From Leifsonia williamsii (GTDB taxonomy: Bacteria > Actinomycetota > Actinomycetes > Actinomycetales > Microbacteriaceae): a stretch of DNA of 64,000 bases. Below are positions 1-64,000 of this stretch, one piece after another. The notes under the pieces were generated by a model. The model was given only the letters and a program-made list of their open reading frames with translations. It had not been told where the DNA came from and did no database searches. Within the stretch, counting starts at the first letter, position 1, and every line of letters begins with the position of its first letter. Both the position numbers and the translations under genes were made by a program. The DNA is taken from assembly GCF_030433685.1 (NCBI RefSeq), contig NZ_JAROCF010000001.1:2852001-2916000 (forward strand), given 5' to 3'.

Positions 1-691
1 ACTGGTCGCCGGGGGCGGCGTCGGCCGGGGAACCCGCGTGCACGTGCCCGGCCACGGCCTCCCGCAGCGCCTGGATCTGCTCGGCGGGCTCGCCGCGGAA
101 CACACTGGAGCCGGCGACGAAGGTGTCGGCGCCGTTGTCGGCGGCCGTGACGATGGTCTCGGTGGTCACGCCGCCGTCGACCTGCAGCCAGACGTCGAGG
201 CCGGAGCCGTCGACGGCCTCGCGCAGGCGACGCAGCTTCGGCATCGTCTCGGGCATGAAGGACTGGCCGCCGAAGCCGGGCTCGACGGTCATCACGAGCA
301 CCTGGTCGAACTCGGGCAGCAGCTCCAGGTAGGGCGTCACGTCGGTGCCGGGCTTGAGCGCGATGCCGGCGCGGGCGCCGATGGCCCGCAGCCTCCGGGC
401 GAGGGCGACCGGGTCGGCGGCGGCCTCGGCGTGGAAGGTCACGGAGTAGGCGCCCAGCTCCGCGTAGCCGGGGGCCCAGCGGTCGGGGTCGTCGATCATC
501 AGGTGCACGTCGAGCGGGATCGTGCTCACGTCCTGGATGCGGCCGACCATCTGCGGGCCGAAGGTCAGGTTGGGCACGAAGTGGTTGTCCATGACGTCGA
601 CGTGCACGAGGTCGGCGGTCGAGATCCGATGGAGGTCGCGCTCCAGGTTGACGAAGTCGGCGGCCAGGATGCTCGGGTTGATGCGTGCCAT
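1..691 (-). CDS. rpe: Ribulose-phosphate 3-epimerase (3' end beyond window)
   Basis: Interconverts D-ribulose 5-phosphate and D-xylulose 5-phosphate in the cytoplasmic pentose phosphate pathway. The frame starts at ATG 691 ([17 protein letters not shown]) and runs off the left edge with no stop. Family marks are all visible: the N-terminal [10 protein letters not shown] strand, [18 protein letters not shown] (metal ligands H and D), [23 protein letters not shown] and VDGGV, the second catalytic Asp and phosphate-binding region, then [12 protein letters not shown]. About 230 residues are present, already the usual family length, so only a short tail should be missing. It is last in the priA-fmt-rsmB-rpe run, 50 bases after rsmB, as in other actinobacteria. 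Confidence 0.95.
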
Positions 692-741
692 GCCTCCAGC
701 CTATGGGGCGACGGTACCGGGAGGCGCCGGCCGCGCCTCCC

Positions 742-2166
742 CTACGCCCGCTTGGTCAGCAGCGCGATGAACATGGCGTCGGTCACGTGCCGGTGCGGCC
801 AGAGCTGCACCCGGTCGCCGTCGCCCGCGAGGTCGAGCCGCTCGGAGGCGAGCGACTGCACGACCCCGGCGGTGCCGACGGGTTCGAGGAGGCCGTCGTT
901 CCGGTCGAGGGCGTTGTCGACGATCGCGTGCGTCTCCGCCAGGTGCGGCGAGCACGTGACGTAGGCCAGCAGGCCGCCGGGCTTGAGCGCGACGATCGCG
1001 GCGTCGAGCAGCGCCTCCTGCAAGCGGGTGAGCTCGGCGACGTCCTTCGGCTGCTTGCGCCAGCGCGCCTCGGGGCGGCGGCGCAGCGCGCCGAGCCCGG
1101 TGCAGGGCGCGTCGAGCAGGATGCGGTCGAACTCCCCCGCGTGCTCGCGGCCGAGCGCGACACCGTCGCGCTCCCACACCGGCACGTCGAGCGGCACGGG
1201 CGCGAGGGCGCGGCGCACGAGCTCGGCGCGCGCCGGGACGACCTCGTTGGCGACGAGGGTCGCACCGCCCGCCAGAGCCTCGGCCGCCAGCAGCGCCGCC
1301 TTGCCGCCGGGGCCGGCGCAGAGGTCGAGCCAGCGCTCCCCCGGCTCGACCGGCCGGGCGCGCGTGAGCGCCAGGGCGGCCAGCTGGGAGCCCTCGTCCT
1401 GCACGCGCAGGGCGCCTCCCGACGCCTCCATCAGCTCCTGCGGGTCTCCGCCGCCCGCGGTGAAGCCCACGGGCGAGTAGCGATCGGGCCGCGCTCCCGA
1501 CGGCGGGTCGGCGAGACCGGGCAGGGCGACCAGATTGACGCGCGGCGCGGTGTTGTCGGCGTCGAGGAGGTCGGGCAGCTCGGCCTCGCGGCCCTCCGCC
1601 TCCAGCGATCGCCGCAGCGCGCGCACGATCCAGGCGGGGTGGGAGGTCAGCGCGGCCAGGCGCTCGTCCTCGTTCTTGGCATCCCCGCCGACGCGCTGCT
1701 GCCACTCCTCAGGGGTGTGCCGGCCGATCTCGCGCAGCACGCCGTTGACGAACCCGGTCCCGGACCGGCTGCCGACGGTGCGGGCCAGCGCGACCGACTC
1801 ATTGACTGCGGCGTGCGGCGGCACGCGCGTGGCGAGCAGCTGGTGGGCGCCGAGGCGCAGCACGTCGAGCAGCGGAGGGTCGATCCGGTCGACCGTGCGG
1901 CCCGCGGCCCGCGCGATGACACGGTCGTAGTAGCCCTCCATGCGCAGCGTGCCGTACGTCAGCTCGGTCGCGAGCGCGGCGTCGGCGGGTGAGAGCTGCG
2001 CCCGCGCGATGCGGCCGGGCAGCAGCAGGTTGGCGTAGGCGTCGGACTCGCGGACCGCCTGCAGCACGTCGAGCGCGACCTGGCGGGCGGGCTGGGCGCG
2101 GCCGGGGTTGTGGGAGGCGGTGCGGGACGGGCCGCGGCGGCCCTGCGACGGTCGGCGGTCGCTCAT
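742..2166 (-). CDS. rsmB: 16S rRNA (cytosine-C5) methyltransferase RsmB
   Basis: SAM-dependent methylation of C967-type cytosine in 16S rRNA. The 474-residue protein has an N-terminal NusB-like RNA-binding domain (about residues 25-150) and a C-terminal Rossmann methyltransferase. Motif I is LCAGPGGKA near residue 280. The two cysteines of the m5C mechanism are in DAPCTGLGALRR (near 354) and VTCSPHLAET (near 403). I chose the ATG at 2166 because it overlaps the fmt stop in ATGA; the frame is open further upstream, but that part lies antisense-free inside fmt and has no homology-like content. Coupled translation with fmt is likely. Confidence 0.93.
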   Translation of the reverse strand: MSDRRPSQGRRGPSRTASHNPGRAQPARQVALDVLQAVRESDAYANLLLPGRIARAQLSPADAALATELTYGTLRMEGYYDRVIARAAGRTVDRIDPPLLDVLRLGAHQLLATRVPPHAAVNESVALARTVGSRSGTGFVNGVLREIGRHTPEEWQQRVGGDAKNEDERLAALTSHPAWIVRALRRSLEAEGREAELPDLLDADNTAPRVNLVALPGLADPPSGARPDRYSPVGFTAGGGDPQELMEASGGALRVQDEGSQLAALALTRARPVEPGERWLDLCAGPGGKAALLAAEALAGGATLVANEVVPARAELVRRALAPVPLDVPVWERDGVALGREHAGEFDRILLDAPCTGLGALRRRPEARWRKQPKDVAELTRLQEALLDAAIVALKPGGLLAYVTCSPHLAETHAIVDNALDRNDGLLEPVGTAGVVQSLASERLDLAGDGDRVQLWPHRHVTDAMFIALLTKRA

Positions 2167-3071
2167 GACAGCACCACCTCTCCCTGGGCGCCGCGCCACC
2201 AGTCGGCGGCCGGCATCGCCTTCTTGCCGGCCTGCTGGACGGTGATCAGCTCCAGCGGCTCCGTGCCGGTGCCGACGACGATGCTGCGGCCGCGCGCCTC
2301 CACCTCGCCGGACCGGAGCGCCTCGCCCTCGGAGCGTGCGGCGCGGATGATCTTGAACCGCTCGCCGTTCAGCTGCGCGTGCGCGCCGGGCTCCGGGGTC
2401 ACGCCGCGCAGCCGCGCGTAGACCTCGTCGGCCGCGAGCGTGAAGTCGAGGCGGCCGTCCTCGATGCCGAGCTTGGGAGCGAGTGTGGGCTCGCCGGTCT
2501 GCGGCGTGGCGACGGCCGTGCCCGCCTCCAGCGCATCCACTGTCTCCGCGAGCAGCGCGGCGCCGTCGACCGCCAGGGCGTCCAGAAGCTCGCCGGCGGT
2601 CTCGTCGGGACCGATCGGGCGACGCAGCTCGGCGAACACGTCGCCCGCGTCGAGGTCGGCGACCAGCTGGAACACGGCGGCGCCCGTCTCGCGGTCGCCC
2701 GCGATCACCGCGTGCTGCACCGGGGCCGCTCCGCGCCAGCGCGGCAGCAGCGAGAAGTGGAGGTTGATCCAACCGAGTCGCGGGAGGGACAGGAGCGGCT
2801 CGCGCACCAGTCCGCCGTACGCGACGATCACGCCGAGGTCGGGCGCCAGCCCGGCGACCCGCTCGGTGACCTCCTCACGGAGCCGGTTCGCCCGGATGAC
2901 GGGCAGCCCGCGCTCCTCGGCGGCCGCGGCGACCGGCGACGGGGTCAGCACGCGCTTGCGTCCGAGCGGGGCGTCCTCCCGGGTGATGACAGCCGCGATG
3001 TCGTGCCCGGAGGCGAGCGCTGTGAGGGACGGGACGGCGACGGCGGGGGTGCCGGCGAAGACGAGGCGCAT
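2163..3071 (-). CDS. fmt: Methionyl-tRNA formyltransferase
   Basis: Formylates the amino group of initiator Met-tRNA using 10-formyl-tetrahydrofolate, giving fMet for translation initiation. The 302-residue protein begins MRLVFAGTPAVAVPSL. It has the catalytic-domain signature HFSLLPRWRGAAPVQHA (near residues 103-119) with the His and downstream Asp of the formyl transfer site, then a C-terminal OB-like tRNA-binding domain (KIIRAARSEGE). Length is normal for the family. It follows priA by 87 bases that hold a candidate -10 hexamer, and its stop overlaps the rsmB start by four bases. Confidence 0.95.
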   Translation of the reverse strand: MRLVFAGTPAVAVPSLTALASGHDIAAVITREDAPLGRKRVLTPSPVAAAAEERGLPVIRANRLREEVTERVAGLAPDLGVIVAYGGLVREPLLSLPRLGWINLHFSLLPRWRGAAPVQHAVIAGDRETGAAVFQLVADLDAGDVFAELRRPIGPDETAGELLDALAVDGAALLAETVDALEAGTAVATPQTGEPTLAPKLGIEDGRLDFTLAADEVYARLRGVTPEPGAHAQLNGERFKIIRAARSEGEALRSGEVEARGRSIVVGTGTEPLELITVQQAGKKAMPAADWWRGAQGEVVLS

Positions 3072-3121
3072 GGCGAAGGTTCTTTCGGTACTGGTCGTCG
3101 CCCACTGCGGGGACGCCCGGA

Positions 3122-3127
3122 AGTCTA
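3122..3127 (-). promoter_or_regulatory. Candidate -10 element upstream of fmt
   Basis: TAGACT on the minus strand in the 87-base gap between priA and fmt, about 50 bases before the fmt ATG. It fits the actinobacterial TANNNT -10 pattern and is identical to hexamers before rpsD, pdxR and the muramidase gene. No convincing -35 was found. Confidence 0.3.
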
Positions 3128-3158
3128 CCCGCGGCCGATGGGTCGGGAGATCGACGGG

Positions 3159-5147
3159 TCAGAGGATCTCGGGGTCGTCGAACCGCACCCGCAGGGTCGG
3201 CGCGGGCCGGTAGCCGCCACGGCCCGCGGGAGCCTTGCGTCGGCGGGTCGCGTTCTTGACGACGGCCGCACGCACCGCCGCGGCGACCTCCGCCCCCTTC
3301 GCGTACTCGAAGCGCAGGATGGCGCGCACGAGCCGGTCGTCGACGGGCGCCGGGCCGAGCACGTCGATCAGGAGGTCGGGGTCGACGGCCGCGACCACCT
3401 CCCGCACCACCTCGTCGGCCCCGGTGACGGAGGCCAGCCGGACCGCGGGCGGGAACCGCAGCGCGCGGCGGTCGACCAGCTCGGCGTGCGCGAAGGCGGC
3501 GAGCCGGCCCGTGGCGAAGTCGCGCGCGAGCGTCCCCGATACCCCGACCAGCACCGTCGGAGCGCCGGGCGCGGCGAGGGAGGCGGCGCTCGCCCACCAG
3601 CGCAGGCAGTCCTCGGCGACGTGCAGCGTCTCGCGGGCGAGCATCCGCTCGCCGTCGAGGAGGAGCACCGCGCGGTAACCGCCCTCGGCGATCGGCTCGG
3701 CTCCGCGGGTCGCGACGACGAGCGCGGGAGCGGCGCCGACCCGGAGGACCGGATGGTCGCCGTCCGCGAGGACCACGCGCGTGCCGGGGAAGGCCCGCCC
3801 CAGCTCCTCCGCGGTGCGGCCCGAGCCGACCGTGACCATGCGGAACCGGTCGTGCTCGCAGTGGTCGCACCGCCAGTCGGTCGCCAGTGCGCCGCACCAG
3901 GCGCACGCCGGCGTGGCGCCGGCACGCGACTGACCGAGCGGACCGGTGCAGCGGTTGCAGCGCGCCGCCTGGCCGCACTTCGCGCAGGCGAGGACCGGTG
4001 CGTAGCCCGGGCGGGCGACCTGCACGAGCACCGGGCCGGCCGGGCGGCCCTCCCCTCCGGTCAGCGCCTCGCGCGCCGCCCGCCACGCGCTCGACGGGAT
4101 GCGGGCGGCGCGCGCTGCGGCCTCCTCCGCCTGCTGGTTGGCGGTCAGCACCACCTTGGGCGTGTAGGCGCGCTCGGGGCCGATGTCGCGCAGCCAGCCG
4201 AGCTCGACCAGGCGCTGCGCCTCCACGCTGCGGACGAGGCCGCCGATCACGAGCGCGCACCCCTCCAGCTCCTGCCGTACGAGCGCCGCGTCGCGGGCGT
4301 GCACGTAGGGGCTGAGCGGCTCGGCGTGGAGGGGGTCGCTGTCCTCCCAGACGACGAGGAGCCCCAGCCGCTCGGCGGGGGCGTAGACGACCGAGCGGTT
4401 GCCGATGACGATGCGCGGCCCGCTCAGCGCCTCCAGGAACCCGCGGTACCGGTCGGCGTTCGCCTGTCCGGCGTCGGCGCGGACGACTGCGGCGGGAGGG
4501 ACGACGGCGGTGAGGGCGGCCGCGAGCTGTTCGAGGTCGCGATGGTCGGGAACGGCGATGATCGCGGTGCGGCCCTCGCTCCACGTGGCGGCGGCGAGGG
4601 CGGCGAGCGTGATCGCCCACTCGCCGACCCAGGTGCCGTCGGGCAGCGCGCTCGGGAACGACAGCGGACGGAGGGCGAGCCGCTCGTTCGCGGCGACCGC
4701 GGCCTCCAGCACGCCGTCGCCGTAGCCGCGGACCGGGTGGGCCGGCGGCGTGGGGCGGACGTCGGCCTCACGATCGCGGGCGAGCCACGCCTTCTCGACG
4801 CGGACCATGCGCGACGGCACCGCCAGACGCAGGATGTCGCTCGCCGTACCCGCGCTGCGGTCGGCGAGCCGGCGAGCGAGCCGCCAGACGCCGTCGGTGA
4901 GCACGCGCGCGGGCGAGACGACCGCCTCCAGCGGGCTGAGCGTGCCCTCGTACTCGTCGCCGGGCTCCGCCAGCTCGACCAGGTAGCCGTCGGCGATACG
5001 CCCGGCCGTCCGCAGCGGGACGCGCACACGCACGCCGGGTTGCGCCTCCGCCGCCAGCTCGTCGGGAACGGCGTAGTCGAAGAAGTGGTCCAGCTGCGGC
5101 AGCGGCGAGTCGAGGACCACCCGGGCGACCCGGCCGGCCGCCGCCAT
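3159..5147 (-). CDS. priA: Primosomal protein PriA (degenerate, helicase-deficient actinobacterial type)
   Basis: Replication-restart protein that recognises branched DNA and loads the primosome. The 662-residue protein starts at ATG 5147 (MAAAGRVARVVLDSPLPQLDHFFDYAVP), the usual PriA DNA-binding N-terminus; the metK stop lies just upstream. Eight cysteines in four CxxC pairs (about residues 386-432: CAKC, CNRC, CAWC, CDHC) make the two-zinc cluster. The ATPase core is decayed: where active PriA has GxTGSGKT there is ATWSEGRTAIIAV (near residue 190), and the DEEH box is WEDSDPLH (near 265). Actinobacterial PriA proteins are known for this loss, so a structural rather than helicase role is likely. 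Confidence 0.92.
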   Translation of the reverse strand: MAAAGRVARVVLDSPLPQLDHFFDYAVPDELAAEAQPGVRVRVPLRTAGRIADGYLVELAEPGDEYEGTLSPLEAVVSPARVLTDGVWRLARRLADRSAGTASDILRLAVPSRMVRVEKAWLARDREADVRPTPPAHPVRGYGDGVLEAAVAANERLALRPLSFPSALPDGTWVGEWAITLAALAAATWSEGRTAIIAVPDHRDLEQLAAALTAVVPPAAVVRADAGQANADRYRGFLEALSGPRIVIGNRSVVYAPAERLGLLVVWEDSDPLHAEPLSPYVHARDAALVRQELEGCALVIGGLVRSVEAQRLVELGWLRDIGPERAYTPKVVLTANQQAEEAAARAARIPSSAWRAAREALTGGEGRPAGPVLVQVARPGYAPVLACAKCGQAARCNRCTGPLGQSRAGATPACAWCGALATDWRCDHCEHDRFRMVTVGSGRTAEELGRAFPGTRVVLADGDHPVLRVGAAPALVVATRGAEPIAEGGYRAVLLLDGERMLARETLHVAEDCLRWWASAASLAAPGAPTVLVGVSGTLARDFATGRLAAFAHAELVDRRALRFPPAVRLASVTGADEVVREVVAAVDPDLLIDVLGPAPVDDRLVRAILRFEYAKGAEVAAAVRAAVVKNATRRRKAPAGRGGYRPAPTLRVRFDDPEIL

Positions 5148-5149
5148 CG

Positions 5150-6343
5150 CTACAGCCCCGCGGCCGACCGCAGGTCGTCGACGCGATCCAGCCGCTCCCA
5201 CGTGAACTCGGGCAGCTCGCGGCCGAAGTGGCCGTAGGTCGCGGTCTTCGCGTAGATCGGGCGCAGCAGGTCGAGGTCGCGGATGATCGCGGCAGGGCGC
5301 AGGTCGAACACCTCGCGGATGGCGGCGATGATCCGCTCGTCGGGCACCGTGCCCGTGCCGAAGGTCTCGACGTACAGGCCGACCGGCGCCGCCTTGCCGA
5401 TCGCGTAGGCGACCTGCAGCTCCAGCCGGTCGGCGAGGCCCGCGGCGACCGCGTTCTTCGCGACCCAGCGCATGGCGTACGCGGCGGAGCGGTCGACCTT
5501 CGACGGGTCCTTGCCGGAGAAGGCGCCACCGCCGTGGCGGCTGGCACCGCCGTAGGTGTCGACGATGATCTTGCGGCCGGTGAGGCCGGCGTCGCCCTTC
5601 GGGCCGCCGATCTCGAAGCGCCCGGTCGGGTTGATCAGGGTGCGGATGTGCGACGACTCGAGGCCCGCGGTGTGCAGGACGGGCGCGATGACCTCCTCGA
5701 TCACCTCCGCCTGGAGCTGCTCGGACGAGACGTGCGGCGCGTGCTGCGTCGAGAGCACGACGGTCTGCACCGACTTCGGCACGATGCCCTCGTAGCCGAC
5801 CGTCACCTGGGTCTTGCCGTCGGGGCGGAGGTAGTCGAGCGTGCCGTCCTTGCGCACCTCGGCGAGGCGCTCGGCCAGCCGGTGGGCCAGCCAGATCGGC
5901 AGCGGCATGTACTGCGGCGTCTCGGTCGTGGCGTAGCCGAACATGATGCCCTGGTCGCCCGCGCCCTGGCGGTCGAGGTCGTCGTGGCTCTGCTCGGCGC
6001 GGGTCTCGAGCGCGTTGTCGACGCCCTGCGCGATGTCGGGCGACTGCGCGCCGATCGAGACGGAGACGCCGCACTGGGTGCCGTCGAAGCTGACGTCGGA
6101 CGAGTCGTAGCCGATCTCGACGATCTTGTCGCGGACCAGCGCCGGGATCTCGACGTACCCGTTCGTGGTCACCTCGCCGGCGACGTGCACGAGCCCGGTG
6201 GTGACGAGCGTCTCGACCGCGACCCGGCTGTGGCGGTCGACGGCCAGGAGCGCATCGAGGATGCTGTCGGAGATCTGGTCGCAGATCTTGTCCGGGTGCC
6301 CTTCGGTGACCGACTCGGACGTGAACAGGCGCAGATCTGCCAA
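5150..6343 (-). CDS. metK: S-adenosylmethionine synthase
   Basis: Makes S-adenosylmethionine from methionine and ATP. The 397-residue protein is full length. Signatures are [20 protein letters not shown] (residues 6-25; methionine/ATP site), [12 protein letters not shown] (ATP site) and the P-loop-like [19 protein letters not shown]. The start codon is TTG at 6343, supported by GGGAG five bases upstream and by the conserved [10 protein letters not shown] start. It stands 56 bases after coaBC, with a stem-loop in that gap (6371-6399), and immediately precedes priA. No SAM-riboswitch-sized leader is present. Confidence 0.97.
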
Positions 6344-6370
6344 TGGTTCTCCCTTGCTCGGGCGGGGATG

Positions 6371-6399
6371 CGGCGCGTTCGCAAGCGGAACGCGAGCCG
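6371..6399 (-). other. Intercistronic stem-loop between coaBC and metK
   Basis: A perfect 7-bp stem (CGCGTTC 6374-6380 with GAACGCG 6388-6394) around a 7-base loop, extended by three outer G-C pairs across a 2-base bulge. It starts directly after the coaBC stop and ends about 28 bases before the metK TTG. No U-run follows, so it may be an RNA-processing or stability element, or a weak terminator. Confidence 0.35.
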
Positions 6400-7695
6400 T
6401 CAGACGATGACGTCGAGGATACGGTCGGCCACCGACAGCTTCGAGCCCGAGGCCTCCATCACTATATCCCCGCCCTTCCGGAGCACGACGACCTCGTTGC
6501 TCTCCGTTGCGAAGCCCTGCGACCAGCCGACCTGGTTGAGCACCAGGAAGTCGCTGCCCTTCGCGGCGAGCTTGTTGCGGCCCAGCTCGATGAGGGCGGA
6601 GGGGTCGGGCTCGGTCTCGGCGGCGAAGCCGACCAGCACCTGGCCGTCGCGCTTGCGCGACGCGAGTCCGGCGAGGATGTCGGGGTTGGCGACCAGCTCG
6701 AGGGTGAGGGTCTGCCCGGCCTCCGACTTCTTGATCTTGGCGTCACGGGTCTCGGCGGGCCGGTAGTCGGCGACGGCGGCGGTCATCACGACGATGTCGG
6801 CGGCGCGGGAGGCCTCGGTCACCGCCTCTTCGAGCTCGAGCGCGGTCTGCACCTCCACCAGCTCGACGCCCTCGGGGGGCTCGACCTCGAGGTGCGCGGC
6901 GATCAGCACGACCTCCGCTCCCCTGGCCTGCGCGGCGCTCGCGATGGCGACGCCCTGGCGGCCGCTGGAGCGGTTGCCGAGGAAGCGGACCGGGTCGAGC
7001 GGCTCGCGCGTGCCCCCTGCGGTGACGACGACGCGCTTGCCGGCGAGGTCGACGCCGCCGCGCGGGGCGCGCGCAGCCTCGTTGGCGCGCCGTCGCTCGG
7101 ACAGCACCACCACGTCGGCGACGGGCTCGGGCGCCGCGGCGAGAGCGGGGCGCGGCGAGACACCGGCGGCGCGCAGGGCCGCGCGGGCGATGACGTCGGG
7201 CTCCTCCATGCGGCCCGGGCCGGAGTCGGCGCCGGTCAGCTGGCCGCTCGCCGGGCCGACGACCGTCACGCCGCGGCTGCGCAGCGTCGCGATGTTGGCG
7301 ACGGTGGCGGGGTTGCGCCACATCTCGGTATGCATCGCCGGGGCGATCACCAGCGGGGCGGTGGAGGCGAGAACGGTGTTGCCGAGCAGGTCGTCGGCGA
7401 TCCCGGCGGCGAGTTTGGCGATGGTGTTGGCCGTCGCGGGGGCGATGACGATGAGGTCGGCGGACTGGCCGATGGCCACGTGCCGCACCTCGGCCACGCC
7501 CTCGTAGAGGTCGGTGGCGACGGGGTTGCGGCTGATCGCCTCCAGGGTCGGCCGGCCGACGAAGCGCAGCGCCGCCTCCGTCGCGACGACGTGCACCGAG
7601 TGCCCGTCGAGGACCAGCGCCCGGATGACGCCGACGGCCTTATACGCGGCGATGCCGCCGGTCACTCCGACGACGACGGTCAATCGTGTGCTCAC
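6400..7695 (-). CDS. coaBC: Bifunctional phosphopantothenoylcysteine decarboxylase / phosphopantothenate-cysteine ligase
   Basis: Two steps of coenzyme A synthesis: ligation of cysteine to 4'-phosphopantothenate (CoaB) and FMN-dependent decarboxylation to 4'-phosphopantetheine (CoaC). The 431 residues begin at GTG 7695 with the CoaC flavoprotein fold ([13 protein letters not shown], residues 7-19). PAMHTEMW is the PXMNXXMW substrate motif with His in place of Asn, and the SGQLTG segment is the substrate clamp region. CoaB follows from about residue 215 ([20 protein letters not shown]), with the KIKKSE nucleotide-binding motif. Gene order gmk-rpoZ-coaBC-metK is the standard actinobacterial one. 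Confidence 0.95.
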
Positions 7696-7712
7696 GGCGG
7701 CACCCCCTCCTG

Positions 7713-7729
7713 GCCGGGCCGTGCCCGGC
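7713..7729 (-). other. Perfect hairpin between rpoZ and coaBC
   Basis: GCCGGGC-CGT-GCCCGGC, a 7-bp all-G/C stem with a 3-base loop, sits in the 77-base gap between the rpoZ stop and the coaBC start. There is no U-run, so termination is uncertain. It could be a processing or transcript-stability element. Confidence 0.35.
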
Positions 7730-7753
7730 TGCGGTCGCTCTGCGCTGCGGTTC

Positions 7754-7784
7754 TTACTCGGCGATGCGGTCGTTACTCGGCGAT
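7754..7784. repeat. 12-bp direct repeat duplicating the rpoZ stop region
   Basis: TTACTCGGCGAT occurs at 7754-7765 and 7773-7784 (19-base period). Read on the minus strand, it is the last three codons plus stop of rpoZ (ATCGCCGAGTAA), repeated seven bases downstream of the real stop. The second stop is out of frame with the first. Confidence 0.7.
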
Positions 7785-8030
7785 CGGCTTGACGACGAGC
7801 TTGTCCTCGTTGATCTCGTGCAGGGCCACCGACAGCGGCTTGTCGTCGACGGAGGAGTCGACCAGGGGGCCGACGTTGTCGAACAGGCTGCCCTCGTGGA
7901 GGTCGGCGTAGTAGTCGTTGATCTGGCGGGCGCGCTTCGACGCGAAGATGACGAGCGCGTACTTCGACTCGACCTTCGCAAGGAGGTCGTCGATGGGCGG
8001 GTCGATGATGCCGTTGTTGCTGGTAGCCAT
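7773..8030 (-). CDS. rpoZ: RNA polymerase omega subunit
   Basis: Small RNA polymerase subunit that helps the beta' subunit fold and join the core enzyme. The 85-residue protein carries the conserved [20 protein letters not shown] segment and the [10 protein letters not shown] motif. The start is ATG 8030. It lies between the gmk fusion gene (63-base gap) and coaBC, exactly as in other actinobacteria. A TAGACT hexamer inside the end of gmk (8129-8134) could serve as a private promoter, but no -35 is visible. Confidence 0.95.
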
Positions 8031-8093
8031 GCGGGAGGAGCTCCTTGCCGTGGTCGGTCGGATGGGCGCCGGAGTCGGCGCGACGATGGCGGT

Positions 8094-9041
8094 CTACGGA
8101 CGCGACGGCGCCGCGCGGACCTTCATCAAGTCTACGACCTCGCGAGCGGCCTCTGCGACGTCGTGGTTCACGACCTTGTGGTCGAACTCGTCCTGCGCCG
8201 CCAGCTCGACCTTCGCGGTCTCCAGCCGGCGCTGCTGCTCGGCGGAGTCCTCGGTGCCGCGGCCGATCAGCCGCCGGACGAGCTCCTCCCAGGTGGGAGG
8301 CAGCAGGAAGATGAGCCGTGCCTCCGGCATCGACTCGCGCACCTGGCGCGCGCCCTGCAGGTCGATCTCGAGCAGCACGGAGCGGCCCTCGTCGAGCGCG
8401 TGCTCGATGGGCCCGCGCGGGGTGCCGTAGCGGTAGGAGTTGTGCACGGTCGCGTGCTCCAGCAGCTCGCCGTCGCGGATCATCCGGTCGAACTCGGCGT
8501 CGTCGACGAAGTAGTAGTGCACACCGTCGACCTCGCCGGGACGCGGGGCCCGCGTGGTCGCGGAGACCGACAGCAGCACCTCCGGGTAGTGCTCCCGGAT
8601 GTAGGTCGAGACCGTGCCCTTGCCGACCGCGGTCGGACCGGCGAGCACGACGAGCCGGTTGCGCCGGCGCTCCACCTTGCCCTCGCGCTCGATCAGGTAG
8701 TCGCGCAGCCGCAGGCGCTGGTGCCGGCCGAGGCCGCCCAGGCGCTTCGCGGGCGAGATCTGGAGGCGGCCCAGGGCCTCCTGCATCTTGGTCGTCCCGA
8801 TCGCGGGCACGCTGAGCAGGAACTCCGTGACCCGGAGGCGGCCCTCGACGCCGTCCGGCTCGGCCGTCGCCCGGTCGAGCACGGTCAGCGGGGACAGCTC
8901 GCGGGAGGCGATGGCGGCCTTCACCGCTGCGCGGGCGCGGCGGGCGGCGACGGCGGCCTGCGAGGCGGCGGCGCGGTCGACCTCGGGCGGTGCCGGGCGC
9001 CGCGACGCTTCGCGGGACGACTCGTGGGCGGGCTCAGCCAT
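8094..9041 (-). CDS. gmk: Guanylate kinase fused to an N-terminal actinobacterial IHF-like domain
   Basis: The C-terminal half (about residues 129-315) is guanylate kinase, which phosphorylates GMP to GDP with ATP: P-loop GPTAVGKGT (135-143), [19 protein letters not shown] for GMP binding, and the [12 protein letters not shown] strand. Residues 24-110 resemble mycobacterial integration host factor (mIHF): [18 protein letters not shown], then the helix-two-turn-helix region [19 protein letters not shown] and [10 protein letters not shown]. In mycobacteria mihF is a separate gene directly before gmk, so this looks like a gene fusion. No internal stop or restart separates the halves. The ATG at 9041 overlaps the pyrF end by eight bases. 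Whether the protein binds DNA is untested. Confidence 0.9.
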
Positions 9042-9887
9042 GGCTGGCGCGCACCTCCTCGGCGCGGCGGTCGATCGCGTCGGCGAGACCCGACGGGCCG
9101 GCGTTCAGCAGCCCGCGGGACTCGCTCACGATCACGCCGGGGGCGTACGAGCCGAAGATGCGCGGCGCGTCGGCGACGAGAGCGCCCTGGTGGCCGAAGC
9201 CCGGGGCGAGCACGGGGAGGACGGGCGTGCGCGGTGCGGTCGCGACGTCGATGCCGTAGTCGGCGAGGTCGACGGTCGCGCCGAGCACGAGCCCGGCGGT
9301 CCCGAGCGCGTGCTCCGGCTGCGCCTGGTTGAAGGAGTGCACGTCTTCGATGATGGCACGTGCGACCGTCAGCCCGGCCCGCTCCCCCGACGCGACGACG
9401 GCCTGCTGGATCGCGGCGGCCTCCGGATTGGAGGTCGCGGCCAGCACGAACAGCCCCTTGCCGTGCTGCTCGCCGAGCCGCAGCGGCTCGGCGATCGAGC
9501 CGACGCCCTGGAACGCGGCGACGGTCATCGCGTCGGCCTCCAGCGGCGATCCGGGCGTCAGCCATGCCTCGGCGTACGCGGTGACGCTCGTGCCGATGTC
9601 GCCGCGCTTCGCGTCGGCGATCACCAGGAGCCCGGCCGCGCGGGCGGCGGCGAGCACCTCCTCCAGCGCGGCGTACCCGGCGGAGCCGAACCGCTCGAAG
9701 AAGGCCACCTGCGGCTTGACGATCCCGGCGCGGCCCGCCGCCGCCTCCACGACGGCCAGGCCGAAGGCGCGCACGCCGTCCGCCGAGTCGCTCAGCCCCC
9801 AGGCGTCGAGGAGGTGCGCGTGCGGGTCGATGCCGACGCACAGCCTCCCCCGGCCCGCGAAGACGGCGGCCAGCCGGTCACCGAAGC

Positions 9888-9891
<4 letters not shown>
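9034..9891 (-). CDS. pyrF: Orotidine 5'-phosphate decarboxylase
   Basis: Last step of UMP synthesis, decarboxylating OMP. The protein is 285 residues, the long mycobacterial/myxococcal subfamily. Motifs are [15 protein letters not shown] (start of the barrel), [13 protein letters not shown] and the catalytic [12 protein letters not shown] (Asp-Lys-x-x-Asp). [11 protein letters not shown] and IVSESRGLL follow near the phosphate site. The GTG at 9891 overlaps the carB stop as GTGA. The reading frame stays open upstream through carB, but that is a shadow, not a fusion. It closes the pyrimidine operon. Confidence 0.95.
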
Positions 9892-13177
<3,286 letters not shown>

Positions 13178-13178
<1 letters not shown>

Positions 13179-14356
13179 CAGTCGTTCTGCTCCTGGTCGG
13201 CGGCGGAGGCGGGGGCCGCATCCTGCGCATTGCGCTCCCTGACCATGTCGAGGAAGCGGTCGAAGAGGTAGTTGGCGTCGTGCGGGCCGGCGGCGGCCTC
13301 CGGGTGGTACTGCACGCTGAAGGCGTTGAGGTCGAGGCAGTTGAGCCCCTCCACCACCTGGTCGTTGAGGCTGAAGTGGCTCACCTCGACCTTGCCGAAG
13401 CCGGCCGGCGAGTCGAAGGTCGCGTCGATCGGCGCCTTCACCGCGAAGCCGTGGTTCTGCGAGGTGATCTCGACTCGGCCGGTGCGCTTGTCGAGCACCG
13501 GCTGGTTGATGCCACGGTGGCCGAACGGCAGCTTGTAGGTATCGAGGCCGAGGGCGCGGCCGAGCAGCTGGTTGCCGAAGCAGATGCCGAAGTACGGCAC
13601 CCCGGCGCGCAGCGTCTCCTGCAGCAGGGCGACGTGGCGGTCGGAGGCGGCCGGGTCGCCGGGGCCGTTCGAGAAGAACAGCGCGGAGACGCCGAGGTCG
13701 AGGATGTCCTGCGCAGTCACCTGCTGCGGGAGCACGTGCACATCGAGGCCGCGGGCCGCGAGGTTCTCGAGCGTCGACTTCTTGACGCCGAGGTCGAGCA
13801 CGGCGACCGAGCCGACCTTCTCCCCCACGGCGGGGACCGTGTACGGCTCGATGGTCGAGACCTCGGCCGAGAGGTTGCGGCCCGTCATCTTCGCGCCGTT
13901 CTGCACGAGGTCGAGCTGCTCGCTGTCGCTGAGGTCGAAGTCCTCCCCAGAGAACACGCCGGCGCGCATCGCCCCCGCGGAGCGGATGTGCCGCGTGACC
14001 GCGCGTGTGTCGATGCCGCTGATGCCGACCACGCCCTGCGCGACGAGGTCGTCGTCGAGCGAGCGCTGCGAGCGGAAGTTGGACACGACGCGGCTGGGCT
14101 CGCGGACGACGAAGCCCGCCACCCAGATCTGCCGCGACTCCATGTCCTCGTCGTTCGCACCCGTGTTGCCGATGTGCGGCGCCGTCATGAGCACGATCTG
14201 GCCCGCGTACGACGGGTCCGTCAGCGTCTCCTGGTAGCCGGTCATGCCGGTCGCGAACACGGCCTCTCCGAGCGTGCGCCCGATCGCGCCGTACGCCCGG
14301 CCCACGTACCGCGTGCCGTCCTCGAGGACGAGCACCGCCTTCTGTGCTGCGGTCAC
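13178..14356 (-). CDS. carA: Carbamoyl-phosphate synthase small chain (glutaminase)
   Basis: Hydrolyses glutamine to supply ammonia to CarB. The 392-residue protein has an N-terminal CPSase domain ([14 protein letters not shown] start; [18 protein letters not shown]) and a class I glutamine amidotransferase domain with the nucleophile in [16 protein letters not shown] and the His-Glu pair in [11 protein letters not shown]. The GTG start at 14356 lies one base after the stop of the PH-domain gene; there is no ATG alternative that keeps the conserved N-terminus. CarA and CarB are adjacent and translationally coupled. Confidence 0.96.
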
Positions 14357-14357
14357 G

Positions 14358-14885
14358 TCACACCTCGCTTTCCGTCGAGCCGCCTGCGGCCTGCGCCGGG
14401 CGGATGATGTCCTGGATGGCCGCGGACACGGGGCCCGGGCCGGCCGGGTCCACGACCCGGAAGTAGCTGTCGGCGGCCGCGCCGCCGCTGGTCGTCCAAC
14501 CGAGCCGGAGCAGGCCGTCCCGCTCCACCGCCCGGTCGATCGTGTAGGAGGCCGCGCCGACGTCGCTGAGGGCTCCGGCCGGCACGAACACCGGCTCCTC
14601 GCCCGCGACGCGGATGGTCACGCCGTCGGTCGCGACGCTGAGTGCGCCTTTGCCGCGGAACGACAGACCCGGCAGCGCCAGCCGCTCGAGCTGCTGGCCG
14701 GCCTTCGTCGTCGCGACGTAGAGCACGTCCGCCACGACACCCGGCACCGCGGCCCCCTCGGGCAGCGGGTAGCCGCCGCCCGCCGGCGCATCGCGGCGCA
14801 CCCGTCGCCGCCAGCCCCACACGGCCAGCAGGACCAGCACGAGCAGGACGACGACCGTCACCACGGTCGGGAGGAGGCTATCCAC
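14358..14885 (-). CDS. PH-like-domain membrane protein of the pyrimidine operon
   Basis: A 175-residue protein of unknown function. Residues 7-24 are a hydrophobic anchor ([17 protein letters not shown]) followed by the RRRVRR stop-transfer charges, leaving a cytoplasmic domain of about 150 residues with the alternating strands of a PH-like fold ([36 protein letters not shown]). A similar membrane protein gene occupies the pyrC-carA interval in mycobacteria, so the position is conserved. The GTG at 14885 overlaps the pyrC end by eight bases and its stop is one base from carA, so it should be co-translated with the pathway enzymes. Its role is unknown. Confidence 0.75.
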
Positions 14886-16200
14886 GGGCCACCTCCGCGA
14901 GCTGCTGCTGATCCACTACGCGGCCGTCGAGCACGGTCGGGCGGCCGCGGTGGAAGGTGGCGACGACGCGGCCCGGCAGTGTGCGGGTCAGGTACGGCGA
15001 GTTGACGCCCTTGCCGGCGAGGTCGCCGGTGGAGAACTCGCGCGACGCGGCCGGGTCGTAGAGGAACAACTCGGCGGGCGCCCCGGCCTCGAGCGGGTGG
15101 CCGTGGCCGGCGAGCCGCCCGATGCGCGCGGGCGTCGCCGAGAGCACGCGGGCGATGTCGGCCCAGCCGAGCCTCCCGTCGTCCACCACCGACGCCTGCA
15201 CGACCGACAGGGCCGACTCGAGGCCGACCATCCCGAACGCGGCGGCGTCCCACTCGCAGTCCTTCGCCTCCACCGGGTGCGGGGCGTGGTCGGTCGCGAC
15301 GATGTCGATGGTGCCGTCGGCGAGGCCGGCGCGCAGCGCCTCCACGTCCTCCGCGCGGCGCAGCGGCGGGTTGACCTTGTAGCGCGCGTCGTACCCGGCC
15401 ACCAGATCCTCGGTGAGCAGGAGGTGGTGCGGCGTGACCTCGGCCGTCACGTCAATGCCGCGGGCCTTCGCCCAGCGGATCACGTCGACCGAGCCGGCCG
15501 TCGAGACGTGGCAGACGTGGAGGCGCGAGCCGACGTGCTCGGCGAGGAGCACGTCCCGCGCGATGATCGACTCCTCGGCGACCGCCGGCCAGCCGGCGAG
15601 GCCCAGCTCGCCCGAGAGCGCGCCCTCGTTCATCTGGGCGCCCTCGGTGAGCCGCGGCTCCTGCGCGTGCTGGGCGATCACGCCGTCGAACGCCTTCACG
15701 TACTCCAGCGCGCGGCGCATCAGGAGCGGGTCGGAGACGCACTTGCCGTCGTCCGAGAACACCCGCACCTGGGCGCGGGAGTCGGCCATCGCGCCGAGCT
15801 CGGCGAGCCGCTCACCCGCGAGCCCGACCGTCACCGCGCCGATGGGCCGTACGGTCGCGTACCCGGCGGCCTCGCCCAGGCTGAGCACCTGCTCCACCAC
15901 GCCGGCGGTGTCGGCCACCGGCGAGGTGTTGGCCATCGCGAACACGGCGGTGAAGCCGCCGGCCGCTGCGGCGCGCGTGCCGGTGAGCACGGTCTCGCTC
16001 TGCTCGTAGCCCGGCTCGCGCAGGTGCGTGTGCAGGTCGACCAGGCCGGGCAGCGCCAGCAGGCCGTCCGCGTCGATCACGGTGGCGCCCGCGGCGGAGA
16101 GCCCTGAGCCCACTTCGGCGATCCGTCCGCCGTCGATCAGGAGGTCGGCGCGCCGGCCGTCGGCCAGCGTTGCGCCGCTGATCACATGCTTCTCGTTCAT
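14878..16200 (-). CDS. pyrC: Dihydroorotase
   Basis: Zinc amidohydrolase that cyclises N-carbamoyl-aspartate to dihydroorotate. The protein is 440 residues (type I size). Metal and substrate motifs are VDLHTHLREPGYEQSET, HVCHVSTAGSVD, the barrel His in EVTPHHLLLTEDL and ATDHAPHPVEAK. I chose ATG 16200 (MNEKHVISGATL) rather than the ATG 24 bases upstream, because the shorter start has AGGA at the right spacing and does not overlap pyrB. The next gene downstream overlaps it by eight bases. Confidence 0.95.
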   Translation of the reverse strand: MNEKHVISGATLADGRRADLLIDGGRIAEVGSGLSAAGATVIDADGLLALPGLVDLHTHLREPGYEQSETVLTGTRAAAAGGFTAVFAMANTSPVADTAGVVEQVLSLGEAAGYATVRPIGAVTVGLAGERLAELGAMADSRAQVRVFSDDGKCVSDPLLMRRALEYVKAFDGVIAQHAQEPRLTEGAQMNEGALSGELGLAGWPAVAEESIIARDVLLAEHVGSRLHVCHVSTAGSVDVIRWAKARGIDVTAEVTPHHLLLTEDLVAGYDARYKVNPPLRRAEDVEALRAGLADGTIDIVATDHAPHPVEAKDCEWDAAAFGMVGLESALSVVQASVVDDGRLGWADIARVLSATPARIGRLAGHGHPLEAGAPAELFLYDPAASREFSTGDLAGKGVNSPYLTRTLPGRVVATFHRGRPTVLDGRVVDQQQLAEVARG

Positions 16201-16204
16201 CGTC

Positions 16205-17155
16205 CTACGCCTCCCGATCGCCACCGGACAGCAGGAGGTACAACGCGGCCATCCGCACGGAGACGCCGTTCGCCACCTGCTCCCTGACCGTCGAGCGGGG
16301 CGAGTCGGCCGCCGCTGCTGAGATCTCCAGCCCCCTGTTCATGGGGCCCGGGTGCATCACAATGCTATCGGTGCCGAGCCGGCCGAGTCGTTCGTCGTCC
16401 AGTCCCCAACGCCGCGCGTATTCGCGTTCCGTCGGGAAGAAGGCCGCCTTCATGCGCTCGGACTGGATGCGGAGCATCATCACGACGTCCGGCCGGGCAT
16501 CGATCGCGGCGTCGAGGTCGTAGCCGATCGCGGCGGGCCAGCCCGAGACGTCGACCGGCAGGAGCGTGGGAGGCGCGACCAGCGTCACGTGCGCCCCCAG
16601 CGTGCGCAGCAGCCAGACGTTGGACCGCGCGACGCGCGAGTGCAGGATGTCGCCGACGATCGCGACCGAGACCCCGTCGAGGTCCTTGCCGCGGGATGCT
16701 GAGCCGTGGAGGCGGCGGCGCATCGTGAACGCGTCCAGCAGCGCCTGCGTGGGATGCTCGTGCATCCCGTCGCCCGCGTTGACGATGCCGGCGTCGATCC
16801 AGCCGCTGGTCGCCAGCGTGTGCGGGGCCCCGGAGGCGCTGTGCCGCACCACGACGCCGTCGGCGCCCATCGCGGCCAGGGTCTGCGCCGTGTCCTTGAG
16901 GCTCTCGCCCTTGGAGACGCTCGACCCCTTCGCCGAGAAGTTGATCACGTCGGCCGAGAGCCGCTTGGCCGCCGCCTCGAACGAGATGCGCGTGCGGGTC
17001 GAGTCCTCGAAGAACAGGTTCACGACGGTCCGGCCGCGCAGCGTCGGCAGCTTCTTGACCTCGCGCTCCTGCACGTCGGCCATGTCCTCGGCGACGTCGA
17101 GCAGGCGCAGGGCGTCCTCGCGGGAGAGGGTCTTGGTGGAGAGGAGGTGCCTCAT
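16205..17155 (-). CDS. pyrB: Aspartate carbamoyltransferase catalytic chain
   Basis: Joins carbamoyl phosphate and aspartate, the committed step of pyrimidine synthesis. It is 316 residues, with the carbamoyl-phosphate site [19 protein letters not shown] near residue 50, GASGAPHT- and [12 protein letters not shown] (His-Pro-x-x-Gln) and the aspartate-binding region near [12 protein letters not shown]. No pyrI regulatory chain is nearby, consistent with the unregulated Gram-positive enzyme. Its ATG overlaps the pyrR stop by four bases. Confidence 0.96.
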
Positions 17156-17733
17156 GCGCCGGCCTCCCCGTCGCCCTGGTCGCTCGGCCCCTCGATCGAC
17201 ACCGACTCCGTCTCGACGCCGTCGACGTCGGCGAGCCGCACGAAGATGCGCTCGGAGGCCGCGGACGGGAGGTTCTTGCCCACGAAGTCCGCCCTGATCG
17301 GCAGCTCGCGGTGTCCGCGGTCGACCAGAACGGCGAGCCGCACGGCCCGCGGCCGGCCCAGGTCGTTGAGCGCGTCGAGCGCGGCACGGATGGTGCGGCC
17401 CGAGTAGAGGACGTCGTCCACCAGCACGACGGTCTTGCCGTCGATGGAGCCGGGCAGCGCGGTGGGCTGCGGCGTGCGGGTGGGGTTCCGCGACAGATCG
17501 TCGCGGTACATGGTCACGTCCAGCGAGCCGACGATGGCGGCCGCATCGGCGACCTTCTGCGGCTCGATGCGCTGGATGCTCTCGGCGATCCGCCGGGCGA
17601 GCACGACGCCGCGCGTCGGGATGCCCAGGATCACCAGGTCGTCGGTTCCCCGGTTCGACTCCAGGATCTCGTGGGAGATCCGGGTCAACGCCCGGGCGAT
17701 GTCAGCCTGCTGCAGCACGGTGCGCGCTGTCAT
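17152..17733 (-). CDS. pyrR: Bifunctional pyrimidine operon regulator / uracil phosphoribosyltransferase
   Basis: RNA-binding regulator that senses UMP and also has weak uracil phosphoribosyltransferase activity. The 193-residue protein has the type I PRTase fold: residue stretch [14 protein letters not shown], the PRPP loop [21 protein letters not shown], and the basic surface region expected for RNA contact. It is first in the operon. A PyrR-type RNA motif (17748-17763) lies just before its strong GGAGG ribosome binding site, which points to autoregulation of the whole pyr operon at translation or early elongation. Confidence 0.95.
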
Positions 17734-17747
17734 GCCGACCTCCTTCC

Positions 17748-17763
17748 CCGCCTCACAGGACGG
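17748..17763 (-). promoter_or_regulatory. PyrR-binding RNA hairpin in the pyr operon leader
   Basis: The minus strand reads CCGTCCTGTGAGGCGG, matching the known PyrR recognition loop ARUCCNGNGAGGYU at every core position (GUCC-UGUGA-GGC) with C-G replacing the outer A-U pair. The hairpin folds as a short stem with a bulged U. It ends about four bases before the GGAGG of pyrR (17739-17743), so bound PyrR would occlude ribosome entry. I see no separate terminator/antiterminator pair between it and the start codon. Confidence 0.75.
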
Positions 17764-17795
17764 CTGTTAAAGGATGTCTGTCGACGGACGAGCCT

Positions 17796-17840
17796 ATCAG
17801 TGCTCCGACGACGATCAGCGCTCCGACGATCAGTGCGACG
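17796..17840. repeat. Short tandem repeats over the lipoprotein stop codon, upstream of pyrR
   Basis: Two 15-base units, ATCAGTGCTCCGACG (17796-17810) and ATCAGCGCTCCGACG (17814-17828), are followed by a partial third, ATCAGTGCGACG (17829-17840). The third contains the stop codon of the DsbA-like lipoprotein gene. Each unit repeats an in-frame TGA on the minus strand (17830-17832, 17815-17817, 17797-17799), giving three in-frame stops. The block also occupies the likely pyrR promoter region. Confidence 0.65.
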
Positions 17841-18540
17841 AGAGGAAGTCCTCGAACTTCTTGGCGTCGCTGATGCTGCCGGTGTACTGCTTGCCGTTCA
17901 CCAGTACCGTCGGGGTGCCCTCGATGCGGTCGAGCACCTTCGTCCCGTCGACCTCGATCGGGCCCTCCTGCGACTGCGCGGTGTTCGCCTGCGCCCAGGC
18001 CTGGTACGGCCCGCTGCGGTCGAGGCAGCCGCTGATGTCGGCGATGCCGAGGTCGGAGGCGCGCTTCGCGAGCTGCTCGTCGGTGAGGCCGTTGGACCCC
18101 TCCTCCGGCTGGTCGGTGAAGAGGGCCTGGTAGTAGTCGAGCACGCGCGTGGAGTCGTGCACGCCGACGCAGACCAGGGCCGCAGCCGCGCGGGTGGAGT
18201 ACCCGGTGCCGTTGGAGGCGCGGTCCAGGAACGTCAGCGGGTGCAGCCGCAGCGTGACCTCGCCGTCGTTCACGGCGTTCGCGAGCGTGTCGCCGTTGGC
18301 CTTCTCGAACGCGCCGCACACCGGGCACATCGCGTCGAACCAGATGTCGACCGTCTTCTCCCCGCTGCCGGCGGCGAGGAAGCGACCGTCGAAGTCGACG
18401 GCGCCGTCCGTGCCCGTCGGCGGCTTGGCGGTCGCGACCGGGACCGACGAGTTGCCGCCGAGCAGCGCGCAGCCGGCGGTGCCGGTCAGCAGCGCCGCAG
18501 CGACGGCGACGGCCGCGAGGGCGCGGCGGGCGGCCCTCAC
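17830..18540 (-). CDS. DsbA-family thioredoxin-like lipoprotein
   Basis: A 236-residue extracytoplasmic thiol-disulfide protein, most like the Thioredoxin_4/DsbA group. Residues 1-24 are a lipoprotein signal peptide ending in the lipobox-like LTGTAGC. The active site is FDAMCPVCGAFEKA (CPVC), followed by an all-helical insertion and the cis-Pro segment GTPTVLVNGKQY. It probably forms or shuffles disulfides in secreted proteins; no partner gene is adjacent. The GTG at 18540 overlaps the nusB stop as GTGA, so it is translationally coupled to nusB. Its 3' end carries tandem repeats of its stop codon. Confidence 0.82.
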   Translation of the reverse strand: MRAARRALAAVAVAAALLTGTAGCALLGGNSSVPVATAKPPTGTDGAVDFDGRFLAAGSGEKTVDIWFDAMCPVCGAFEKANGDTLANAVNDGEVTLRLHPLTFLDRASNGTGYSTRAAAALVCVGVHDSTRVLDYYQALFTDQPEEGSNGLTDEQLAKRASDLGIADISGCLDRSGPYQAWAQANTAQSQEGPIEVDGTKVLDRIEGTPTVLVNGKQYTGSISDAKKFEDFLSSH

Positions 18541-18965
18541 TGCGCCTTCTTCTTCGGCTGGGACTGCGCGATCTTCGCCAGGAGCCCGTTTACGAAGCCG
18601 GCGGAGTCGTCGGTCGACAGCACGGTCGCCGCCTCCACCGCCTCCGAGATGGCGACGCCGTCCGGCACCTCGTCGTTGAACAGCAGCTCCCACACGCCGA
18701 TGCGGAGGATGGCGCGGTCGACGGCGGGCATGCGGGCGAGCGTCCAGCCCTGCGCGTACGTCTCGATCTGCTCGTCGATCTCGTCCTGGTGGTCGACGAT
18801 CCCGTCGAGGATCTCGCGGGCGTACAGCCACGACGCCTCACGTGCGGGCTCGTTGACCGCCCGCTCGGCGGCGACCGCCAGGGCCTGCGGCAGCGGCTGC
18901 TGACGCAGGTCGGCGCTGTAGAGCACGTCGAGCGCGCGCTTGCGCGCCTTGGTCCTGGCGCTCAC
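18537..18965 (-). CDS. nusB: Transcription antitermination factor NusB
   Basis: Binds boxA RNA with S10 (NusE) to support antitermination of rRNA transcription. The 142-residue all-helical protein has the N-terminal arginine-rich ARTKARKRALDVLYSADLR and the C-terminal GFVNGLLAKIAQ signature. The GTG start at 18965 overlaps the efp stop by one base (TAGTG). The efp-nusB pair is universal in this lineage. Confidence 0.95.
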   Translation of the reverse strand: MSARTKARKRALDVLYSADLRQQPLPQALAVAAERAVNEPAREASWLYAREILDGIVDHQDEIDEQIETYAQGWTLARMPAVDRAILRIGVWELLFNDEVPDGVAISEAVEAATVLSTDDSAGFVNGLLAKIAQSQPKKKAQ

Positions 18966-19528
18966 TAGTCGTTGACGCGGCCGAGGTAGTCGCCGGTGCG
19001 GGTGTCGACCTTGACCTTGGTGCCGGTGTTGAGGAACAGCGGGACCTGGATCTGGTAGCCCGTCTCCACGGTCGCCGGCTTGGTGCCGCCGGTGGAGCGG
19101 TCGCCCTGCAGGCCCGGCTCGGTGTAGGTGATCTCCAGAACGACGGAGGCCGGGAGCTCGACGTAGAGCGGCGAGCCCTCGTGCAGCGCGACCGTAACGT
19201 TCTGGTTCTCGAGCATGAAGTTGGCGGCGTCGCCGACGACCGGGCCCGGGATGGTGATCTGGTCGTAGTCGCTGGTGTCCATGAAGACGAAGTCGGCGCC
19301 GTCCTGGTACAGGTACTGGTAGTCGCGACGGTCGACGTTGGTGATCTCGATCTTGGCGCCGGCGTTGTACGTGCGGTCCACGGTCTTGCCGGTGGTGACG
19401 TTCTTCAGCTTGGTGCGGACGAAAGCTCCGCCCTTGCCCGGCTTGACGTGCTGGAACTCGATCACGCTCCAGAGCTGTCCGTCGATGTTGAGGACGATGC
19501 CGTTCTTGATGTCAGCGGTCGATGCCAT
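18965..19528 (-). CDS. efp: Elongation factor P
   Basis: Binds between the ribosomal P and E sites and relieves stalling at proline runs. At 187 residues it has the three beta-barrel domains of the family. The tip loop is [10 protein letters not shown], with Lys32 where E. coli EF-P carries its modified lysine; the C-terminal domain includes the [16 protein letters not shown] signature and ends GDYLGRVND. No EpmA/EpmB-type modification genes are in the window. A candidate -10 lies 103 bases upstream, just after aroQ. Confidence 0.97.
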
Positions 19529-19630
19529 GCGCAGGTTCCATTCACGTATGCGGTATGCGGGAAGATCCGGGTGGATGCGGCGCCCTCAGCACCGTCCACG
19601 GCGGGCCACGGCGAGCGGCGGCCCCCAGAG

Positions 19631-19636
19631 ATTCTA
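19631..19636 (-). promoter_or_regulatory. Candidate -10 element for efp-nusB
   Basis: TAGAAT on the minus strand, immediately downstream of the aroQ stop, in the 112-base gap before efp. It would give a leader of about 95 bases. No matching -35 is seen. Confidence 0.3.
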
Positions 19637-19640
19637 GACG

Positions 19641-20078
19641 TCAGCGGGCGTTTCGGCGAATGTACGCGAGCGCCAGCCGGTACGACTCGAAGCCGAGTCC
19701 GGCGATGACGCCGGTCGCCACGGGGGTGATCACGCTGGTGTGACGGAACTCCTCGCGGGCGTGCGGATTCGACAGGTGCACCTCGAGGACGGTGCCCCCG
19801 GCCTTCGTCACGAGCGAGACGGCGTCGTGCAGCGCATACGAGTAGTGCGTCCAGGCTCCCGCGTTCAGGATGACCGGTGCGCCGCTGTCGGCCGCCTCGT
19901 GCAGCCAGCCGATCAGCTCGCCCTCGGTGTCGGTCTGGCGGAGGTCGATCGTCCAGTCGGGCGCATCCTCCTGCAGCACCGAGCGGAGGTCGTCGAGCGT
20001 CCCCGAGCCGTAGACGTCGGGCTCGCGGGTGCCGAGCCGGCCGAGGTTGGGTCCGTTGAAGACCAGGACGGTGCTCAC
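19641..20078 (-). CDS. aroQ: 3-dehydroquinate dehydratase, type II
   Basis: Converts 3-dehydroquinate to 3-dehydroshikimate. At 145 residues it has type II length. FNGPNLGRLGTREPDVYG holds the catalytic loop Arg and Tyr, ILNAGAWTHYSYAL the substrate loop, and EVHLSNPHAREEFR plus the His-containing SVITPVATGVI the active site. The start is GTG 20078, overlapping the preceding gene's stop as GTGA; the frame extends upstream but only into non-homologous sequence. Confidence 0.95.
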   Translation of the reverse strand: MSTVLVFNGPNLGRLGTREPDVYGSGTLDDLRSVLQEDAPDWTIDLRQTDTEGELIGWLHEAADSGAPVILNAGAWTHYSYALHDAVSLVTKAGGTVLEVHLSNPHAREEFRHTSVITPVATGVIAGLGFESYRLALAYIRRNAR

Positions 20079-20464
20079 TCCTCGCCCTCCTTCAGCGGAC
20101 GCACCCGGATGGCCGACCACACGTCGTCCACGGCGAGGTTGCTCACCGCGCGCCAGCCGAACGCGCGTGCCTCCGCGGCGACACCGTCACGATTGATGTC
20201 GGCCTTGTTGCCCTTCGGGTACAGGTACCAGACGGCCTTGGCCCCCGCGAGTGCGGGGAGCTGCTCGCCGTAGCGCTGCACCAGCTCGGCCCGGGAGCGC
20301 GCGAACGTGACGACCACGGCAGCGGCGTCGACCGCCTCCGTCTCCGTCGCGCCCGTGGGCAGGGGCCCGACGACGGCGCGCTCCTCCGCCGACGCGGCGC
20401 CGATCACCGCGACCGCGTCGCCCGGCTTCGCCTGGAAGCGCTCGAGCGGTGTCTTCGTCGTCAT
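20075..20464 (-). CDS. Conserved hypothetical protein between aroB and aroQ (DUF3052-like?)
   Basis: A 129-residue cytoplasmic protein of unknown function. It begins MTTKTPLERFQAKPGDAVAV and has a hydrophobic-strand/helix pattern (AVDAAAVVVTFARSRAEL; GAKAVWYLYPKGNKADINRD; FGWRAVSNLAVDDVWSAIRV). The layout KPG...(V/I)W.L.PK...W(S/T)..R resembles DUF3052 proteins of actinobacteria, but this is recognition by eye, not a search. It overlaps aroB upstream (ATGA) and aroQ downstream (GTGA), so it is a fixed part of the shikimate operon. No catalytic residues can be identified. Confidence 0.7.
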   Translation of the reverse strand: MTTKTPLERFQAKPGDAVAVIGAASAEERAVVGPLPTGATETEAVDAAAVVVTFARSRAELVQRYGEQLPALAGAKAVWYLYPKGNKADINRDGVAAEARAFGWRAVSNLAVDDVWSAIRVRPLKEGEE

Positions 20465-21540
20465 GATCCGATCTCCTGGTAGGCGGCGAACAGCAGGCTC
20501 TGGTCGGGGCCGGCCAGCACGGTCGGCCGCGCCACGTCGTCGAGCACGATGAAGCGCAGCATACTGCCTCGCGCCTTCTTGTCCCGCTGCATGGTCGCCA
20601 GGAGGGTCTGCCAACGGCCGAGCGGGTACGACGTCGGCAGTGTCAGCGACTCCAGGATGCGGCGGTGCCGGTCCACGACCTCGTCCGGGAGACGGCCGCT
20701 CAGCCGGCCCAGCTCGGCCGCGTAGACCATGCCGACCGAGATCGCGGCGCCGTGCCGCCACTGGTACCGCTCCGCGTGCTCGATGGCGTGGCCGAGGGTG
20801 TGCCCGTAGTTGAGGATCTCGCGGAGGCCCTGCTCGGTGAAGTCCTCCCCCACCACGCGCGCCTTGATCCCGATCGACAGCTCCACCAGGCGGCGCAGCT
20901 CGGGCGACTCCGGGTCGGTGGCGCGGTCGACGTCGCGCTCGATGATGTCGAGGATCTCGGGCTCGGCGATGAAGCCGTACTTCACGATCTCGGCGAAGCC
21001 GGCGAGGATCTCGTTGCGGCCGAGCGAGGTGAGCGTGTCGAGGTCGCAGACCACCGCCGCCGGCGCGTAGAAGGCGCCGACGAGGTTCTTGCCCTCCGCC
21101 GTGTTGATACCGGTCTTGCCGCCGACCGCCGCATCCACCATCCCCAGCACGGTGGTCGGCACCTGCACGAGCTTGACGCCGCGCAGCCAGGTCGCCGCGA
21201 CGAAGCCGGCGAGGTCGGTGACCGCTCCGCCGCCGAAGCCGATGACGGCGTCCGAGCGGGTGAAGTCGGCCTGGCCCATGATGCCCCAGAGGAAGGAGGC
21301 GACCTCGACGCGCTTGGCGGCCTCCGCGTCCGGCACCTCCGCCAGCAGCACCTCGTACTGCCCGAGCAGCGACTCGCGCAGCTCGGCCGCGGCCGCGCCC
21401 AGCGTCGGCGGGTGCACGACGAGGACCTTCGCGACGCCGGTGCCGAGGTACGGCGCCAGGTCGTGGCGGAGGCCGCGGCCGACGACGACCGGGTACGGCC
21501 GGTCCCCCGGGACGAGGATCTCGGTGGGGGCGTCGGTCAT
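20461..21540 (-). CDS. aroB: 3-dehydroquinate synthase
   Basis: NAD- and metal-dependent cyclisation of DAHP to 3-dehydroquinate. The protein is 359 residues. Motifs are IGFGGGAVTDLAGFVAATW (NAD binding), VPTTVLGMVDAAVGGKTGIN (substrate and NAD), GFAEIVKYGFI and the metal-binding LNYGHTLGHAIE. ATG 21540 (MTDAPTEILVPGDRPYPV) overlaps the aroK stop by four bases; the frame continues upstream without homology. Confidence 0.96.
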   Translation of the reverse strand: MTDAPTEILVPGDRPYPVVVGRGLRHDLAPYLGTGVAKVLVVHPPTLGAAAAELRESLLGQYEVLLAEVPDAEAAKRVEVASFLWGIMGQADFTRSDAVIGFGGGAVTDLAGFVAATWLRGVKLVQVPTTVLGMVDAAVGGKTGINTAEGKNLVGAFYAPAAVVCDLDTLTSLGRNEILAGFAEIVKYGFIAEPEILDIIERDVDRATDPESPELRRLVELSIGIKARVVGEDFTEQGLREILNYGHTLGHAIEHAERYQWRHGAAISVGMVYAAELGRLSGRLPDEVVDRHRRILESLTLPTSYPLGRWQTLLATMQRDKKARGSMLRFIVLDDVARPTVLAGPDQSLLFAAYQEIGS

Positions 21541-22055
21541 GAGTGTCCTTCCGTGTCCGGCTGAGCCGGCTGCTGATCCTCCACCCACGCGGCGATCTCT
21601 TCGACGATCGTCTCGATCGGGCGGCGGGAGGTGTCGGCGGTGTAGTCGGCGAGCGACTCGTACAGCGGCCGGCGCTCGGCGACGAGCCGCTTCCACGACT
21701 CCAGGTCGGTGACGAGCGGCCGCTTGGCGTTGTTGATCCGGTCCGCGATGGCCTCGGGCTCGACGGTGACGAGCACCACCCGCTTGTCCGCCAGGTCGGC
21801 ACGGGTGTCGGGGTCGAGGATGGCGCCGCCGCCGAGCGAGACGACGCCGGGGTCGACCAGCGCCTCGGCGACCGCCGCGCGCTCCAGAGTGCGGAAGTGC
21901 GCCTCCCCGTGCTCCGCGAAGATCTGCGGGATCGGTCCGTGCTGCGCGACCACGACGGCGTCGGTGTCGACGAAGGGCAGGTGGAGGCGCTTCGCCAGCC
22001 GTTTGCCCACCCGCGTCTTGCCGGCTGCGGGCGGCCCGATGAGCACGACCGTCAT
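21537..22055 (-). CDS. aroK: Shikimate kinase
   Basis: Phosphorylates shikimate at the 3-hydroxyl with ATP. The 172-residue P-loop kinase has GPPAAGKTRVGKRLA (Walker A), the FVDTDAVVV shikimate-binding Asp, FRTLERAAV, GGGAILDPDT (Gly-Gly-Gly substrate loop) and the lid arginine in NNAKRPLV. ATG 22055 is favoured because it begins exactly at MTVVLIGPPAAGK. It stands 4 bases after aroC. Confidence 0.95.
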   Translation of the reverse strand: MTVVLIGPPAAGKTRVGKRLAKRLHLPFVDTDAVVVAQHGPIPQIFAEHGEAHFRTLERAAVAEALVDPGVVSLGGGAILDPDTRADLADKRVVLVTVEPEAIADRINNAKRPLVTDLESWKRLVAERRPLYESLADYTADTSRRPIETIVEEIAAWVEDQQPAQPDTEGHS

Positions 22056-22059
22056 CGGA

Positions 22060-23268
22060 TCAGGCGGAGGGCGCGCTGACGCGCTCGGTGGCGAGGTTCT
22101 GCGGGATGCTGTCGAGGTAGCCCTGCAGGTTGCGGGCCGTCTCGGGAAGCGAGTCGCCGCCGAACTTCTCCAGGACCGCGTTGGCGAGCACCAGTGCGAC
22201 CATCGCCTCCGCCACGACGCCCGCCGCGGGCACGGCACAGACGTCGGAGCGCTGGTGGTGCGCGGGGGCCGCCTCGCTCGTTGCGATGTCGACCGTGCGC
22301 AACGCGCGCGGCACGGTCGCGATCGGCTTCATGCCGGCACGGACGCGGAGCACGCTGCCGGTGCTCATGCCGCCCTCGGTGCCACCGGCCTTGTCGCTGG
22401 TGCGGACGATGGTGCCGTCCTCGGCGACGAGCTCGTCGTGCGCCTCGGAGCCGCGGCGCGTCGTCGTCAGGAAGCCGTCGCCGACCTCCACACCCTTGAT
22501 CGCCTGGATGCCCATGAGCGCGGCCGCGAGCTGCGCGTCGAGCCGGCGGTCCCAGTGCACGTGCGAGCCGAGCCCCGGCGGGAGGCCGTACGCGAGCACC
22601 TCGACGACGCCGCCGAGGGTGTCGCCGTCCTTGTGCGCGGCGTCGACCTCGGCGACCATCCGCTCGGAAGTGGCGGGGTCGAAGCAGCGCAGCGGGTCGG
22701 CGTCGAGGGTGTCGACATCCTCCGGGCGCGGCAGCGGCGAACCCTCCGGCACGCGGACGGGGCCGATGGAGAGGGTGTGGCTCACGAGCGTGATCCCCAG
22801 CTCGCGCAGGAACGAGCGCGCCACCGCGCCGAGCGCGACGCGGGCAGCGGTCTCACGGGCGCTCGCGCGCTCCAGCACCGGGCGCGCCTCGTCGAAGCCG
22901 TACTTCTGCATGCCGACCAGGTCGGCGTGCCCGGGGCGCGGACGGGTGAGCGCGGCGCCGCGGCCGCTGTTCAGCACCTCCGGGTCGACCGGCTCCGGGC
23001 TCATCACGTCGACCCACTTCGGCCACTCGGTGTTGCCGATGCGGAGGGCGATCGGGCTGCCGAGGCTGAAGCCGTGGCGCACGCCGCCGGAGACGTCCAG
23101 CGCGTCCTGCTCGAACTTCATCCGCGCGCCGCGACCGTAGCCGAGCTTGCGACGGGCCAGGTCGGCACGCACCTCGTCGAGCGAGACGGGGACCCCGGCG
23201 GGGAGTCCCTCCAGGACGGCGATGAGTTCGGGACCGTGGGATTCCCCGGCCGTGAGCCAACGAAGCAT
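22060..23268 (-). CDS. aroC: Chorismate synthase
   Basis: Reduced-FMN-dependent 1,4-elimination of phosphate from EPSP, giving chorismate. The 402-residue protein starts [21 protein letters not shown] (conserved His near residue 11) and contains the [26 protein letters not shown] and [20 protein letters not shown] signatures (second catalytic His). Length is normal. It follows aroE with a 50-base gap. EPSP synthase and DAHP synthase are not in this window. Confidence 0.96.
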
Positions 23269-23318
23269 GCTTCGATTGTGGCACAGCGCGGTGACCCGGT
23301 CCGCCCGGGTGGAGGCGC

Positions 23319-24599
23319 TCAAGCCTCGAGCGGAACCCCTGCCGCGTCGATCCCCGCGGCGTCGAGCATCGCCTCGAGCACGCCCTCCTCGTCGGGCAGC
23401 GGCTGCAGCACATCGCCGGAGACGAAGACGCGCACCTGCAGCAGCGCCTGGTGCACGAGCATGGCAAGTCCGGAGACGACCGTGCCGTCGACGGACGCCC
23501 ACGCCGACGCGAGCGCGCTCGGCCACGGCTCGTACGCCACGTCGAGCAGCACGGCCCTGCGCCGGGTGCTGTCGGTGTACAGCGCCTCGGTGCTCGTGCC
23601 GCCCGGGAGGGTGCTGATCACGAGGTCTGGGACGTCGAGCGAGCGGTCGGCCTGGCTGAACGAGCGCAGCCGGATCATCAGCCCCAGCTCGTGCGCCAGC
23701 GGCTCCAGCCACGACGACTTCTCCAGGTCGCGCACATGCACGTCGACCCGCTCGGCGCCGAGCTCGGCGACGGCGGCCAAGGCGGACGCCGCTGTCGCTC
23801 CCCCGCCCAGGATGTGGACGTAGCGCGCCTCCGTCAGTCCGGCGCCCGCGAGCGCCCGCACGATGCCGGCGACGTCGGTGTTGAAGCCGGCGACGGCCTC
23901 CCCATCGAACAGGACGGTGTTCGCGGCGCCCGTCTGCTCGGCGACGCGGTCGCGCTCGGTGAGCAGCGGGAGCACGGCCTGCTTGAGCGGCATCGTCAGC
24001 GAGAGACCCCGCCACTCGGGACCGAGCCCGTCGATGAAGTCGGCCAGCCCGCCCTCCGGCACGTCGACGGCCTCGTAGGACCAGTCGAGGCCCAGCGCGT
24101 CGTAGGCCGCGGCGTGGAGCTCGGGCGAGCGGGAGTGCGCCACCGGGGAGCCGAGCACGGCGAGGCGATAGGAGGGGGTGTCTACGGGTTCGTCTTCTTC
24201 GTCGTCGTCGTCGTCGGGCTCGGCGTCGCCCTTCTCGACCGCGATCTCCTCCGCCACCTCGACGTCGAGCGCGATGTCCTCGGCGACCTCCGGCGCGACG
24301 GCCTCGACGCCGCCATCCCCGGGAACGCCGTCGTCGTCCGATTCGTCGTCGTCCCCGTCGGCGTCGTCGTCCGCCTCCTCGAGCCCCACCTCGTCGAGGT
24401 CGTCGTCGTCCGGCTCCTCGCGCTCCTCGGCCTCCTCGGCCTCTTCGACGGCGCGCTCCTCCGCCTCGGCGGCGCGCTCCGCCTCCACGAGTTCAGCGAT
24501 CTGCGCCTCGGCCGACGCCTCGGAGACGCCGTCCTCCTGGGCGGGGCGCTCGTCGGCGTCCGCGCGGCTCGTACGGGGGTTCTTACCGGTGTCACTCAT
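23319..24599 (-). CDS. aroE: Shikimate dehydrogenase with a 142-residue acidic N-terminal extension
   Basis: Residues 143-426 form a normal shikimate dehydrogenase (NADPH reduction of 3-dehydroshikimate): [30 protein letters not shown] with the catalytic Lys, [17 protein letters not shown] with the catalytic Asp, [11 protein letters not shown] cofactor loop and [13 protein letters not shown]. Residues 1-142 are almost entirely Glu, Asp and Ala (for example [20 protein letters not shown]), encoded partly by GAC/GTC-type triplet runs, and look disordered. No usable start lies between the acidic part and the enzyme, and ATG 24599 overlaps the mltG stop by eight bases, so I accept the full length. 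The function of the tail is unknown; it is not a normal part of this family. Confidence 0.9.
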
Positions 24600-26208
24600 A
24601 CTCGGGGTGATCCTTCATCCACTGCTGCCACTTCTCCACCGCTGCCTCGTGCTCCGCGTCCGTCGTGGAGAAGATCGTCTCGCCGGTCTCCAGGTTCCAG
24701 GTCACGAAGAACATCCACGGGCCGTCCGCCGGGTGCACCACCGCGTTGATCGCGAGGTCGCCCGGGTTCGAGATCGGCCCGACAGGGAGCCCCTCGTGCG
24801 CGTACGTGTTGTAGGGGTTGCTCGCGTCCGCGCGCTCCGCGTCGGTGGTCTCCACCCGGTGGGTGTTGCCCGTGCCGTAGGCGACGGTCGCGTCGGACTG
24901 CAGCTTCCACCCCTGCGCGAGCCGGTTCAGGAAGACGCGGGCGACCTTCGGGTAATCGTCCTTCAGGCCGGCCTCACGCTGCACGACGGAGGCCAGGATG
25001 ATCGTCTTCCAGCGGTCCGCCGGTGCGACGCCGGCCTCGTCGAGCGCCTGGAACATGCGGTCGACCATCGTCTTGATGGCGTCGTGCGCGGTGGTCCCCG
25101 GCCCGAAGGTGTAGGTCGCCGGGAACAGGAAGCCCTCCAGCGACTTCGCCTCCGCCGGCAACCCGAAGTCCGCCGGCTTCGCGGCGGCGGCCTTCAGCTC
25201 GTCGAGCGAGATGCCTGCCTGCTCCGAGACGATCTGCAGCGCGTCCACCGCTGCCGTCCCCTCCGGGATGACCGCGGTGTTCTGGACGCGGCTCGCCGGG
25301 TCCTGCAGCGCGACGAGCGCCGAGCTCGCGCTCATCTGCTTCGCCAGCTTGAAGACGCCGGGCTGGAACTCCACCTGGGTGCTCTGCCGGAGCAGCAGCG
25401 AGTAGAAGGCGTCGTAGCTCTTCGTGACGCCCGCCTTGTGCAGCTTCGTGGCGATGTCGGAGCCGGTGTCGCCCGAGACGATGGTGAACATCACCTCGCC
25501 GGTGCCGCTGCCGCTGTAGTCGTCGTCCTTCGGTGCGAACTTGTCCACCAGCGCGGCCACCTGCGGCTGGAACACGGCGTAGGCCGCTCCGGCCATCCCG
25601 CCGAGCACGGCGAAGATCACGACGAAGACGATCAGCGGGCGCACCCAACGGCGCTTCCGCTTGGGCGGGTCCTCGTGCGAGAGGTAGTTCTGCTGCCGCC
25701 ACGCGAGCGGAGACCCGCCCTCCTCGGGCGTCTCGTCGTGGTCGGCGAAGGCGCCGAACAGCGCACGGGCGGGATGGTCGTGGTCGTGGTCTCGCGCGTC
25801 CGAGCCGTGACGGCGCGCTGCGGCGCCCACCGGCTCCGGCTGCTCCACCTGCGCGATCGGCCCGGTGATGACGGCGTCGAAGTCGAGCCGGTCGAGCGCG
25901 TCGCGGTCGGTCGAGGTCTCCGGGACGGCCGGAACGGGGCCGCTCTGCAGCAGCGGCGGATGCTCCGCCTCGGCGGCGGCCCGCGCCGAGCGCGGCGGCG
26001 GCGCGGCCTCGGTCGGCTGCTCCCTGTGTTCCTCGGGCTCTTGGAGCTCCCGGGGCTCCTCCTGCGCGGCCTGGCCTTCACCCGGCGTCTCGGCGGGCTG
26101 CGCCTCCTGCGCCTCCCGAGCCAGTCGGGCCTCCCGGCGGGTCATCGGCTGCCGGTTGACGGCAGGGAACGCGGGCGGCTCCGGCTTCTCGTTCGGATTC
26201 TGGGACAA
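24592..26208 (-). CDS. mltG: Endolytic murein transglycosylase MltG
   Basis: Cleaves nascent glycan strands at the outer face of the membrane, setting their length. The 538-residue protein has a long charged cytoplasmic tail (1-189), rich in Glu, Pro and Ala and including a DHDHDH stretch near 140-145. A single transmembrane helix (about 190-212, PLIVFVVIFAVLGGMAGAAY) precedes a LysM-like segment and the YceG catalytic domain, with SLEGFLFPATY (356-366) and the catalytic Glu412 in ASVVQREAGL. The start is TTG 26208, with GAGGA upstream. It heads mltG-aroE-aroC-aroK-aroB-aroQ and follows ruvX, the usual actinobacterial order. Confidence 0.93.
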   Translation of the reverse strand: MSQNPNEKPEPPAFPAVNRQPMTRREARLAREAQEAQPAETPGEGQAAQEEPRELQEPEEHREQPTEAAPPPRSARAAAEAEHPPLLQSGPVPAVPETSTDRDALDRLDFDAVITGPIAQVEQPEPVGAAARRHGSDARDHDHDHPARALFGAFADHDETPEEGGSPLAWRQQNYLSHEDPPKRKRRWVRPLIVFVVIFAVLGGMAGAAYAVFQPQVAALVDKFAPKDDDYSGSGTGEVMFTIVSGDTGSDIATKLHKAGVTKSYDAFYSLLLRQSTQVEFQPGVFKLAKQMSASSALVALQDPASRVQNTAVIPEGTAAVDALQIVSEQAGISLDELKAAAAKPADFGLPAEAKSLEGFLFPATYTFGPGTTAHDAIKTMVDRMFQALDEAGVAPADRWKTIILASVVQREAGLKDDYPKVARVFLNRLAQGWKLQSDATVAYGTGNTHRVETTDAERADASNPYNTYAHEGLPVGPISNPGDLAINAVVHPADGPWMFFVTWNLETGETIFSTTDAEHEAAVEKWQQWMKDHPEYE

Positions 26209-26233
26209 GGGGGAGGTCCTCTGCTCGCTTCGG

Positions 26234-26695
26234 TCAGATGCTCGGATCGACGGGATCGCCAGGCGGACGGCCGGAAGCGCGCTCCGCGTCGAGGGCGTGC
26301 TGCAAAATTATCGCGGCAGCCACCTGATCCACCACCGGACGCGCCTTTTTCGTGTTCTTGCCGCCGGCCCGCAGCGCGGTGTGCGCCGAGACGGTCGTCA
26401 GCCGCTCATCCATCAGCCGCACCGGAACGCCCAGCTCGGAGGCGAGGGCCTCCGCGAAGGCGATGGCGTCGGCCGTCGATGCGGTGTGCGCTCCGGAGAG
26501 CGCCAGCGGCAGACCGACGATAATCTCCGAAACTCCGAGTTCCCCCACGATCTCGGCGATCCTGCGGCGATCCGCAGCATCTTCGGAGCGTTGCACCGTC
26601 TCGTACGGCGTCGCCAGCAGCCCGCCGGCGTCGGAGCGGCTCACGCCGACACGGACCTTGCCGACGTCGATCCCGAGCCGCACCCCGTCGCGCAC
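26234..26695 (-). CDS. ruvX: Putative Holliday junction resolvase / pre-16S rRNA nuclease RuvX (YqgF)
   Basis: RNase H-fold nuclease proposed to process pre-16S rRNA or Holliday junctions. It is 153 residues: LGIDVGKVRVGVSRSD holds the first catalytic Asp, IIVGLPLALSGAHT the second strand, LMDERLTTVSAHTAL the Glu, and KARPVVDQVAAAIILQ the last Asp. The GTG at 26695 lies three bases after the alaS stop. alaS-ruvX-mltG is a conserved trio. Confidence 0.92.
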   Translation of the reverse strand: MRDGVRLGIDVGKVRVGVSRSDAGGLLATPYETVQRSEDAADRRRIAEIVGELGVSEIIVGLPLALSGAHTASTADAIAFAEALASELGVPVRLMDERLTTVSAHTALRAGGKNTKKARPVVDQVAAAIILQHALDAERASGRPPGDPVDPSI

Positions 26696-26698
26696 GCG

Positions 26699-29356
26699 TC
26701 AGCCGATCGCCGAGACGACCGCGCCGAGCGCCGCGGGGATCGCGTCCGCGTCGGTGCCGCCGCCCTGTGCGAGGTCGGCCTTGCCGCCGCCTCCGCCGCC
26801 GAGGATGCCGGCCGCCGTCTTCGCGAGCGCGCCCGCATTGACGCCGGCGTCCCGCGCCGCCTGGTTGGTGGCGACGATCACGACGGGCTTGCCGCCGGCG
26901 CGCGCCGCGAGGGCGACCGCCGCCGGGTCGGAGCCGAGCCGCTCGCGCACGGTGGTGACGAGGAGGCGCAGGTCGTCCGCCGAGTTGAGCGTCCCGGCGT
27001 CCTCCGCGACGACTCGCACGGAGCCGCGGCGCGTGGCGGACTCGAGCAGCGCGGGCACCTTGTCGAGCACCGCGCGGGCCTCGAACGCCTGGATGCGCTT
27101 CTCGGCCGCCTTGAGGTTCGCCATCAGGTCGGCGATCTTCTCGGGCAGCTGCTCCCGCGGCGTCTTCAGGGAGCTCGACAGCTGGGAGACGATGGTGCGC
27201 TCGACCGCGAGGTCGCGGAACGCCTCCAGACCGACCAGCGACTCCACGCGCCGGTTGGTGGAGCCGACGGACGACTCGCTGACGAGGTTGATCATCCCGA
27301 TCTCGGAGCTGCTGGACACGTGCGTGCCCGCGCAGAGCTCGCGCGACCACGGGCCGCCGATGTCGACCACGCGCACGACGTCGCCGTACTTCTCGCCGAA
27401 CAGCGCCATCGCGCCGAGCGCCTTGGCCTCGGCCAGCGGCAGCTCGCGCGTGGTGACCTCGAGGTTCTGCCGGATCGCGTTGTTCGAGATCTCCTCGATC
27501 TCGCTGCGGGTCTCGGGCGAGAGCGCCTGGTTCCACGAGAAGTCGAGCCGCAGGTAGCCGGCCTTGTTGTACGAGCCCGACTGGTGGGCGTTCGACCCGA
27601 GCACCTCGCGGAGAGCCGCGTGGATGATGTGCGTGCCGGAGTGCGCCTGCCGCGCGCCGCGGCGGTACTCCGCGTCGACGAGGCTCGTCGCCGGAGCGCC
27701 GACGCCGACCTCGCCGCTGCGCACCTGCACCTTGTGGCTGATGAGGCCCTTCACGGGCTTCTGCACGTCGAGCACCTCGAGCTCGTAGCCGGGTCCGACG
27801 ATCGTGCCCGCGTCGGCGTCCTGGCCGCCCGACTCGGCGTAGAGAGCCGTCGCGCCGAGGATGATCTCGGCGATCTGCCCCTCGCTCGCCTTGTTCACCG
27901 ACCGGCCGTCGACGATCAGCCCGAGCACGCTCGACTCCGTCTCCAGCTCGGTGTAGCCGGTGAAGACGGTCTCGCCCTGCGCGCGGAAGTCGCTGTAGAC
28001 CGACAGGTCGGCCAGCGCGGTCTTCTTCGCCTTGGCGTCCGCCTTGGCGCGGGCGCGCTGGTCGGCCATGAGGGTGTCGAAGGCGGCGCGGTCGACGCTG
28101 AGCCCGGCCTCCTCCGCCATCTCCAGCGTGAGGTCGATCGGGAAGCCGTAGGTGTCGTGGAGGAGGAAGGCGGTGTCGCCCGCGAGCTCCTTCTTGCCGG
28201 CCGTGCGGGTGTTCGCCACCGCCGTGTCGAGGATGGTCGTGCCCGACGCGAGCGTGCGGAGGAACGTCTCCTCCTCGGCGTACGCGAGCTGCGACACACG
28301 GTCGAACTCGGTCGCGACCTCCGGGTAGGCGGCCTTCATCGCGTCACGGGAGGCGGTGAACAGCTCCGGGAAGGTCGGCGTGTCCACACCCAGCAGGCGC
28401 ATCGCACGAACGGTGCGGCGCAGCAGGCGCCGGAGCACGTAGCCGCGACCCTCGTTCGACGGCGTGACGCCGTCGGTCATCAGCATGAGCGCGCTGCGCA
28501 CGTGGTCCGCGACCACGCGGAGCCGGACGTCGTCCTCGTGCGCCTCGTTGCCGTACGGCTTGTTCGCGAGCTCGGCCGCGCGGTCGAGGACCGGGCGCAC
28601 CTGGTCGATCTCGTACATGTTGTCGACGCCCTGCTTGATGAACGCGACGCGCTCGAGACCCATGCCGGTGTCGATGTTCTTCTTCGGCAGGTCGCCGAGG
28701 ATCTCGAAGTCCTTCTTGCCGGTGCCCTCGCCGCGGAGGTACTGCATGAAGACGAGGTTCCAGATCTCGACGTAGCGGTCGTCGTCGGTCGCGGGACCGC
28801 CGTCGATGCCGTACGCAGGACCGCGGTCGAAGAAGATCTCCGAGCACGGGCCGGCCGGGCCGGGCTGACCGGTGGACCAGTAGTTGGTGTCCTTGCCGAG
28901 GCCCTGGATGCGCTCCTCCGGGAGGCTGGAGACGCGACGCCAGATCTCGCGCGCCTCGTCGTCCTCCTCGTAGACCGTCACCCAGAGGTCGTCGGGCGAG
29001 AAGCCGAGGCCGCCCTCGTCCTCGGAGGTGGTCAGCAGGTCCCAGGCGAACGTGATCGCCTGCTCCTTGAAGTAGTCGCCGAACGAGAAGTTGCCGCACA
29101 TCTGGAAGAACGTGCCGTGCCGCGGGGTCTTGCCGACCTCGTCGATGTCGAGCGTGCGGATGCACTTCTGCACGCTGGTCGCGCGCGGGAACGGCGCGGG
29201 GACGACGCCCGTCAGGTACGGCACGAACGGCACCATCCCGGCCACCGTGAACAGCAGGGAGGGGTCGTCGCTCACCAGCGAGGCGGAGGGGACGACGGTG
29301 TGGCCGCGCTCGGCGAAGAAGTCGAGCCAGCGGCGGTGGATTTCAGCGGTCTGCAT
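26699..29356 (-). CDS. alaS: Alanyl-tRNA synthetase
   Basis: Charges tRNA-Ala and edits mischarged Ser/Gly. At 885 residues it is full length, with the class II catalytic core (MQTAEIHRRWLDFFAERGHT start; MCGNFSFGDYFKEQAI; GMGLERVAFIKQGVDNMYE), the tRNA-recognition helices, the editing domain with HSGTHIIHAALREVLG and the zinc-type CAGTHV, and a C-terminal oligomerisation domain rich in Gly (GGGGGGKADLAQGGG). Leader space upstream is only 45 bases, too short for a T-box. Confidence 0.97.
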   Translation of the reverse strand: MQTAEIHRRWLDFFAERGHTVVPSASLVSDDPSLLFTVAGMVPFVPYLTGVVPAPFPRATSVQKCIRTLDIDEVGKTPRHGTFFQMCGNFSFGDYFKEQAITFAWDLLTTSEDEGGLGFSPDDLWVTVYEEDDEAREIWRRVSSLPEERIQGLGKDTNYWSTGQPGPAGPCSEIFFDRGPAYGIDGGPATDDDRYVEIWNLVFMQYLRGEGTGKKDFEILGDLPKKNIDTGMGLERVAFIKQGVDNMYEIDQVRPVLDRAAELANKPYGNEAHEDDVRLRVVADHVRSALMLMTDGVTPSNEGRGYVLRRLLRRTVRAMRLLGVDTPTFPELFTASRDAMKAAYPEVATEFDRVSQLAYAEEETFLRTLASGTTILDTAVANTRTAGKKELAGDTAFLLHDTYGFPIDLTLEMAEEAGLSVDRAAFDTLMADQRARAKADAKAKKTALADLSVYSDFRAQGETVFTGYTELETESSVLGLIVDGRSVNKASEGQIAEIILGATALYAESGGQDADAGTIVGPGYELEVLDVQKPVKGLISHKVQVRSGEVGVGAPATSLVDAEYRRGARQAHSGTHIIHAALREVLGSNAHQSGSYNKAGYLRLDFSWNQALSPETRSEIEEISNNAIRQNLEVTTRELPLAEAKALGAMALFGEKYGDVVRVVDIGGPWSRELCAGTHVSSSSEIGMINLVSESSVGSTNRRVESLVGLEAFRDLAVERTIVSQLSSSLKTPREQLPEKIADLMANLKAAEKRIQAFEARAVLDKVPALLESATRRGSVRVVAEDAGTLNSADDLRLLVTTVRERLGSDPAAVALAARAGGKPVVIVATNQAARDAGVNAGALAKTAAGILGGGGGGKADLAQGGGTDADAIPAALGAVVSAIG

Positions 29357-29401
29357 GGGTTCCGGTCGTTCGGGGCGTGTGCGTGGGATGAAGGAGGGGG
29401 T

Positions 29402-29590
29402 TCAGTCGCCGATGGCGGAGCGCAGCTCGGCCTCGCGCTGGCGGTAGCCGTCCGAGACGGCCTCGCCGAAGTCGCGCGCCTTCTGGTCGAGCGAGCTGAA
29501 GAACTCGCGACCCTTCTGCGTCTCGTTCACCCGGTGCGCGACGACGAAGCCGAGGCCGACGCCCACGAGGAGCCACAGGAAACTCTTCAT
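29402..29590 (-). CDS. Small membrane-anchored protein
   Basis: A 62-residue protein: residues 3-19 (SFLWLLVGVGLGFVVAH) are one transmembrane helix, followed by an amphipathic, charged helix (RVNETQKGREFFSSLDQKAR...YRQREAELRSAIGD). Similar small proteins occur before alaS in actinobacteria next to a DUF948 gene, as here. ATG 29590 has a clear purine-rich ribosome binding site. Function is unknown; the positional link suggests a joint role with the DUF948 protein. Confidence 0.7.
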   Translation of the reverse strand: MKSFLWLLVGVGLGFVVAHRVNETQKGREFFSSLDQKARDFGEAVSDGYRQREAELRSAIGD

Positions 29591-29649
29591 TGCTGATCTT
29601 CCCTCCTGGATGCGTGCGCGCCGCAGCGCGTCTGGAGCACCTGTCGAGT

Positions 29650-30039
29650 CTAGTGCGTGCCGCGGCGGGAGCGCCGGGAGCCGCCCGCGGCAGCACCGGC
29701 CGCCGTGAAGGCGGCCTTCACGGCGGCGCTGAAGCCGGCCAGCTTGATCAGCGGGCCGCCGACGGTGGCGGCGAACAGGGCGACCAGGGCCGACACGTTG
29801 CCGGTCACATCCGCGACGTTGCGGGTGATCGTGTCGACGCGTGCGAGCTGCTTGTTGGTCTCCTGCAGGGTGGTCGCCGTCTCGTCGAGGATCGGCGTGA
29901 TGCCGTCGCTCGCCTCCTTGATCGCCGCGCGGGTCTGGTCGAGCACCCGGCCGAGCTTGAGCAGGGGGACGGCGATGAAGCCCACCAGCACGGCGAAGAC
30001 GCCCGCCGCGATCAGTCCTGCGATGTCGCCACCAGACAC
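29650..30039 (-). CDS. DUF948 membrane protein
   Basis: A 129-residue protein with an N-terminal transmembrane helix (IAGLIAAGVFAVLVGFIAVPLL) followed by a long coiled-coil-like region (LDQTRAAIKEASDGITPILDET; NKQLARVDTITRNVADVTGNV) and a Lys/Arg tail. This matches the DUF948 architecture. I chose GTG 30039 because AAGGA lies six bases upstream; an ATG at 30054 would add five residues. It precedes the small membrane protein and alaS. Function is unknown. Confidence 0.75.
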   Translation of the reverse strand: MSGGDIAGLIAAGVFAVLVGFIAVPLLKLGRVLDQTRAAIKEASDGITPILDETATTLQETNKQLARVDTITRNVADVTGNVSALVALFAATVGGPLIKLAGFSAAVKAAFTAAGAAAGGSRRSRRGTH

Positions 30040-30129
30040 GAGAGGTCCTTCCATTCCGTCGCCGCCATATATGCGCGAAGCGCCGTCCCAGCCTAGCGCT
30101 GAAACCGCGGCCGCCCGCGGAGACGACGA

Positions 30130-30159
30130 ACGGGGCCGTGGCCGGAGCCACGACCCCGT
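30130..30159 (-). terminator. Intrinsic-type terminator downstream of rpsD
   Basis: A 13-position stem (ACGGGGCCGTGGC 30130-30142 with GCCACGACCCCGT 30147-30159) with one C/A mismatch and a CGGA loop, starting about 20 bases past the rpsD stop. The U-run is poor, as is common in high-GC actinobacteria. Confidence 0.7.
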
Positions 30160-30180
30160 CCGGGAGTCTCGCGCGGAGTC

Positions 30181-30804
30181 TTAGCGGGCCGCGTAGTACT
30201 CGACGACCAGCTGGACCTCACAGGTCACAGGGACCTCGACGCGCTTCGGGCGACGGAGGAGGCGGGCCTGGAGCTTGTCGATCTCGACGTCGAGGTAGCC
30301 GGGCACCTTGGGGAGCACGTCGACGTGACCGCCGGCGGCCGCCACCTGGAACGGCTCGGTGCCCTCGGAGCGGGCCTTGACGTGGATGAGCTGACCCGGC
30401 TTCACGCGGAACGACGGGCGGTCCACGATCTTGCCGTCGACCAGGATGTGGCGGTGCACCACGAACTGGCGGGCCTGGGAGATGGTGCGGGCGAAGCCGG
30501 CGCGGAGGACGAGGGCGTCCAGGCGCATCTCGAGGATCTCGACCAGGTTCTCACCGGTCAGGCCCTGCGTGCGGCGGGCCTCCTCGAACGCGATGCGCAG
30601 CTGCTTCTCGCGGATGCCGTACTGGGCGCGCAGACGCTGCTTCTCGCGCAGACGCACGGCGTAGTCGGAGTCGGCCTTGCGCTTGGTGCGGCCGTGCTCA
30701 CCCGGGGCGTAGGGGCGCTTCTCGAGGTAGCGCGCTGCCTTCGGGGTGAGCGCGATGCCGAGGGCACGCGACTCGCGGGTCTTGCTACGGGCTCGTGAGG
30801 ACAC
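30181..30804 (-). CDS. rpsD: 30S ribosomal protein S4
   Basis: Primary 16S rRNA-binding protein that nucleates 30S assembly. It is 207 residues, with KTRESRALGIALTPKAARYL at the N-terminus, the S4 RNA-binding domain (EILEMRLDALVLRAGFARTI; QARQFVVHRHILVDGK) and C-terminal PVTCEVQLVVEYYAAR. The N-terminus lacks the zinc-binding cysteines, so this is the zinc-free type. It starts at GTG 30804 with AAAGGA upstream. As in many actinobacteria it stands alone rather than in the rpsM-rpsK-rpoA operon. It has a long structured leader and its own terminator. Confidence 0.97.
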   Translation of the reverse strand: MSSRARSKTRESRALGIALTPKAARYLEKRPYAPGEHGRTKRKADSDYAVRLREKQRLRAQYGIREKQLRIAFEEARRTQGLTGENLVEILEMRLDALVLRAGFARTISQARQFVVHRHILVDGKIVDRPSFRVKPGQLIHVKARSEGTEPFQVAAAGGHVDVLPKVPGYLDVEIDKLQARLLRRPKRVEVPVTCEVQLVVEYYAAR

Positions 30805-30978
30805 GATTTCCTTTCAATGGTCTCTCTAGTACGAAAACTGCGGAACGCGACAAGGCGTCCGCGCGCACGACGAGTGCGCTGAGAGAGGGATTCTTGCCGG
30901 GAGCGCCCGGCTACAGGGCCGCTCCGTCGAGAGCGCGTTCCGGGCAGCCGCACCCTGAACGCGCTTCTAGGCCCATCG
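30805..30978 (-). promoter_or_regulatory. Structured rpsD leader with three hairpins
   Basis: About 170 bases separate the candidate rpsD promoter from the GTG. Three hairpins occupy it in transcript order. (1) 30965-30932: a 9-bp perfect stem AGCGCGTTC/GAACGCGCT extended by GGG/CCC. (2) 30925-30900: GGAGCG/CGCTCC plus CCC/GGG with one bulge. (3) 30879-30863: GCGCAC/GTGCGC with a GACGA loop. The rest is single stranded up to the ribosome binding site. S4 autoregulation through leader RNA is known in other bacteria, so this is a plausible S4 target; no established motif was matched. Confidence 0.5.
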
Positions 30979-30984
30979 AGTCTA
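30979..30984 (-). promoter_or_regulatory. Candidate -10 element for rpsD
   Basis: TAGACT (minus strand) just past the rarA stop, about 175 bases before the rpsD GTG. It gives rpsD a transcript independent of rarA that contains the full hairpin leader. No clear -35. Confidence 0.4.
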
Positions 30985-30996
30985 GCAGACCGCGGG

Positions 30997-32337
30997 TCAG
31001 CGTCCGCGCACGATGCGGCGCAGCTTGGCGAGGCGCGACGACACGTCGCGCTCGTTCCCGTGCTCGGTCGGCGTGTAGTACGTCGTGTCGGCGAGCTCGT
31101 CGGGGAGGTACTGCTGCCGCAGCACGCCGAGCGCGTCGTCGTGCGGGTACTTGTAGCCCTTGCCGTGGCCGAGTCGCTTCGCCCCGGGATAGTGAGCGTC
31201 GCGGAGGTGCTTGGGCACCCTCCCGATCTTCCCGGCGCGCACGTCGGCGATGGCCGCGTCCAGCGCCATGTACGAGGCGTTCGACTTGGGGGCGGTGGCG
31301 AGGTGGACGACGGCCTGGGCGAGCGGGATGCGCCCCTCCGGCATGCCGATGTACTGCACGGCGTCGGCGGCCGCGATGGCGACGACGAGCGCCTGCGGGT
31401 CGGCCATCCCGATGTCTTCCGAGGCTGACACGATGATGCGTCGGGCGATGAACCGCGGGTCCTCCCCCGCCTCGATCATCCGGGCCAGGTAGTGCAGCGC
31501 CGCGTCGACGTCGGAGCCGCGCACCGACTTGATGAAGGCGCTGATCACGTCGTAGTGCTCGTCGCCGTTGCGGTCGTAGCGCAGCAGGGCGCGGTCGACG
31601 GCCTGCGCGACGAGCTCCGCGGTGATGACGGGCTTCTTCTTGGACGTCGCCGGCGTCGCGGAGGCGGCGGTCACCGACGCGGCCTCGAGCGCGGTCAGCG
31701 CACGCCGCGCGTCACCGGACGCGAGCCGGATGAGCACGGCCCGAGCCTCCCCCTCCAGCTCGTACTGCCCGGCAAGCCCGCGGTCGTCGGCCACGGCGCG
31801 GTCGATGACGACGCCGAGGTCGTCGTCGCTCAGCGTCTCGAGCGTGAGCAGCAGCGAGCGCGACAGGAGCGGCGAGATCACCGAGAACGACGGGTTCTCC
31901 GTGGTGGCCGCGACCAGCGTCACCCAGCCGTTCTCGACGCCGGGGAGCAGGGCGTCCTGCTGGGCCTTGGTGAAGCGGTGGATCTCGTCGAGGAAGAGCA
32001 CGGTCGAGATGCCGTACAGGTCGCGGGTGGAGAGCGCCTCGTCCATCACCAGGCGGACGTCCTTGACGCCGGCCGTCACGGCCGAGAGCTCGACGAACCG
32101 CCGGCCCGACGAGTGCGCGATGGCCTGCGCCAGCGTGGTCTTGCCCGTGCCCGGAGGACCCCACAGGATCACCGAGACCGAGCCGGAGCTCCCCTCCTTG
32201 TCGGAGGCCAGCGCCACCAACGGCGACCCCGGCTTCAGCAGGTGCCGCTGACCCGCCACCTCGTCGAGCGAGGTGGGCCGCATGCGCACGGCGAGCGGCG
32301 TCGCTCCCGTACGGAGCCCAGGTTGCACATCGACCAC
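30997..32337 (-). CDS. rarA: Replication-associated recombination protein A (RarA/MgsA)
   Basis: AAA+ clamp-loader-like ATPase acting at stalled replication forks. It is 446 residues: Walker [19 protein letters not shown] (near residue 57), Walker [11 protein letters not shown], the sensor [13 protein letters not shown], and the C-terminal tetramerisation domain with [32 protein letters not shown] and YKYPHD. The GTG at 32337 has no Shine-Dalgarno; a -10 hexamer ends six bases before it, so the mRNA may be leaderless. Confidence 0.95.
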
Positions 32338-32343
32338 CCGACA

Positions 32344-32349
32344 AGGCTA
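32344..32349 (-). promoter_or_regulatory. Candidate -10 for a leaderless rarA transcript
   Basis: TAGCCT (minus strand) ends seven bases before the rarA GTG, so transcription would start at or next to the start codon. The absence of a ribosome binding site in the CCTTGTCGG stretch fits a leaderless mRNA, common in actinobacteria. Confidence 0.35.
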
Positions 32350-32391
32350 GTCGCTGCCACTGACACTCCCCCGACACTCCACGGAGGCCGT

Positions 32392-32420
32392 TTGTCGCTC
32401 ATAGGCGTGCCCGCTAAGGT
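32392..32420 (+). promoter_or_regulatory. Promoter of the cyclophilin gene
   Basis: TTGTCG (32392-32397) and TAAGGT (32415-32420) with a 17-base spacer, a good sigma-70/SigA-type pair for this lineage. It lies 84 bases before the GTG of the peptidyl-prolyl isomerase gene in the gap divergent from rarA. Confidence 0.5.
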
Positions 32421-32504
32421 TCTCCATGACTCGCGGGCCGGCGCCCGCGCTACCCCCTTTCCCCCGCCCGGCGGCACGGCCGAGGCGCCTGACAGAGGAC
32501 AGAC

Positions 32505-33308
32505 GTGGCACCCAGCAAGCAGAACGACCGCGAGGCCCGCCAGGCGAGGGAGCGCCTGCGCGCCTATCAGGCCAGGCAGAGCGTGCACGAGCGCTCGATC
32601 GCCCGCCGCAGGCGCGACAACTGGATCGCCGGCATCGCGGGCGTCGTGATCGTCGCCCTCGCCGTCGGCGCGCAGCTGCTGTACTTCGGGGCCGGACCCG
32701 GCGCGGTCAGCGCCTCCCCCTCGGCCTCCGCCACGCCCGCGCCGACCCCGACGCCGACGGCCACCGGCCAGAACTCGGGCGACGTGCCCCCGGCCTCCCT
32801 CTCCGAGAACCGCACCTGGAGCGGAAAGCTCGTGATCAACGGCATCGATCTCGGCGTCTCGCTCGACGGCAAGGCGGCCCCGCAGGCGGTCGCCTCCACC
32901 GTCTCCCTCACGCAGAAGGGCTTCTACGACGGCCTCAGCTGCCACCGCCTGACCAACGGCGGCTTCTACGTGCTCCAGTGCGGCGACCCGGAGGGCAACG
33001 GCTCCGGCGGCCCCGGCTACTCCTACGGCCCGATCGAGAACGCGCCGGCCGACAACGTGTACAAGGCCGGCACCATCGCGATGGCCCGCCAGGGCGGCAA
33101 CGCCAACAGCCAGGGCAGCCAGTTCTTCGTCGTCTACAAGGACACCACCATCCCGTCCGACGGGGCCGGCGGCTACACCGTCATCGGGAAGGTCACCAGC
33201 GGGCTCGACACGCTCGTCACCGACGTCGCCGACAAGGGCGTCGAGGGCGGCTCCTCCGACGGCGCCCCCGCGGTGAAGACGACCATCGACAGCTTCACGC
33301 TGCAGTGA
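32505..33308 (+). CDS. Membrane-anchored cyclophilin-type peptidyl-prolyl isomerase
   Basis: Catalyses cis-trans isomerisation of prolyl bonds, here outside the membrane. The 267-residue protein has a basic cytoplasmic tail (1-38), a transmembrane helix (about 39-64, NWIAGIAGVVIVALAVGAQLL), a Ser/Ala/Pro/Thr linker and a cyclophilin domain from about residue 100. Active-site stretches are FYDGLSCHRLTNGGFYVLQC (Arg, Phe, Gln), GTIAMARQGGNANSQGSQFF and the YTVIGKV strand. The GTG at 32505 is preceded by AGAGGACA. Its relatives sit next to rel in many actinobacteria, as here. Confidence 0.92.
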   Translation: MAPSKQNDREARQARERLRAYQARQSVHERSIARRRRDNWIAGIAGVVIVALAVGAQLLYFGAGPGAVSASPSASATPAPTPTPTATGQNSGDVPPASLSENRTWSGKLVINGIDLGVSLDGKAAPQAVASTVSLTQKGFYDGLSCHRLTNGGFYVLQCGDPEGNGSGGPGYSYGPIENAPADNVYKAGTIAMARQGGNANSQGSQFFVVYKDTTIPSDGAGGYTVIGKVTSGLDTLVTDVADKGVEGGSSDGAPAVKTTIDSFTLQ

Positions 33309-33324
33309 CCGCGGCGTGTGCAAT

Positions 33325-33330
33325 AGGCTG
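33325..33330 (+). promoter_or_regulatory. Candidate -10 before the DUF349 gene
   Basis: TAGGCT in CAATAGGCT, 17 bases after the cyclophilin stop and 58 bases before the TTG start of the next gene. A short GC-rich stem (33345-33362) follows it. No clear -35, so read-through from the cyclophilin promoter remains possible. Confidence 0.25.
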
Positions 33331-33388
33331 ATTCCGACCGTCGGGCGGGTCTCCCCCGCCCGCCCAGCACTGCAGCAAGGTGAGGCTC

Positions 33389-34618
33389 TTGGCTACTTCT
33401 GATCAGCACCCGTGGGGTCGCGTCGACGAGGACGGCACCGTCTACGTGCGCGAGGGCGACGGCGAGCGTGCCGTCGGCCAGTACCCGGACGGCACGCAGG
33501 AGGAGGCGCTCGCGTACTTCGAGCGCAAGTACACCGATCTCGCCGGCCAGGTCTCGCTGCTCGAGCAGCGGGCCCGCCGCGGCGCGCCCGCGAACGACAT
33601 CGCCAAGTCGGTGGCGAACCTCCGCTCCGCCGTTGAGGGCGCGAACGCCGTCGGCGACCTCGCCTCGCTGTCGACGCGCCTGGACGCGCTCGGCGGCACC
33701 GTGGAGGAGCTGACCGAGCAGCAGAGCGCCGAGGCCAAGGCCGCCGTCGAGCAGGCCGTCGCCGAGCGCACCGCGATCGTGGAGGAGGCGGAGGCCCTCG
33801 CCGCGCAGGACCCGGCGCGCACGCAGTGGAAGCAGACCACGGCCTCCCTCGACGCGCTGTTCGCGCGCTGGCAGGCGCACCAGCACGACGGCCCCCGGCT
33901 CCCCAAGGCCAAGGCCGACGAGCTCTGGAAGCGGTTCCGCGGCGCCCGCTCCACCATCGAGCACAACCGCAAGGCGTTCTTCGCCGACCTCGACAACCAG
34001 CACCGCGACGTGCGCTCCCGCAAGAACGCGCTCATCGAGCAGGCCGAGGCGCTCATCCCGCAGGGCGCGGACGGCGTGCCGGAGTACCGCCGCCTCCTCG
34101 ACCAGTGGAAGCTTGCCGGTCGCGCCGGCAAGAAGAACGACGACGCACTGTGGGCCCGCTTCAAGGCGGCCGGAGACGCGATCTACTCGGCGAAGGCCGA
34201 GGTCGACGCCCGCGACAACGTCGAGTACGAGGCCAACCTCCAGCAGAAGCTCGCCCTCCTCGAGGAGGCGGAGCCGATCCTGCAGGAGAAGGACCGCGAG
34301 AAGGCCCGTGCCGCGCTGCTCTCGGTGCAGGAGCGCTGGGACGCCATCGGCCGCGTCCCGCGCGACCAGGTGCGCCCGATCGAGGACCGCCTCCGCAAGG
34401 TCGAGGCGGCCGTCCGCCGGCTCGACGAGGAGCACTGGGAGCGCAACAACCCCGAGAAGAAGGCCCGCTCCGAGGGCCTCGCCAGCCAGCTCAACGCGGC
34501 CATCGCCAAGCTCGAGCAGGAGCTCGCCGACGCGGAGGCGAGCGGCGACCAGTCCAAGGTGAAGGCCGCCCAGGAGGCGCTCGACGCCCGCCGCATCTGG
34601 CTCGACGCGCTGGGCTAG
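33389..34618 (+). CDS. DUF349-repeat protein
   Basis: A 409-residue highly charged, helical protein of unknown function. At least three DUF349 units can be seen by the spaced Trp/Phe pattern: FARWQAHQHDGPRL...ELWKRFRGAR, LLDQWKLAGRAGKKNDDALW and VQERWDAIGRVPRDQVRPIE. The N-terminus (HPWGRVDEDGTVYVREGDGE) is a conserved opening of the actinobacterial members. I chose TTG 33389 because AAGG lies eight bases upstream; a GTG nine bases earlier lacks a ribosome binding site. It lies between cyclophilin and a strong terminator. DUF349 proteins occur near rel in actinobacteria. Confidence 0.85.
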   Translation: MATSDQHPWGRVDEDGTVYVREGDGERAVGQYPDGTQEEALAYFERKYTDLAGQVSLLEQRARRGAPANDIAKSVANLRSAVEGANAVGDLASLSTRLDALGGTVEELTEQQSAEAKAAVEQAVAERTAIVEEAEALAAQDPARTQWKQTTASLDALFARWQAHQHDGPRLPKAKADELWKRFRGARSTIEHNRKAFFADLDNQHRDVRSRKNALIEQAEALIPQGADGVPEYRRLLDQWKLAGRAGKKNDDALWARFKAAGDAIYSAKAEVDARDNVEYEANLQQKLALLEEAEPILQEKDREKARAALLSVQERWDAIGRVPRDQVRPIEDRLRKVEAAVRRLDEEHWERNNPEKKARSEGLASQLNAAIAKLEQELADAEASGDQSKVKAAQEALDARRIWLDALG

Positions 34619-34638
34619 CCGACACTCTTCCGCACAGC

Positions 34639-34684
34639 CGCCGCGGCCGGATCGGTTCTCCACCGATCCGGCCGCGGCGTTTCT
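34639..34684 (+). terminator. Strong intrinsic terminator after the DUF349 gene
   Basis: A perfect 17-bp inverted repeat (34639-34655 with 34663-34679) around a 7-base loop, followed by TTTCT. It starts 20 bases after the stop codon and is the clearest terminator in the window. Confidence 0.85.
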
Positions 34685-34715
34685 GCGGGCGCCTGCTCCC
34701 GCGAGGCTGGAGGGC

Positions 34716-35273
34716 ATGACGACACTCTGCCCTCCACTCCTCGACGGGAGCGTGATGCCCCTCGCCGAGCTGCTGGCGCTCTGCCTCGACGGTCAGCTCT
34801 TCCGCGTCGGGGACGCGTTCGCATGCCCCGACACCCCCGACACTCCGGAGCTCCGGGCACGGTCTCTGGACGGGCAGCTCCCCGCAGACGCCATCCTCGA
34901 ACGCGGAACGGCCGCCTGGGTCCACGGAACCCGGAGCTCACCGCCGGGCGTGCCGCAGGTGTGCCGTCGGCCCGGGGCGGTGGGCGGCAAGCCGCCGGCG
35001 CCCGTCGATCTGCGCCGACGCATGCTCGCGCCCGACGAGGTCACGGCCGTCGGGTCCGTGGCGGCGACCACTCCCCTGCGCACGGCCGCCGACCTGCTGC
35101 TCCAGGAGCCCTTCGGCGGGCAGGAGGCCCTGGAGGTGCGGCATCTGCTCCGCCTGGCGGGCGCGCCACCCGGGGCCCTGCTTCCGCTGGTCCCGTGCGG
35201 CCGCCGTGTCATGAGACAACGCGTGGAGGAGCGCGTGACGGCTGTGCGCCGTGCCCGGCTGCCGCGTGAGTGA
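34716..35273 (+). CDS. Orphan AbiEi-antitoxin-like protein
   Basis: A 185-residue protein. It has the pattern seen in actinobacterial proteins annotated as type IV antitoxin AbiEi-like: LPADAILERGTAAWVHGTR in the middle, a DLRRRMLAPDEV segment, then TTPLRTAADLLL and a C-terminal basic helix (RRVMRQRVEERVTAVRRAR). The N-terminal DNA-binding winged helix is weak or missing. No AbiEii-type nucleotidyltransferase toxin is adjacent, so it is an orphan. ATG 34716 has GGAGGG close upstream. It is convergent with rel, 19 bases apart. The assignment is by pattern only. Confidence 0.5.
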   Translation: MTTLCPPLLDGSVMPLAELLALCLDGQLFRVGDAFACPDTPDTPELRARSLDGQLPADAILERGTAAWVHGTRSSPPGVPQVCRRPGAVGGKPPAPVDLRRRMLAPDEVTAVGSVAATTPLRTAADLLLQEPFGGQEALEVRHLLRLAGAPPGALLPLVPCGRRVMRQRVEERVTAVRRARLPRE

Positions 35274-35292
35274 GCGGTGGAGGGGCGGACCC

Positions 35293-37545
35293 TCAGCCGC
35301 CGCTGACGCGGTAGACGTCGTACACGCCGTCGATGCGGCGCACCGCGTTGAGCACGCGGTCGAGGTGCGTCGTGTCGCCCATCTCGAACACGAACCGGCT
35401 GAGCGCCAGCCGGTCGCTCGAGGTGGTGACCGTCGCGGAGAGGATGTTCACGTGATGCTCGGACAGCACACGCGTCACGTCGGAGAGCAGCCCCGAGCGG
35501 TCGAGCGCCTCCACCTGGATCTGCACCAGGAAGACGCTCTTCGAGCTGGGCGCCCACTCGACCTCGATCATCCGGTCGGGCTCCTGCAGCAGCGACTGCA
35601 CGTTGTGGCAGTTCGCCTGGTGCACCGAGACGCCCTGGCCGCGCGTGATGAAGCCGACGATCGGATCACCCGGAACGGGCGTGCAGCACTTGGCGAGCTT
35701 CACCAGGATGTCGGGCGCCCCGCGGACGAGCACGCCGGAGTCGCTGCTGCGCAGCTGACGCCCACGGCCCTTCACCGGGATCTCGAGCTCGGTGTCGGAC
35801 TCGACCTCCGTCTGCAGGGAGGCGACGACCTTCTCGATCACCGACTGCGTCGAGATGTGGCCCTCACCGACGGCCGCGTACAGGCTGGAGACGTCGGCGT
35901 GCTTGAGCGACGACGCGACCTCCACCAGGGCGTCCTGGGTCATGAGCTTCTGCAGCGGGAGGTTCTGCTTGCGCATGGCGCGCGCGATCGCGTCCTTGCC
36001 CTGTTCGATCGCCTCGTCGCGGCGCTCCTTGGTGAACCACTGCCGGATCTTGTTGCGCGCGCGGGGGCTCTTGACGAAGTTGAGCCAGTCCTGGCTGGGC
36101 CCGGAGTCCGGGTTCTTCGACGTGAAGATCTCGACGACGTCGCCGGTCGACAGCGTCGACTCGAGCGGCACGAGGCGGCCGTTGACCTTGGCGCCCATCG
36201 TGCGGTGGCCGACCTCGGTGTGGACGGCGTACGCGAAGTCCACCGGGGTGGCCCCGGCCGGGAGGCCGATGACGCGGCCCTTCGGCGTGAAGACGTACAC
36301 CTCCTTGGCGCCGATCTCGAACCGCAGCGAGTCGAGGAACTCGCTCGGGTCGGCGGTCTCGGCCTGCCAATCGGAGATGTGCGCGAGCCAGGCGAGGTCC
36401 GTGTCGTTCTTCGACGGTCCGCCGGCGCTCCTGCCGGTGGTCTGCTCCTTGTACTTCCAGTGCGCGGCGACACCGAACTCGGCGCGCTGATGCATCTCCT
36501 CGGTGCGGATCTGGATCTCGACCGGACGGCCCTGCGGACCGATCACCGTGGTGTGGAGCGACTGGTACAGATTGAACTTCGGCGTCGCGATGTAGTCCTT
36601 GAACCGGCCCGGCATGGGCGTCCAGCGCGCATGGATCTGCCCGAGCACGGCGTAGCAGTCGCGCACGGTGTTGACCAGCACGCGGATGCCGACGAGGTCG
36701 TAGATGTCGTCGAACTCGCGGCCCCGCACGACCATCTTCTGGTAGATCGAGTAGTACTGCTTCGGCCGGCCGACCACCTTGCCACGGATGCGGGCCGCCT
36801 TGAGGTCGTCGTTGATCGTGTCGATGACGTGCTGGACGAGGCGCTCCCGCTCGGGCGTGCGCTGCTTCACGAGGCTCTCGATCTCGGCGTAGAGCTTCGG
36901 GTAGAGCACGGCGAACGACAGGTCCTCGAGCTCCCACTTGATGGCCTGGATGCCCAGGCGGTGCGCGAGCGGCGCGTAGATCTCGAGGGTCTCGGTGGCT
37001 TTGCGCGTCGCGTTCGCGGCGGGGACGAAGCCCCAGGTGCGCGCGTTGTGCAGGCGGTCGGCGAGCTTGATGATCAGCACGCGGATGTCCTTCGACATCG
37101 CGACGATCATCTTGCGCACGGTCTCGGCCTGCGCGCTGTCGCCGTACTTGACCTTGTCGAGCTTGGTCACCCCGTCGACCAGCATGGCGATCTCGTCGCC
37201 GAACTGCTCGCGCAGCTCGTCGAGGGTGAACTCCGTGTCCTCGACCGTGTCGTGCAGCAGCGCCGCGGCGATCGTCTTCGCACCGATCCCCAGGTCGGCG
37301 ATGATCTGCGCGACAGCCACCGGGTGGGTGATGTAGGGCTCGCCGGAGCGGCGCTTCTGGCCGCGGTGGGCGCGCTCCGCCACCGTGTAGGCGCGCTCGA
37401 TGAGCGACAGGTCCGCCTTCGGGTGATGCAGGCGGACCGTCCGCATCAGGGTGTCGACGGCGCCGGCGGGCTGCGATGCCCGGGAGAAGATGCGCGGTAC
37501 GAGACGGCGCAGGGAAGCGGCCTGTGGTGTCGATGTGTCAACCAT
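35293..37545 (-). CDS. rel: Bifunctional (p)ppGpp synthetase/hydrolase Rel
   Basis: Makes and degrades the alarmone (p)ppGpp, controlling the stringent response. The 750 residues comprise an HD hydrolase domain (RRSGEPYITHPVAVAQIIAD; ALLHDTVEDTEFT), a synthetase domain (DLVGIRVLVNTVRDCYAVLG), a TGS domain (VFTPKGRVIGLPAGATPVDF) and a C-terminal ACT domain from about 675. GRFKDYIATPK carries the RxKD motif of bifunctional Rel rather than the ExDD of monofunctional RelA, so both activities are expected. ATG 37545 has AGGAGG upstream. It has its own candidate -10 behind a hairpin that closes the upstream secDF unit. Confidence 0.95.
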   Translation of the reverse strand: MVDTSTPQAASLRRLVPRIFSRASQPAGAVDTLMRTVRLHHPKADLSLIERAYTVAERAHRGQKRRSGEPYITHPVAVAQIIADLGIGAKTIAAALLHDTVEDTEFTLDELREQFGDEIAMLVDGVTKLDKVKYGDSAQAETVRKMIVAMSKDIRVLIIKLADRLHNARTWGFVPAANATRKATETLEIYAPLAHRLGIQAIKWELEDLSFAVLYPKLYAEIESLVKQRTPERERLVQHVIDTINDDLKAARIRGKVVGRPKQYYSIYQKMVVRGREFDDIYDLVGIRVLVNTVRDCYAVLGQIHARWTPMPGRFKDYIATPKFNLYQSLHTTVIGPQGRPVEIQIRTEEMHQRAEFGVAAHWKYKEQTTGRSAGGPSKNDTDLAWLAHISDWQAETADPSEFLDSLRFEIGAKEVYVFTPKGRVIGLPAGATPVDFAYAVHTEVGHRTMGAKVNGRLVPLESTLSTGDVVEIFTSKNPDSGPSQDWLNFVKSPRARNKIRQWFTKERRDEAIEQGKDAIARAMRKQNLPLQKLMTQDALVEVASSLKHADVSSLYAAVGEGHISTQSVIEKVVASLQTEVESDTELEIPVKGRGRQLRSSDSGVLVRGAPDILVKLAKCCTPVPGDPIVGFITRGQGVSVHQANCHNVQSLLQEPDRMIEVEWAPSSKSVFLVQIQVEALDRSGLLSDVTRVLSEHHVNILSATVTTSSDRLALSRFVFEMGDTTHLDRVLNAVRRIDGVYDVYRVSGG

Positions 37546-37565
37546 GTGCGCGCCTCCTGTCGTCC

Positions 37566-37571
37566 ATTATC
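37566..37571 (-). promoter_or_regulatory. Candidate -10 element for rel
   Basis: GATAAT (minus strand) 21 bases before the rel ATG, directly after the hairpin at 37577-37596. The leader would be very short (about 15 bases) but includes AGGAGG. No clear -35, because the hairpin occupies that zone. Confidence 0.35.
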
Positions 37572-37576
37572 GCTGC

Positions 37577-37596
37577 TGCGCGGGACTCCCCGCGCA
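37577..37596 (-). terminator. Hairpin between the rhodanese gene and rel
   Basis: A perfect 8-bp stem (TGCGCGGG 37577-37584 with CCCGCGCA 37589-37596) and a 4-base loop, 19 bases beyond the rhodanese stop. No U-run follows, so termination of the sec operon here is probable but not certain. Confidence 0.45.
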
Positions 37597-37614
37597 CCGC
37601 GAGGAGGCCTGCCT

Positions 37615-37968
37615 TCAGGCGACCGTACCCGCAGATCCGTCCGTGCGCTGCACCGGCGACCCATCGGCCTGCCAGGCGGACATGCCGCCCGAGACGTTGG
37701 CCGCCGGATAGTCGGCATCGCAGAGGGCGTCCGTCGCCATCCGCGAGCGGTACCCGGAGTGGCAGATCACGAGGATCTGCTCGTCCTCCGGCAGCTCGTC
37801 CTGGCGCAGACCGAGTTGCGAGAGCGGGATGTGGTGGGCGCCAGGGGCGTGCCCGGCCTCCCACTCGTGATCCTCACGGACGTCGAGCAGCCAGGCCGAA
37901 CCCGACCTCACGAACTCGCGCGCCCGCGCGGCGCTCACCTCGTCTTCAGAGAGAAAAGAACCGCTCAC
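37615..37968 (-). CDS. Single-domain rhodanese-like protein
   Basis: A 117-residue rhodanese-fold protein, probably a cytoplasmic sulfur carrier/transferase. Motifs are WLLDVREDHEWEAGHAPGA (CH2A-like), HIPLSQL, and the catalytic loop VICHSGYRSRMA with Cys followed by HSGYRS. The GTG at 37968 is nine bases after secF. Many actinobacteria have apt (adenine phosphoribosyltransferase) between secF and rel; here the rhodanese gene occupies that place. Confidence 0.88.
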   Translation of the reverse strand: MSGSFLSEDEVSAARAREFVRSGSAWLLDVREDHEWEAGHAPGAHHIPLSQLGLRQDELPEDEQILVICHSGYRSRMATDALCDADYPAANVSGGMSAWQADGSPVQRTDGSAGTVA

Positions 37969-37977
37969 GCTCCCCCG

Positions 37978-38997
37978 CTATTCCACGGTGACGGCGTCGA
38001 CGGCCGGAGTGGTGGACGCCTTCGGGCGGATGGAGCGCACCTTCAGGTCGTGCTTGCGGATGGCGGCCTCGCCCTCGCGGAACTGCGAGTACATCGGCGC
38101 GGCCAGGAAGATCGTCGAGTACGTGCCGACGATGATGCCGATCAGCAGCGCGAGCGAGATGTCGCGCAGCGTCGCCGCACCGAGCGCGTACGCGCCGATG
38201 AAGAGGATCGACGCCACCGGGAGCACCGCGACGACGGCCGTGTTGATCGACCGCACGAGCGTCTGGTTCACGGCGAGGTTGACCGACTCGGCGAACGTGC
38301 GCCGGGTCAGCTCCATCTCTTCGCGGGTGTTCTCCCGGATCTTGTCGAACACCACGACGGTGTCGTACAGCGAGTAACCGAGGATCGTCAGGAAGCCGAT
38401 CATGGTCGCCGGCGAGACCTCGAAGCCGACGAGCGCGTAGATGCCCGCGGTGATGATGAGGTCGTGGAACAGCGAGATGATCGCCGACGCCGACATCTTC
38501 CAGGTGCGGAAGTACAGCGCCATCGCGATGAACGCGAGCAGGAGGAAGACGACCAGACCCTGGATCGACTGCTGCGTGACGTCGGCGCCCCACGACGGGC
38601 CGATGAACGTGGAGGCGACCTCGTCGCTCGGCACGCCGTAGGCCTTGGCGAGGGCGGTGGCGACCGAGCGCGTCTCCGAGTCGGAGAGCTGGTCGGTCTG
38701 GACGCGGACGGCGTCGTTACCGACGACGCTCACGTGCGAGACGGCGTTGGGGACGACGCTCGCGACGGCGTCCTGCGCCTTCGCGGTGTCGGTGCTCTCG
38801 ACGTTCGTGACCTGGAACTGGGAGCCGCCGCGGAACTCGATCGAGAAGTTGAACCCGCCCTTGACGATCGGGATCAGGATCGAGAGCACGACCATGACGA
38901 TCGCGATGGAGTACCAGATCTTGCGCTTGCCGACGAAGTCGAAGGAGCGCGCCCCGGTGTAGAGGTCGTTGCCGAACCTGGTGAGACGGCTGGCCAT
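37978..38997 (-). CDS. secF: Protein translocase subunit SecF
   Basis: With SecD it uses the proton gradient to complete protein export through SecYEG. The 339-residue membrane protein has one N-terminal helix (WYSIAIVMVVLSILIPI), an extracytoplasmic domain with the RGGSQFQV signature, and five C-terminal helices including MALYFRTWKMSASAIISLFH, GFEVSPATMIGFLTILGYSLYDT and VDVFDKIREN-type loops (VVVFDKIRENTRE). Its ATG overlaps the secD stop by one base. Confidence 0.96.
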   Translation of the reverse strand: MASRLTRFGNDLYTGARSFDFVGKRKIWYSIAIVMVVLSILIPIVKGGFNFSIEFRGGSQFQVTNVESTDTAKAQDAVASVVPNAVSHVSVVGNDAVRVQTDQLSDSETRSVATALAKAYGVPSDEVASTFIGPSWGADVTQQSIQGLVVFLLLAFIAMALYFRTWKMSASAIISLFHDLIITAGIYALVGFEVSPATMIGFLTILGYSLYDTVVVFDKIRENTREEMELTRRTFAESVNLAVNQTLVRSINTAVVAVLPVASILFIGAYALGAATLRDISLALLIGIIVGTYSTIFLAAPMYSQFREGEAAIRKHDLKVRSIRPKASTTPAVDAVTVE

Positions 38998-40727
38998 CAG
39001 GAGTCCTTCCCCTCGGTCGATCGATCCGAGGACGTCGTCGCGCCGGCGAGCTCGGCCGCCTTGCGCTCGGCGATGGTCTGGCGGCGAGCCGCCTCCTTGC
39101 TGCTGCGTGCTGCGGTGCCGGCGCCGACCGTGACGGCCGGCGAGCGGAACTTCGCAGCGCCGCGGTACACCGCTCCGAGCGCCTGCGGGTCGAGACCCGA
39201 GGCCGGGTGCCCGCTGCTGAAGAACCGTGTGCGGGCGAGCAGCTGGAGCGTCGGATGAGTGAACAGCAGCACCACGATGACGTCGATGACCGTCGTGAGG
39301 CCGAGTGTGAACGCGAAGCCGCGGACGTTCGCGGCGGCGAGCACGTACAGCACGATGGCGGCGAGCAGGTTGGTGGCCTTCGACGCGTAGATCGTGCGGC
39401 GGGCGCGGCTCCAGCCCGCCTCGACGGCGGACTCGAGGCCTCTTCCGTCGCGCAGCTCGTCACGGATGCGTTCGAAGTAGACGATGAACGAGTCCGCTGT
39501 GAAACCGATCGCGACGATCAGGCCGGCGACGCCCGCGAGCGAGAGGCGGTAGTCGTAGTGCCACGACAGCAGGGAGATCGTCAGCCAGGTCAGCACGCCG
39601 GCCACGACCAGCGAGACGATGGTGACGAAGCCGAGCAGCCGGTACTGGAAGAAGGTGTAGATCGCGACCAGGATCAGGCCGATCAGACCGGCGACCAGAC
39701 CGCTGATCAGCTGCGAGGTGCCGAGGGTGGCCGAGATGTCGTCCTGACTCTGCACCTTGAAGCTGAACGGCAGCGCGCCGAACTTCAGCTGGTCGGCCAG
39801 CGCCTTCGCGCTCGCCTCCGTGAAGTTGCCCGAGATCTGCGGCTTGCCGTCGGTGATCACCGCGTTGGTGGTCGGCGCCGAGATGACCTTGCCGTCGAGC
39901 ACGATCGCGAACTGGTTCTGCGCGCCCTGCAGGGCGTTGAGGCGGGTGGTGACGTCGGCGAACGCCTTCGTCCCGGCGGCGTTGAAGACGATGTTGACCG
40001 CCCACTGGCCGTTGCTCACGCCCTGCGAGCTGGTCATGATGCCGGCGTTGGCGTCGGAGATGTCCTGGCCCTTGACCTCGACCGGGCCGAGCAGGTACTT
40101 CGCCTGGTTCTGGTCGTCGCAGGTGATCAGCGGCTTGTCCGTCGGGGCGGCGTTCACGTTCTGCGTGTTCTCCGCCGTGCACGAGAACGCGTTGAACTGC
40201 GCCTGCAGCGCCGGGGTGACCCAGGCGAGGTCGCTGCCGTTGGTCGGCGAAGTCGACGGCGTCGACTGGAGGCCCGGCTCCGGCGTCGGGGCGGGCGTCG
40301 ACTTGCCGTCGGCGCCGACCACTTCGTTGCTCGGGCCGCCGGCGATCAGCACGGGGCGGAAGTCGAGGCGCGCACTCGACTTGACGCGGTTCAGCGTCTC
40401 CTCGTCGGGCTTGCCCGGGAGCGACACCACGATGTTGCGCGAGCCCTCGGTCGAGATCTGCGCCTCGGACACGCCGGAGGCGTCGATGCGCTGGCGGATG
40501 ATCGAGACGGCCTGATCGAGCTGCTGCTGCTGGATCGACTGCCCGTTCTCGACCTGCGGCGTCAGGATGACCTGCGTGCCGCCTTCGAGGTCGAGCGCGA
40601 GCTTGGGCAGCCACGTCGCATTGCTGAACAGGACGCCGGCCGTGAGCGTCCCGAGCAGGACGAGCACGATGACGCCGAGCCACGAAAGGGAACGCCAGGC
40701 CTTCTTGACCGGGGTCGACTTTGCCAC
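38997..40727 (-). CDS. secD: Protein translocase subunit SecD
   Basis: Partner of SecF in the Sec-associated export motor. It is 576 residues: helix 1 (about 14-36, SWLGVIVLVLLGTLTAGVLF), then LALDLEGGTQVILTPQ, a large P1 extracytoplasmic region with an inserted Pro/Thr/Ser-rich segment (TPAPTPEPGLQSTPST), the P1 head, and five C-terminal helices with AGVAGLIVAIGFTADSFIVY (conserved Asp) and ERIRDELRDGR. The GTG at 40727 has a candidate -10 about 60 bases upstream. Confidence 0.96.
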   Translation of the reverse strand: MAKSTPVKKAWRSLSWLGVIVLVLLGTLTAGVLFSNATWLPKLALDLEGGTQVILTPQVENGQSIQQQQLDQAVSIIRQRIDASGVSEAQISTEGSRNIVVSLPGKPDEETLNRVKSSARLDFRPVLIAGGPSNEVVGADGKSTPAPTPEPGLQSTPSTSPTNGSDLAWVTPALQAQFNAFSCTAENTQNVNAAPTDKPLITCDDQNQAKYLLGPVEVKGQDISDANAGIMTSSQGVSNGQWAVNIVFNAAGTKAFADVTTRLNALQGAQNQFAIVLDGKVISAPTTNAVITDGKPQISGNFTEASAKALADQLKFGALPFSFKVQSQDDISATLGTSQLISGLVAGLIGLILVAIYTFFQYRLLGFVTIVSLVVAGVLTWLTISLLSWHYDYRLSLAGVAGLIVAIGFTADSFIVYFERIRDELRDGRGLESAVEAGWSRARRTIYASKATNLLAAIVLYVLAAANVRGFAFTLGLTTVIDVIVVLLFTHPTLQLLARTRFFSSGHPASGLDPQALGAVYRGAAKFRSPAVTVGAGTAARSSKEAARRQTIAERKAAELAGATTSSDRSTEGKDS

Positions 40728-40785
40728 CTAGGAACTCAGCTTTCTACGAGCGATCCGCCGCCGGCACGGCGCGCGGAGCACAGGG

Positions 40786-40791
40786 ATGCTA
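40786..40791 (-). promoter_or_regulatory. Candidate -10 element for secDF
   Basis: TAGCAT (minus strand) immediately downstream of the yajC stop and about 60 bases before the secD GTG. It fits TANNNT. No clear -35, so co-transcription with yajC is also possible. Confidence 0.25.
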
Positions 40792-41199
40792 TCAGTCGTC
40801 GCTCTTGGCGCCGGGCTTCTTGGGTGCCTCGTCGAGGCGCTCTCCGTACTCGGGCTCCACGGCCGAGGTGTCGGCGGCCGGGCGCTCGTCGGCGAGGGCC
40901 GGCTCCGAGAGCTCGGAGTCCACCGGAGCGGTGGTCGGCTCGACGACGCGCGCGAGCACCTGGCGGTGCACCTTCACGACGTGTCCGGGGCTGGTCTCGA
41001 TGAGCGCGGTGTTGTCGTCCTCGTCGATGGACAGCAGGGTGCCGTAGAGACCGAAGTTCGTCATCACCTCGGCGCCCGGCTGCATCTTCGAGCGGGTCTC
41101 CGCCTGCTCCTTCTGCCGCTTGCGGCTGTTCCGGAACATGAAGAAGATGAGGGCCGCCAGGATGACGACCATCACAATGGTCAACGGGTCGATGGGCAT
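40792..41199 (-). CDS. yajC: Preprotein translocase subunit YajC
   Basis: Small Sec accessory membrane protein. The 135 residues start with a single transmembrane helix (about 3-22, IDPLTIVMVVILAALIFFMF) and RNSRKRQKEQAETRSKMQPG, then the conserved VMTNFGLYGTL domain. The C-terminal third is acidic and low complexity. It lies between ruvB and secD in the usual actinobacterial order. A consensus TATAAT sits over the end of ruvB. Confidence 0.93.
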   Translation of the reverse strand: MPIDPLTIVMVVILAALIFFMFRNSRKRQKEQAETRSKMQPGAEVMTNFGLYGTLLSIDEDDNTALIETSPGHVVKVHRQVLARVVEPTTAPVDSELSEPALADERPAADTSAVEPEYGERLDEAPKKPGAKSDD

Positions 41200-41252
41200 G
41201 ACGTCTGCCGAGCCTTCCGATGGGATGCGTGAGGGGCCGAGTGGCCGATTGA

Positions 41253-41258
41253 ATTATA
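41253..41258 (-). promoter_or_regulatory. Candidate -10 element for yajC (TATAAT)
   Basis: A perfect TATAAT on the minus strand overlapping the ruvB stop codon, 53 bases before the yajC ATG. It is AT-rich in a very GC-rich background, which raises its weight. No good -35 at 16-18 bases. Confidence 0.45.
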
Positions 41259-42315
41259 GGTCATCCATCAACGTCGGTTGCTGTGAGACCGCCTGCCGGC
41301 CGCCGTGCAGCCGCTCGTGAAGACCTTCCGGCATCCCGAAATGGCGCCAGGCGGCGGCTGTGGCCACGCGACCGCGTGGCGTCCGCGAGAGCAGGCCGAT
41401 GCGCACGAGGAACGGCTCGACGACCGACTCGATGGTCTCCGCCTCTTCTCCGACCGACACCGCGAGGGTGTTGAGGCCGACCGGGCCGCCCTCGAAACGC
41501 TCCAGGATGGCCTGCATGACCGAGCGGTCGAGGCGGTCGAGACCGAGCTCGTCCACGTCGTACAGCTCCAGGGCGGCGCGCACCGCCTCCACGTCGGCGC
41601 GTCCGCCGTGGACCAGGGCGTAGTCGCGGACGCGGCGCAGGAGGCGGTTCGCGATGCGCGGGGTGCCCCGGCAGCGTCCGGCGATCTCGGCCAGGGCCTC
41701 CCTGTCGACCTCGAAGTCGAGCATGGTGGCCGCGCGGGCGAGCACCTGCGCGAGCTCCTTCTCGTCGTAGAACTCCAGGTGCGCGGTGAAGCCGAAGCGG
41801 TCGCGCAGGGGGTTGGGCAGCAGGCCGGAGCGGGTCGTGGCGCCGACGAGCGTGAACGGCGCCAGGTCGAGCGGGATGGAGGTGGCGCCAGCGCCCTTGC
41901 CGACCATGATGTCGATGCGGAAGTCCTCCATCGCGAGGTACAGCATCTCTTCGGCGGAGCGCGCCATGCGGTGGATCTCGTCGATGAAGAGGACCTCGCC
42001 GGGGGTCAGCGACGAGAGCAGCGCGGCGAGGTCACCGGCGTGCTGGATGGCGGGGCCGCTGGAGAGGCGCAGCGGGCGGCCGCTCTCGTTCGCGACGATC
42101 ATGGCGAGTGTGGTCTTGCCGAGCCCGGGCGGCCCGGCGAGGAGGATGTGGTCGGCGGTGCGCTCCTGCATGCGCGCCGCGGTGAGCAGCAGCTGCAGCT
42201 GGCCGCGCACCTTCGCCTGGCCGACGAACTCGCCCAGCGAGCGCGGACGCAGCGCGCCCTCGAACGCGAGCTCGGACTCCGACTCCAGCTCGGGGGTGGT
42301 GAGGTCGTCGCTCAT
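41254..42315 (-). CDS. ruvB: Holliday junction branch migration helicase RuvB
   Basis: AAA+ hexameric motor of the RuvABC complex. The 353 residues show [19 protein letters not shown], Walker [18 protein letters not shown], Walker [11 protein letters not shown], sensor [19 protein letters not shown] and the C-terminal winged helix ([17 protein letters not shown]). The ATG at 42315 overlaps the ruvA stop by four bases. No actinobacterial LexA box was seen before the ruv genes. Confidence 0.97.
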
Positions 42316-42977
42316 CGGCCACCGCCTCCTGCGCCGGAGCCTGCCGCCGCACCCGCGCCGGCCGGGCTCGCCGGGCCGAGACGCGCGAGGGTGAGGCGCA
42401 GCAGGGCCTGGACGGTGTCGCGCTGGGCCTCGTCCGTCTCGTCGACGACGGCGGAGACCGCCTCCGCCGCCACCTTCTCCGGCCAGCCGAGGCCGACGAG
42501 GGCGATCAGGACGCTGTCTCCGACGCTCGACGGCCCACCGCCGGCACGGCGGGCCGGGGCCGCGGGCGCGCGGCGGGTGACGACGAGCTTGCCGGTCAGG
42601 GAGAGGACGATCAGCTTCGCGGTCTTGGGGCCGATGCCGGACACCTTGCGGAACGGCGCGTCGTCGTCGGCGGCGACCGCGTCGGCGATCTGGTCGGGCG
42701 ACAGCACGGACAACACGCCGATCGCGGACTTGGGGCCGACGCCCGAGACGCCGTTGAGCAGCTCGAACACCTGCAGCTGCTCCAGGTCGGCGAAGCCGAA
42801 CAGCTGGAGCGCGTCCTCACGGACGATGAGCGAGGTGTGCACGAACGCTTCGTCGCCGACGCGCAGCGAGAGCACGTGGTCGGGGGTGAGCTGGACGGCG
42901 AAGCCGACGCCGCCCACCTCGATGACGGCGGAACCGCCGCTCGCCGAGAGGACGGTGCCGCGCAGGGAGGAGATCAC
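42312..42977 (-). CDS. ruvA: Holliday junction DNA helicase subunit RuvA
   Basis: Tetrameric junction-binding protein that positions RuvB. The 221 residues comprise an N-terminal OB fold ([20 protein letters not shown]), tandem helix-hairpin-helix motifs ([32 protein letters not shown]) and a C-terminal RuvB-contact domain after a Pro/Ala-rich linker. The Gly/Ala-rich end is slightly longer than usual. GTG 42977 overlaps the ruvC stop. Confidence 0.95.
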
Positions 42978-43591
42978 CTGGCCAGCCTACGTGGGGCCGC
43001 CGACCCTCGCGTGGAGCGCTCGGCGGCGAGCCACGCCGCCTGCGCGGGTGTCAGCCCGGCACCCTTCGCGGGAGCGCCGGAGGCCGCCGCCGGCGCAGTG
43101 GGGGCGGCCGGCACTCCCCCGCGCCACGCATGGCAGATCGCGATGGCGAGGGCGTCCGCGGCGTCGGCGGGCTTGGGCAGCTCGGCCAGCCCGAGGATGC
43201 GGGCGACCATCGTCTGCACCTGCTTCTTCTCCGCCGAACCGTAGCCGGTGATCGCCGCCTTCACCTCGCTCGGCGTGTGCAGGCCGACGCGCAGACCGCG
43301 CTTGGCGGCCGCGTGCAGCGCGATGCCGCTGATCTGGGCGACGCCCATCACGGTGCTGAGGTTGTGCTGGGCGAAGACGCGCTCGATCGCGACGACCTCC
43401 GGCCGGTGCTCGTCGAGCAGCTCCTCGATGCCGTTGCCGACCGTCAGCAACCGCTCCTCGAGCGGCATGGACGGCGGGGTGCGGATGACCGTCACCTCCA
43501 CCAGCGCTGCGCGGCGGTCGGGGCGCACGTCGACGACCCCGACCCCGCAGCGCGTGAGACCCGGGTCGATGCCGAGCACCCGGATCGCCAT
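42974..43591 (-). CDS. ruvC: Crossover junction endodeoxyribonuclease RuvC
   Basis: Resolves Holliday junctions by paired nicks. It has the RNase H-fold core: [17 protein letters not shown] (first Asp), [20 protein letters not shown] (Glu), YTP-equivalent [20 protein letters not shown] and [17 protein letters not shown] (last acids). The 205 residues include an Ala/Pro-rich C-terminal tail beyond the core. ATG 43591 is nine bases after yebC. Confidence 0.95.
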
Positions 43592-43600
43592 GAGGTGAGG

Positions 43601-44365
43601 CTACTCGTCGTCCTGGTCGAGCTGCGCCTGAACCTCCGGGGTGAGGTCGAGATTCGTGTAGACGTTCTGCACGTCGTCCGAGTCCTCGAGGGCGTCGATC
43701 AGGCGGAACACCTTGCGGGCGACCTCGGCGTCGGCCTCCACGTTCACGGTGGCCACGAACTCGGCGTCGGCCGAGTCGTAGTCGATGCCGGCCTCCTGCA
43801 GCGCGGTGCGCGCGGCGACCAGGTCGGTGGCCTCGGTCTGGACCTCGAAGGTCTCGCCCCGGTCGATGACCTCCTCGGCGCCCGCGTCGAGCACGGCCGC
43901 GAGGACCGAGTCCTCGTCGACGCCCTCGGCGTGCGGGACGACGATGACGCCCTTGCGGTGGAAGTTGTATGCGACGCTGCCCGGGTCGGCCATGGTGCCG
44001 CCGTTGCGGGTCATCGCGGTGCGGACCTCCGCCGCCGCGCGGTTCTTGTTCTCGGTGAGGCACTCGATCAGCAGGGCGACGCCGCCCGGGCCGTAGCCCT
44101 CGTACATGATCGTCGTGTAGTCGATGGACTCACCGGTGAGACCCGCGCCGCGCTTGATGGCGCGGTCGATGTTGTCGTTGGGGACCGAGGTCTTCTTGGC
44201 CTTCTGCACGGCGTCCACGAGCGTCGGGTTGCCGGAGAGGTCGGCGCCGCCGGTCTTGGCCGCGACCTCGATGTTCTTGATGAGCTTGGCGAACGACTTG
44301 GCGCGGCGGGCGTCGATCACCGCCTTCTTGTGCTTCGTCGTGGCCCACTTGGAATGCCCGGACAC
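43601..44365 (-). CDS. yebC: YebC/PmpR family regulatory protein
   Basis: The 254-residue TACO1/YebC family has been described as DNA-binding regulators and, more recently, as translation factors for proline-rich stretches. The signature N-terminus is [20 protein letters not shown], followed by [20 protein letters not shown] and [14 protein letters not shown]. The acidic C-terminal end is normal for the family. The GTG start at 44365 has GGGAG upstream. A candidate -10 (TAGAAT) lies in the 78-base gap from the kinase gene. Confidence 0.93.
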
Positions 44366-44403
44366 TGGTGCTCCCTCGTCGTACGTCTCAAAAGATCCTG
44401 ACC

Positions 44404-44409
44404 ATTCTA
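44404..44409 (-). promoter_or_regulatory. Candidate -10 element for yebC-ruvCAB
   Basis: TAGAAT (minus strand), 39 bases before the yebC GTG, in the gap after the small kinase gene. No -35 match was found at the standard spacing. Confidence 0.3.
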
Positions 44410-44443
44410 GAACGTGGCCGCCGGGTGCCGCCGCACGCCGCGG

Positions 44444-44956
44444 CTACGGGAGCGGGCGCCCCGGCGAGAGTCCGGCCTCCGCGATGATGCGCTCTGCGAG
44501 CTGCTCCGCGGTGTCAGCGGGGCCGATCCGCTGCTCCTGCACGCCGGGAAGGGGCTCGTACGGGGTGAACCAGCGGCGCAGCTCCTCCTCGCCGAAGGAC
44601 GCCCCGAGACCGCGCGTCGCGTGGCGAGCCACGGTCTCGTCGAGGGAGAGGTCGAAGGCGTAGAACCAGGACTGCACGCCGTCCAGGACCGCCAGCCGGC
44701 GCAGCATCTCGCCGTAGCGCTCGGGCGACAGGATGCCCTCGAGCACGACCGCGGGGGCATCGCGCAGGGCGTGGCCCGTCACCAGCTCGATGAGGTCGGC
44801 GTTCGTGCCGTCGTCGGTGAGCCGGGTGCCGAGCGCAGTGCGGCCGAGGTAGTCCTGCTCGACCAGCGCGACGCCGTGCCCGAGGCGTCGCCGCAGCTCA
44901 CGGGCGACGGTGGACTTGCCGGAGCCCGAGTTGCCGCGCAGAACGATCAGCTTCAC
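44444..44956 (-). CDS. Small P-loop kinase of unknown substrate
   Basis: A 170-residue AAA/zeta-toxin-like P-loop protein: Walker [19 protein letters not shown] (residues 5-22), [13 protein letters not shown], a Walker B-like [16 protein letters not shown] and a lid region with [20 protein letters not shown]. It probably phosphorylates a small molecule; the substrate cannot be read from sequence. GTG 44956 overlaps the pdxT stop by four bases, so it belongs to the pdxS-pdxT transcript. A link to vitamin B6 (for example a pyridoxal kinase role) is speculation only. Confidence 0.75.
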
Positions 44957-45549
44957 GCCGCGCGCACCCGGCGCAGGAAGTACTCGTGGAAGCGCGTGTC
45001 CCCGGTGATCTCGGGGTGGAAGGAGGTGCCGAGGAGGTTGCCCTGCTCGACCGCGACGACGCGGCCGTCCGGCACGCGGGCGAGCACCGTGGCGGCCTCC
45101 CCGACCTCCTCCACGATGGGCGCGCGGATGAAGACGGCGTGCATCGGCTCCTGACCCACCGCCGGGATGTCGAGGTCGGTCTCGAAGGAGTCGACCTGGG
45201 AGCCGAACGCGTTGCGGCGCACGGCGACGTCGAGGCCGCCGAGGCTCTGCTGGCCCGCGATTCCGTCGACGATGCGGTCGGCGAGCATGATCAGGCCCGC
45301 GCAGGTGCCATAGACGGGCATCCCGGAGGCGATGGCCGCCTTCAGCGGGTCGGCGAGGCCGAACGCGCGGGACAGCTTGTCCATGACGCTCGACTCGCCG
45401 CCCGGGATGACCAGGCCCTCCACGGCCTCCAGCTCCTCGGGCCGGCGCACCGGGACCGCGTCGGCGGCGAGGCCGCGCAGGACCGCGAGGTGCTCGCGGA
45501 AGTCGCCCTGCAGGGCCAGGACGCCGACGCGGGATGTCGCTCCCGCCAC
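44953..45549 (-). CDS. pdxT: Pyridoxal 5'-phosphate synthase glutaminase subunit
   Basis: Supplies ammonia from glutamine to PdxS for direct PLP synthesis. The 198-residue class I amidotransferase has [30 protein letters not shown], the nucleophile in [12 protein letters not shown] and the His-Glu pair in SFHPEITGD. The GTG at 45549 is three bases past the pdxS stop. Subunit pairing with PdxS is expected. Confidence 0.96.
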
Positions 45550-45552
45550 GGG

Positions 45553-46452
45553 CTACCAGCCGCGCTCGGCGAGGCGGTGCGGCGCGGCGAGGTCGGCGAC
45601 GTTGATGCCGACCATCGCCTCGCCGAGGCCGCGGGACACCTCCGCGATGACCTTCGGGTCGTCGTAGAAGGTGGTCGCCTTGACGATCGCGGCCGCGCGC
45701 TGCTCCGGGTTGCCGGACTTGAAGATGCCGGAGCCGACGAACACGCCGTCGGCGCCGAGCTGCATCATCATCGCCGCGTCGGCCGGGGTGGCGACGCCGC
45801 CCGCGGTGAACAGCACGACGGGGAGCTTGCCGGTCTCGGCGATCTCGGCCACCAGCTCGTACGGCGCCTGGAGCTCCTTGGCGGCGACGTAAAGCTCATC
45901 CTTCGTCATCGAGCGGAGCGCGTTGATCTCGGCCGTGATCTTGCGGATGTGCTTGGTCGCCTCCGACACGTCGCCGGTGCCGGCCTCGCCCTTCGAGCGG
46001 ATCATCGCGGCGCCCTCGTTGATGCGGCGCAGCGCCTCGCCGAGGTTGGTCGCGCCGCAGACGAACGGCACCGTGAAGCGCCACTTGTCGATGTGGTTCA
46101 CGTAGTCGGCGGGCGAGAGCACCTCGGACTCGTCGATGTAGTCGACGTCGAGCGCCTCGAGCACCTGCGCCTCGACGAAGTGGCCGATACGGGCCTTCGC
46201 CATGACCGGGATGGAGACCTCGGCGATGATCGCCTCGATGAGGTCGGGGTCGCTCATGCGGGCGACGCCGCCCTGGGCGCGGATGTCGGCGGGCACGCGC
46301 TCCAGCGCCATGACCGCGACGGCGCCGGCGTCCTCGGCGATGCGGGCCTGCTCGGGCGTGACGACGTCCATGATGACGCCGCCCTTCAACATCTCGGCGA
46401 GGCCGCGCTTGACGCGGCTGGAGCCGGTGAAGGTCTGGGTGCTGTCTGACAT
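45553..46452 (-). CDS. pdxS: Pyridoxal 5'-phosphate synthase, PdxS subunit
   Basis: Builds PLP from ribose 5-phosphate, glyceraldehyde 3-phosphate and ammonia. It is 299 residues with the highly conserved [50 protein letters not shown] (catalytic Lys), [11 protein letters not shown] and [16 protein letters not shown] place the start at ATG 46452 ([11 protein letters not shown]); the frame is open further upstream, across the pdxR start, but without homology. Divergent transcription from pdxR fits PdxR activation. Confidence 0.97.
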
Positions 46453-46543
46453 CGTCGCCTCTCGTACGGTACAAACGGATTTTTGGCCTATGCCGAACGA
46501 TAGCATCCCGCCGCACGCTCGATAGACTCGCGGCTGGAGGGTC
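46453..46543. promoter_or_regulatory. Divergent pdxS/pdxR control region
   Basis: These 91 bases separate pdxS from its regulator. Seen: TAGACT at 46523-46528 (a -10 for pdxR giving a short leader), several TANNNT candidates on the minus strand (TACCGT, TATCGT) for pdxST, the palindromic CGTACG/GTACGGTAC near 46464-46473, and TTTTTGGCCTA, which loosely resembles half-sites reported for corynebacterial PdxR. The operator cannot be fixed from this sequence alone. Confidence 0.45.
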
Positions 46544-47854
46544 ATGGACACGCAGAGCATCACCGGAGCGACGGCCGCGGAGATCGCGGACAGCATCCGC
46601 ACCCTCCACGAGCGCGGAGAGCTGCGCGCCGGAGATGCGCTACCGCCCGTCCGGGAGCTGGCCACACGGCTGAGCGTCAACCGCAACACCGCCGTCGCCG
46701 CCTACCGTCTTCTCGCCCAGGCCGGGGTCGTCGTCGCACGCGGCCGAGCCGGCACCGTCATCGCCGGGATGGAGGCGGTGGCCCAGGAGGGCTACGCCGC
46801 CGGCAGCGTGCTGCGCGACATCGGCACCGGCAACCCCGACCCGCGCCGCATCCCCGACGCGTCGACCGCGCTGGCCGGCGCGCTCGGCCGTCCGGTGCTC
46901 TACGGCGAGCCGGTGATCGACCCGGCCCTCGAGCAGCGCGCGCTGGAGTGGGTGGGCGCCGACCTGCCCGGCCGCGACCTCCGCATCACGGTCACCAGCG
47001 GCGCTGTCGACGCGGTGGAGCGGCTGCTCGCGCAGGCGCTGCTGCGCGACGACGCCGTGGCGCTGGAGGATCCGTGCTTCCTCGCCAGCATCCACACCGT
47101 CCGGCTCGGCGGCTACCGGGCGGTCCCGGTGCCCGTCGACGTCGAAGGGATGACCGTCGAAGGCCTTCGTGCAGCCCTGGCCGCCGGGGTCCGCGCGATC
47201 ATCTGCACGCCCCGCGCTCAGAACCCCACCGGGGCGACCCTGTCGCCGGGAAGGGCGGCGGAGCTGCGTGCCGTGCTGGCCGACCATCCGTACGTGCTCA
47301 TCGTCGAGGACGACCACTTCTCGATGCTGTCCCAGCGGCCGTACGAGACGCTGATCGGGCCGGAGCACCGGCGGTTCGCGCTCGTGCGCTCGGTCTCCAA
47401 GTCGCTCGGCCCCGACATGTGCCTGGCCGTCGCCGCGACCGACCCGGAGACGGCGGAGCGTCTTTCGCTGCGGCTGAGCCCGGGCACGACCTGGGTGAGC
47501 CACATCCTGCAGCGCCTCGTCCTGGCGCAGTTGACGGACGCGACGGCGCTTCAGGCGGTCGCCGAGGCCGGGCGCCACTACGCCGAGCGCAACGCGGCCT
47601 TCGCCGGCGCGCTGACGGACCGCGGCCTCCCCGCGACAGCGGCGGACGGGCTCAACCTGTGGCTGGAGCTGCCGCTCGAGGCGAAGACGGTCGCCGACCG
47701 GCTGATGCGCCGGGGCTGGCTGGCGCGCACGGGAGACGAGTTCGTCCTCGGCGAGCAGCGCTCGGCCTCCCGGCACCTCCGCCTCACCGTGCACGATCTC
47801 ACGGACGAGGAGGCGGAGCGCCTGATCGACGACCTGGTGGACGCCAGCCGCTGA
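46544..47854 (+). CDS. pdxR: MocR/GntR-family regulator of pyridoxine synthesis (PdxR)
   Basis: PLP-responsive transcription factor. The 436 residues carry an N-terminal GntR winged helix ([38 protein letters not shown]) and a fold-type I aminotransferase-like domain from about residue 95: [41 protein letters not shown] (Asp for PLP ring N) and the [16 protein letters not shown]chiff-base Lys. It is divergent from pdxST, 91 bases away, which supports the PdxR assignment. GGAGG lies close before ATG 46544. Confidence 0.9.
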
Positions 47855-47861
47855 AGGGGGC

Positions 47862-48431
47862 TCAGCCCTTCGGCCACGCCTCCGCGAGGGCGGCGCGCAC
47901 CTCGCCGAGCAGCTGCGGCAGCGCCTTCGTCTTCGCGATGATCGGGAAGAAGTTCGCGTCCTGCGCCCACCGCGGCACGATGTGCTGGTGGAGGTGGGAG
48001 GCGATCCCGGCTCCGGCGATCGCGCCCTGATTCATGCCGATGTTGAAGCCGTCGTTGTGCGAGACCTCGCGGATGACCCGCATGGCGGTCTGCGTCATGC
48101 TCCCGATCTCGGCCACCTCCTCCGGCGTCGCCTCGTCGTAGAGGGCGATGTGACGGTACGGGCAGACCAGCAGGTGGCCGCTGTTGTACGGGAACAGGTT
48201 GAGCAGCGCGAAGGCGTGCTCGCCGCGGGCGACGATCAGCGCGTCCTCGTCGCTCAGGGTCGGCGCGACGCAGAACGGGCAGCCCTCGTGGCCGGGGTCG
48301 GCCTGCTGGATGTAGACCATGCGGTGCGGGGTCCACAGCCGCTGGAACTCGTCCGGCACGCCGACGAGGTACGACGGGTCGTCGACGCGGACGGGCTCCT
48401 CGCCCGCTGCGCCGGCGCCGCCGTCACCCAC
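47862..48431 (-). CDS. HIT-family hydrolase / AP4A phosphorylase-like
   Basis: A 189-residue HIT protein of the actinobacterial type represented by mycobacterial Rv2613c (diadenosine tetraphosphate phosphorylase). CPFCVAPTLSDEDALIVARG gives the CxxC zinc site, LNLFPYNSGHLLVCPYRHIA the middle, and HLHQHIVPRW the histidine triad. The GTG at 48431 is two bases past the thrS stop; the gene is translated with thrS. In mycobacteria this pair is followed by pgsA and PIM-synthesis genes, which are absent here. It is convergent with pdxR, seven bases apart. Confidence 0.85.
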   Translation of the reverse strand: MGDGGAGAAGEEPVRVDDPSYLVGVPDEFQRLWTPHRMVYIQQADPGHEGCPFCVAPTLSDEDALIVARGEHAFALLNLFPYNSGHLLVCPYRHIALYDEATPEEVAEIGSMTQTAMRVIREVSHNDGFNIGMNQGAIAGAGIASHLHQHIVPRWAQDANFFPIIAKTKALPQLLGEVRAALAEAWPKG

Positions 48432-48433
48432 CG

Positions 48434-50398
48434 TCAGTCCTCCCACGCGGTGTCGACCAGCTCGTGGCTGCGGATGCTCGACACGATCCGCTCGATCGCC
48501 TCGTCCACGGTCACGCCGTTGCGCTGCGTGCCGTCGCGGAAGCGGAAGCTGACGGTGCCGTTCGAGGCGTCCTCCTCGCCGACGATGAGCTGGAAGGGGA
48601 CCTTCGCCTTGGTGTGCGTGCGGATCTTCTTCTGCATGCGGTCGTCGGAGTGGTCGACCTCCGCCCGGACGCCTTGCGCCTTCAGCCGCGAGATGACGTC
48701 GTCGAGGAACGGCGCGTACTGGTCGGCGACGGGGATGCCGACGACCTGCACCGGCGACAGCCACACCGGGAACGCGCCCGCGTAGTGCTCCAGCAGGATC
48801 GCGAAGAACCGCTCGATCGAGCCGAGCAGCGCGCGGTGGATCATCACCGGCTGCTTGCGCGTGCCGTCGGCCGCGTTGTACTCGAGCTCGAACAGCTCCG
48901 GCTGGTTGAAGTCGAGCTGCACGGTCGAGAGCTGCCAGGTGCGGCCGATCGCGTCGCGCGCCTGCACCGAGATCTTCGGCCCGTAGAACGCCGCCCCGCC
49001 CGGGTCGTCCACGAGCTCCAGCCCGGAGTCGACCGCGACCTCGCGAAGGGTCTCCGTCGCGGTCTCCCAGACCTCGTCGCTGCCGACGGACTTCTCCGGG
49101 TCCCTCGTGGACAGCTCGAGGTAGAAGTCGGTCAGGCCGTAGCCGCGCAGCGTCTCGAGCACGAACTCCAGCTGCCGGGCGACCTCGTCCTTGACCTGGT
49201 CGTCGGTGACGTAGATGTGCGCGTCGTCCTGCGTCAGGCCGCGCACGCGGGTGAGACCCGAGAGCGTGCCGGACTTCTCGTACCGGTACACGGTGCCGAA
49301 CTCCGAGAGGCGCAGGGGCAGCTCGCGGTAGCTGCGGCCGCGGGCGCGGAAGATCAGGTTGTGCATCGGGCAGTTCATCGGCTTGAGGTAGTAGTCCTGC
49401 CCCTGCCGGGTGATGTTGCCCTCGGCGTCGCGCTCCTCGTCGAGGTGCATCGGGGGGAACATGCCCTCCTTGTACCAGTTGAGGTGCTGGCTGGTCTCGA
49501 AGAGGTGCGCCTTGGTGATGTGTGGCGTGTTGACCAGCTCGTAGCCGTTCGCGATCAGGCGATCGCGCATGTAGTCCTCGATCTCCTTGCGGATGATGCC
49601 GCCCCTGGGGTGGAACACTGCGAGGCCGGAGCCGATCTCGTCGGGGAAGGAGAACAGGTCGAGCTCGGCGCCGAGCTTGCGGTGGTCGCGCTTGGCGGCC
49701 TCCTCCATCCGGGTCTGATAGGCCCGCAGCTCGTCCTTGCTGGGCCAGGCCGTGCCGTAGATGCGCTGCAGCTGCGGGTTCTTCTCGGACCCGCGCCAGT
49801 AGGCCGCGGCGACGCGGGTGAGCGCCCAGCCGTTGCCGATCATGCGGGTGTTCGGGAGGTGCGGGCCGCGGCAGAGATCCTTCCAGACCGTCTCGCCGGT
49901 CTTCGGGTCGACGTTGTCGTAGATGGTCAGCTCGCCGGAACCGACCTCCACCGACTCGTCTGCGGTCTCGGCGCTCGAGCCCTTGAGGCCGATCAGCTCG
50001 AGCTTGTACGGCTCGTTCGCGAGCTCGGCGCGCGCCTCATCGTCGGTGACGACCCGGCGGATGAACCGCTGGCCCGCGCGCACGATGCGCGACATCTCCT
50101 TGTCGAGCGCCTTGAGGTCCTCCGGGGTGAAGGGCTCGGCGACGTCGAAGTCGTAGTAGAAGCCGTCGGTGATGGGCGGGCCGATGCCGAGCTTCGCCTC
50201 GGGGTTGATCGCCTGAACCGCCTGCGCGAGCACGTGCGCGGTGGAGTGGCGGAGGATGCTCAGCCCGTCGGGCGAGTCGATGGTGACCGGCTCCACGACG
50301 TCGGCCTCGGTGACCGTGGTCGCGAGGTCCTTCAGCTCGCCGTTGACGCGCATCGCGACAACGGAACGGTCGGTGAAGAGCTCGAAGCCGTCGGCCAC
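48434..50398 (-). CDS. thrS: Threonyl-tRNA synthetase
   Basis: Charges tRNA-Thr; the N2-type editing region ([14 protein letters not shown], the conserved His pair) hydrolyses Ser-tRNA-Thr. At 654 residues it is normal size: shortened TGS domain at the N-terminus, class II core with motif 2 region [19 protein letters not shown], zinc ligand in [11 protein letters not shown], and a C-terminal anticodon-binding domain. I chose GTG 50398 ([20 protein letters not shown]) because AGGAG lies seven bases upstream; the frame is open further but non-homologous. No T-box leader is visible. Confidence 0.96.
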
Positions 50399-50438
50399 CT
50401 GTCCACTCCTAGGTGTTGTGATGAAAGGGAACGGGACA

Positions 50439-50444
50439 ACTCTA
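50439..50444 (-). promoter_or_regulatory. Candidate -10 element for thrS
   Basis: TAGAGT (minus strand), 40 bases before the thrS GTG in the 211-base divergent gap with the muramidase gene. No clear -35. Confidence 0.3.
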
Positions 50445-50539
50445 TCGAGCCGGCAGCGCCTCCCGCCCCGCTCAGTGCCCTCCGCCCCAGTCATGGGGAC
50501 GCGCGAACACGGATACCCCACCAGTCCACCCCTTACGGG

Positions 50540-50545
50540 TAGACT
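50540..50545 (+). promoter_or_regulatory. Candidate -10 element for the muramidase gene
   Basis: TAGACT in GGGTAGACTCC, 65 bases before the muramidase ATG. The hexamer is identical to those before fmt, rpsD and pdxR. No clear -35 in the GC-rich upstream bases. Confidence 0.35.
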
Positions 50546-50609
50546 CCACCCACCTCCGCACGAACGTGCACCTTCTCGCCGACCACGCCACCGCCCGGAG
50601 AATCCCCGC

Positions 50610-52967
50610 ATGATGAAGAAGACCGCACTCGCCACCATCGTCGTGGCCGCAGTGCTCGCCGTCACGGTCGGCGCGCCCGCGTACGCAGACGAACCCACCC
50701 CCGACTCCGCCCCTGCGGCGACCGCGACACCGACCCCGTCGCCGTCCGCCGACCAGGGAGCGCCCGCCGAGCCGGCCGCGCCGGCCGCCGCCGACCCCGC
50801 GCCGACCGCCGATCCGGCGGACCCCGCGACGCCGACGGCTCCCGCCGACCCGGCTCCGACCGCCGAGCCGACGCCGACGCCGGCCACCGGCACCGCGGTC
50901 CCCGGCGCCGACGCCGCGCCCGAGGCCGCCAGCGATGCCGACCCGTCGCTCGACGTGATGGACGCGGCCGGCAACCACACCATGGGCTCCACCATCCCCG
51001 ACAGCGACCCCGCCTCGCCGAAGCAGCGCAAGGCCGGCGTCGTGCAGCCGTTCCTCGGCGTGAGCGGCATCCTCGGCCAGGACGTCAGCGGCTGGCAGGA
51101 GAACGTCAACTGGCCGGCGCAGTGGGCGGCAGGGTCCCGCTTCGCGTACGTGAAGGCGACCGAGGGCACGACCTACTTCAGCCGCAACCAGTTCGCCCAG
51201 CAGTACAACGGTTCTGCCAGCGTCGGCATGTTCCGCGGCGCGTACCACTTCGCCAACCCGAGCACCGCGCCGGGTGACGCCGCCGCCGAGGCGCGCTGGT
51301 TCGTCGCGAACGGCGGAGGCTGGTCGCCCGACGGCCGCACCCTCCCGCCGCTGCTCGACATCGAGTACGGCAACGCCTCCCAGGGCGGCACCTGCTGGGG
51401 CATGTCGGCCGGGGCGATGACCTCGTGGATCCGCGAGTTCGTCACCACCATGCGGTCGCTGACCGGCATCAACCCGGCCATCTACACGACGACCAACTGG
51501 TGGAACACCTGCACCGGCTCCAACAACACCTTCGGCGCCTACCCGATGTTCGTCGCCCGCTACGGCACGAACACCCCTGGCACGCTGCCGGCCGGCTGGC
51601 TGAACTGGACGATCTGGCAGTTCCAGGCGGCCGGGACGCTCGCCGGTGACCAGGACATCTTCAACGGCGACATCGCGCTGCTGCGTCAGTACGCGCTCAA
51701 CGGCACGAGCATGCCGCCGACCGGCGTCTTCGACACGGCGACCGTCGCCAAGAGCGGACCGTTCACGGTCACCGGGTGGGCCTTCGACCAGGCCAACGTC
51801 GCGGCCGCGGTGAAGGTGCGGATCGAATGGAACACCCCCTCCGGGATCCGGACGACCACCGTCTCCGCCAACGCGAGCCGGCCCGACGTCGGGGCGGCGT
51901 ATCCGGGCGTCGGCAACAACCACGGCTTCACCACGACGGCCCCGTGGGCCGGCAACGGACAGTACCGCGCCTGCCTGACGGCACTCGGCGTCGCGACCTC
52001 CGGCGCCCGCAACCTCTCGCTCGGCTGCAAGGCGGCCTTCGTGTCCGACGCCATCGCCTCGGCGCCGGCGTCGAAGCGCGTGGCCGGCTCGGACCGGTTC
52101 GAGACCGCTGTCGCGACCTCCAAGGCGTCGTTCCCGACGGCCGGCGTGCCGGTCGCGTACGTCGCCTCGGGTCTCGACTTCCCGGACGCGCTGGCCGCGG
52201 CTCCCGCCGCCGCCAAGCAGAAGGGCCCGGTCCTCCTCAGCACGGCCGTCTCCATCCCGCAGAGCACGCTGAACGAGCTCAAGCGGGTGAAGCCGTCGCG
52301 CATCGTCGTGGTCGGCGGTGAGAAGGCGATCAGCGCCTCCGCGTACCGGCAGCTCACCGGGCTCGCCGCGTCCGTCGTCCGCGTGGGCGGCGGCGACCGC
52401 TACGAGACGTCGCGCAAGCTCGCCGACTTCGCCTTCCCGTCGTCCGGCGGCGCGTACGTGGCGACCGGCTGGGGCTTCGCCGACTCGCTCGCCGCCGGAC
52501 CGGTGGCGGCGAAGCGGGGCCAGCCGCTCATCCTCGTGGACGGCGCCAAGCTCGACGCAGGCACGTCCTCCTACCTCTCGGGGCGCTCGATGCGCTCGCT
52601 GACGGTGGTCGGCGGCACCTCGGTGATCTCGGGAGGCTGGGCCTCCGCTGCCTCGGCGGCCGGCTTCAGCGTGACCCGCGTCGGCGGCAGCGACCGCTTC
52701 GAGACGAGCGCCAAGCTGGCCTCCACGGCGTTCCCGTCCAACGGGGCGAAGAACGTGTACCTCGCGTCCGGCCTCAACTTCCCCGACGCCCTGGTGGCGG
52801 CCGCCGCCGCGGGCGCCGCGACGAAGCCGCTGATGCTCGCCGTCGGCACGTGCGTGCCCCGCTCGGTGGGCGACCAATTCGTGCGGCTCGGCACCACCTC
52901 CATGCAGGTCACCGGCGGCACGACCGTGCTGAACAAGGACGTCGACCAGCTGGCGGTCTGCTACTAG
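50610..52967 (+). CDS. Secreted GH25 muramidase with three cell-wall-binding (CWB2) repeats
   Basis: A 785-residue secreted peptidoglycan hydrolase. Residues 1-26 are a Sec signal peptide ([12 protein letters not shown]...AYA). Residues 28-110 are an Ala/Pro/Thr/Asp linker. The GH25 domain (about 155-360) has [22 protein letters not shown] and the catalytic acidic strand LLDIEYGN (Asp250, Glu252). A middle beta-rich domain (about 375-475) contains [15 protein letters not shown]. Three CWB2 repeats (about 488-580, 590-680, 688-785) each open with a (V)xGxDR(F/Y)ET(A/S) motif and bind secondary wall polymers. It cleaves the glycan strand, probably for wall remodelling or against other bacteria. 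The start has GGAG nine bases upstream. Confidence 0.9.
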
Positions 52968-52980
52968 ACGGATCGGCTGC

Positions 52981-53018
52981 AACGGGCCCCGGCGTGCGCG
53001 AGCGCGACGGGGCCCGTT
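52981..53018 (+). terminator. Terminator after the muramidase gene
   Basis: AACGGGCCCCG (52981-52991) pairs perfectly with CGGGGCCCGTT (53008-53018), an 11-bp stem with a 16-base loop, 13 bases after the stop. It is immediately before the ribosome binding site of the DUF1990 gene. Confidence 0.7.
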
Positions 53019-53038
53019 CCGTTCGGAGGAGGTGTCCT

Positions 53039-53512
53039 GTGACCATGCCGTCGGCGCCCGTGTGGGGTGCGAGCGATGCGGCGTTCCGCCTGTCGGAGGT
53101 CTCGGCCGTCATCGGTCGCGGTGACGACTGCTGGCGACGTGCCGCCCACGACGTGCTGCGGTGGCGGGTGAAGACGCGCAGCGGCTTCCAGGTCGACGAC
53201 CAAGGGCCGGTGCAGGCGGGACAGCATCTGCTGATCCGGGCGCGCGTCCTGGGTGTCACCATCGTCGAGCCGGTGGAGGTGGTGGCCGTGGTCGAGGAGC
53301 ACGACCGGGTCGGTTTCTCGTACCGCACCCTGCCCGGGCATCCCGTGGACGGCGAAGAGGCGTTCATCGTGCACCGCGAGGAGGCCGGGGAGGTCGTGCT
53401 CACCGTGCGCTCGCTCACCAAGCGGGCGCCGCAGCAGCCGTGGCGGGCGCTGCATCCGCTGCTCCGGGTCGCGCAGCGGGTGGCCCGGCGGCGGTACCTG
53501 CGGGCGCTCTGA
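53039..53512 (+). CDS. DUF1990 family protein
   Basis: A 157-residue soluble protein matching the DUF1990 pattern: an N-terminal strand-helix (FRLSEVSAVIGRGDDCWRRA) then HDVLRWRVKTRSGF, LLIRARVLGVTIVEPVEVV, a RVGFSYRTLPGHPVDGEEAF core and an EVVLTVRSLTKRAP strand. Start GTG 53039 is behind an excellent GGAGGAGG. Function of the family is unknown; it is often predicted to be a lipid- or small-ligand-binding fold. The muramidase terminator lies just upstream, and the gene is convergent with the membrane protein at 53548. Confidence 0.85.
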   Translation: MTMPSAPVWGASDAAFRLSEVSAVIGRGDDCWRRAAHDVLRWRVKTRSGFQVDDQGPVQAGQHLLIRARVLGVTIVEPVEVVAVVEEHDRVGFSYRTLPGHPVDGEEAFIVHREEAGEVVLTVRSLTKRAPQQPWRALHPLLRVAQRVARRRYLRAL

Positions 53513-53536
53513 GGCGCGGGCCGGCCGCGGTGCCGC

Positions 53537-53558
53537 TCAGCCGCCGGTCAGCCGCCGG
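53537..53558. repeat. 11-bp tandem duplication across a stop codon
   Basis: TCAGCCGCCGG is repeated head-to-tail at 53537-53547 and 53548-53558. On the minus strand it copies the last codons and TGA stop of the membrane-protein gene. The second stop is out of frame with the first. It lies in the 35-base gap between two convergent genes. Confidence 0.7.
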
Positions 53559-54090
53559 TGGGCGGCTCCATCGGCGTGATGGTCATCGTGCCGCTGCCGA
53601 ACGGGAACGGGAAGAACACGGTGCCGTCGGTCGGAGCAGGCGACACGAAGATCCACACGGTCGCAATCACCATCGACACGACCGCGATGGCGACGACGAG
53701 GATGGTGGCGCGGTTGAGCGTCCGCAGCGCGCGGTCGAGGTCGGTCGCCCGGGCCGCCCGGGTCACCGCGACGATCACGGTGACCGCGATGGCGAGGTAG
53801 ACGACCGGGCTCGGGTGCAGGGTGGCCTGGAAGCACTGCGGTGCGACATCCGTGGGATCGCCCGCGGCGTCCACGTAGCCGTCGGCGGAGAAACCGCCAG
53901 GGCAGCTGCCCTTCGAGCCGCTCAGGGTGGAGTAGACGACCGCGGCACCGAGCGCCCAGAGCAGCAGGGTGCGGGCGCGCCGGAGTAGTGGAGCGGCGGG
54001 CAGCGGAGCAGCCGCCAGTTGCGTGGTCGGCGGCGGCTGCATGAGTGTCTCCGCGGCGTCCTGCTGCTCAGCCTGCGCGTCCTCCGCCAT
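53548..54090 (-). CDS. Hypothetical two-helix membrane protein
   Basis: A 180-residue protein with no recognised family. A hydrophilic N-terminus rich in Ala/Gln/Pro is followed by helix 1 (about 40-56, TLLLWALGAAVVYSTL), an extracytoplasmic loop with Cys pairs (CPGGFSADGYVDAAGDPTDV; PQCFQATL), then helices at VVYLAIAVTVIVAVTRAA and ATILVVAIAVVSMVIATVWI. I chose ATG 54090 for its GGAGGGGGAG ribosome binding site over an ATG 36 bases upstream. It lies just after the FGGY kinase gene but 73 bases away, so it may be a separate unit. Confidence 0.6.
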   Translation of the reverse strand: MAEDAQAEQQDAAETLMQPPPTTQLAAAPLPAAPLLRRARTLLLWALGAAVVYSTLSGSKGSCPGGFSADGYVDAAGDPTDVAPQCFQATLHPSPVVYLAIAVTVIVAVTRAARATDLDRALRTLNRATILVVAIAVVSMVIATVWIFVSPAPTDGTVFFPFPFGSGTMTITPMEPPTGG

Positions 54091-54163
54091 CGGCTCCCCC
54101 TCCGCTCGATGGTGCCATCCTGGCACAGGAGCAGGGCGCGGCGGCGCGGTGCGGCCCCCGGGT

Positions 54164-55582
54164 TCAGTCGACCGCGCTGTCGCTCAGCTCCTCGCTCAGT
54201 GCGCGGACGCCCTCGCGCGCGCGGCGGTGCAGCGGGCGCAGACGCGCGTACTCCCCCGCATCCGACGATGGCAGGACCGGGTCCGTGAGCCGGACCATCG
54301 CATCGAGCGCGACGTCCCAGCCGGCGTGCATCCCCGACCCCACTGCGGCGCACACGGCGGCGCCGAGGCCGGCGGCGTCGTCCAGGGCGGCGCGTCGCAC
54401 CGGCCGTCCGGTGACATCGGCAACCAGTTGCGGCAGGACCCGCGAGCGGGCGCCGCCGCCCGTGACCAGCACCTCCGTGAAGGCACTCCCCAGCTCCGCC
54501 GCCATGGCGTCGGCGTTGTCCGCCATCTCGAACGCGATCCCCTCCAGGATGGCGCGGTAGACGTGGGCGCGACCCTGCGCTCCGGAGAAGCCCAGCAACG
54601 CGCCGCGACGGCCGGGATGGTCGGCCGGAGCGAGCCAGTCCAGCACCGCCCGGACGCCATCGCTCCCCGGCGGCAGCAGCGCCGCCTCCCGGTCGAGCTC
54701 CGCCTCCAGGTCGTACATGGCGTCGTCGCGCGGCCCGGCGCCCTGCAGCAGCGACCGGAACCAGCTCACCGTCCACATCCCGCGCCGGATCCCCCCGCTC
54801 TCCGCCAGGTACTGCCCCGGACGGGAGCCGAAGTTGACCCAGTGCGCGGCCCCGCCACCCGGCGCCGCCGCGACGGTCATCGAGGAGATGTAGGTGCCCA
54901 GCGAGAGGAGCAGCTGGTCCGGACGCGCCAGCCCGGCGCCCAGCGCCTCCACCGCCTTGTCGTTGGCCGTGGCGAACACCGGCACGCCCGGCGGCAGACC
55001 CGTGGCCGCAGCGGCGGCCTCCGTCACGGTGCCGAGCCGGTCCCCCGGGTCGACGAGGTCGAACAGCAGCTCGCGCGGCATCCCGGTGGCCTGGTACGCC
55101 GACGGATCGTCGGACCACCGCCAGGTCGTCTGGTCGATCGGCCAGACGCCCTGGTAGTTGGCCGCGGTGTCGACGAAGCGTCCGGTGAGGCGATGCGCGA
55201 TGTAGCCGGAGGAGGTGGTGACCCGCGCGACCCGGGGGTCGTCGTGCCGGTAGGGGCGGCCGACCCGCTCGTCCATCCAGCTCAGCAGCGGCTCCGCCAG
55301 GTCGCCGCTCTCCGTGAGCAGTGCGCGGCAGAACCGGATCGTGCAGAGCCCGACACCCACGATGCGGGACGGGTCGCCCTCGAAGCGGTCGAGGGCGATC
55401 CGGCAGGCCGCGGCGATCGAGGTCCACACGTCGTCGTCGGGATGCACGGCCCGGCCGGGGCCGGGATGCCGATACGGCAGCAGTCCGACCCTCGCCGACG
55501 CATGCACGACGCCGCGCTCGTCGACGACGAGCACCTTCGTGCTCTGCGAGCCGTTGTCGATGGCGACGACGTACGAGGTCAC
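54164..55582 (-). CDS. FGGY-family carbohydrate kinase
   Basis: ATP-dependent kinase of the xylulokinase/glycerol-kinase superfamily, 472 residues. VVAIDNGSQSTKVLVVDERG is the N-terminal phosphate-1 region, IDQTTWRWSDDP and FATANDKAVEALGAGL lie between the lobes, LSLGTYISSMT is the phosphate-2 region and EVLVTGGGARSRVLPQLVAD the adenosine motif. The sugar or polyol substrate cannot be assigned. GTG 55582 overlaps the FAD-oxidase stop (GTGA), so it is the last gene of the accessory operon and is translated in step with that enzyme. Confidence 0.9.
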   Translation of the reverse strand: MTSYVVAIDNGSQSTKVLVVDERGVVHASARVGLLPYRHPGPGRAVHPDDDVWTSIAAACRIALDRFEGDPSRIVGVGLCTIRFCRALLTESGDLAEPLLSWMDERVGRPYRHDDPRVARVTTSSGYIAHRLTGRFVDTAANYQGVWPIDQTTWRWSDDPSAYQATGMPRELLFDLVDPGDRLGTVTEAAAAATGLPPGVPVFATANDKAVEALGAGLARPDQLLLSLGTYISSMTVAAAPGGGAAHWVNFGSRPGQYLAESGGIRRGMWTVSWFRSLLQGAGPRDDAMYDLEAELDREAALLPPGSDGVRAVLDWLAPADHPGRRGALLGFSGAQGRAHVYRAILEGIAFEMADNADAMAAELGSAFTEVLVTGGGARSRVLPQLVADVTGRPVRRAALDDAAGLGAAVCAAVGSGMHAGWDVALDAMVRLTDPVLPSSDAGEYARLRPLHRRAREGVRALSEELSDSAVD

Positions 55583-57063
55583 GCGTCCGCGCCCTCCGGC
55601 GCCGCGGCGAGCGGGAGGATGGTACCGGGGTTCATGATCCCGTTCGGGTCCAGCGCCGCCTTGAGCCGCACGAGCAGCTCGTAGGCGGAGCCGTGCTCCT
55701 CGGCGGTCCAGTCGGTGCGGTACTTGCCGATGCCGTGGTGGTGCACCATGGAGCCGCCCAGCCGCAGCGCCTCCTCCACGATGATGGCGTTGAGGGGCTT
55801 GTGGTAGAGCTCGATCTCGTCGCGGGGCTCGCAGCGGATGTCGTAGTCGTACACGAAGTACAGGTTGGTGCCGGTCTGGTAGCTGTGCGAGGAGTGCGCG
55901 CCGAGCATGGTGAGATCGGCAGCCCGGTCGAAGGTGGTCCGGATGCGGTCCATCACCGCCGTGTACAGCGCGTCCACGCGGGACCAGTCGATGGAGACCT
56001 CGGTCGTGTACCCCAGATGATTCGTCTCGAGCATCTGGCGCTTCTCGGCGTCGATCTTGTCCTGCCCCCAGTTGAGCTGGTCGAACCACGTCCGGATGCG
56101 CTCGTCCGGGACCCGCTGGAACAGCGGCTCGGTGAACAGCTCCTCGATCGCGTCGGCGGTGGCGTCCGCCAGGCGGCGCGGCCCCTCGGCGACCAGGACG
56201 ACGACGTTCTTGCCGTCGGAGACGTCCGCGAAGTGCTGCCGGGCGTCCTCCGGCGAGTACAAGCGGCAGACGGAGGGGCGGTAGCCCTCGGCGATCAGCT
56301 CGCGCAGGGCGTCCACCCCGGCCGCGAAGTCATCGGTCAGGAAGCCGAAGAAGCGGTAGTTCTCCGGCTGGAACCGGAACACCTTCACGGTGACCTCGGT
56401 GATGAAGAACAGCGCGCCCTCGTTGCCGATGACGAGGTGCCGCAGGTCGGGGCCGGCCGCACGGCGCGGCACGTTCTTGATCCGCGTGATGGTGCCGTCG
56501 GCGAGCACCGCCTCCAGTCCCACCACCATGTCCTCGATGCCGCCGTAGAGCGTCGAGAACTGCCCGATCGACCGGGTGGCGGTGAGGCCGCCGTACTGCG
56601 CCAGCGGCTTCGACTGGGGCGAGTGGCCGGTGGTCAGCCCGCGCTCGCGCAGCTCGTCCTCCAGCCGCTGCAGCGGGACGCCGCACTGCACGGTGACCAT
56701 CAGGTCGGTCTCGTTCACCGACAGCACCGCGTCCATCCGCGAACCGTCGAGGACGATGGAGTCGGCGATCACCGTCTCCAGACCGCCCTCGGTGGCGGTG
56801 CGGCCGGTGCGCGGGACGACGGCGACGCGGTTCTCGTCGGCGAAGCGGAGCACGGTCGAGACGTCGTCCGTCGAGCGCGGGTAGGCGATCGCCGCGGGGA
56901 ACGGCCCGTCGAAGATGCCGTGCACGGCCGTGTACTTCTTGAAGCGGTCGACGCTGGCCTCGCGGAGCGCGGCCTCGTCGGTGTCGACCTGAGCGGCGCC
57001 GAGGAGCGCGGTCAGGCGCTCGGCGATCTGCTCTCGGGAGAGGGCGGAGCGGGAAGCGGGCAT
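55579..57063 (-). CDS. FAD-linked oxidase resembling alkyl-DHAP synthase
   Basis: A 494-residue flavoprotein with an N-terminal FAD_binding_4 domain (YPRSTDDVSTVLRFADEN; VVPRTGRTATEGGLET) and a C-terminal FAD-oxidase_C-like domain. The C-terminal HHHGIGKYRTDW matches the active-site histidine segment of alkyldihydroxyacetonephosphate synthase better than glycolate oxidase or lactate dehydrogenase. It may oxidise a 2-hydroxyacid, or condense or cleave at a ketose-phosphate; the product of the adjacent kinase would fit as substrate. Start ATG 57063; SDR gene upstream (41-base gap). Confidence 0.82.
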   Translation of the reverse strand: MPASRSALSREQIAERLTALLGAAQVDTDEAALREASVDRFKKYTAVHGIFDGPFPAAIAYPRSTDDVSTVLRFADENRVAVVPRTGRTATEGGLETVIADSIVLDGSRMDAVLSVNETDLMVTVQCGVPLQRLEDELRERGLTTGHSPQSKPLAQYGGLTATRSIGQFSTLYGGIEDMVVGLEAVLADGTITRIKNVPRRAAGPDLRHLVIGNEGALFFITEVTVKVFRFQPENYRFFGFLTDDFAAGVDALRELIAEGYRPSVCRLYSPEDARQHFADVSDGKNVVVLVAEGPRRLADATADAIEELFTEPLFQRVPDERIRTWFDQLNWGQDKIDAEKRQMLETNHLGYTTEVSIDWSRVDALYTAVMDRIRTTFDRAADLTMLGAHSSHSYQTGTNLYFVYDYDIRCEPRDEIELYHKPLNAIIVEEALRLGGSMVHHHGIGKYRTDWTAEEHGSAYELLVRLKAALDPNGIMNPGTILPLAAAPEGADA

Positions 57064-57104
57064 GGATCGGTTCCTTGCGTTCGGGAGCGGATGGTCGGGG
57101 TGCG

Positions 57105-57881
57105 TCAGCGGAGGAGGTAGCCGCCGTCGACGACGAGCGTGTGCCCGGTGACATAGTCGGCCGCGCGGCTGGACAGGAAGACGAGCGCGCCCATGAGGTC
57201 GGCCGGGTCGCCCCAGCGGCCGGCGGGCACGTGGTCGACGATGCGCGCGTTGGCGACGGCGTCCGACCGGGTGCGCTCGGTCAGCGCGGTCGCGAAGTAG
57301 CCGGGCGCGATGGCGTTGACCTGGATGCCGTACTCCCCGAGCTCGTCCGCGTACGCCTTCGTGAAGCCGACGATGCCGGCCTTCGATGCGGCGTACGCCG
57401 GCGACTGCTTGCCGCCGAGGAACGAGAACAGGGAGGCGATGTTGACGATCTTGCCCGAGCGCTGCGGGATCATCGCCCGGGCGGCGGCGTGCGCGAAGTC
57501 GAAGGCGGCGGTCAGGTTGACCGCGAGCATCGGATCCCACTTGTCGCGGCCGAACGCGGTCACGTCGTCGAGCAGGTTGATGCCCGCCGAGTTGACCAGG
57601 ATGTCGAGGCCGCCGAGCGTCTCGACGCACTGCCCGACCATCTCCTGCGGAACGCCCGTCCGCGTGATGTCGGCGGCGGCGAAGGCGTAGCGCCGGCCGT
57701 GGCCCTCCACCAGCCGCGCCGTCGTCCCGTCGTCGTCGGCCAGGCTGGGCACGAACACGTCGGCGCCGGCCGCGGCGAGCGCGACGGTGAACGCGCGGCC
57801 GAGGCCGCCGTTGCCGCCGGTGACCATCGCCCGCTTGCCTTCGAGCGAGAACAGGGCGGTGCTGAAGTCGGTGATCTCCAC
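57105..57881 (-). CDS. SDR-family oxidoreductase
   Basis: A 258-residue classical short-chain dehydrogenase: MVTGGNGGLGRAFTVAL (NAD(P) loop), NSAGINLLDDV, INIASLFSFLG-type Ser (NIASLFSFLGGK), and YAASKAGIVGFTKAYADEL with the Tyr-Lys pair. C-terminal SSRAADYVTGHTLVVDGGYL is typical. It probably interconverts an alcohol and a ketone in the operon's pathway (similar to 2-deoxygluconate or xylitol-type dehydrogenases). The GTG at 57881 is two bases past the aldehyde dehydrogenase stop. Confidence 0.87.
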   Translation of the reverse strand: MEITDFSTALFSLEGKRAMVTGGNGGLGRAFTVALAAAGADVFVPSLADDDGTTARLVEGHGRRYAFAAADITRTGVPQEMVGQCVETLGGLDILVNSAGINLLDDVTAFGRDKWDPMLAVNLTAAFDFAHAAARAMIPQRSGKIVNIASLFSFLGGKQSPAYAASKAGIVGFTKAYADELGEYGIQVNAIAPGYFATALTERTRSDAVANARIVDHVPAGRWGDPADLMGALVFLSSRAADYVTGHTLVVDGGYLLR

Positions 57882-57883
57882 GG

Positions 57884-59380
57884 TCAGCCCTCCGTGCTCT
57901 CAGCGTGGACGGCGGCGGCGAACGGGTCGGCGATGCCGACGTACCGGGTCTCGAGGTACTCCTCGATGCCTTCGAAGCCGCCTTCGCGGCCGAGCCCGGA
58001 CTGCTTGACGCCGCCGAAGGGCGCCGCGGGGTTGGAGACGACGCCGGCGTTGAGCCCGAGCATGCCGCTGTCGAGCTCCTCCGCCAGGCGCAGGCCGCGG
58101 TTCAGGTCGCGGGTGTAGACGAAGGCGACCAGGCCGAACTCGGTGGCGTTGGCGAGGCGGACCGCCTCCTCCTCGGTGCGGAACGTCGTGATGGGAGCGA
58201 CCGGGCCGAAGATCTCCTCGCCCAGGATGCGGGCGTCGGCGGGTACGTCGGTGAGGACGGTCGGCTGGTAGAAGTATCCGGCGCCTGAGACGCGTTCGCC
58301 GCCGACGGCGATCCGGGCACCATCGGACACGGCCTGCTGAACAAGCGACTCCACCTTGTCCCGGGTGGCGGCGTCGACCAGGGGGCCCATGGTGACGCCC
58401 TGCTCGGTGCCACGACCGACCCGGTAGGCGGCGATGCGCTCGGCGAACGCCGCGGTGAACTCCTCGGCGATGGATTCGTGGACGAGGAAGCGGTTGGCGG
58501 CCACGCAGGCCTCTCCCCCGTTGCGCATCTTCGCGAGCACGGCTCCGTCGACGGCGGCGGGGAGGTCGGCGTCCTCGAAGACGAGGAAGGGCGCGTTGCC
58601 TCCCAGTTCCATGGAGACGCGCAGCACCTGGTCGGCGGAGGCCGCGATCAGGCGGCGTCCGACCTCGGTGGACCCCGTGAACGACAGCTTCCGCAGCCGC
58701 GGGTCGGCGATCAGGGGTCCGGTGACGGCGCCGGCACGGGTCGTGGGGATGACGTTGAGCACTCCGGCGGGCAGACCGGCCTCCTCCAGCACGCTCGTGA
58801 GCAGCAGCGCGGTGAGCGGGGTGAGCGCCGCGGGCTTCAACACCATGGTGCATCCGGCGGCGATGGCCGGCGCGATCTTGCGGGTCGCCATCGCGAGCGG
58901 GAAGTTCCACGGGGTGATGAACAGGGAGGGGCCGACCGGCCGCTTGACGACCAGGAGCCTGTTGGCGCCGTCGGGAGCGGTGGCGTACCGGCCGGAGACG
59001 CGCACGGCCTCCTCGGAGAACCAGCGCAGGAACTCCGCGCCGTACGCGACCTCGCCGCGGGCCTCCGCCAGCGGCTTGCCCATCTCCAGGGTCATCGCGA
59101 GGGCGAATTCGTCCGCTCTGGCCGTGACCAGCTCGAAGGCCCGCCGCAGGATCTCGGCGCGCTCGCGCGGCGCGGTCCTGGCCCAGCCGCGCTGGGCCGC
59201 GTGCGCCGCGGCGAGGGCGGCGTCGCCGTCCTCGGGCGCGGCATCGGCCACGCGGGCGAGCACCTGCTCTGTGGCGGGGTCGATCACGTCGAAGCGCGCG
59301 CCGGAGGCGGAGTCCCGCCAGGCGCCGTCGATGTAGAGCCCGGTAGGCAGGCGGTCGAGCAGCTCGCGCTCCGCGATCAC
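57884..59380 (-). CDS. NAD(P)-dependent aldehyde dehydrogenase (succinate-semialdehyde type)
   Basis: A 498-residue ALDH-superfamily enzyme oxidising an aldehyde to its acid. The cofactor region is FITPWNFPLAMATRKIAPA with PAIAAGCTMVLKPAALTPLT, the Glu base lies in VSMELGGNAPFLVFEDADL, and the catalytic Cys is in RNGGEACVAANRFLVH, most like GabD. C-terminal PFGGVKQSGLGREGGFEG is standard. GTG 59380 overlaps the upstream reductase stop (GTGA). The true substrate is unknown; an aldehyde made by a neighbouring enzyme is likely. Confidence 0.88.
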   Translation of the reverse strand: MIAERELLDRLPTGLYIDGAWRDSASGARFDVIDPATEQVLARVADAAPEDGDAALAAAHAAQRGWARTAPRERAEILRRAFELVTARADEFALAMTLEMGKPLAEARGEVAYGAEFLRWFSEEAVRVSGRYATAPDGANRLLVVKRPVGPSLFITPWNFPLAMATRKIAPAIAAGCTMVLKPAALTPLTALLLTSVLEEAGLPAGVLNVIPTTRAGAVTGPLIADPRLRKLSFTGSTEVGRRLIAASADQVLRVSMELGGNAPFLVFEDADLPAAVDGAVLAKMRNGGEACVAANRFLVHESIAEEFTAAFAERIAAYRVGRGTEQGVTMGPLVDAATRDKVESLVQQAVSDGARIAVGGERVSGAGYFYQPTVLTDVPADARILGEEIFGPVAPITTFRTEEEAVRLANATEFGLVAFVYTRDLNRGLRLAEELDSGMLGLNAGVVSNPAAPFGGVKQSGLGREGGFEGIEEYLETRYVGIADPFAAAVHAESTEG

Positions 59381-60318
59381 CGGGCCACCCCCTCGGGGGC
59401 GGCGTCCGCGACGAGGCGCAGCGGTGTGCCGATCAGGTCCTCGTACAGCTGGAACGGCGCCATCTCGCCCGCGCGGTCGCCGTACTGGGCACGCCCGCGG
59501 CGGAACACCTGGTCGACCAGCGCGGACAGCTCGACCGGCACCCCGACCGAGCGGGCGAGGTCGATGGACAGGCCCAGGTCCTTGCAGGCGAGGGCGAGCG
59601 CGAAGCCTTCGTCGTAGTCGCCGTGCTCCAGGATCGAGAGCACGTCCCGCTCGACGAAGGTGCTGTTCGCCGGGCTTGCGACCAGCGAGTCGCGCAGCAC
59701 GCCGAGGTCGACGCCGGCCTTCACGCCGACGGCCAGCACCTCCGCCGTGGCCACGAGGTGCGAGAACCACAGCTGGTTGATCATGAGCTTCACCGCGTAG
59801 CCGGCGCCGTTCCCGCCCACGTGGAGGATGCGCTCCGGGTCGCCCATCGCCTCGAACACCGGGCGCAGCCGCTCGACGTCCGCGGCCTCCCCGCCGACGA
59901 AGATCTGCAACGTGCCGTTGGCCGCTCCCACCGACATCCCGCTCACCGGGGCGTCGAGGATGTGCAGCCCGCGGCCGGCGTTCGCGGCACGGACGGCGTC
60001 GGCCACCTCCGGCACCGAGGTCGACATGTCGATCCAGGTGCCGCCGTCGCGGATGCCCTCGAGCACGCCGCCCGGCCCGCTCACCGCGTCGGAGACGTGG
60101 CGCGGGGTCGGGAGCATCGTGATGACGAGGTCGGAGGCGGCGGCCACCTCGGCCGCGGTGGGCGCCCAGCGGGCGCCGCCGGCGATGAGCTCGGCCGCTG
60201 ACTCGGGCCGCAGGTCGGTCACCACCAGCGGGAAGCCGGCCCGCTGGAGGTTGCGGGTCATCCCGCCTCCCATGCTGCCGAGGCCGATGAAGCCGACGGT
60301 GGGGTTCTGTGCTGTCAT
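59377..60318 (-). CDS. 3-hydroxyisobutyrate dehydrogenase-like reductase
   Basis: A 313-residue beta-hydroxyacid dehydrogenase-family protein: VGFIGLGSMGGGMTRNL (NAD(P) loop), VTDLRPESA, TWIDMSTSVPEVADAV, DAPVSGMSVGAANGTLQIFV, and GNGAGYAVKLMINQLW with the catalytic Lys and Asn. Its relatives act on 3-hydroxyisobutyrate, tartronate semialdehyde or gluconate derivatives. It sits between the Fae-like protein and the aldehyde dehydrogenase, both overlapped or close, so a hydroxyacid/semialdehyde step in the same pathway is likely. Confidence 0.87.
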   Translation of the reverse strand: MTAQNPTVGFIGLGSMGGGMTRNLQRAGFPLVVTDLRPESAAELIAGGARWAPTAAEVAAASDLVITMLPTPRHVSDAVSGPGGVLEGIRDGGTWIDMSTSVPEVADAVRAANAGRGLHILDAPVSGMSVGAANGTLQIFVGGEAADVERLRPVFEAMGDPERILHVGGNGAGYAVKLMINQLWFSHLVATAEVLAVGVKAGVDLGVLRDSLVASPANSTFVERDVLSILEHGDYDEGFALALACKDLGLSIDLARSVGVPVELSALVDQVFRRGRAQYGDRAGEMAPFQLYEDLIGTPLRLVADAAPEGVAR

Positions 60319-60361
60319 GTTCCTTTTCCTCAGGAGGCCGCGTGCCGTCGTCGCCGGCGGT

Positions 60362-60883
60362 TCAGGCGGGGGCGGTGTAGAAGGGGTTGGCCGGGCGGTG
60401 GCGCGCGGCCAGCACGTCGTCGAGGGCGGGGAGTCCGGCGACGCCGTTGCGCAGCGCGGTCGCCGTGGCCTCGCGGTTGTTGCGGTACACGGCGTCGGCG
60501 TCGTCGGCGCCGGGGTTCACCCAGACGGCCGCGACGATGACGTCGGTGTCGGCCGCCTCCCGGGGGATGACGCCCTCGGCGACCGCGTCGGCCACGCCCG
60601 CCGCGACCCCGGCCTGCGCCGGGCCCCAGATGAGGGTGCCGTGCTCGTCGCCGGCGGGGGCGGACTTCGTGACGAACAGGGTGAGCGGCTTCACCGGCAG
60701 CGACGGCGCGAGCACCGCCACGAAGGGCACGTGTCCGGCGCTCGGGGAGGCGAGGGCCGAGGCCCACGCCACCCCCGCCGGCCCGGTGCGCGGGCCGGCG
60801 ACGGTGTTGATGTGGGCGGCGTTGACGCCGTCCCCGACGAAGCTCTCGCCGATGCGCAGCACGCCCTCTCGCGCGTCCGTCAT
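60362..60883 (-). CDS. Formaldehyde-activating enzyme (Fae) homologue
   Basis: A 173-residue protein matching the Fae family (condensation of formaldehyde with tetrahydromethanopterin). Recognised blocks are RIGESFVGDGVNAAHINTV with His24 at the catalytic His position, FVAVLAPSLPVKPLTLFVTK, LIWGPAQAGVAAGVADAVAE and VIPREAADTDVIVAAVWVNP. Canonical Fae belongs to methylotrophs with the H4MPT pathway; non-H4MPT homologues of unknown function are also known. No H4MPT gene is present in the window. The ATG is one base into the binding-protein stop (TGATG). The partner cofactor and substrate are open questions. The family call is by motif, not by search. Confidence 0.82.
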   Translation of the reverse strand: MTDAREGVLRIGESFVGDGVNAAHINTVAGPRTGPAGVAWASALASPSAGHVPFVAVLAPSLPVKPLTLFVTKSAPAGDEHGTLIWGPAQAGVAAGVADAVAEGVIPREAADTDVIVAAVWVNPGADDADAVYRNNREATATALRNGVAGLPALDDVLAARHRPANPFYTAPA

Positions 60884-61821
60884 CAGATCAGGCCCTCGTC
60901 CTTGAGGAACTCCTCGGCGACGTCGGCCGGCTCGTCGCCGTCGACGTCGACCTTGGCGTTCAGCTCCTGCATCTTCTCGGTGGTCAGCTTGGAGGAGACC
61001 TTCGCCAGGATGTCGGCGATCGCCGGGTACTTCTTCAGGATCGACTCCTGCATGGAGAACGCGCCCTGATACACGGGGAAGAACTTCTTGTCGTCGTCCA
61101 TGACGGTGAGGTCGAGCGCCTTGATCCGGCCGTCGGTCGCGAACACCTCGCCGAAGTTGCAGTCGCTGCCCTTCTGGGTCGCGGTGTAGATGATGCCGGT
61201 GTCGAGCATCTTGACGTTGGAGTCGGGCACGTCGAGTCCGTACGCCTTCTTGAGCCCCGGCCAGCCGTCGTCGCGGGTCGAGAACTCGCTCTCGATGCAG
61301 AAGGTCTTGTCGCTCGCCTTCAGCTTCGCGACGTCGCTCAGCGTCTTCACGCCGAGCTTCTTGCCCTCGGAGGAGCGGATCGCGAAGGCGTAGGTGTTGT
61401 TGAGCGGCGCGGGGTCGAGCCAGGCGATGCCCTTGTCGGCGTCGGCCTTCTTGACCGCGTCGAACTGCTCCTGCGGGTCGGTGATGGGGGCGGTGTTGCC
61501 CTGGTAGGTGATCCAGGCGGTGCCGGTGTACTCCCAGTAGCCGACGAACTGCTTGTTCTCGAGCGCCTGGCGGACGTTCTGCGAGCCGACCAGCTTGGTG
61601 TTCGCCTCCAGGTCGGCGCCGTGGGCGTTGAGCAGGTCGGTGGTGATGTAGGCCAGGATGTACTGCTCCGAGAAGTCCTTCGAGCCGATCTGGCCGGTCA
61701 GGCCCTTCAGCTCGTCGCCCTTGGCCCCGGACGATCCGGCGCTGCTTCCCGAGCAGCCGGTCATGAGCAGGGCCGCTGCGGCGGCGACCGCCGCGACGGA
61801 GAGGTGCCTCTTGGTGAACAT
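60883..61821 (-). CDS. Quaternary-ammonium ABC transporter substrate-binding lipoprotein (OpuBC/ProX type)
   Basis: A 312-residue OpuAC-domain lipoprotein. The signal peptide ends in LLMTGCSGSS (lipobox, Cys23), then GQIGSKDFSEQYILAYITTD, the family's opening strand. Later blocks are WEYTGTAWITYQGN, WLDPAPLNNTYAFAIRSSEG, TFCIESEFSTRDDGWPG and the C-terminal EEFLKDEGLI. Relatives bind glycine betaine, choline or carnitine through an aromatic cage; the ligand here cannot be named. It has a good GGAG ribosome site (AAGGAGAACC) and is immediately followed by the Fae homologue. Confidence 0.9.
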   Translation of the reverse strand: MFTKRHLSVAAVAAAAALLMTGCSGSSAGSSGAKGDELKGLTGQIGSKDFSEQYILAYITTDLLNAHGADLEANTKLVGSQNVRQALENKQFVGYWEYTGTAWITYQGNTAPITDPQEQFDAVKKADADKGIAWLDPAPLNNTYAFAIRSSEGKKLGVKTLSDVAKLKASDKTFCIESEFSTRDDGWPGLKKAYGLDVPDSNVKMLDTGIIYTATQKGSDCNFGEVFATDGRIKALDLTVMDDDKKFFPVYQGAFSMQESILKKYPAIADILAKVSSKLTTEKMQELNAKVDVDGDEPADVAEEFLKDEGLI

Positions 61822-61904
61822 GGTTCTCCTTCAGTGTGAATGCGGTGCGGGTGTGCGTGATGACGCCGTGACGCGGCTCTGCGTGCGCGGCGGGTGGAAG
61901 CGGC

Positions 61905-62678
61905 TCAGAGGCCGCGGGGACGTACGAGGTCTTCGACCAGCCCGGCGAGCCAGTCGATGAGGATGGCGATGGCGGCGACGAGGACCGCCCCGACCAGCAG
62001 CACGGGGAAGCGCTGGAGCTTCAGGCCGTTCACGATCATGTCGCCGAGACCGCCGGCGTTGATGAAGGTGGCGACGGTGGCGACGCCGACGCAGAACACC
62101 AGCGAGGTGCGCAGGCCGGCGAGGATCGTCGGCGACGCGAGCGGCAGTTCGATCCGGCGCAGCACCTGGCCGGGCGTCATGCCCATGCCGCGCGCCGCCT
62201 CCTTCGCGTCGGCGCTCACCTGCTCCAGCCCGATCAACGTGTTCCGCAGCACCGGGAGGAAGGAGTAGGCGACCAGCGCCACCAGCGCCGTGAGGAACCC
62301 GGTCTGCCAGACGATCGCGAGCAGGATCACCACACCGACGGCCGGCGTCGCCTGGCCGATGTTGCCGAGGCCGAGCACGATCGCGCGGAACCAGCCCGCC
62401 TTCACCCGATGCACGGCGATCCCGGCCGGAATGGCGAGCAGGGCCACGAGTGCGGACGCCACGACCGTCAGGACGAGGTGCTCGCGGATGCGCGCCGAGA
62501 TGTACTCGGGGTTCAGGGTCCGCTGCTCGATCGAGTCGAGGGTGAGGGTCGAGATCCAGAGGAACACCAGGCCGACCAGCACCACGACGACGACGGGGGC
62601 GGCGAACCGGCGGGCCGCGGCACCGACGCGGCGGCCGGTCGACACCCGGCCGGTACTCCAGTCGAGTGCGGCGGTCAT
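61905..62678 (-). CDS. ABC transporter permease (OpuBB/BD, ProW type)
   Basis: A 257-residue membrane protein with about six helices (APVVVVVLVGLVFLWISTL; LVLTVVASALVALLAIPAGI; VVILLAIVWQTGFLTALVAL). The coupling loop EAARGMGMTPGQVLRRIELP contains the EAA motif that contacts the ATPase. It overlaps the ATPase gene by four bases (ATG 62678). With the permease at the right edge it gives the permease-ATPase-permease-binding protein layout of opuB/opuC operons. Confidence 0.9.
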   Translation of the reverse strand: MTAALDWSTGRVSTGRRVGAAARRFAAPVVVVVLVGLVFLWISTLTLDSIEQRTLNPEYISARIREHLVLTVVASALVALLAIPAGIAVHRVKAGWFRAIVLGLGNIGQATPAVGVVILLAIVWQTGFLTALVALVAYSFLPVLRNTLIGLEQVSADAKEAARGMGMTPGQVLRRIELPLASPTILAGLRTSLVFCVGVATVATFINAGGLGDMIVNGLKLQRFPVLLVGAVLVAAIAILIDWLAGLVEDLVRPRGL

Positions 62679-63763
62679 CGCGGCTCCTCCCCGAGGTTCA
62701 CCCTGGTCGGCTGCGCCTCGCGCGTCGCCAGCGGGCCGCCGAGCACTGCCGAGATGGCCGCGTGGTCGAGCGCACCCTGCGGAGCGCCCGCCGTGTCGAC
62801 GACGGTGACCGTCGGGCTCCCCGTGAGGACGATCAGATCCAGCGCGTCGCGCAGCGTCGCGGTCACGGCGATCTGCGGCGCGCGGTCGTCGATGCTGTTC
62901 GCGAGCCGCGCCTCCCCGACCGGGATCAGCGCCAGCCGCTTGATGGCCGCGCCCTGGCCGATGAACGAGGCCACGTAGTCGTTGGCCGGGTTCGCCAGGA
63001 TGTTGGCCGGCGTGTCGAACTGCTCGATCCGGCTGCGCTCGCTGAGCACGGCGATACGGTCGCCGAGGCGGACGGCCTCGTCGAAGTCGTGGGTGACGAA
63101 GATGATCGTCTTGCCGATCTCCGCCTGCAGCCGCAGGAACTCGGCCTGCAGCCGCTCGCGGGTGATCGGGTCGGTCGCCCCGAACGGCTCGTCCATCAGC
63201 ATCACGGGCGGGTCTGCCGCGAGCGCCCTGGCGACGCCGGCCCGCTGCTGCTGGCCGCCGGAGAGCTGGCGCGGGTAGCGGCGGGCGAAGGTGCCGGGGT
63301 CGAGCTGGACGGTGCGCAGCAGCTCGTCCACCCGCTCGGCGATGCGGTCCTTCGACCAGCCGAGCATCCGCGGCACGGTCGCGATGTTCTCGGCGATGGT
63401 GCGGTGCGGGAAGAGGCCGATCTGCTGGATCACGTATCCCACGTGGCGGCGCAGCTGGTTGGGGTCGAGGGAGAGGACGTCCTTACCGTCGATCCGGATG
63501 CTTCCCGAGGTGGGCTCGATCAGCCTGTTAATCATCTTCATGGTCGTCGTCTTGCCGCAGCCGCTCGGGCCGACGAACATGACGAGCTCGCCCGGCTCCA
63601 CGCGCATCGAGAAGTCCTCGACGGCGGGAGCGGGCTGCCCGGCATAGTTCTTGGTGACACCGTCGAGCTCGATGGCGACGCCGGCGGACTGGCGGGCGAT
63701 GGCGGACAGGAAGCCGGTGTTGGTCAGGGCGGCGGCGTCCGGGGTGGTGGTCGACTCAGGCAC
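62675..63763 (-). CDS. ABC transporter ATP-binding protein (OpuBA/ProV type)
   Basis: A 362-residue ATPase energising the quaternary-ammonium importer. FVGPSGCGKTTTMKMINRL is Walker A with the family's KMINRL, QLSGGQQQRAGVARAL the ABC signature, VMLMDEPFGATDPITRERL Walker B, and IIFVTHDFDEAVRL the switch His. The C-terminal region (about 270-350) looks like a CBS-type pair (VTATLRDALDLIVLTGSP), often tied to osmotic gating in this family. GTG 63763 overlaps the upstream permease stop by eight bases. Confidence 0.92.
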   Translation of the reverse strand: MPESTTTPDAAALTNTGFLSAIARQSAGVAIELDGVTKNYAGQPAPAVEDFSMRVEPGELVMFVGPSGCGKTTTMKMINRLIEPTSGSIRIDGKDVLSLDPNQLRRHVGYVIQQIGLFPHRTIAENIATVPRMLGWSKDRIAERVDELLRTVQLDPGTFARRYPRQLSGGQQQRAGVARALAADPPVMLMDEPFGATDPITRERLQAEFLRLQAEIGKTIIFVTHDFDEAVRLGDRIAVLSERSRIEQFDTPANILANPANDYVASFIGQGAAIKRLALIPVGEARLANSIDDRAPQIAVTATLRDALDLIVLTGSPTVTVVDTAGAPQGALDHAAISAVLGGPLATREAQPTRVNLGEEPR

Positions 63764-64000
63764 GGAGACCCCTCGAGGTGGTGTGGCGGGAGATGAGGAT
63801 GAAGGCGCCGTCGACGAGCAGAGCGAGCACGATGATCGCGACCGTGCCGGCGACGGCGTAGTTGATGGCGTTCTTGGAGCCGATGGACGAGAGCCCCTTG
63901 AAGATGTACTGACCGAGCCCGGGCCCCGCGACGTAGGCGGCGATGGCGGCGATGCCGATGGTCAGCTGGGCGGCGACGCGTACGCCGGTCACGATGACGG
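63756..64000 (-). CDS. ABC transporter permease (5' part beyond window)
   Basis: C-terminal part of a ProW/OpuB-type permease, cut by the right edge. The visible frame has GVRVAAQLTIGIAAIAAYVA, a GPGLGQYIFKG loop, and a last helix (INYAVAGTVAIIVLALLVDGAF) ending in ISRHTTSRGLRA. Codons continue to the edge without a start that fits the family, so the N-terminus is missing. It is the most upstream gene seen of this operon. Confidence 0.8.
   Translation of the reverse strand, partial: VIVTGVRVAAQLTIGIAAIAAYVAGPGLGQYIFKGLSSIGSKNAINYAVAGTVAIIVLALLVDGAFILISRHTTSRGLRA

Follow-up and report, generated by a model that had tools for sequence, protein, structure and literature searches.

A conserved gene set of soil bacteria, found in Leifsonia williamsii as a ten-gene operon, has, as judged from sequence comparison, the look of an undescribed pathway for the uptake and dismantling of a glycerol-ether betaine, probably the head group of betaine lipids. 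Many algae and non-flowering plants have the betaine lipid DGTS in place of phosphatidylcholine (PMC9892843), and a marine bacterium starved of phosphate uses it in place of phospholipids (PMC10132767). If this reading is correct, the operon would supply candidate genes for betaine-lipid head-group breakdown, a hypothesis on what the E. coli ygc genes do, and a new role outside C1 metabolism for Fae (formaldehyde-activating enzyme), and would be a possible source of trimethylamine.

The window is the whole 64,000-nucleotide stretch of DNA that was analysed. All ten genes of the tight operon lie on its minus strand, from 54164 to just past the window end at 64000, and are given here in transcription order, followed by a divergent regulator:

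63756..64000, minus strand, extending past the window to 64475 or 64493 (two start choices): ABC permease 1, OpuB type (tblastn)
62675..63763, minus strand: ABC ATPase of the betaine/proline/choline (ProV) type (TIGR01186, 318 bits against a cut-off of 326.6)
61905..62678, minus strand: ABC permease 2 (profile searches)
60883..61821, minus strand: substrate-binding protein, SBP (PF04069; Tyr98, Tyr212 and Tyr251 unchanged across six diverse homologues)
60362..60883, minus strand: Fae homologue (PF08714; TIGR03126, 156.8 bits, cut-off 118)
59377..60318, minus strand: HIBADH-family enzyme resembling beta-hydroxyacid dehydrogenases, proposed to act as a homoserine-betaine dehydrogenase
57884..59380, minus strand: aldehyde dehydrogenase, ALDH (best NCBIfam model SSADH, 554.9 bits against a cut-off of 646)
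57105..57881, minus strand: SDR, proposed C2 dehydrogenase of a phosphorylated glyceryl ether (59% to E. coli YgcW)
55579..57063, minus strand: FAD enzyme (59% identical to E. coli YgcU; AGPS as the closest solved structures; residues R267, Y402 and H441-H443 kept)
54164..55582, minus strand: FGGY kinase (44% identical to E. coli YgcE)
64544-65392, past the window end: IclR regulator, divergent from the operon

In the same order, the genes overlap by 8 bases (permease 1/ATPase) and 4 (ATPase/permease 2), are separated by 83 (permease 2 to SBP), overlap by 1 (SBP/Fae), are separated by 43 (Fae to HIBADH), overlap by 4 (HIBADH/ALDH), are separated by 2 (ALDH to SDR) and 41 (SDR to FAD enzyme), and overlap by 4 (FAD enzyme/kinase). 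These five overlaps bear out the earlier note, which described a one-strand run of ten genes, many of them overlapping by 1 to 8 bases; its gene set and strand stand, and its extent is corrected in that the first permease begins outside the window. The gene families are also those it gave, as found by profile searches of ten proteins (nine from the operon plus its neighbour at 53548) and by tblastn for permease 1. It had recognised no described pathway in the combination of a Fae homologue and an AGPS-like flavoenzyme with an importer of the quaternary-ammonium type, and this holds. Among the open-access matches listed, there is no description of betaine-lipid or trimethylhomoserine catabolism by such a pathway or of Fae in a pathway of this kind, and no pathway description for a bacterial AGPS with an FGGY kinase was found in that literature. 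What the note missed is that three of the genes correspond to ygcW-ygcU-ygcE of E. coli.

The judgement that the substrate was not deducible was too pessimistic, as comparison of relatives narrows the substrate class; the two halves of the suggested "small zwitterion or polyol derivative" are combined in the proposed glycerol ether of a betaine. From the observed gene content, conservation, co-occurrence, residue conservation and family assignments, we infer a substrate, a reaction order and direction, and a lyase role for the Fae homologue. With a likelihood somewhat short of even, the operon would catabolise a glycerol-ether-linked betaine by a seven-step route, the likeliest candidate being glyceryl-N,N,N-trimethylhomoserine (the DGTS head group after deacylation). 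Glyceryl-trimethylhomoserine would be taken up by the OpuB-type ABC importer (step 1), phosphorylated at its free glycerol end by the FGGY kinase (step 2), and oxidised at C2 by the YgcW-like SDR to a DHAP ether (step 3). The AGPS-like flavoenzyme would split this ether by AGPS chemistry with water as acceptor, yielding DHAP and homoserine betaine (step 4). The alcohol of homoserine betaine would be oxidised by the HIBADH-like enzyme to trimethylaspartate semialdehyde (step 5), from which the Fae homologue would eliminate trimethylamine to give 4-oxobut-2-enoate (step 6), a predicted substrate of the SSADH-like ALDH, with fumarate as product (step 7). A broader proposal is more tentative: that betaine-lipid head-group breakdown joins AGPS-type ether cleavage to a Fae-family trimethylamine lyase acting without methanopterin before aldehyde oxidation, that a diverged aspartase does the same after oxidation in Vibrio and Priestia, and that E. 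coli ygcUWE is an ether-cleaving module.

The operon is more than a chance assembly: Microbacterium, Sinomonas, Nocardioides, Lentzea and Leucobacter, among others, have the genes in the same order. Across 69 Fae loci compared, a betaine-type binding protein lies near Fae in 62, a hydroxyacid dehydrogenase in 63, an ALDH in 59, and a divergent IclR gene in 64. The earlier note would have given up its operon had transporter and enzymes been unlinked in relatives; most loci keep them together. The two units are divergent or split in some loci (L048, L066-type, L099/L140), and in Leucobacter the transporter and SDR-FAD-FGGY share an IclR locus of their own. A YgcS-like MFS takes the place of the ABC importer at Leifsonia and Nocardia loci, and an AKR or Zn-ADH substitutes for the HIBADH-like enzyme at others. 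Fae is single-copy in the L. williamsii genome and present in 20 of 199 Microbacteriaceae genomes. All 20 carry the FAD or the MLE marker, each standing for one of two alternative enzyme modules, while among the 179 genomes without Fae, FAD occurs in 6 and MLE in none. An Fe-ADH/ALDH/enolase-type set stands in for the SDR-FAD-FGGY trio in relatives, and profile searches place no protein of either module in an aldolase family, which weakens a plain sugar pathway; this absence and the co-occurrence with Fae count in favour of a glyceryl betaine. The FAD gene is rare across Actinomycetota (3 of 396 genomes at E <= 1e-100, its own genome included).

The SBP belongs by sequence comparison to the importer family of choline, betaine, carnitine and ergothioneine binders, a further point for the glyceryl betaine. 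It is a PF04069 protein with the conserved aromatic residues of OpuB/OpuC-type importers (Tyr98, Tyr212, Tyr251). These three and Phe50 and Tyr144 are presumably cage positions, the last two not being invariant, unlike the others, in the six homologues. Choline, carnitine, glycine betaine and ergothioneine themselves were set aside as carbon sources, as neither enzyme module fits them. Of the genes typical of known carnitine, choline and betaine degradation (CoA-transferase, demethylase, Rieske monooxygenase, choline oxidation), the profile searches of nine operon proteins and one neighbour found none.

The four best solved-structure matches of the FAD enzyme are AGPS. The catalytic Arg352 and Tyr508 of Dictyostelium AGPS and the histidine triplet of the HHHG motif are kept as R267, Y402 and H441-H443, with no change across nine sequences that span four phyla. 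However, the catalytic Arg447 of the Dictyostelium enzyme aligns by eye to K341, a position that is not invariant in the nine, and the FAD enzyme further differs from AGPS in being bacterial, in its catabolic operon with a kinase, and in the proposed cleavage rather than formation of an ether. The eukaryotic alkyl-DHAP reductase, adjacent to AGPS, is likewise an SDR, according to an excerpt of PMC13200781. The AGPS residues and the SDR analogy count for the proposed route, and K341 against it.

The homologues of YgcW, YgcU and YgcE (59, 59 and 44% identity) are all adjacent in the window, and the likeness extends to YgcS, 38% identical to the replacement MFS of Leifsonia. The E. coli locus differs in having ETF-like, FAD oxidoreductase and antiterminator genes where the operon has Fae, HIBADH and ALDH, and the betaine-type ABC importer is a feature of the operon. 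No function for ygcU, ygcW, ygcE or ygcS was found among the open-access matches listed; an excerpt of PMC8601175 links YgcS to nicotinamide/NMN production, which counts against a glyceryl betaine. Several observations count in its favour: a G3P-type antiterminator lies nearby in 10 of 16 trio loci without Fae that were examined, a distant Novosphingobium homologue (35%) lies beside genes for a GlpD-like protein and an FGGY kinase, and two Enterococcus and one Vibrio have betaine-type transporters adjoining the trio. Yet most trio loci without Fae have MFS transporters and no recognised betaine transporter, so the trio alone is not betaine-specific, which also weighs against the reading. Two trio loci in Actinomycetota of another family (L123, L124) had no informative neighbours among ten proteins scanned.

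The Fae homologue scores above curated cut-offs (TIGR03126, 156.8 against 118.05 bits; PF08714, 176.8 against 27). We take H24, K73, Q90 and Asp19 to be pterin/catalytic site positions of the M. extorquens enzyme. The first three are kept in 70/70 aligned rows (window counted twice), whereas Asp19 is Asn in the same 70 rows and in 6/6 further loci. The methanopterin-pathway markers MCH and FTR are both missing from all 20 Fae genomes; methanopterin methylotrophy was therefore rejected, and, with the Asn at position 19 as well, a role of Fae as a classical formaldehyde handler becomes less likely. The protein also differs from Fae proper in adjoining betaine uptake and short-chain dehydrogenases. 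Given the missing markers, it may be a C-N lyase; we know of no C-N lyase in the Fae family, a point against the route.

The ALDH adjoining Fae is SSADH-like in 11/11 tested, while the ALDH linked to an aspartase-like lyase is nearest BADH in 3/3, as expected if the amine departs before (Fae) or after (lyase) oxidation. These lyases, proposed functional counterparts of Fae, occur in the Vibrio and Priestia trio clusters. They are relatives of aspartate ammonia-lyase that score under its cut-off (348 and 485 bits to NF008909, cut-off 510), and with a Peribacillus homologue they have STSD for STND/SSND and RTC for RT(Q/H), motifs unchanged in four canonical aspartase controls. Motifs and ALDH pattern favour the glyceryl-betaine reading; against it, the Peribacillus ALDH lies ~5.5 kb from its lyase, and its score to HpaE is nearly the same (561 v 552 bits). 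The L. williamsii genome has two aspartase homologues, both canonical and both outside the window.

An unlikely alternative makes the FAD enzyme an ordinary FAD dehydrogenase of the GlcD/D-lactate type, with the trio acting on a polyol or sugar derivative and passing electrons to ETF or quinone; oxidative ether cleavage would be an intermediate version. In E. coli, Enterococcus and Ilyobacter the trio has ETF genes next to it, which suggests electron release rather than redox-neutral AGPS chemistry and so counts against the glyceryl betaine, although the operon has no ETF gene. YgcU is annotated as a putative dehydrogenase, and among NCBIfam models GlcD scores best (136 bits, far short of its cut-off). 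The retained AGPS-type residues, the lack of an aldolase in either module and the several clusters with betaine transporters argue the other way. It is improbable that Fae does act on formaldehyde, released by betaine demethylation, with a cofactor other than methanopterin: the TIGR03126 score and the kept His, Lys and Gln would fit, as would additional roles proposed for Fae-like proteins (PMC3728764), but no demethylase was found in the nine profile-scanned operon proteins, and the MCH/FTR absence and the Asn at position 19 oppose it.

Quite improbable is the same glyceryl-ether logic applied to a different head group, either the DGTA betaine (2-hydroxymethyl-trimethyl-beta-alanine) or some other cationic glycerol ether. 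The substrate of the HIBADH-like enzyme would then be a true beta-hydroxyacid, and loss of the amine together with retro-aldol cleavage could supply formaldehyde for Fae; in favour, the nearest solved relative of the HIBADH-like enzyme is 2-hydroxymethylglutarate dehydrogenase (3cky, 169 bits). Yet the aspartase-like lyases and the SSADH/BADH pattern better match a four-carbon aspartate skeleton, and AKR or Zn-ADH fills the HIBADH position elsewhere. OpuB-type transporters are best known for osmoprotection, and osmolyte uptake beside an unrelated enzyme unit would suit that role; it is very improbable, being disfavoured by the linkage of binding protein and Fae, by the Leucobacter transporter grouped with SDR-FAD-FGGY, and by the YgcS-like MFS that substitutes in Leifsonia and Nocardia.

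The pathway represented by the ten-gene operon is real, conserved, and coherent; its chemistry class is fairly well supported and its exact substrate moderately supported. All ten genes listed in the earlier note were matched on the reverse strand of this 3.89 Mb genome (first permease, ATPase, second permease, binding protein, Fae, HIBADH-like dehydrogenase, ALDH, SDR, FAD enzyme, and FGGY kinase), and the first permease starts beyond the window end. The overlaps described there also hold: they span 1-8 bases at five junctions, and the remaining four gaps are 2-83 bases. The GC content of the window is 68-76% in 4 kb steps. Three stretches flank the operon:

53548-54126, - strand, a small protein after the kinase, without a Pfam or NCBIfam match
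64544-65392, divergent from the operon and outside the window, an IclR regulator
L021:15449-17712 (the locus holding the operon and its flank), + strand, past the window end, two hydrolase-like genes that come after the IclR gene (labeled from reading the translation)

The 53548-54126 protein probably lies outside the pathway, since no homologue of it turned up among the other loci compared. The first of the two hydrolase-like genes was likewise missing from those loci.

A tblastn comparison, with identity thresholds fixed in its script, covered the window locus and 68 named Fae loci. IclR (64/69), the ABC binding protein (62/69), HIBADH (63/69), and ALDH (59/69) recur, and when only the 57 loci that are 18 kb or longer are counted, the figures are 56, 51, 56, and 54. 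Module A, scored as present when at least one of SDR, FAD enzyme, and FGGY kinase is found, occurs in 35 of the 69 loci. Module B is present in 30 (scored as MLE or the second ALDH); it consists of MLE, which is a mandelate-racemase-type member of the enolase superfamily, together with a second ALDH and an Fe-type alcohol dehydrogenase. Both modules occur in one locus (L048) and neither in five; three of these five (L042, L059, and L078) are on short contigs, the L099 genome has an FAD gene elsewhere, and the L103 genome has an MLE homologue (45%) elsewhere. The set is split in Leucobacter ruminantium, where L140 holds IclR-ABC-SDR-FAD-FGGY and L099 holds IclR-Fae-HIBADH-ALDH, and in Streptomyces clavuligerus, where the ABC-Fae-HIBADH-ALDH genes are about 290 kb from the trio (SDR, FAD enzyme, and kinase) on one plasmid. 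In the Sinomonas susongensis importer (L074), the first permease gene is present in two tandem copies.

Fae was found in 20 of 199 drawn genomes of the family (Microbacteriaceae), and the FAD and MLE genes in 14 each (E <= 1e-100). Every one of the 20 Fae genomes carries FAD or MLE, as against six with FAD and none with MLE among the 179 genomes lacking Fae (Fisher 1.6e-22, ignoring kinship of genomes). The same transporter swap accompanies both modules: an MFS protein 38% identical to E. coli YgcS replaces the ABC importer in Leifsonia L080 and L022 with module A, and relatives (65-66%) of the YgcS-like MFS replace it in Nocardia L105, L107, and L108 with module B. Given this swap and the co-occurrence with Fae, modules A and B probably act on the same imported compound, with Fae-HIBADH-ALDH as the common lower path. 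In the genome search, one stop is reported for each of the FAD genes of G022, G055, G146, G289, and G591, inside the matched frame or at its end; it may mark decay or simply where the match ends.

The trio resembles E. coli YgcW (SDR, 59%), YgcU (FAD enzyme, 59%), and YgcE (kinase, 44%), and the best four matches of the FAD enzyme among solved structures are alkyl-DHAP synthases (AGPS). The positions aligned to window R267 and Y402 are exactly those at which two guinea-pig AGPS chains, presumably the R419H and Y578F mutants, depart from the wild-type sequence. These two residues and histidines 441-443 are invariant among nine sequences from four phyla; position 341 varies. Dictyostelium AGPS R352, Y508, and R447, described as important for catalysis in a passage of PMC3509576, align with R267, Y402, and K341 (alignment read by eye, chain index plus 3). 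In ether-lipid synthesis the AGPS product is reduced by an SDR, DHRS7B (excerpt of PMC13200781). No module A or B member was assigned to an aldolase family. The main evidence against redox-neutral ether cleavage is that E. coli, Enterococcus, and Ilyobacter have ETF genes next to the trio.

The binding protein comes closest to proteins that bind choline, betaine, carnitine, and ergothioneine; its Tyr98, Tyr212, and Tyr251 stay invariant even when the Enterococcus proteins are included, and Phe50 and Tyr144 are not invariant. Taken together, the quaternary ammonium, the glycerol ether, and an end product resembling aspartate fit glyceryl-trimethylhomoserine as the candidate substrate. Through module B, the glycerol end would be oxidized to a glycerate ether, from which the alcohol would be eliminated to leave pyruvate, yielding the same alcohol as module A. 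An excerpt of PMC9892843 describes the enzymes that break the DGTS ether bond as not identified. Overexpression of E. coli YgcS is tied to NMN production (part of PMC8601175), a link that neither supports nor excludes the glyceryl-betaine reading.

By sequence the window protein is a Fae, and the pterin context is absent: neither MCH nor FTR was found in any of the 20 Fae genomes. At the site positions of the M. extorquens enzyme, His, Lys, and Gln are kept, with Asn at the Asp19 position, in 70/70 aligned rows. These rows are the query and 69 called proteins, most of them from the named loci and up to seven from elsewhere; the window is thus counted twice, and loci where gene calling missed Fae are excluded. 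Asn also occupies the Asp19 position in six further distant loci. Burkholderiales loci (Caballeronia L111; also L126 and L127) have Fae, AKR, ALDH, and a YgcS-like MFS (55% to YgcS in L111), and Ensifer L118 has AKR, Fae, and ALDH; in Glaciimonas L103 the ALDH is missing at the Fae locus.

Elsewhere a lyase is found, aspartate-ammonia-lyase-like with a score under the cut-off. In Priestia, lyase, ALDH, and Zn-ADH genes, in this order, adjoin the trio, an IclR gene, and a YgcS-like MFS (56% to YgcS); in Vibrio the lyase and ALDH genes are accompanied by an AKR on the far side of a LysR gene. The Priestia, Vibrio, and Peribacillus lyases have STSD for STND/SSND, RTC(L/M)QD for RT(Q/H)L(Q/M)D, and GIG/GIS for GTS/GTQ, the canonical motifs being found in E. 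coli AspA, FumC, and both homologues of the window genome. These positions presumably lie at the amine site of aspartase, where a trimethylammonium group would be better served by smaller residues. The ALDH beside Fae is best matched by an SSADH-type model in 11/11 proteins (window, L041, L072, L101, L105, L107, L110, L111, L118, L126, and L127), four of which exceed the TIGR01780 cut-off. The lyase-linked ALDH is best matched by a betaine-aldehyde dehydrogenase model in 3/3, in Peribacillus by a narrow margin and about 5.5 kb from the lyase. This pattern agrees with a path in which Fae would remove the amine before oxidation and the lyase would do so afterward; the proposed role of Fae is supported only by elimination and the ALDH pattern. 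On a Peribacillus sp. R9-11 plasmid (L122:8998-11556), an aspartase-like lyase and a BCCT transporter share one reading frame, annotated as BCCT transporter; a transposase lies nearby, and the frame is a candidate natural fusion or rearrangement.

Sixteen trio loci without Fae were examined (L109, L112-L116, L121, L123, L124, and L131-L137). A G3P-type antiterminator is near the trio in ten (E. coli, Streptomyces clavuligerus, two Enterococcus, and six of seven Microbacteriaceae). Transporters include an OpuC-type ABC system (the two Enterococcus loci), two BCCT transporters within about 12 kb (Vibrio pelagius), a BCCT fragment of 163 aligned residues (Ilyobacter), and MFS proteins in most of the remaining loci. 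More distant FAD homologues (31-32%) in Paracoccus L119 and Shinella L120 accompany a xylulokinase-like gene, a UgpC-type (sugar) ABC transporter, a glycerol or Fe-type dehydrogenase, and an SDR, in what looks like a second, undescribed cluster. On the Novosphingobium plasmid L117, an FAD homologue (35%) has a GlpD-like gene on one side and an FGGY kinase on the other, the glycerol-3-phosphate-dehydrogenase-like gene occupying the place of the SDR in other clusters.
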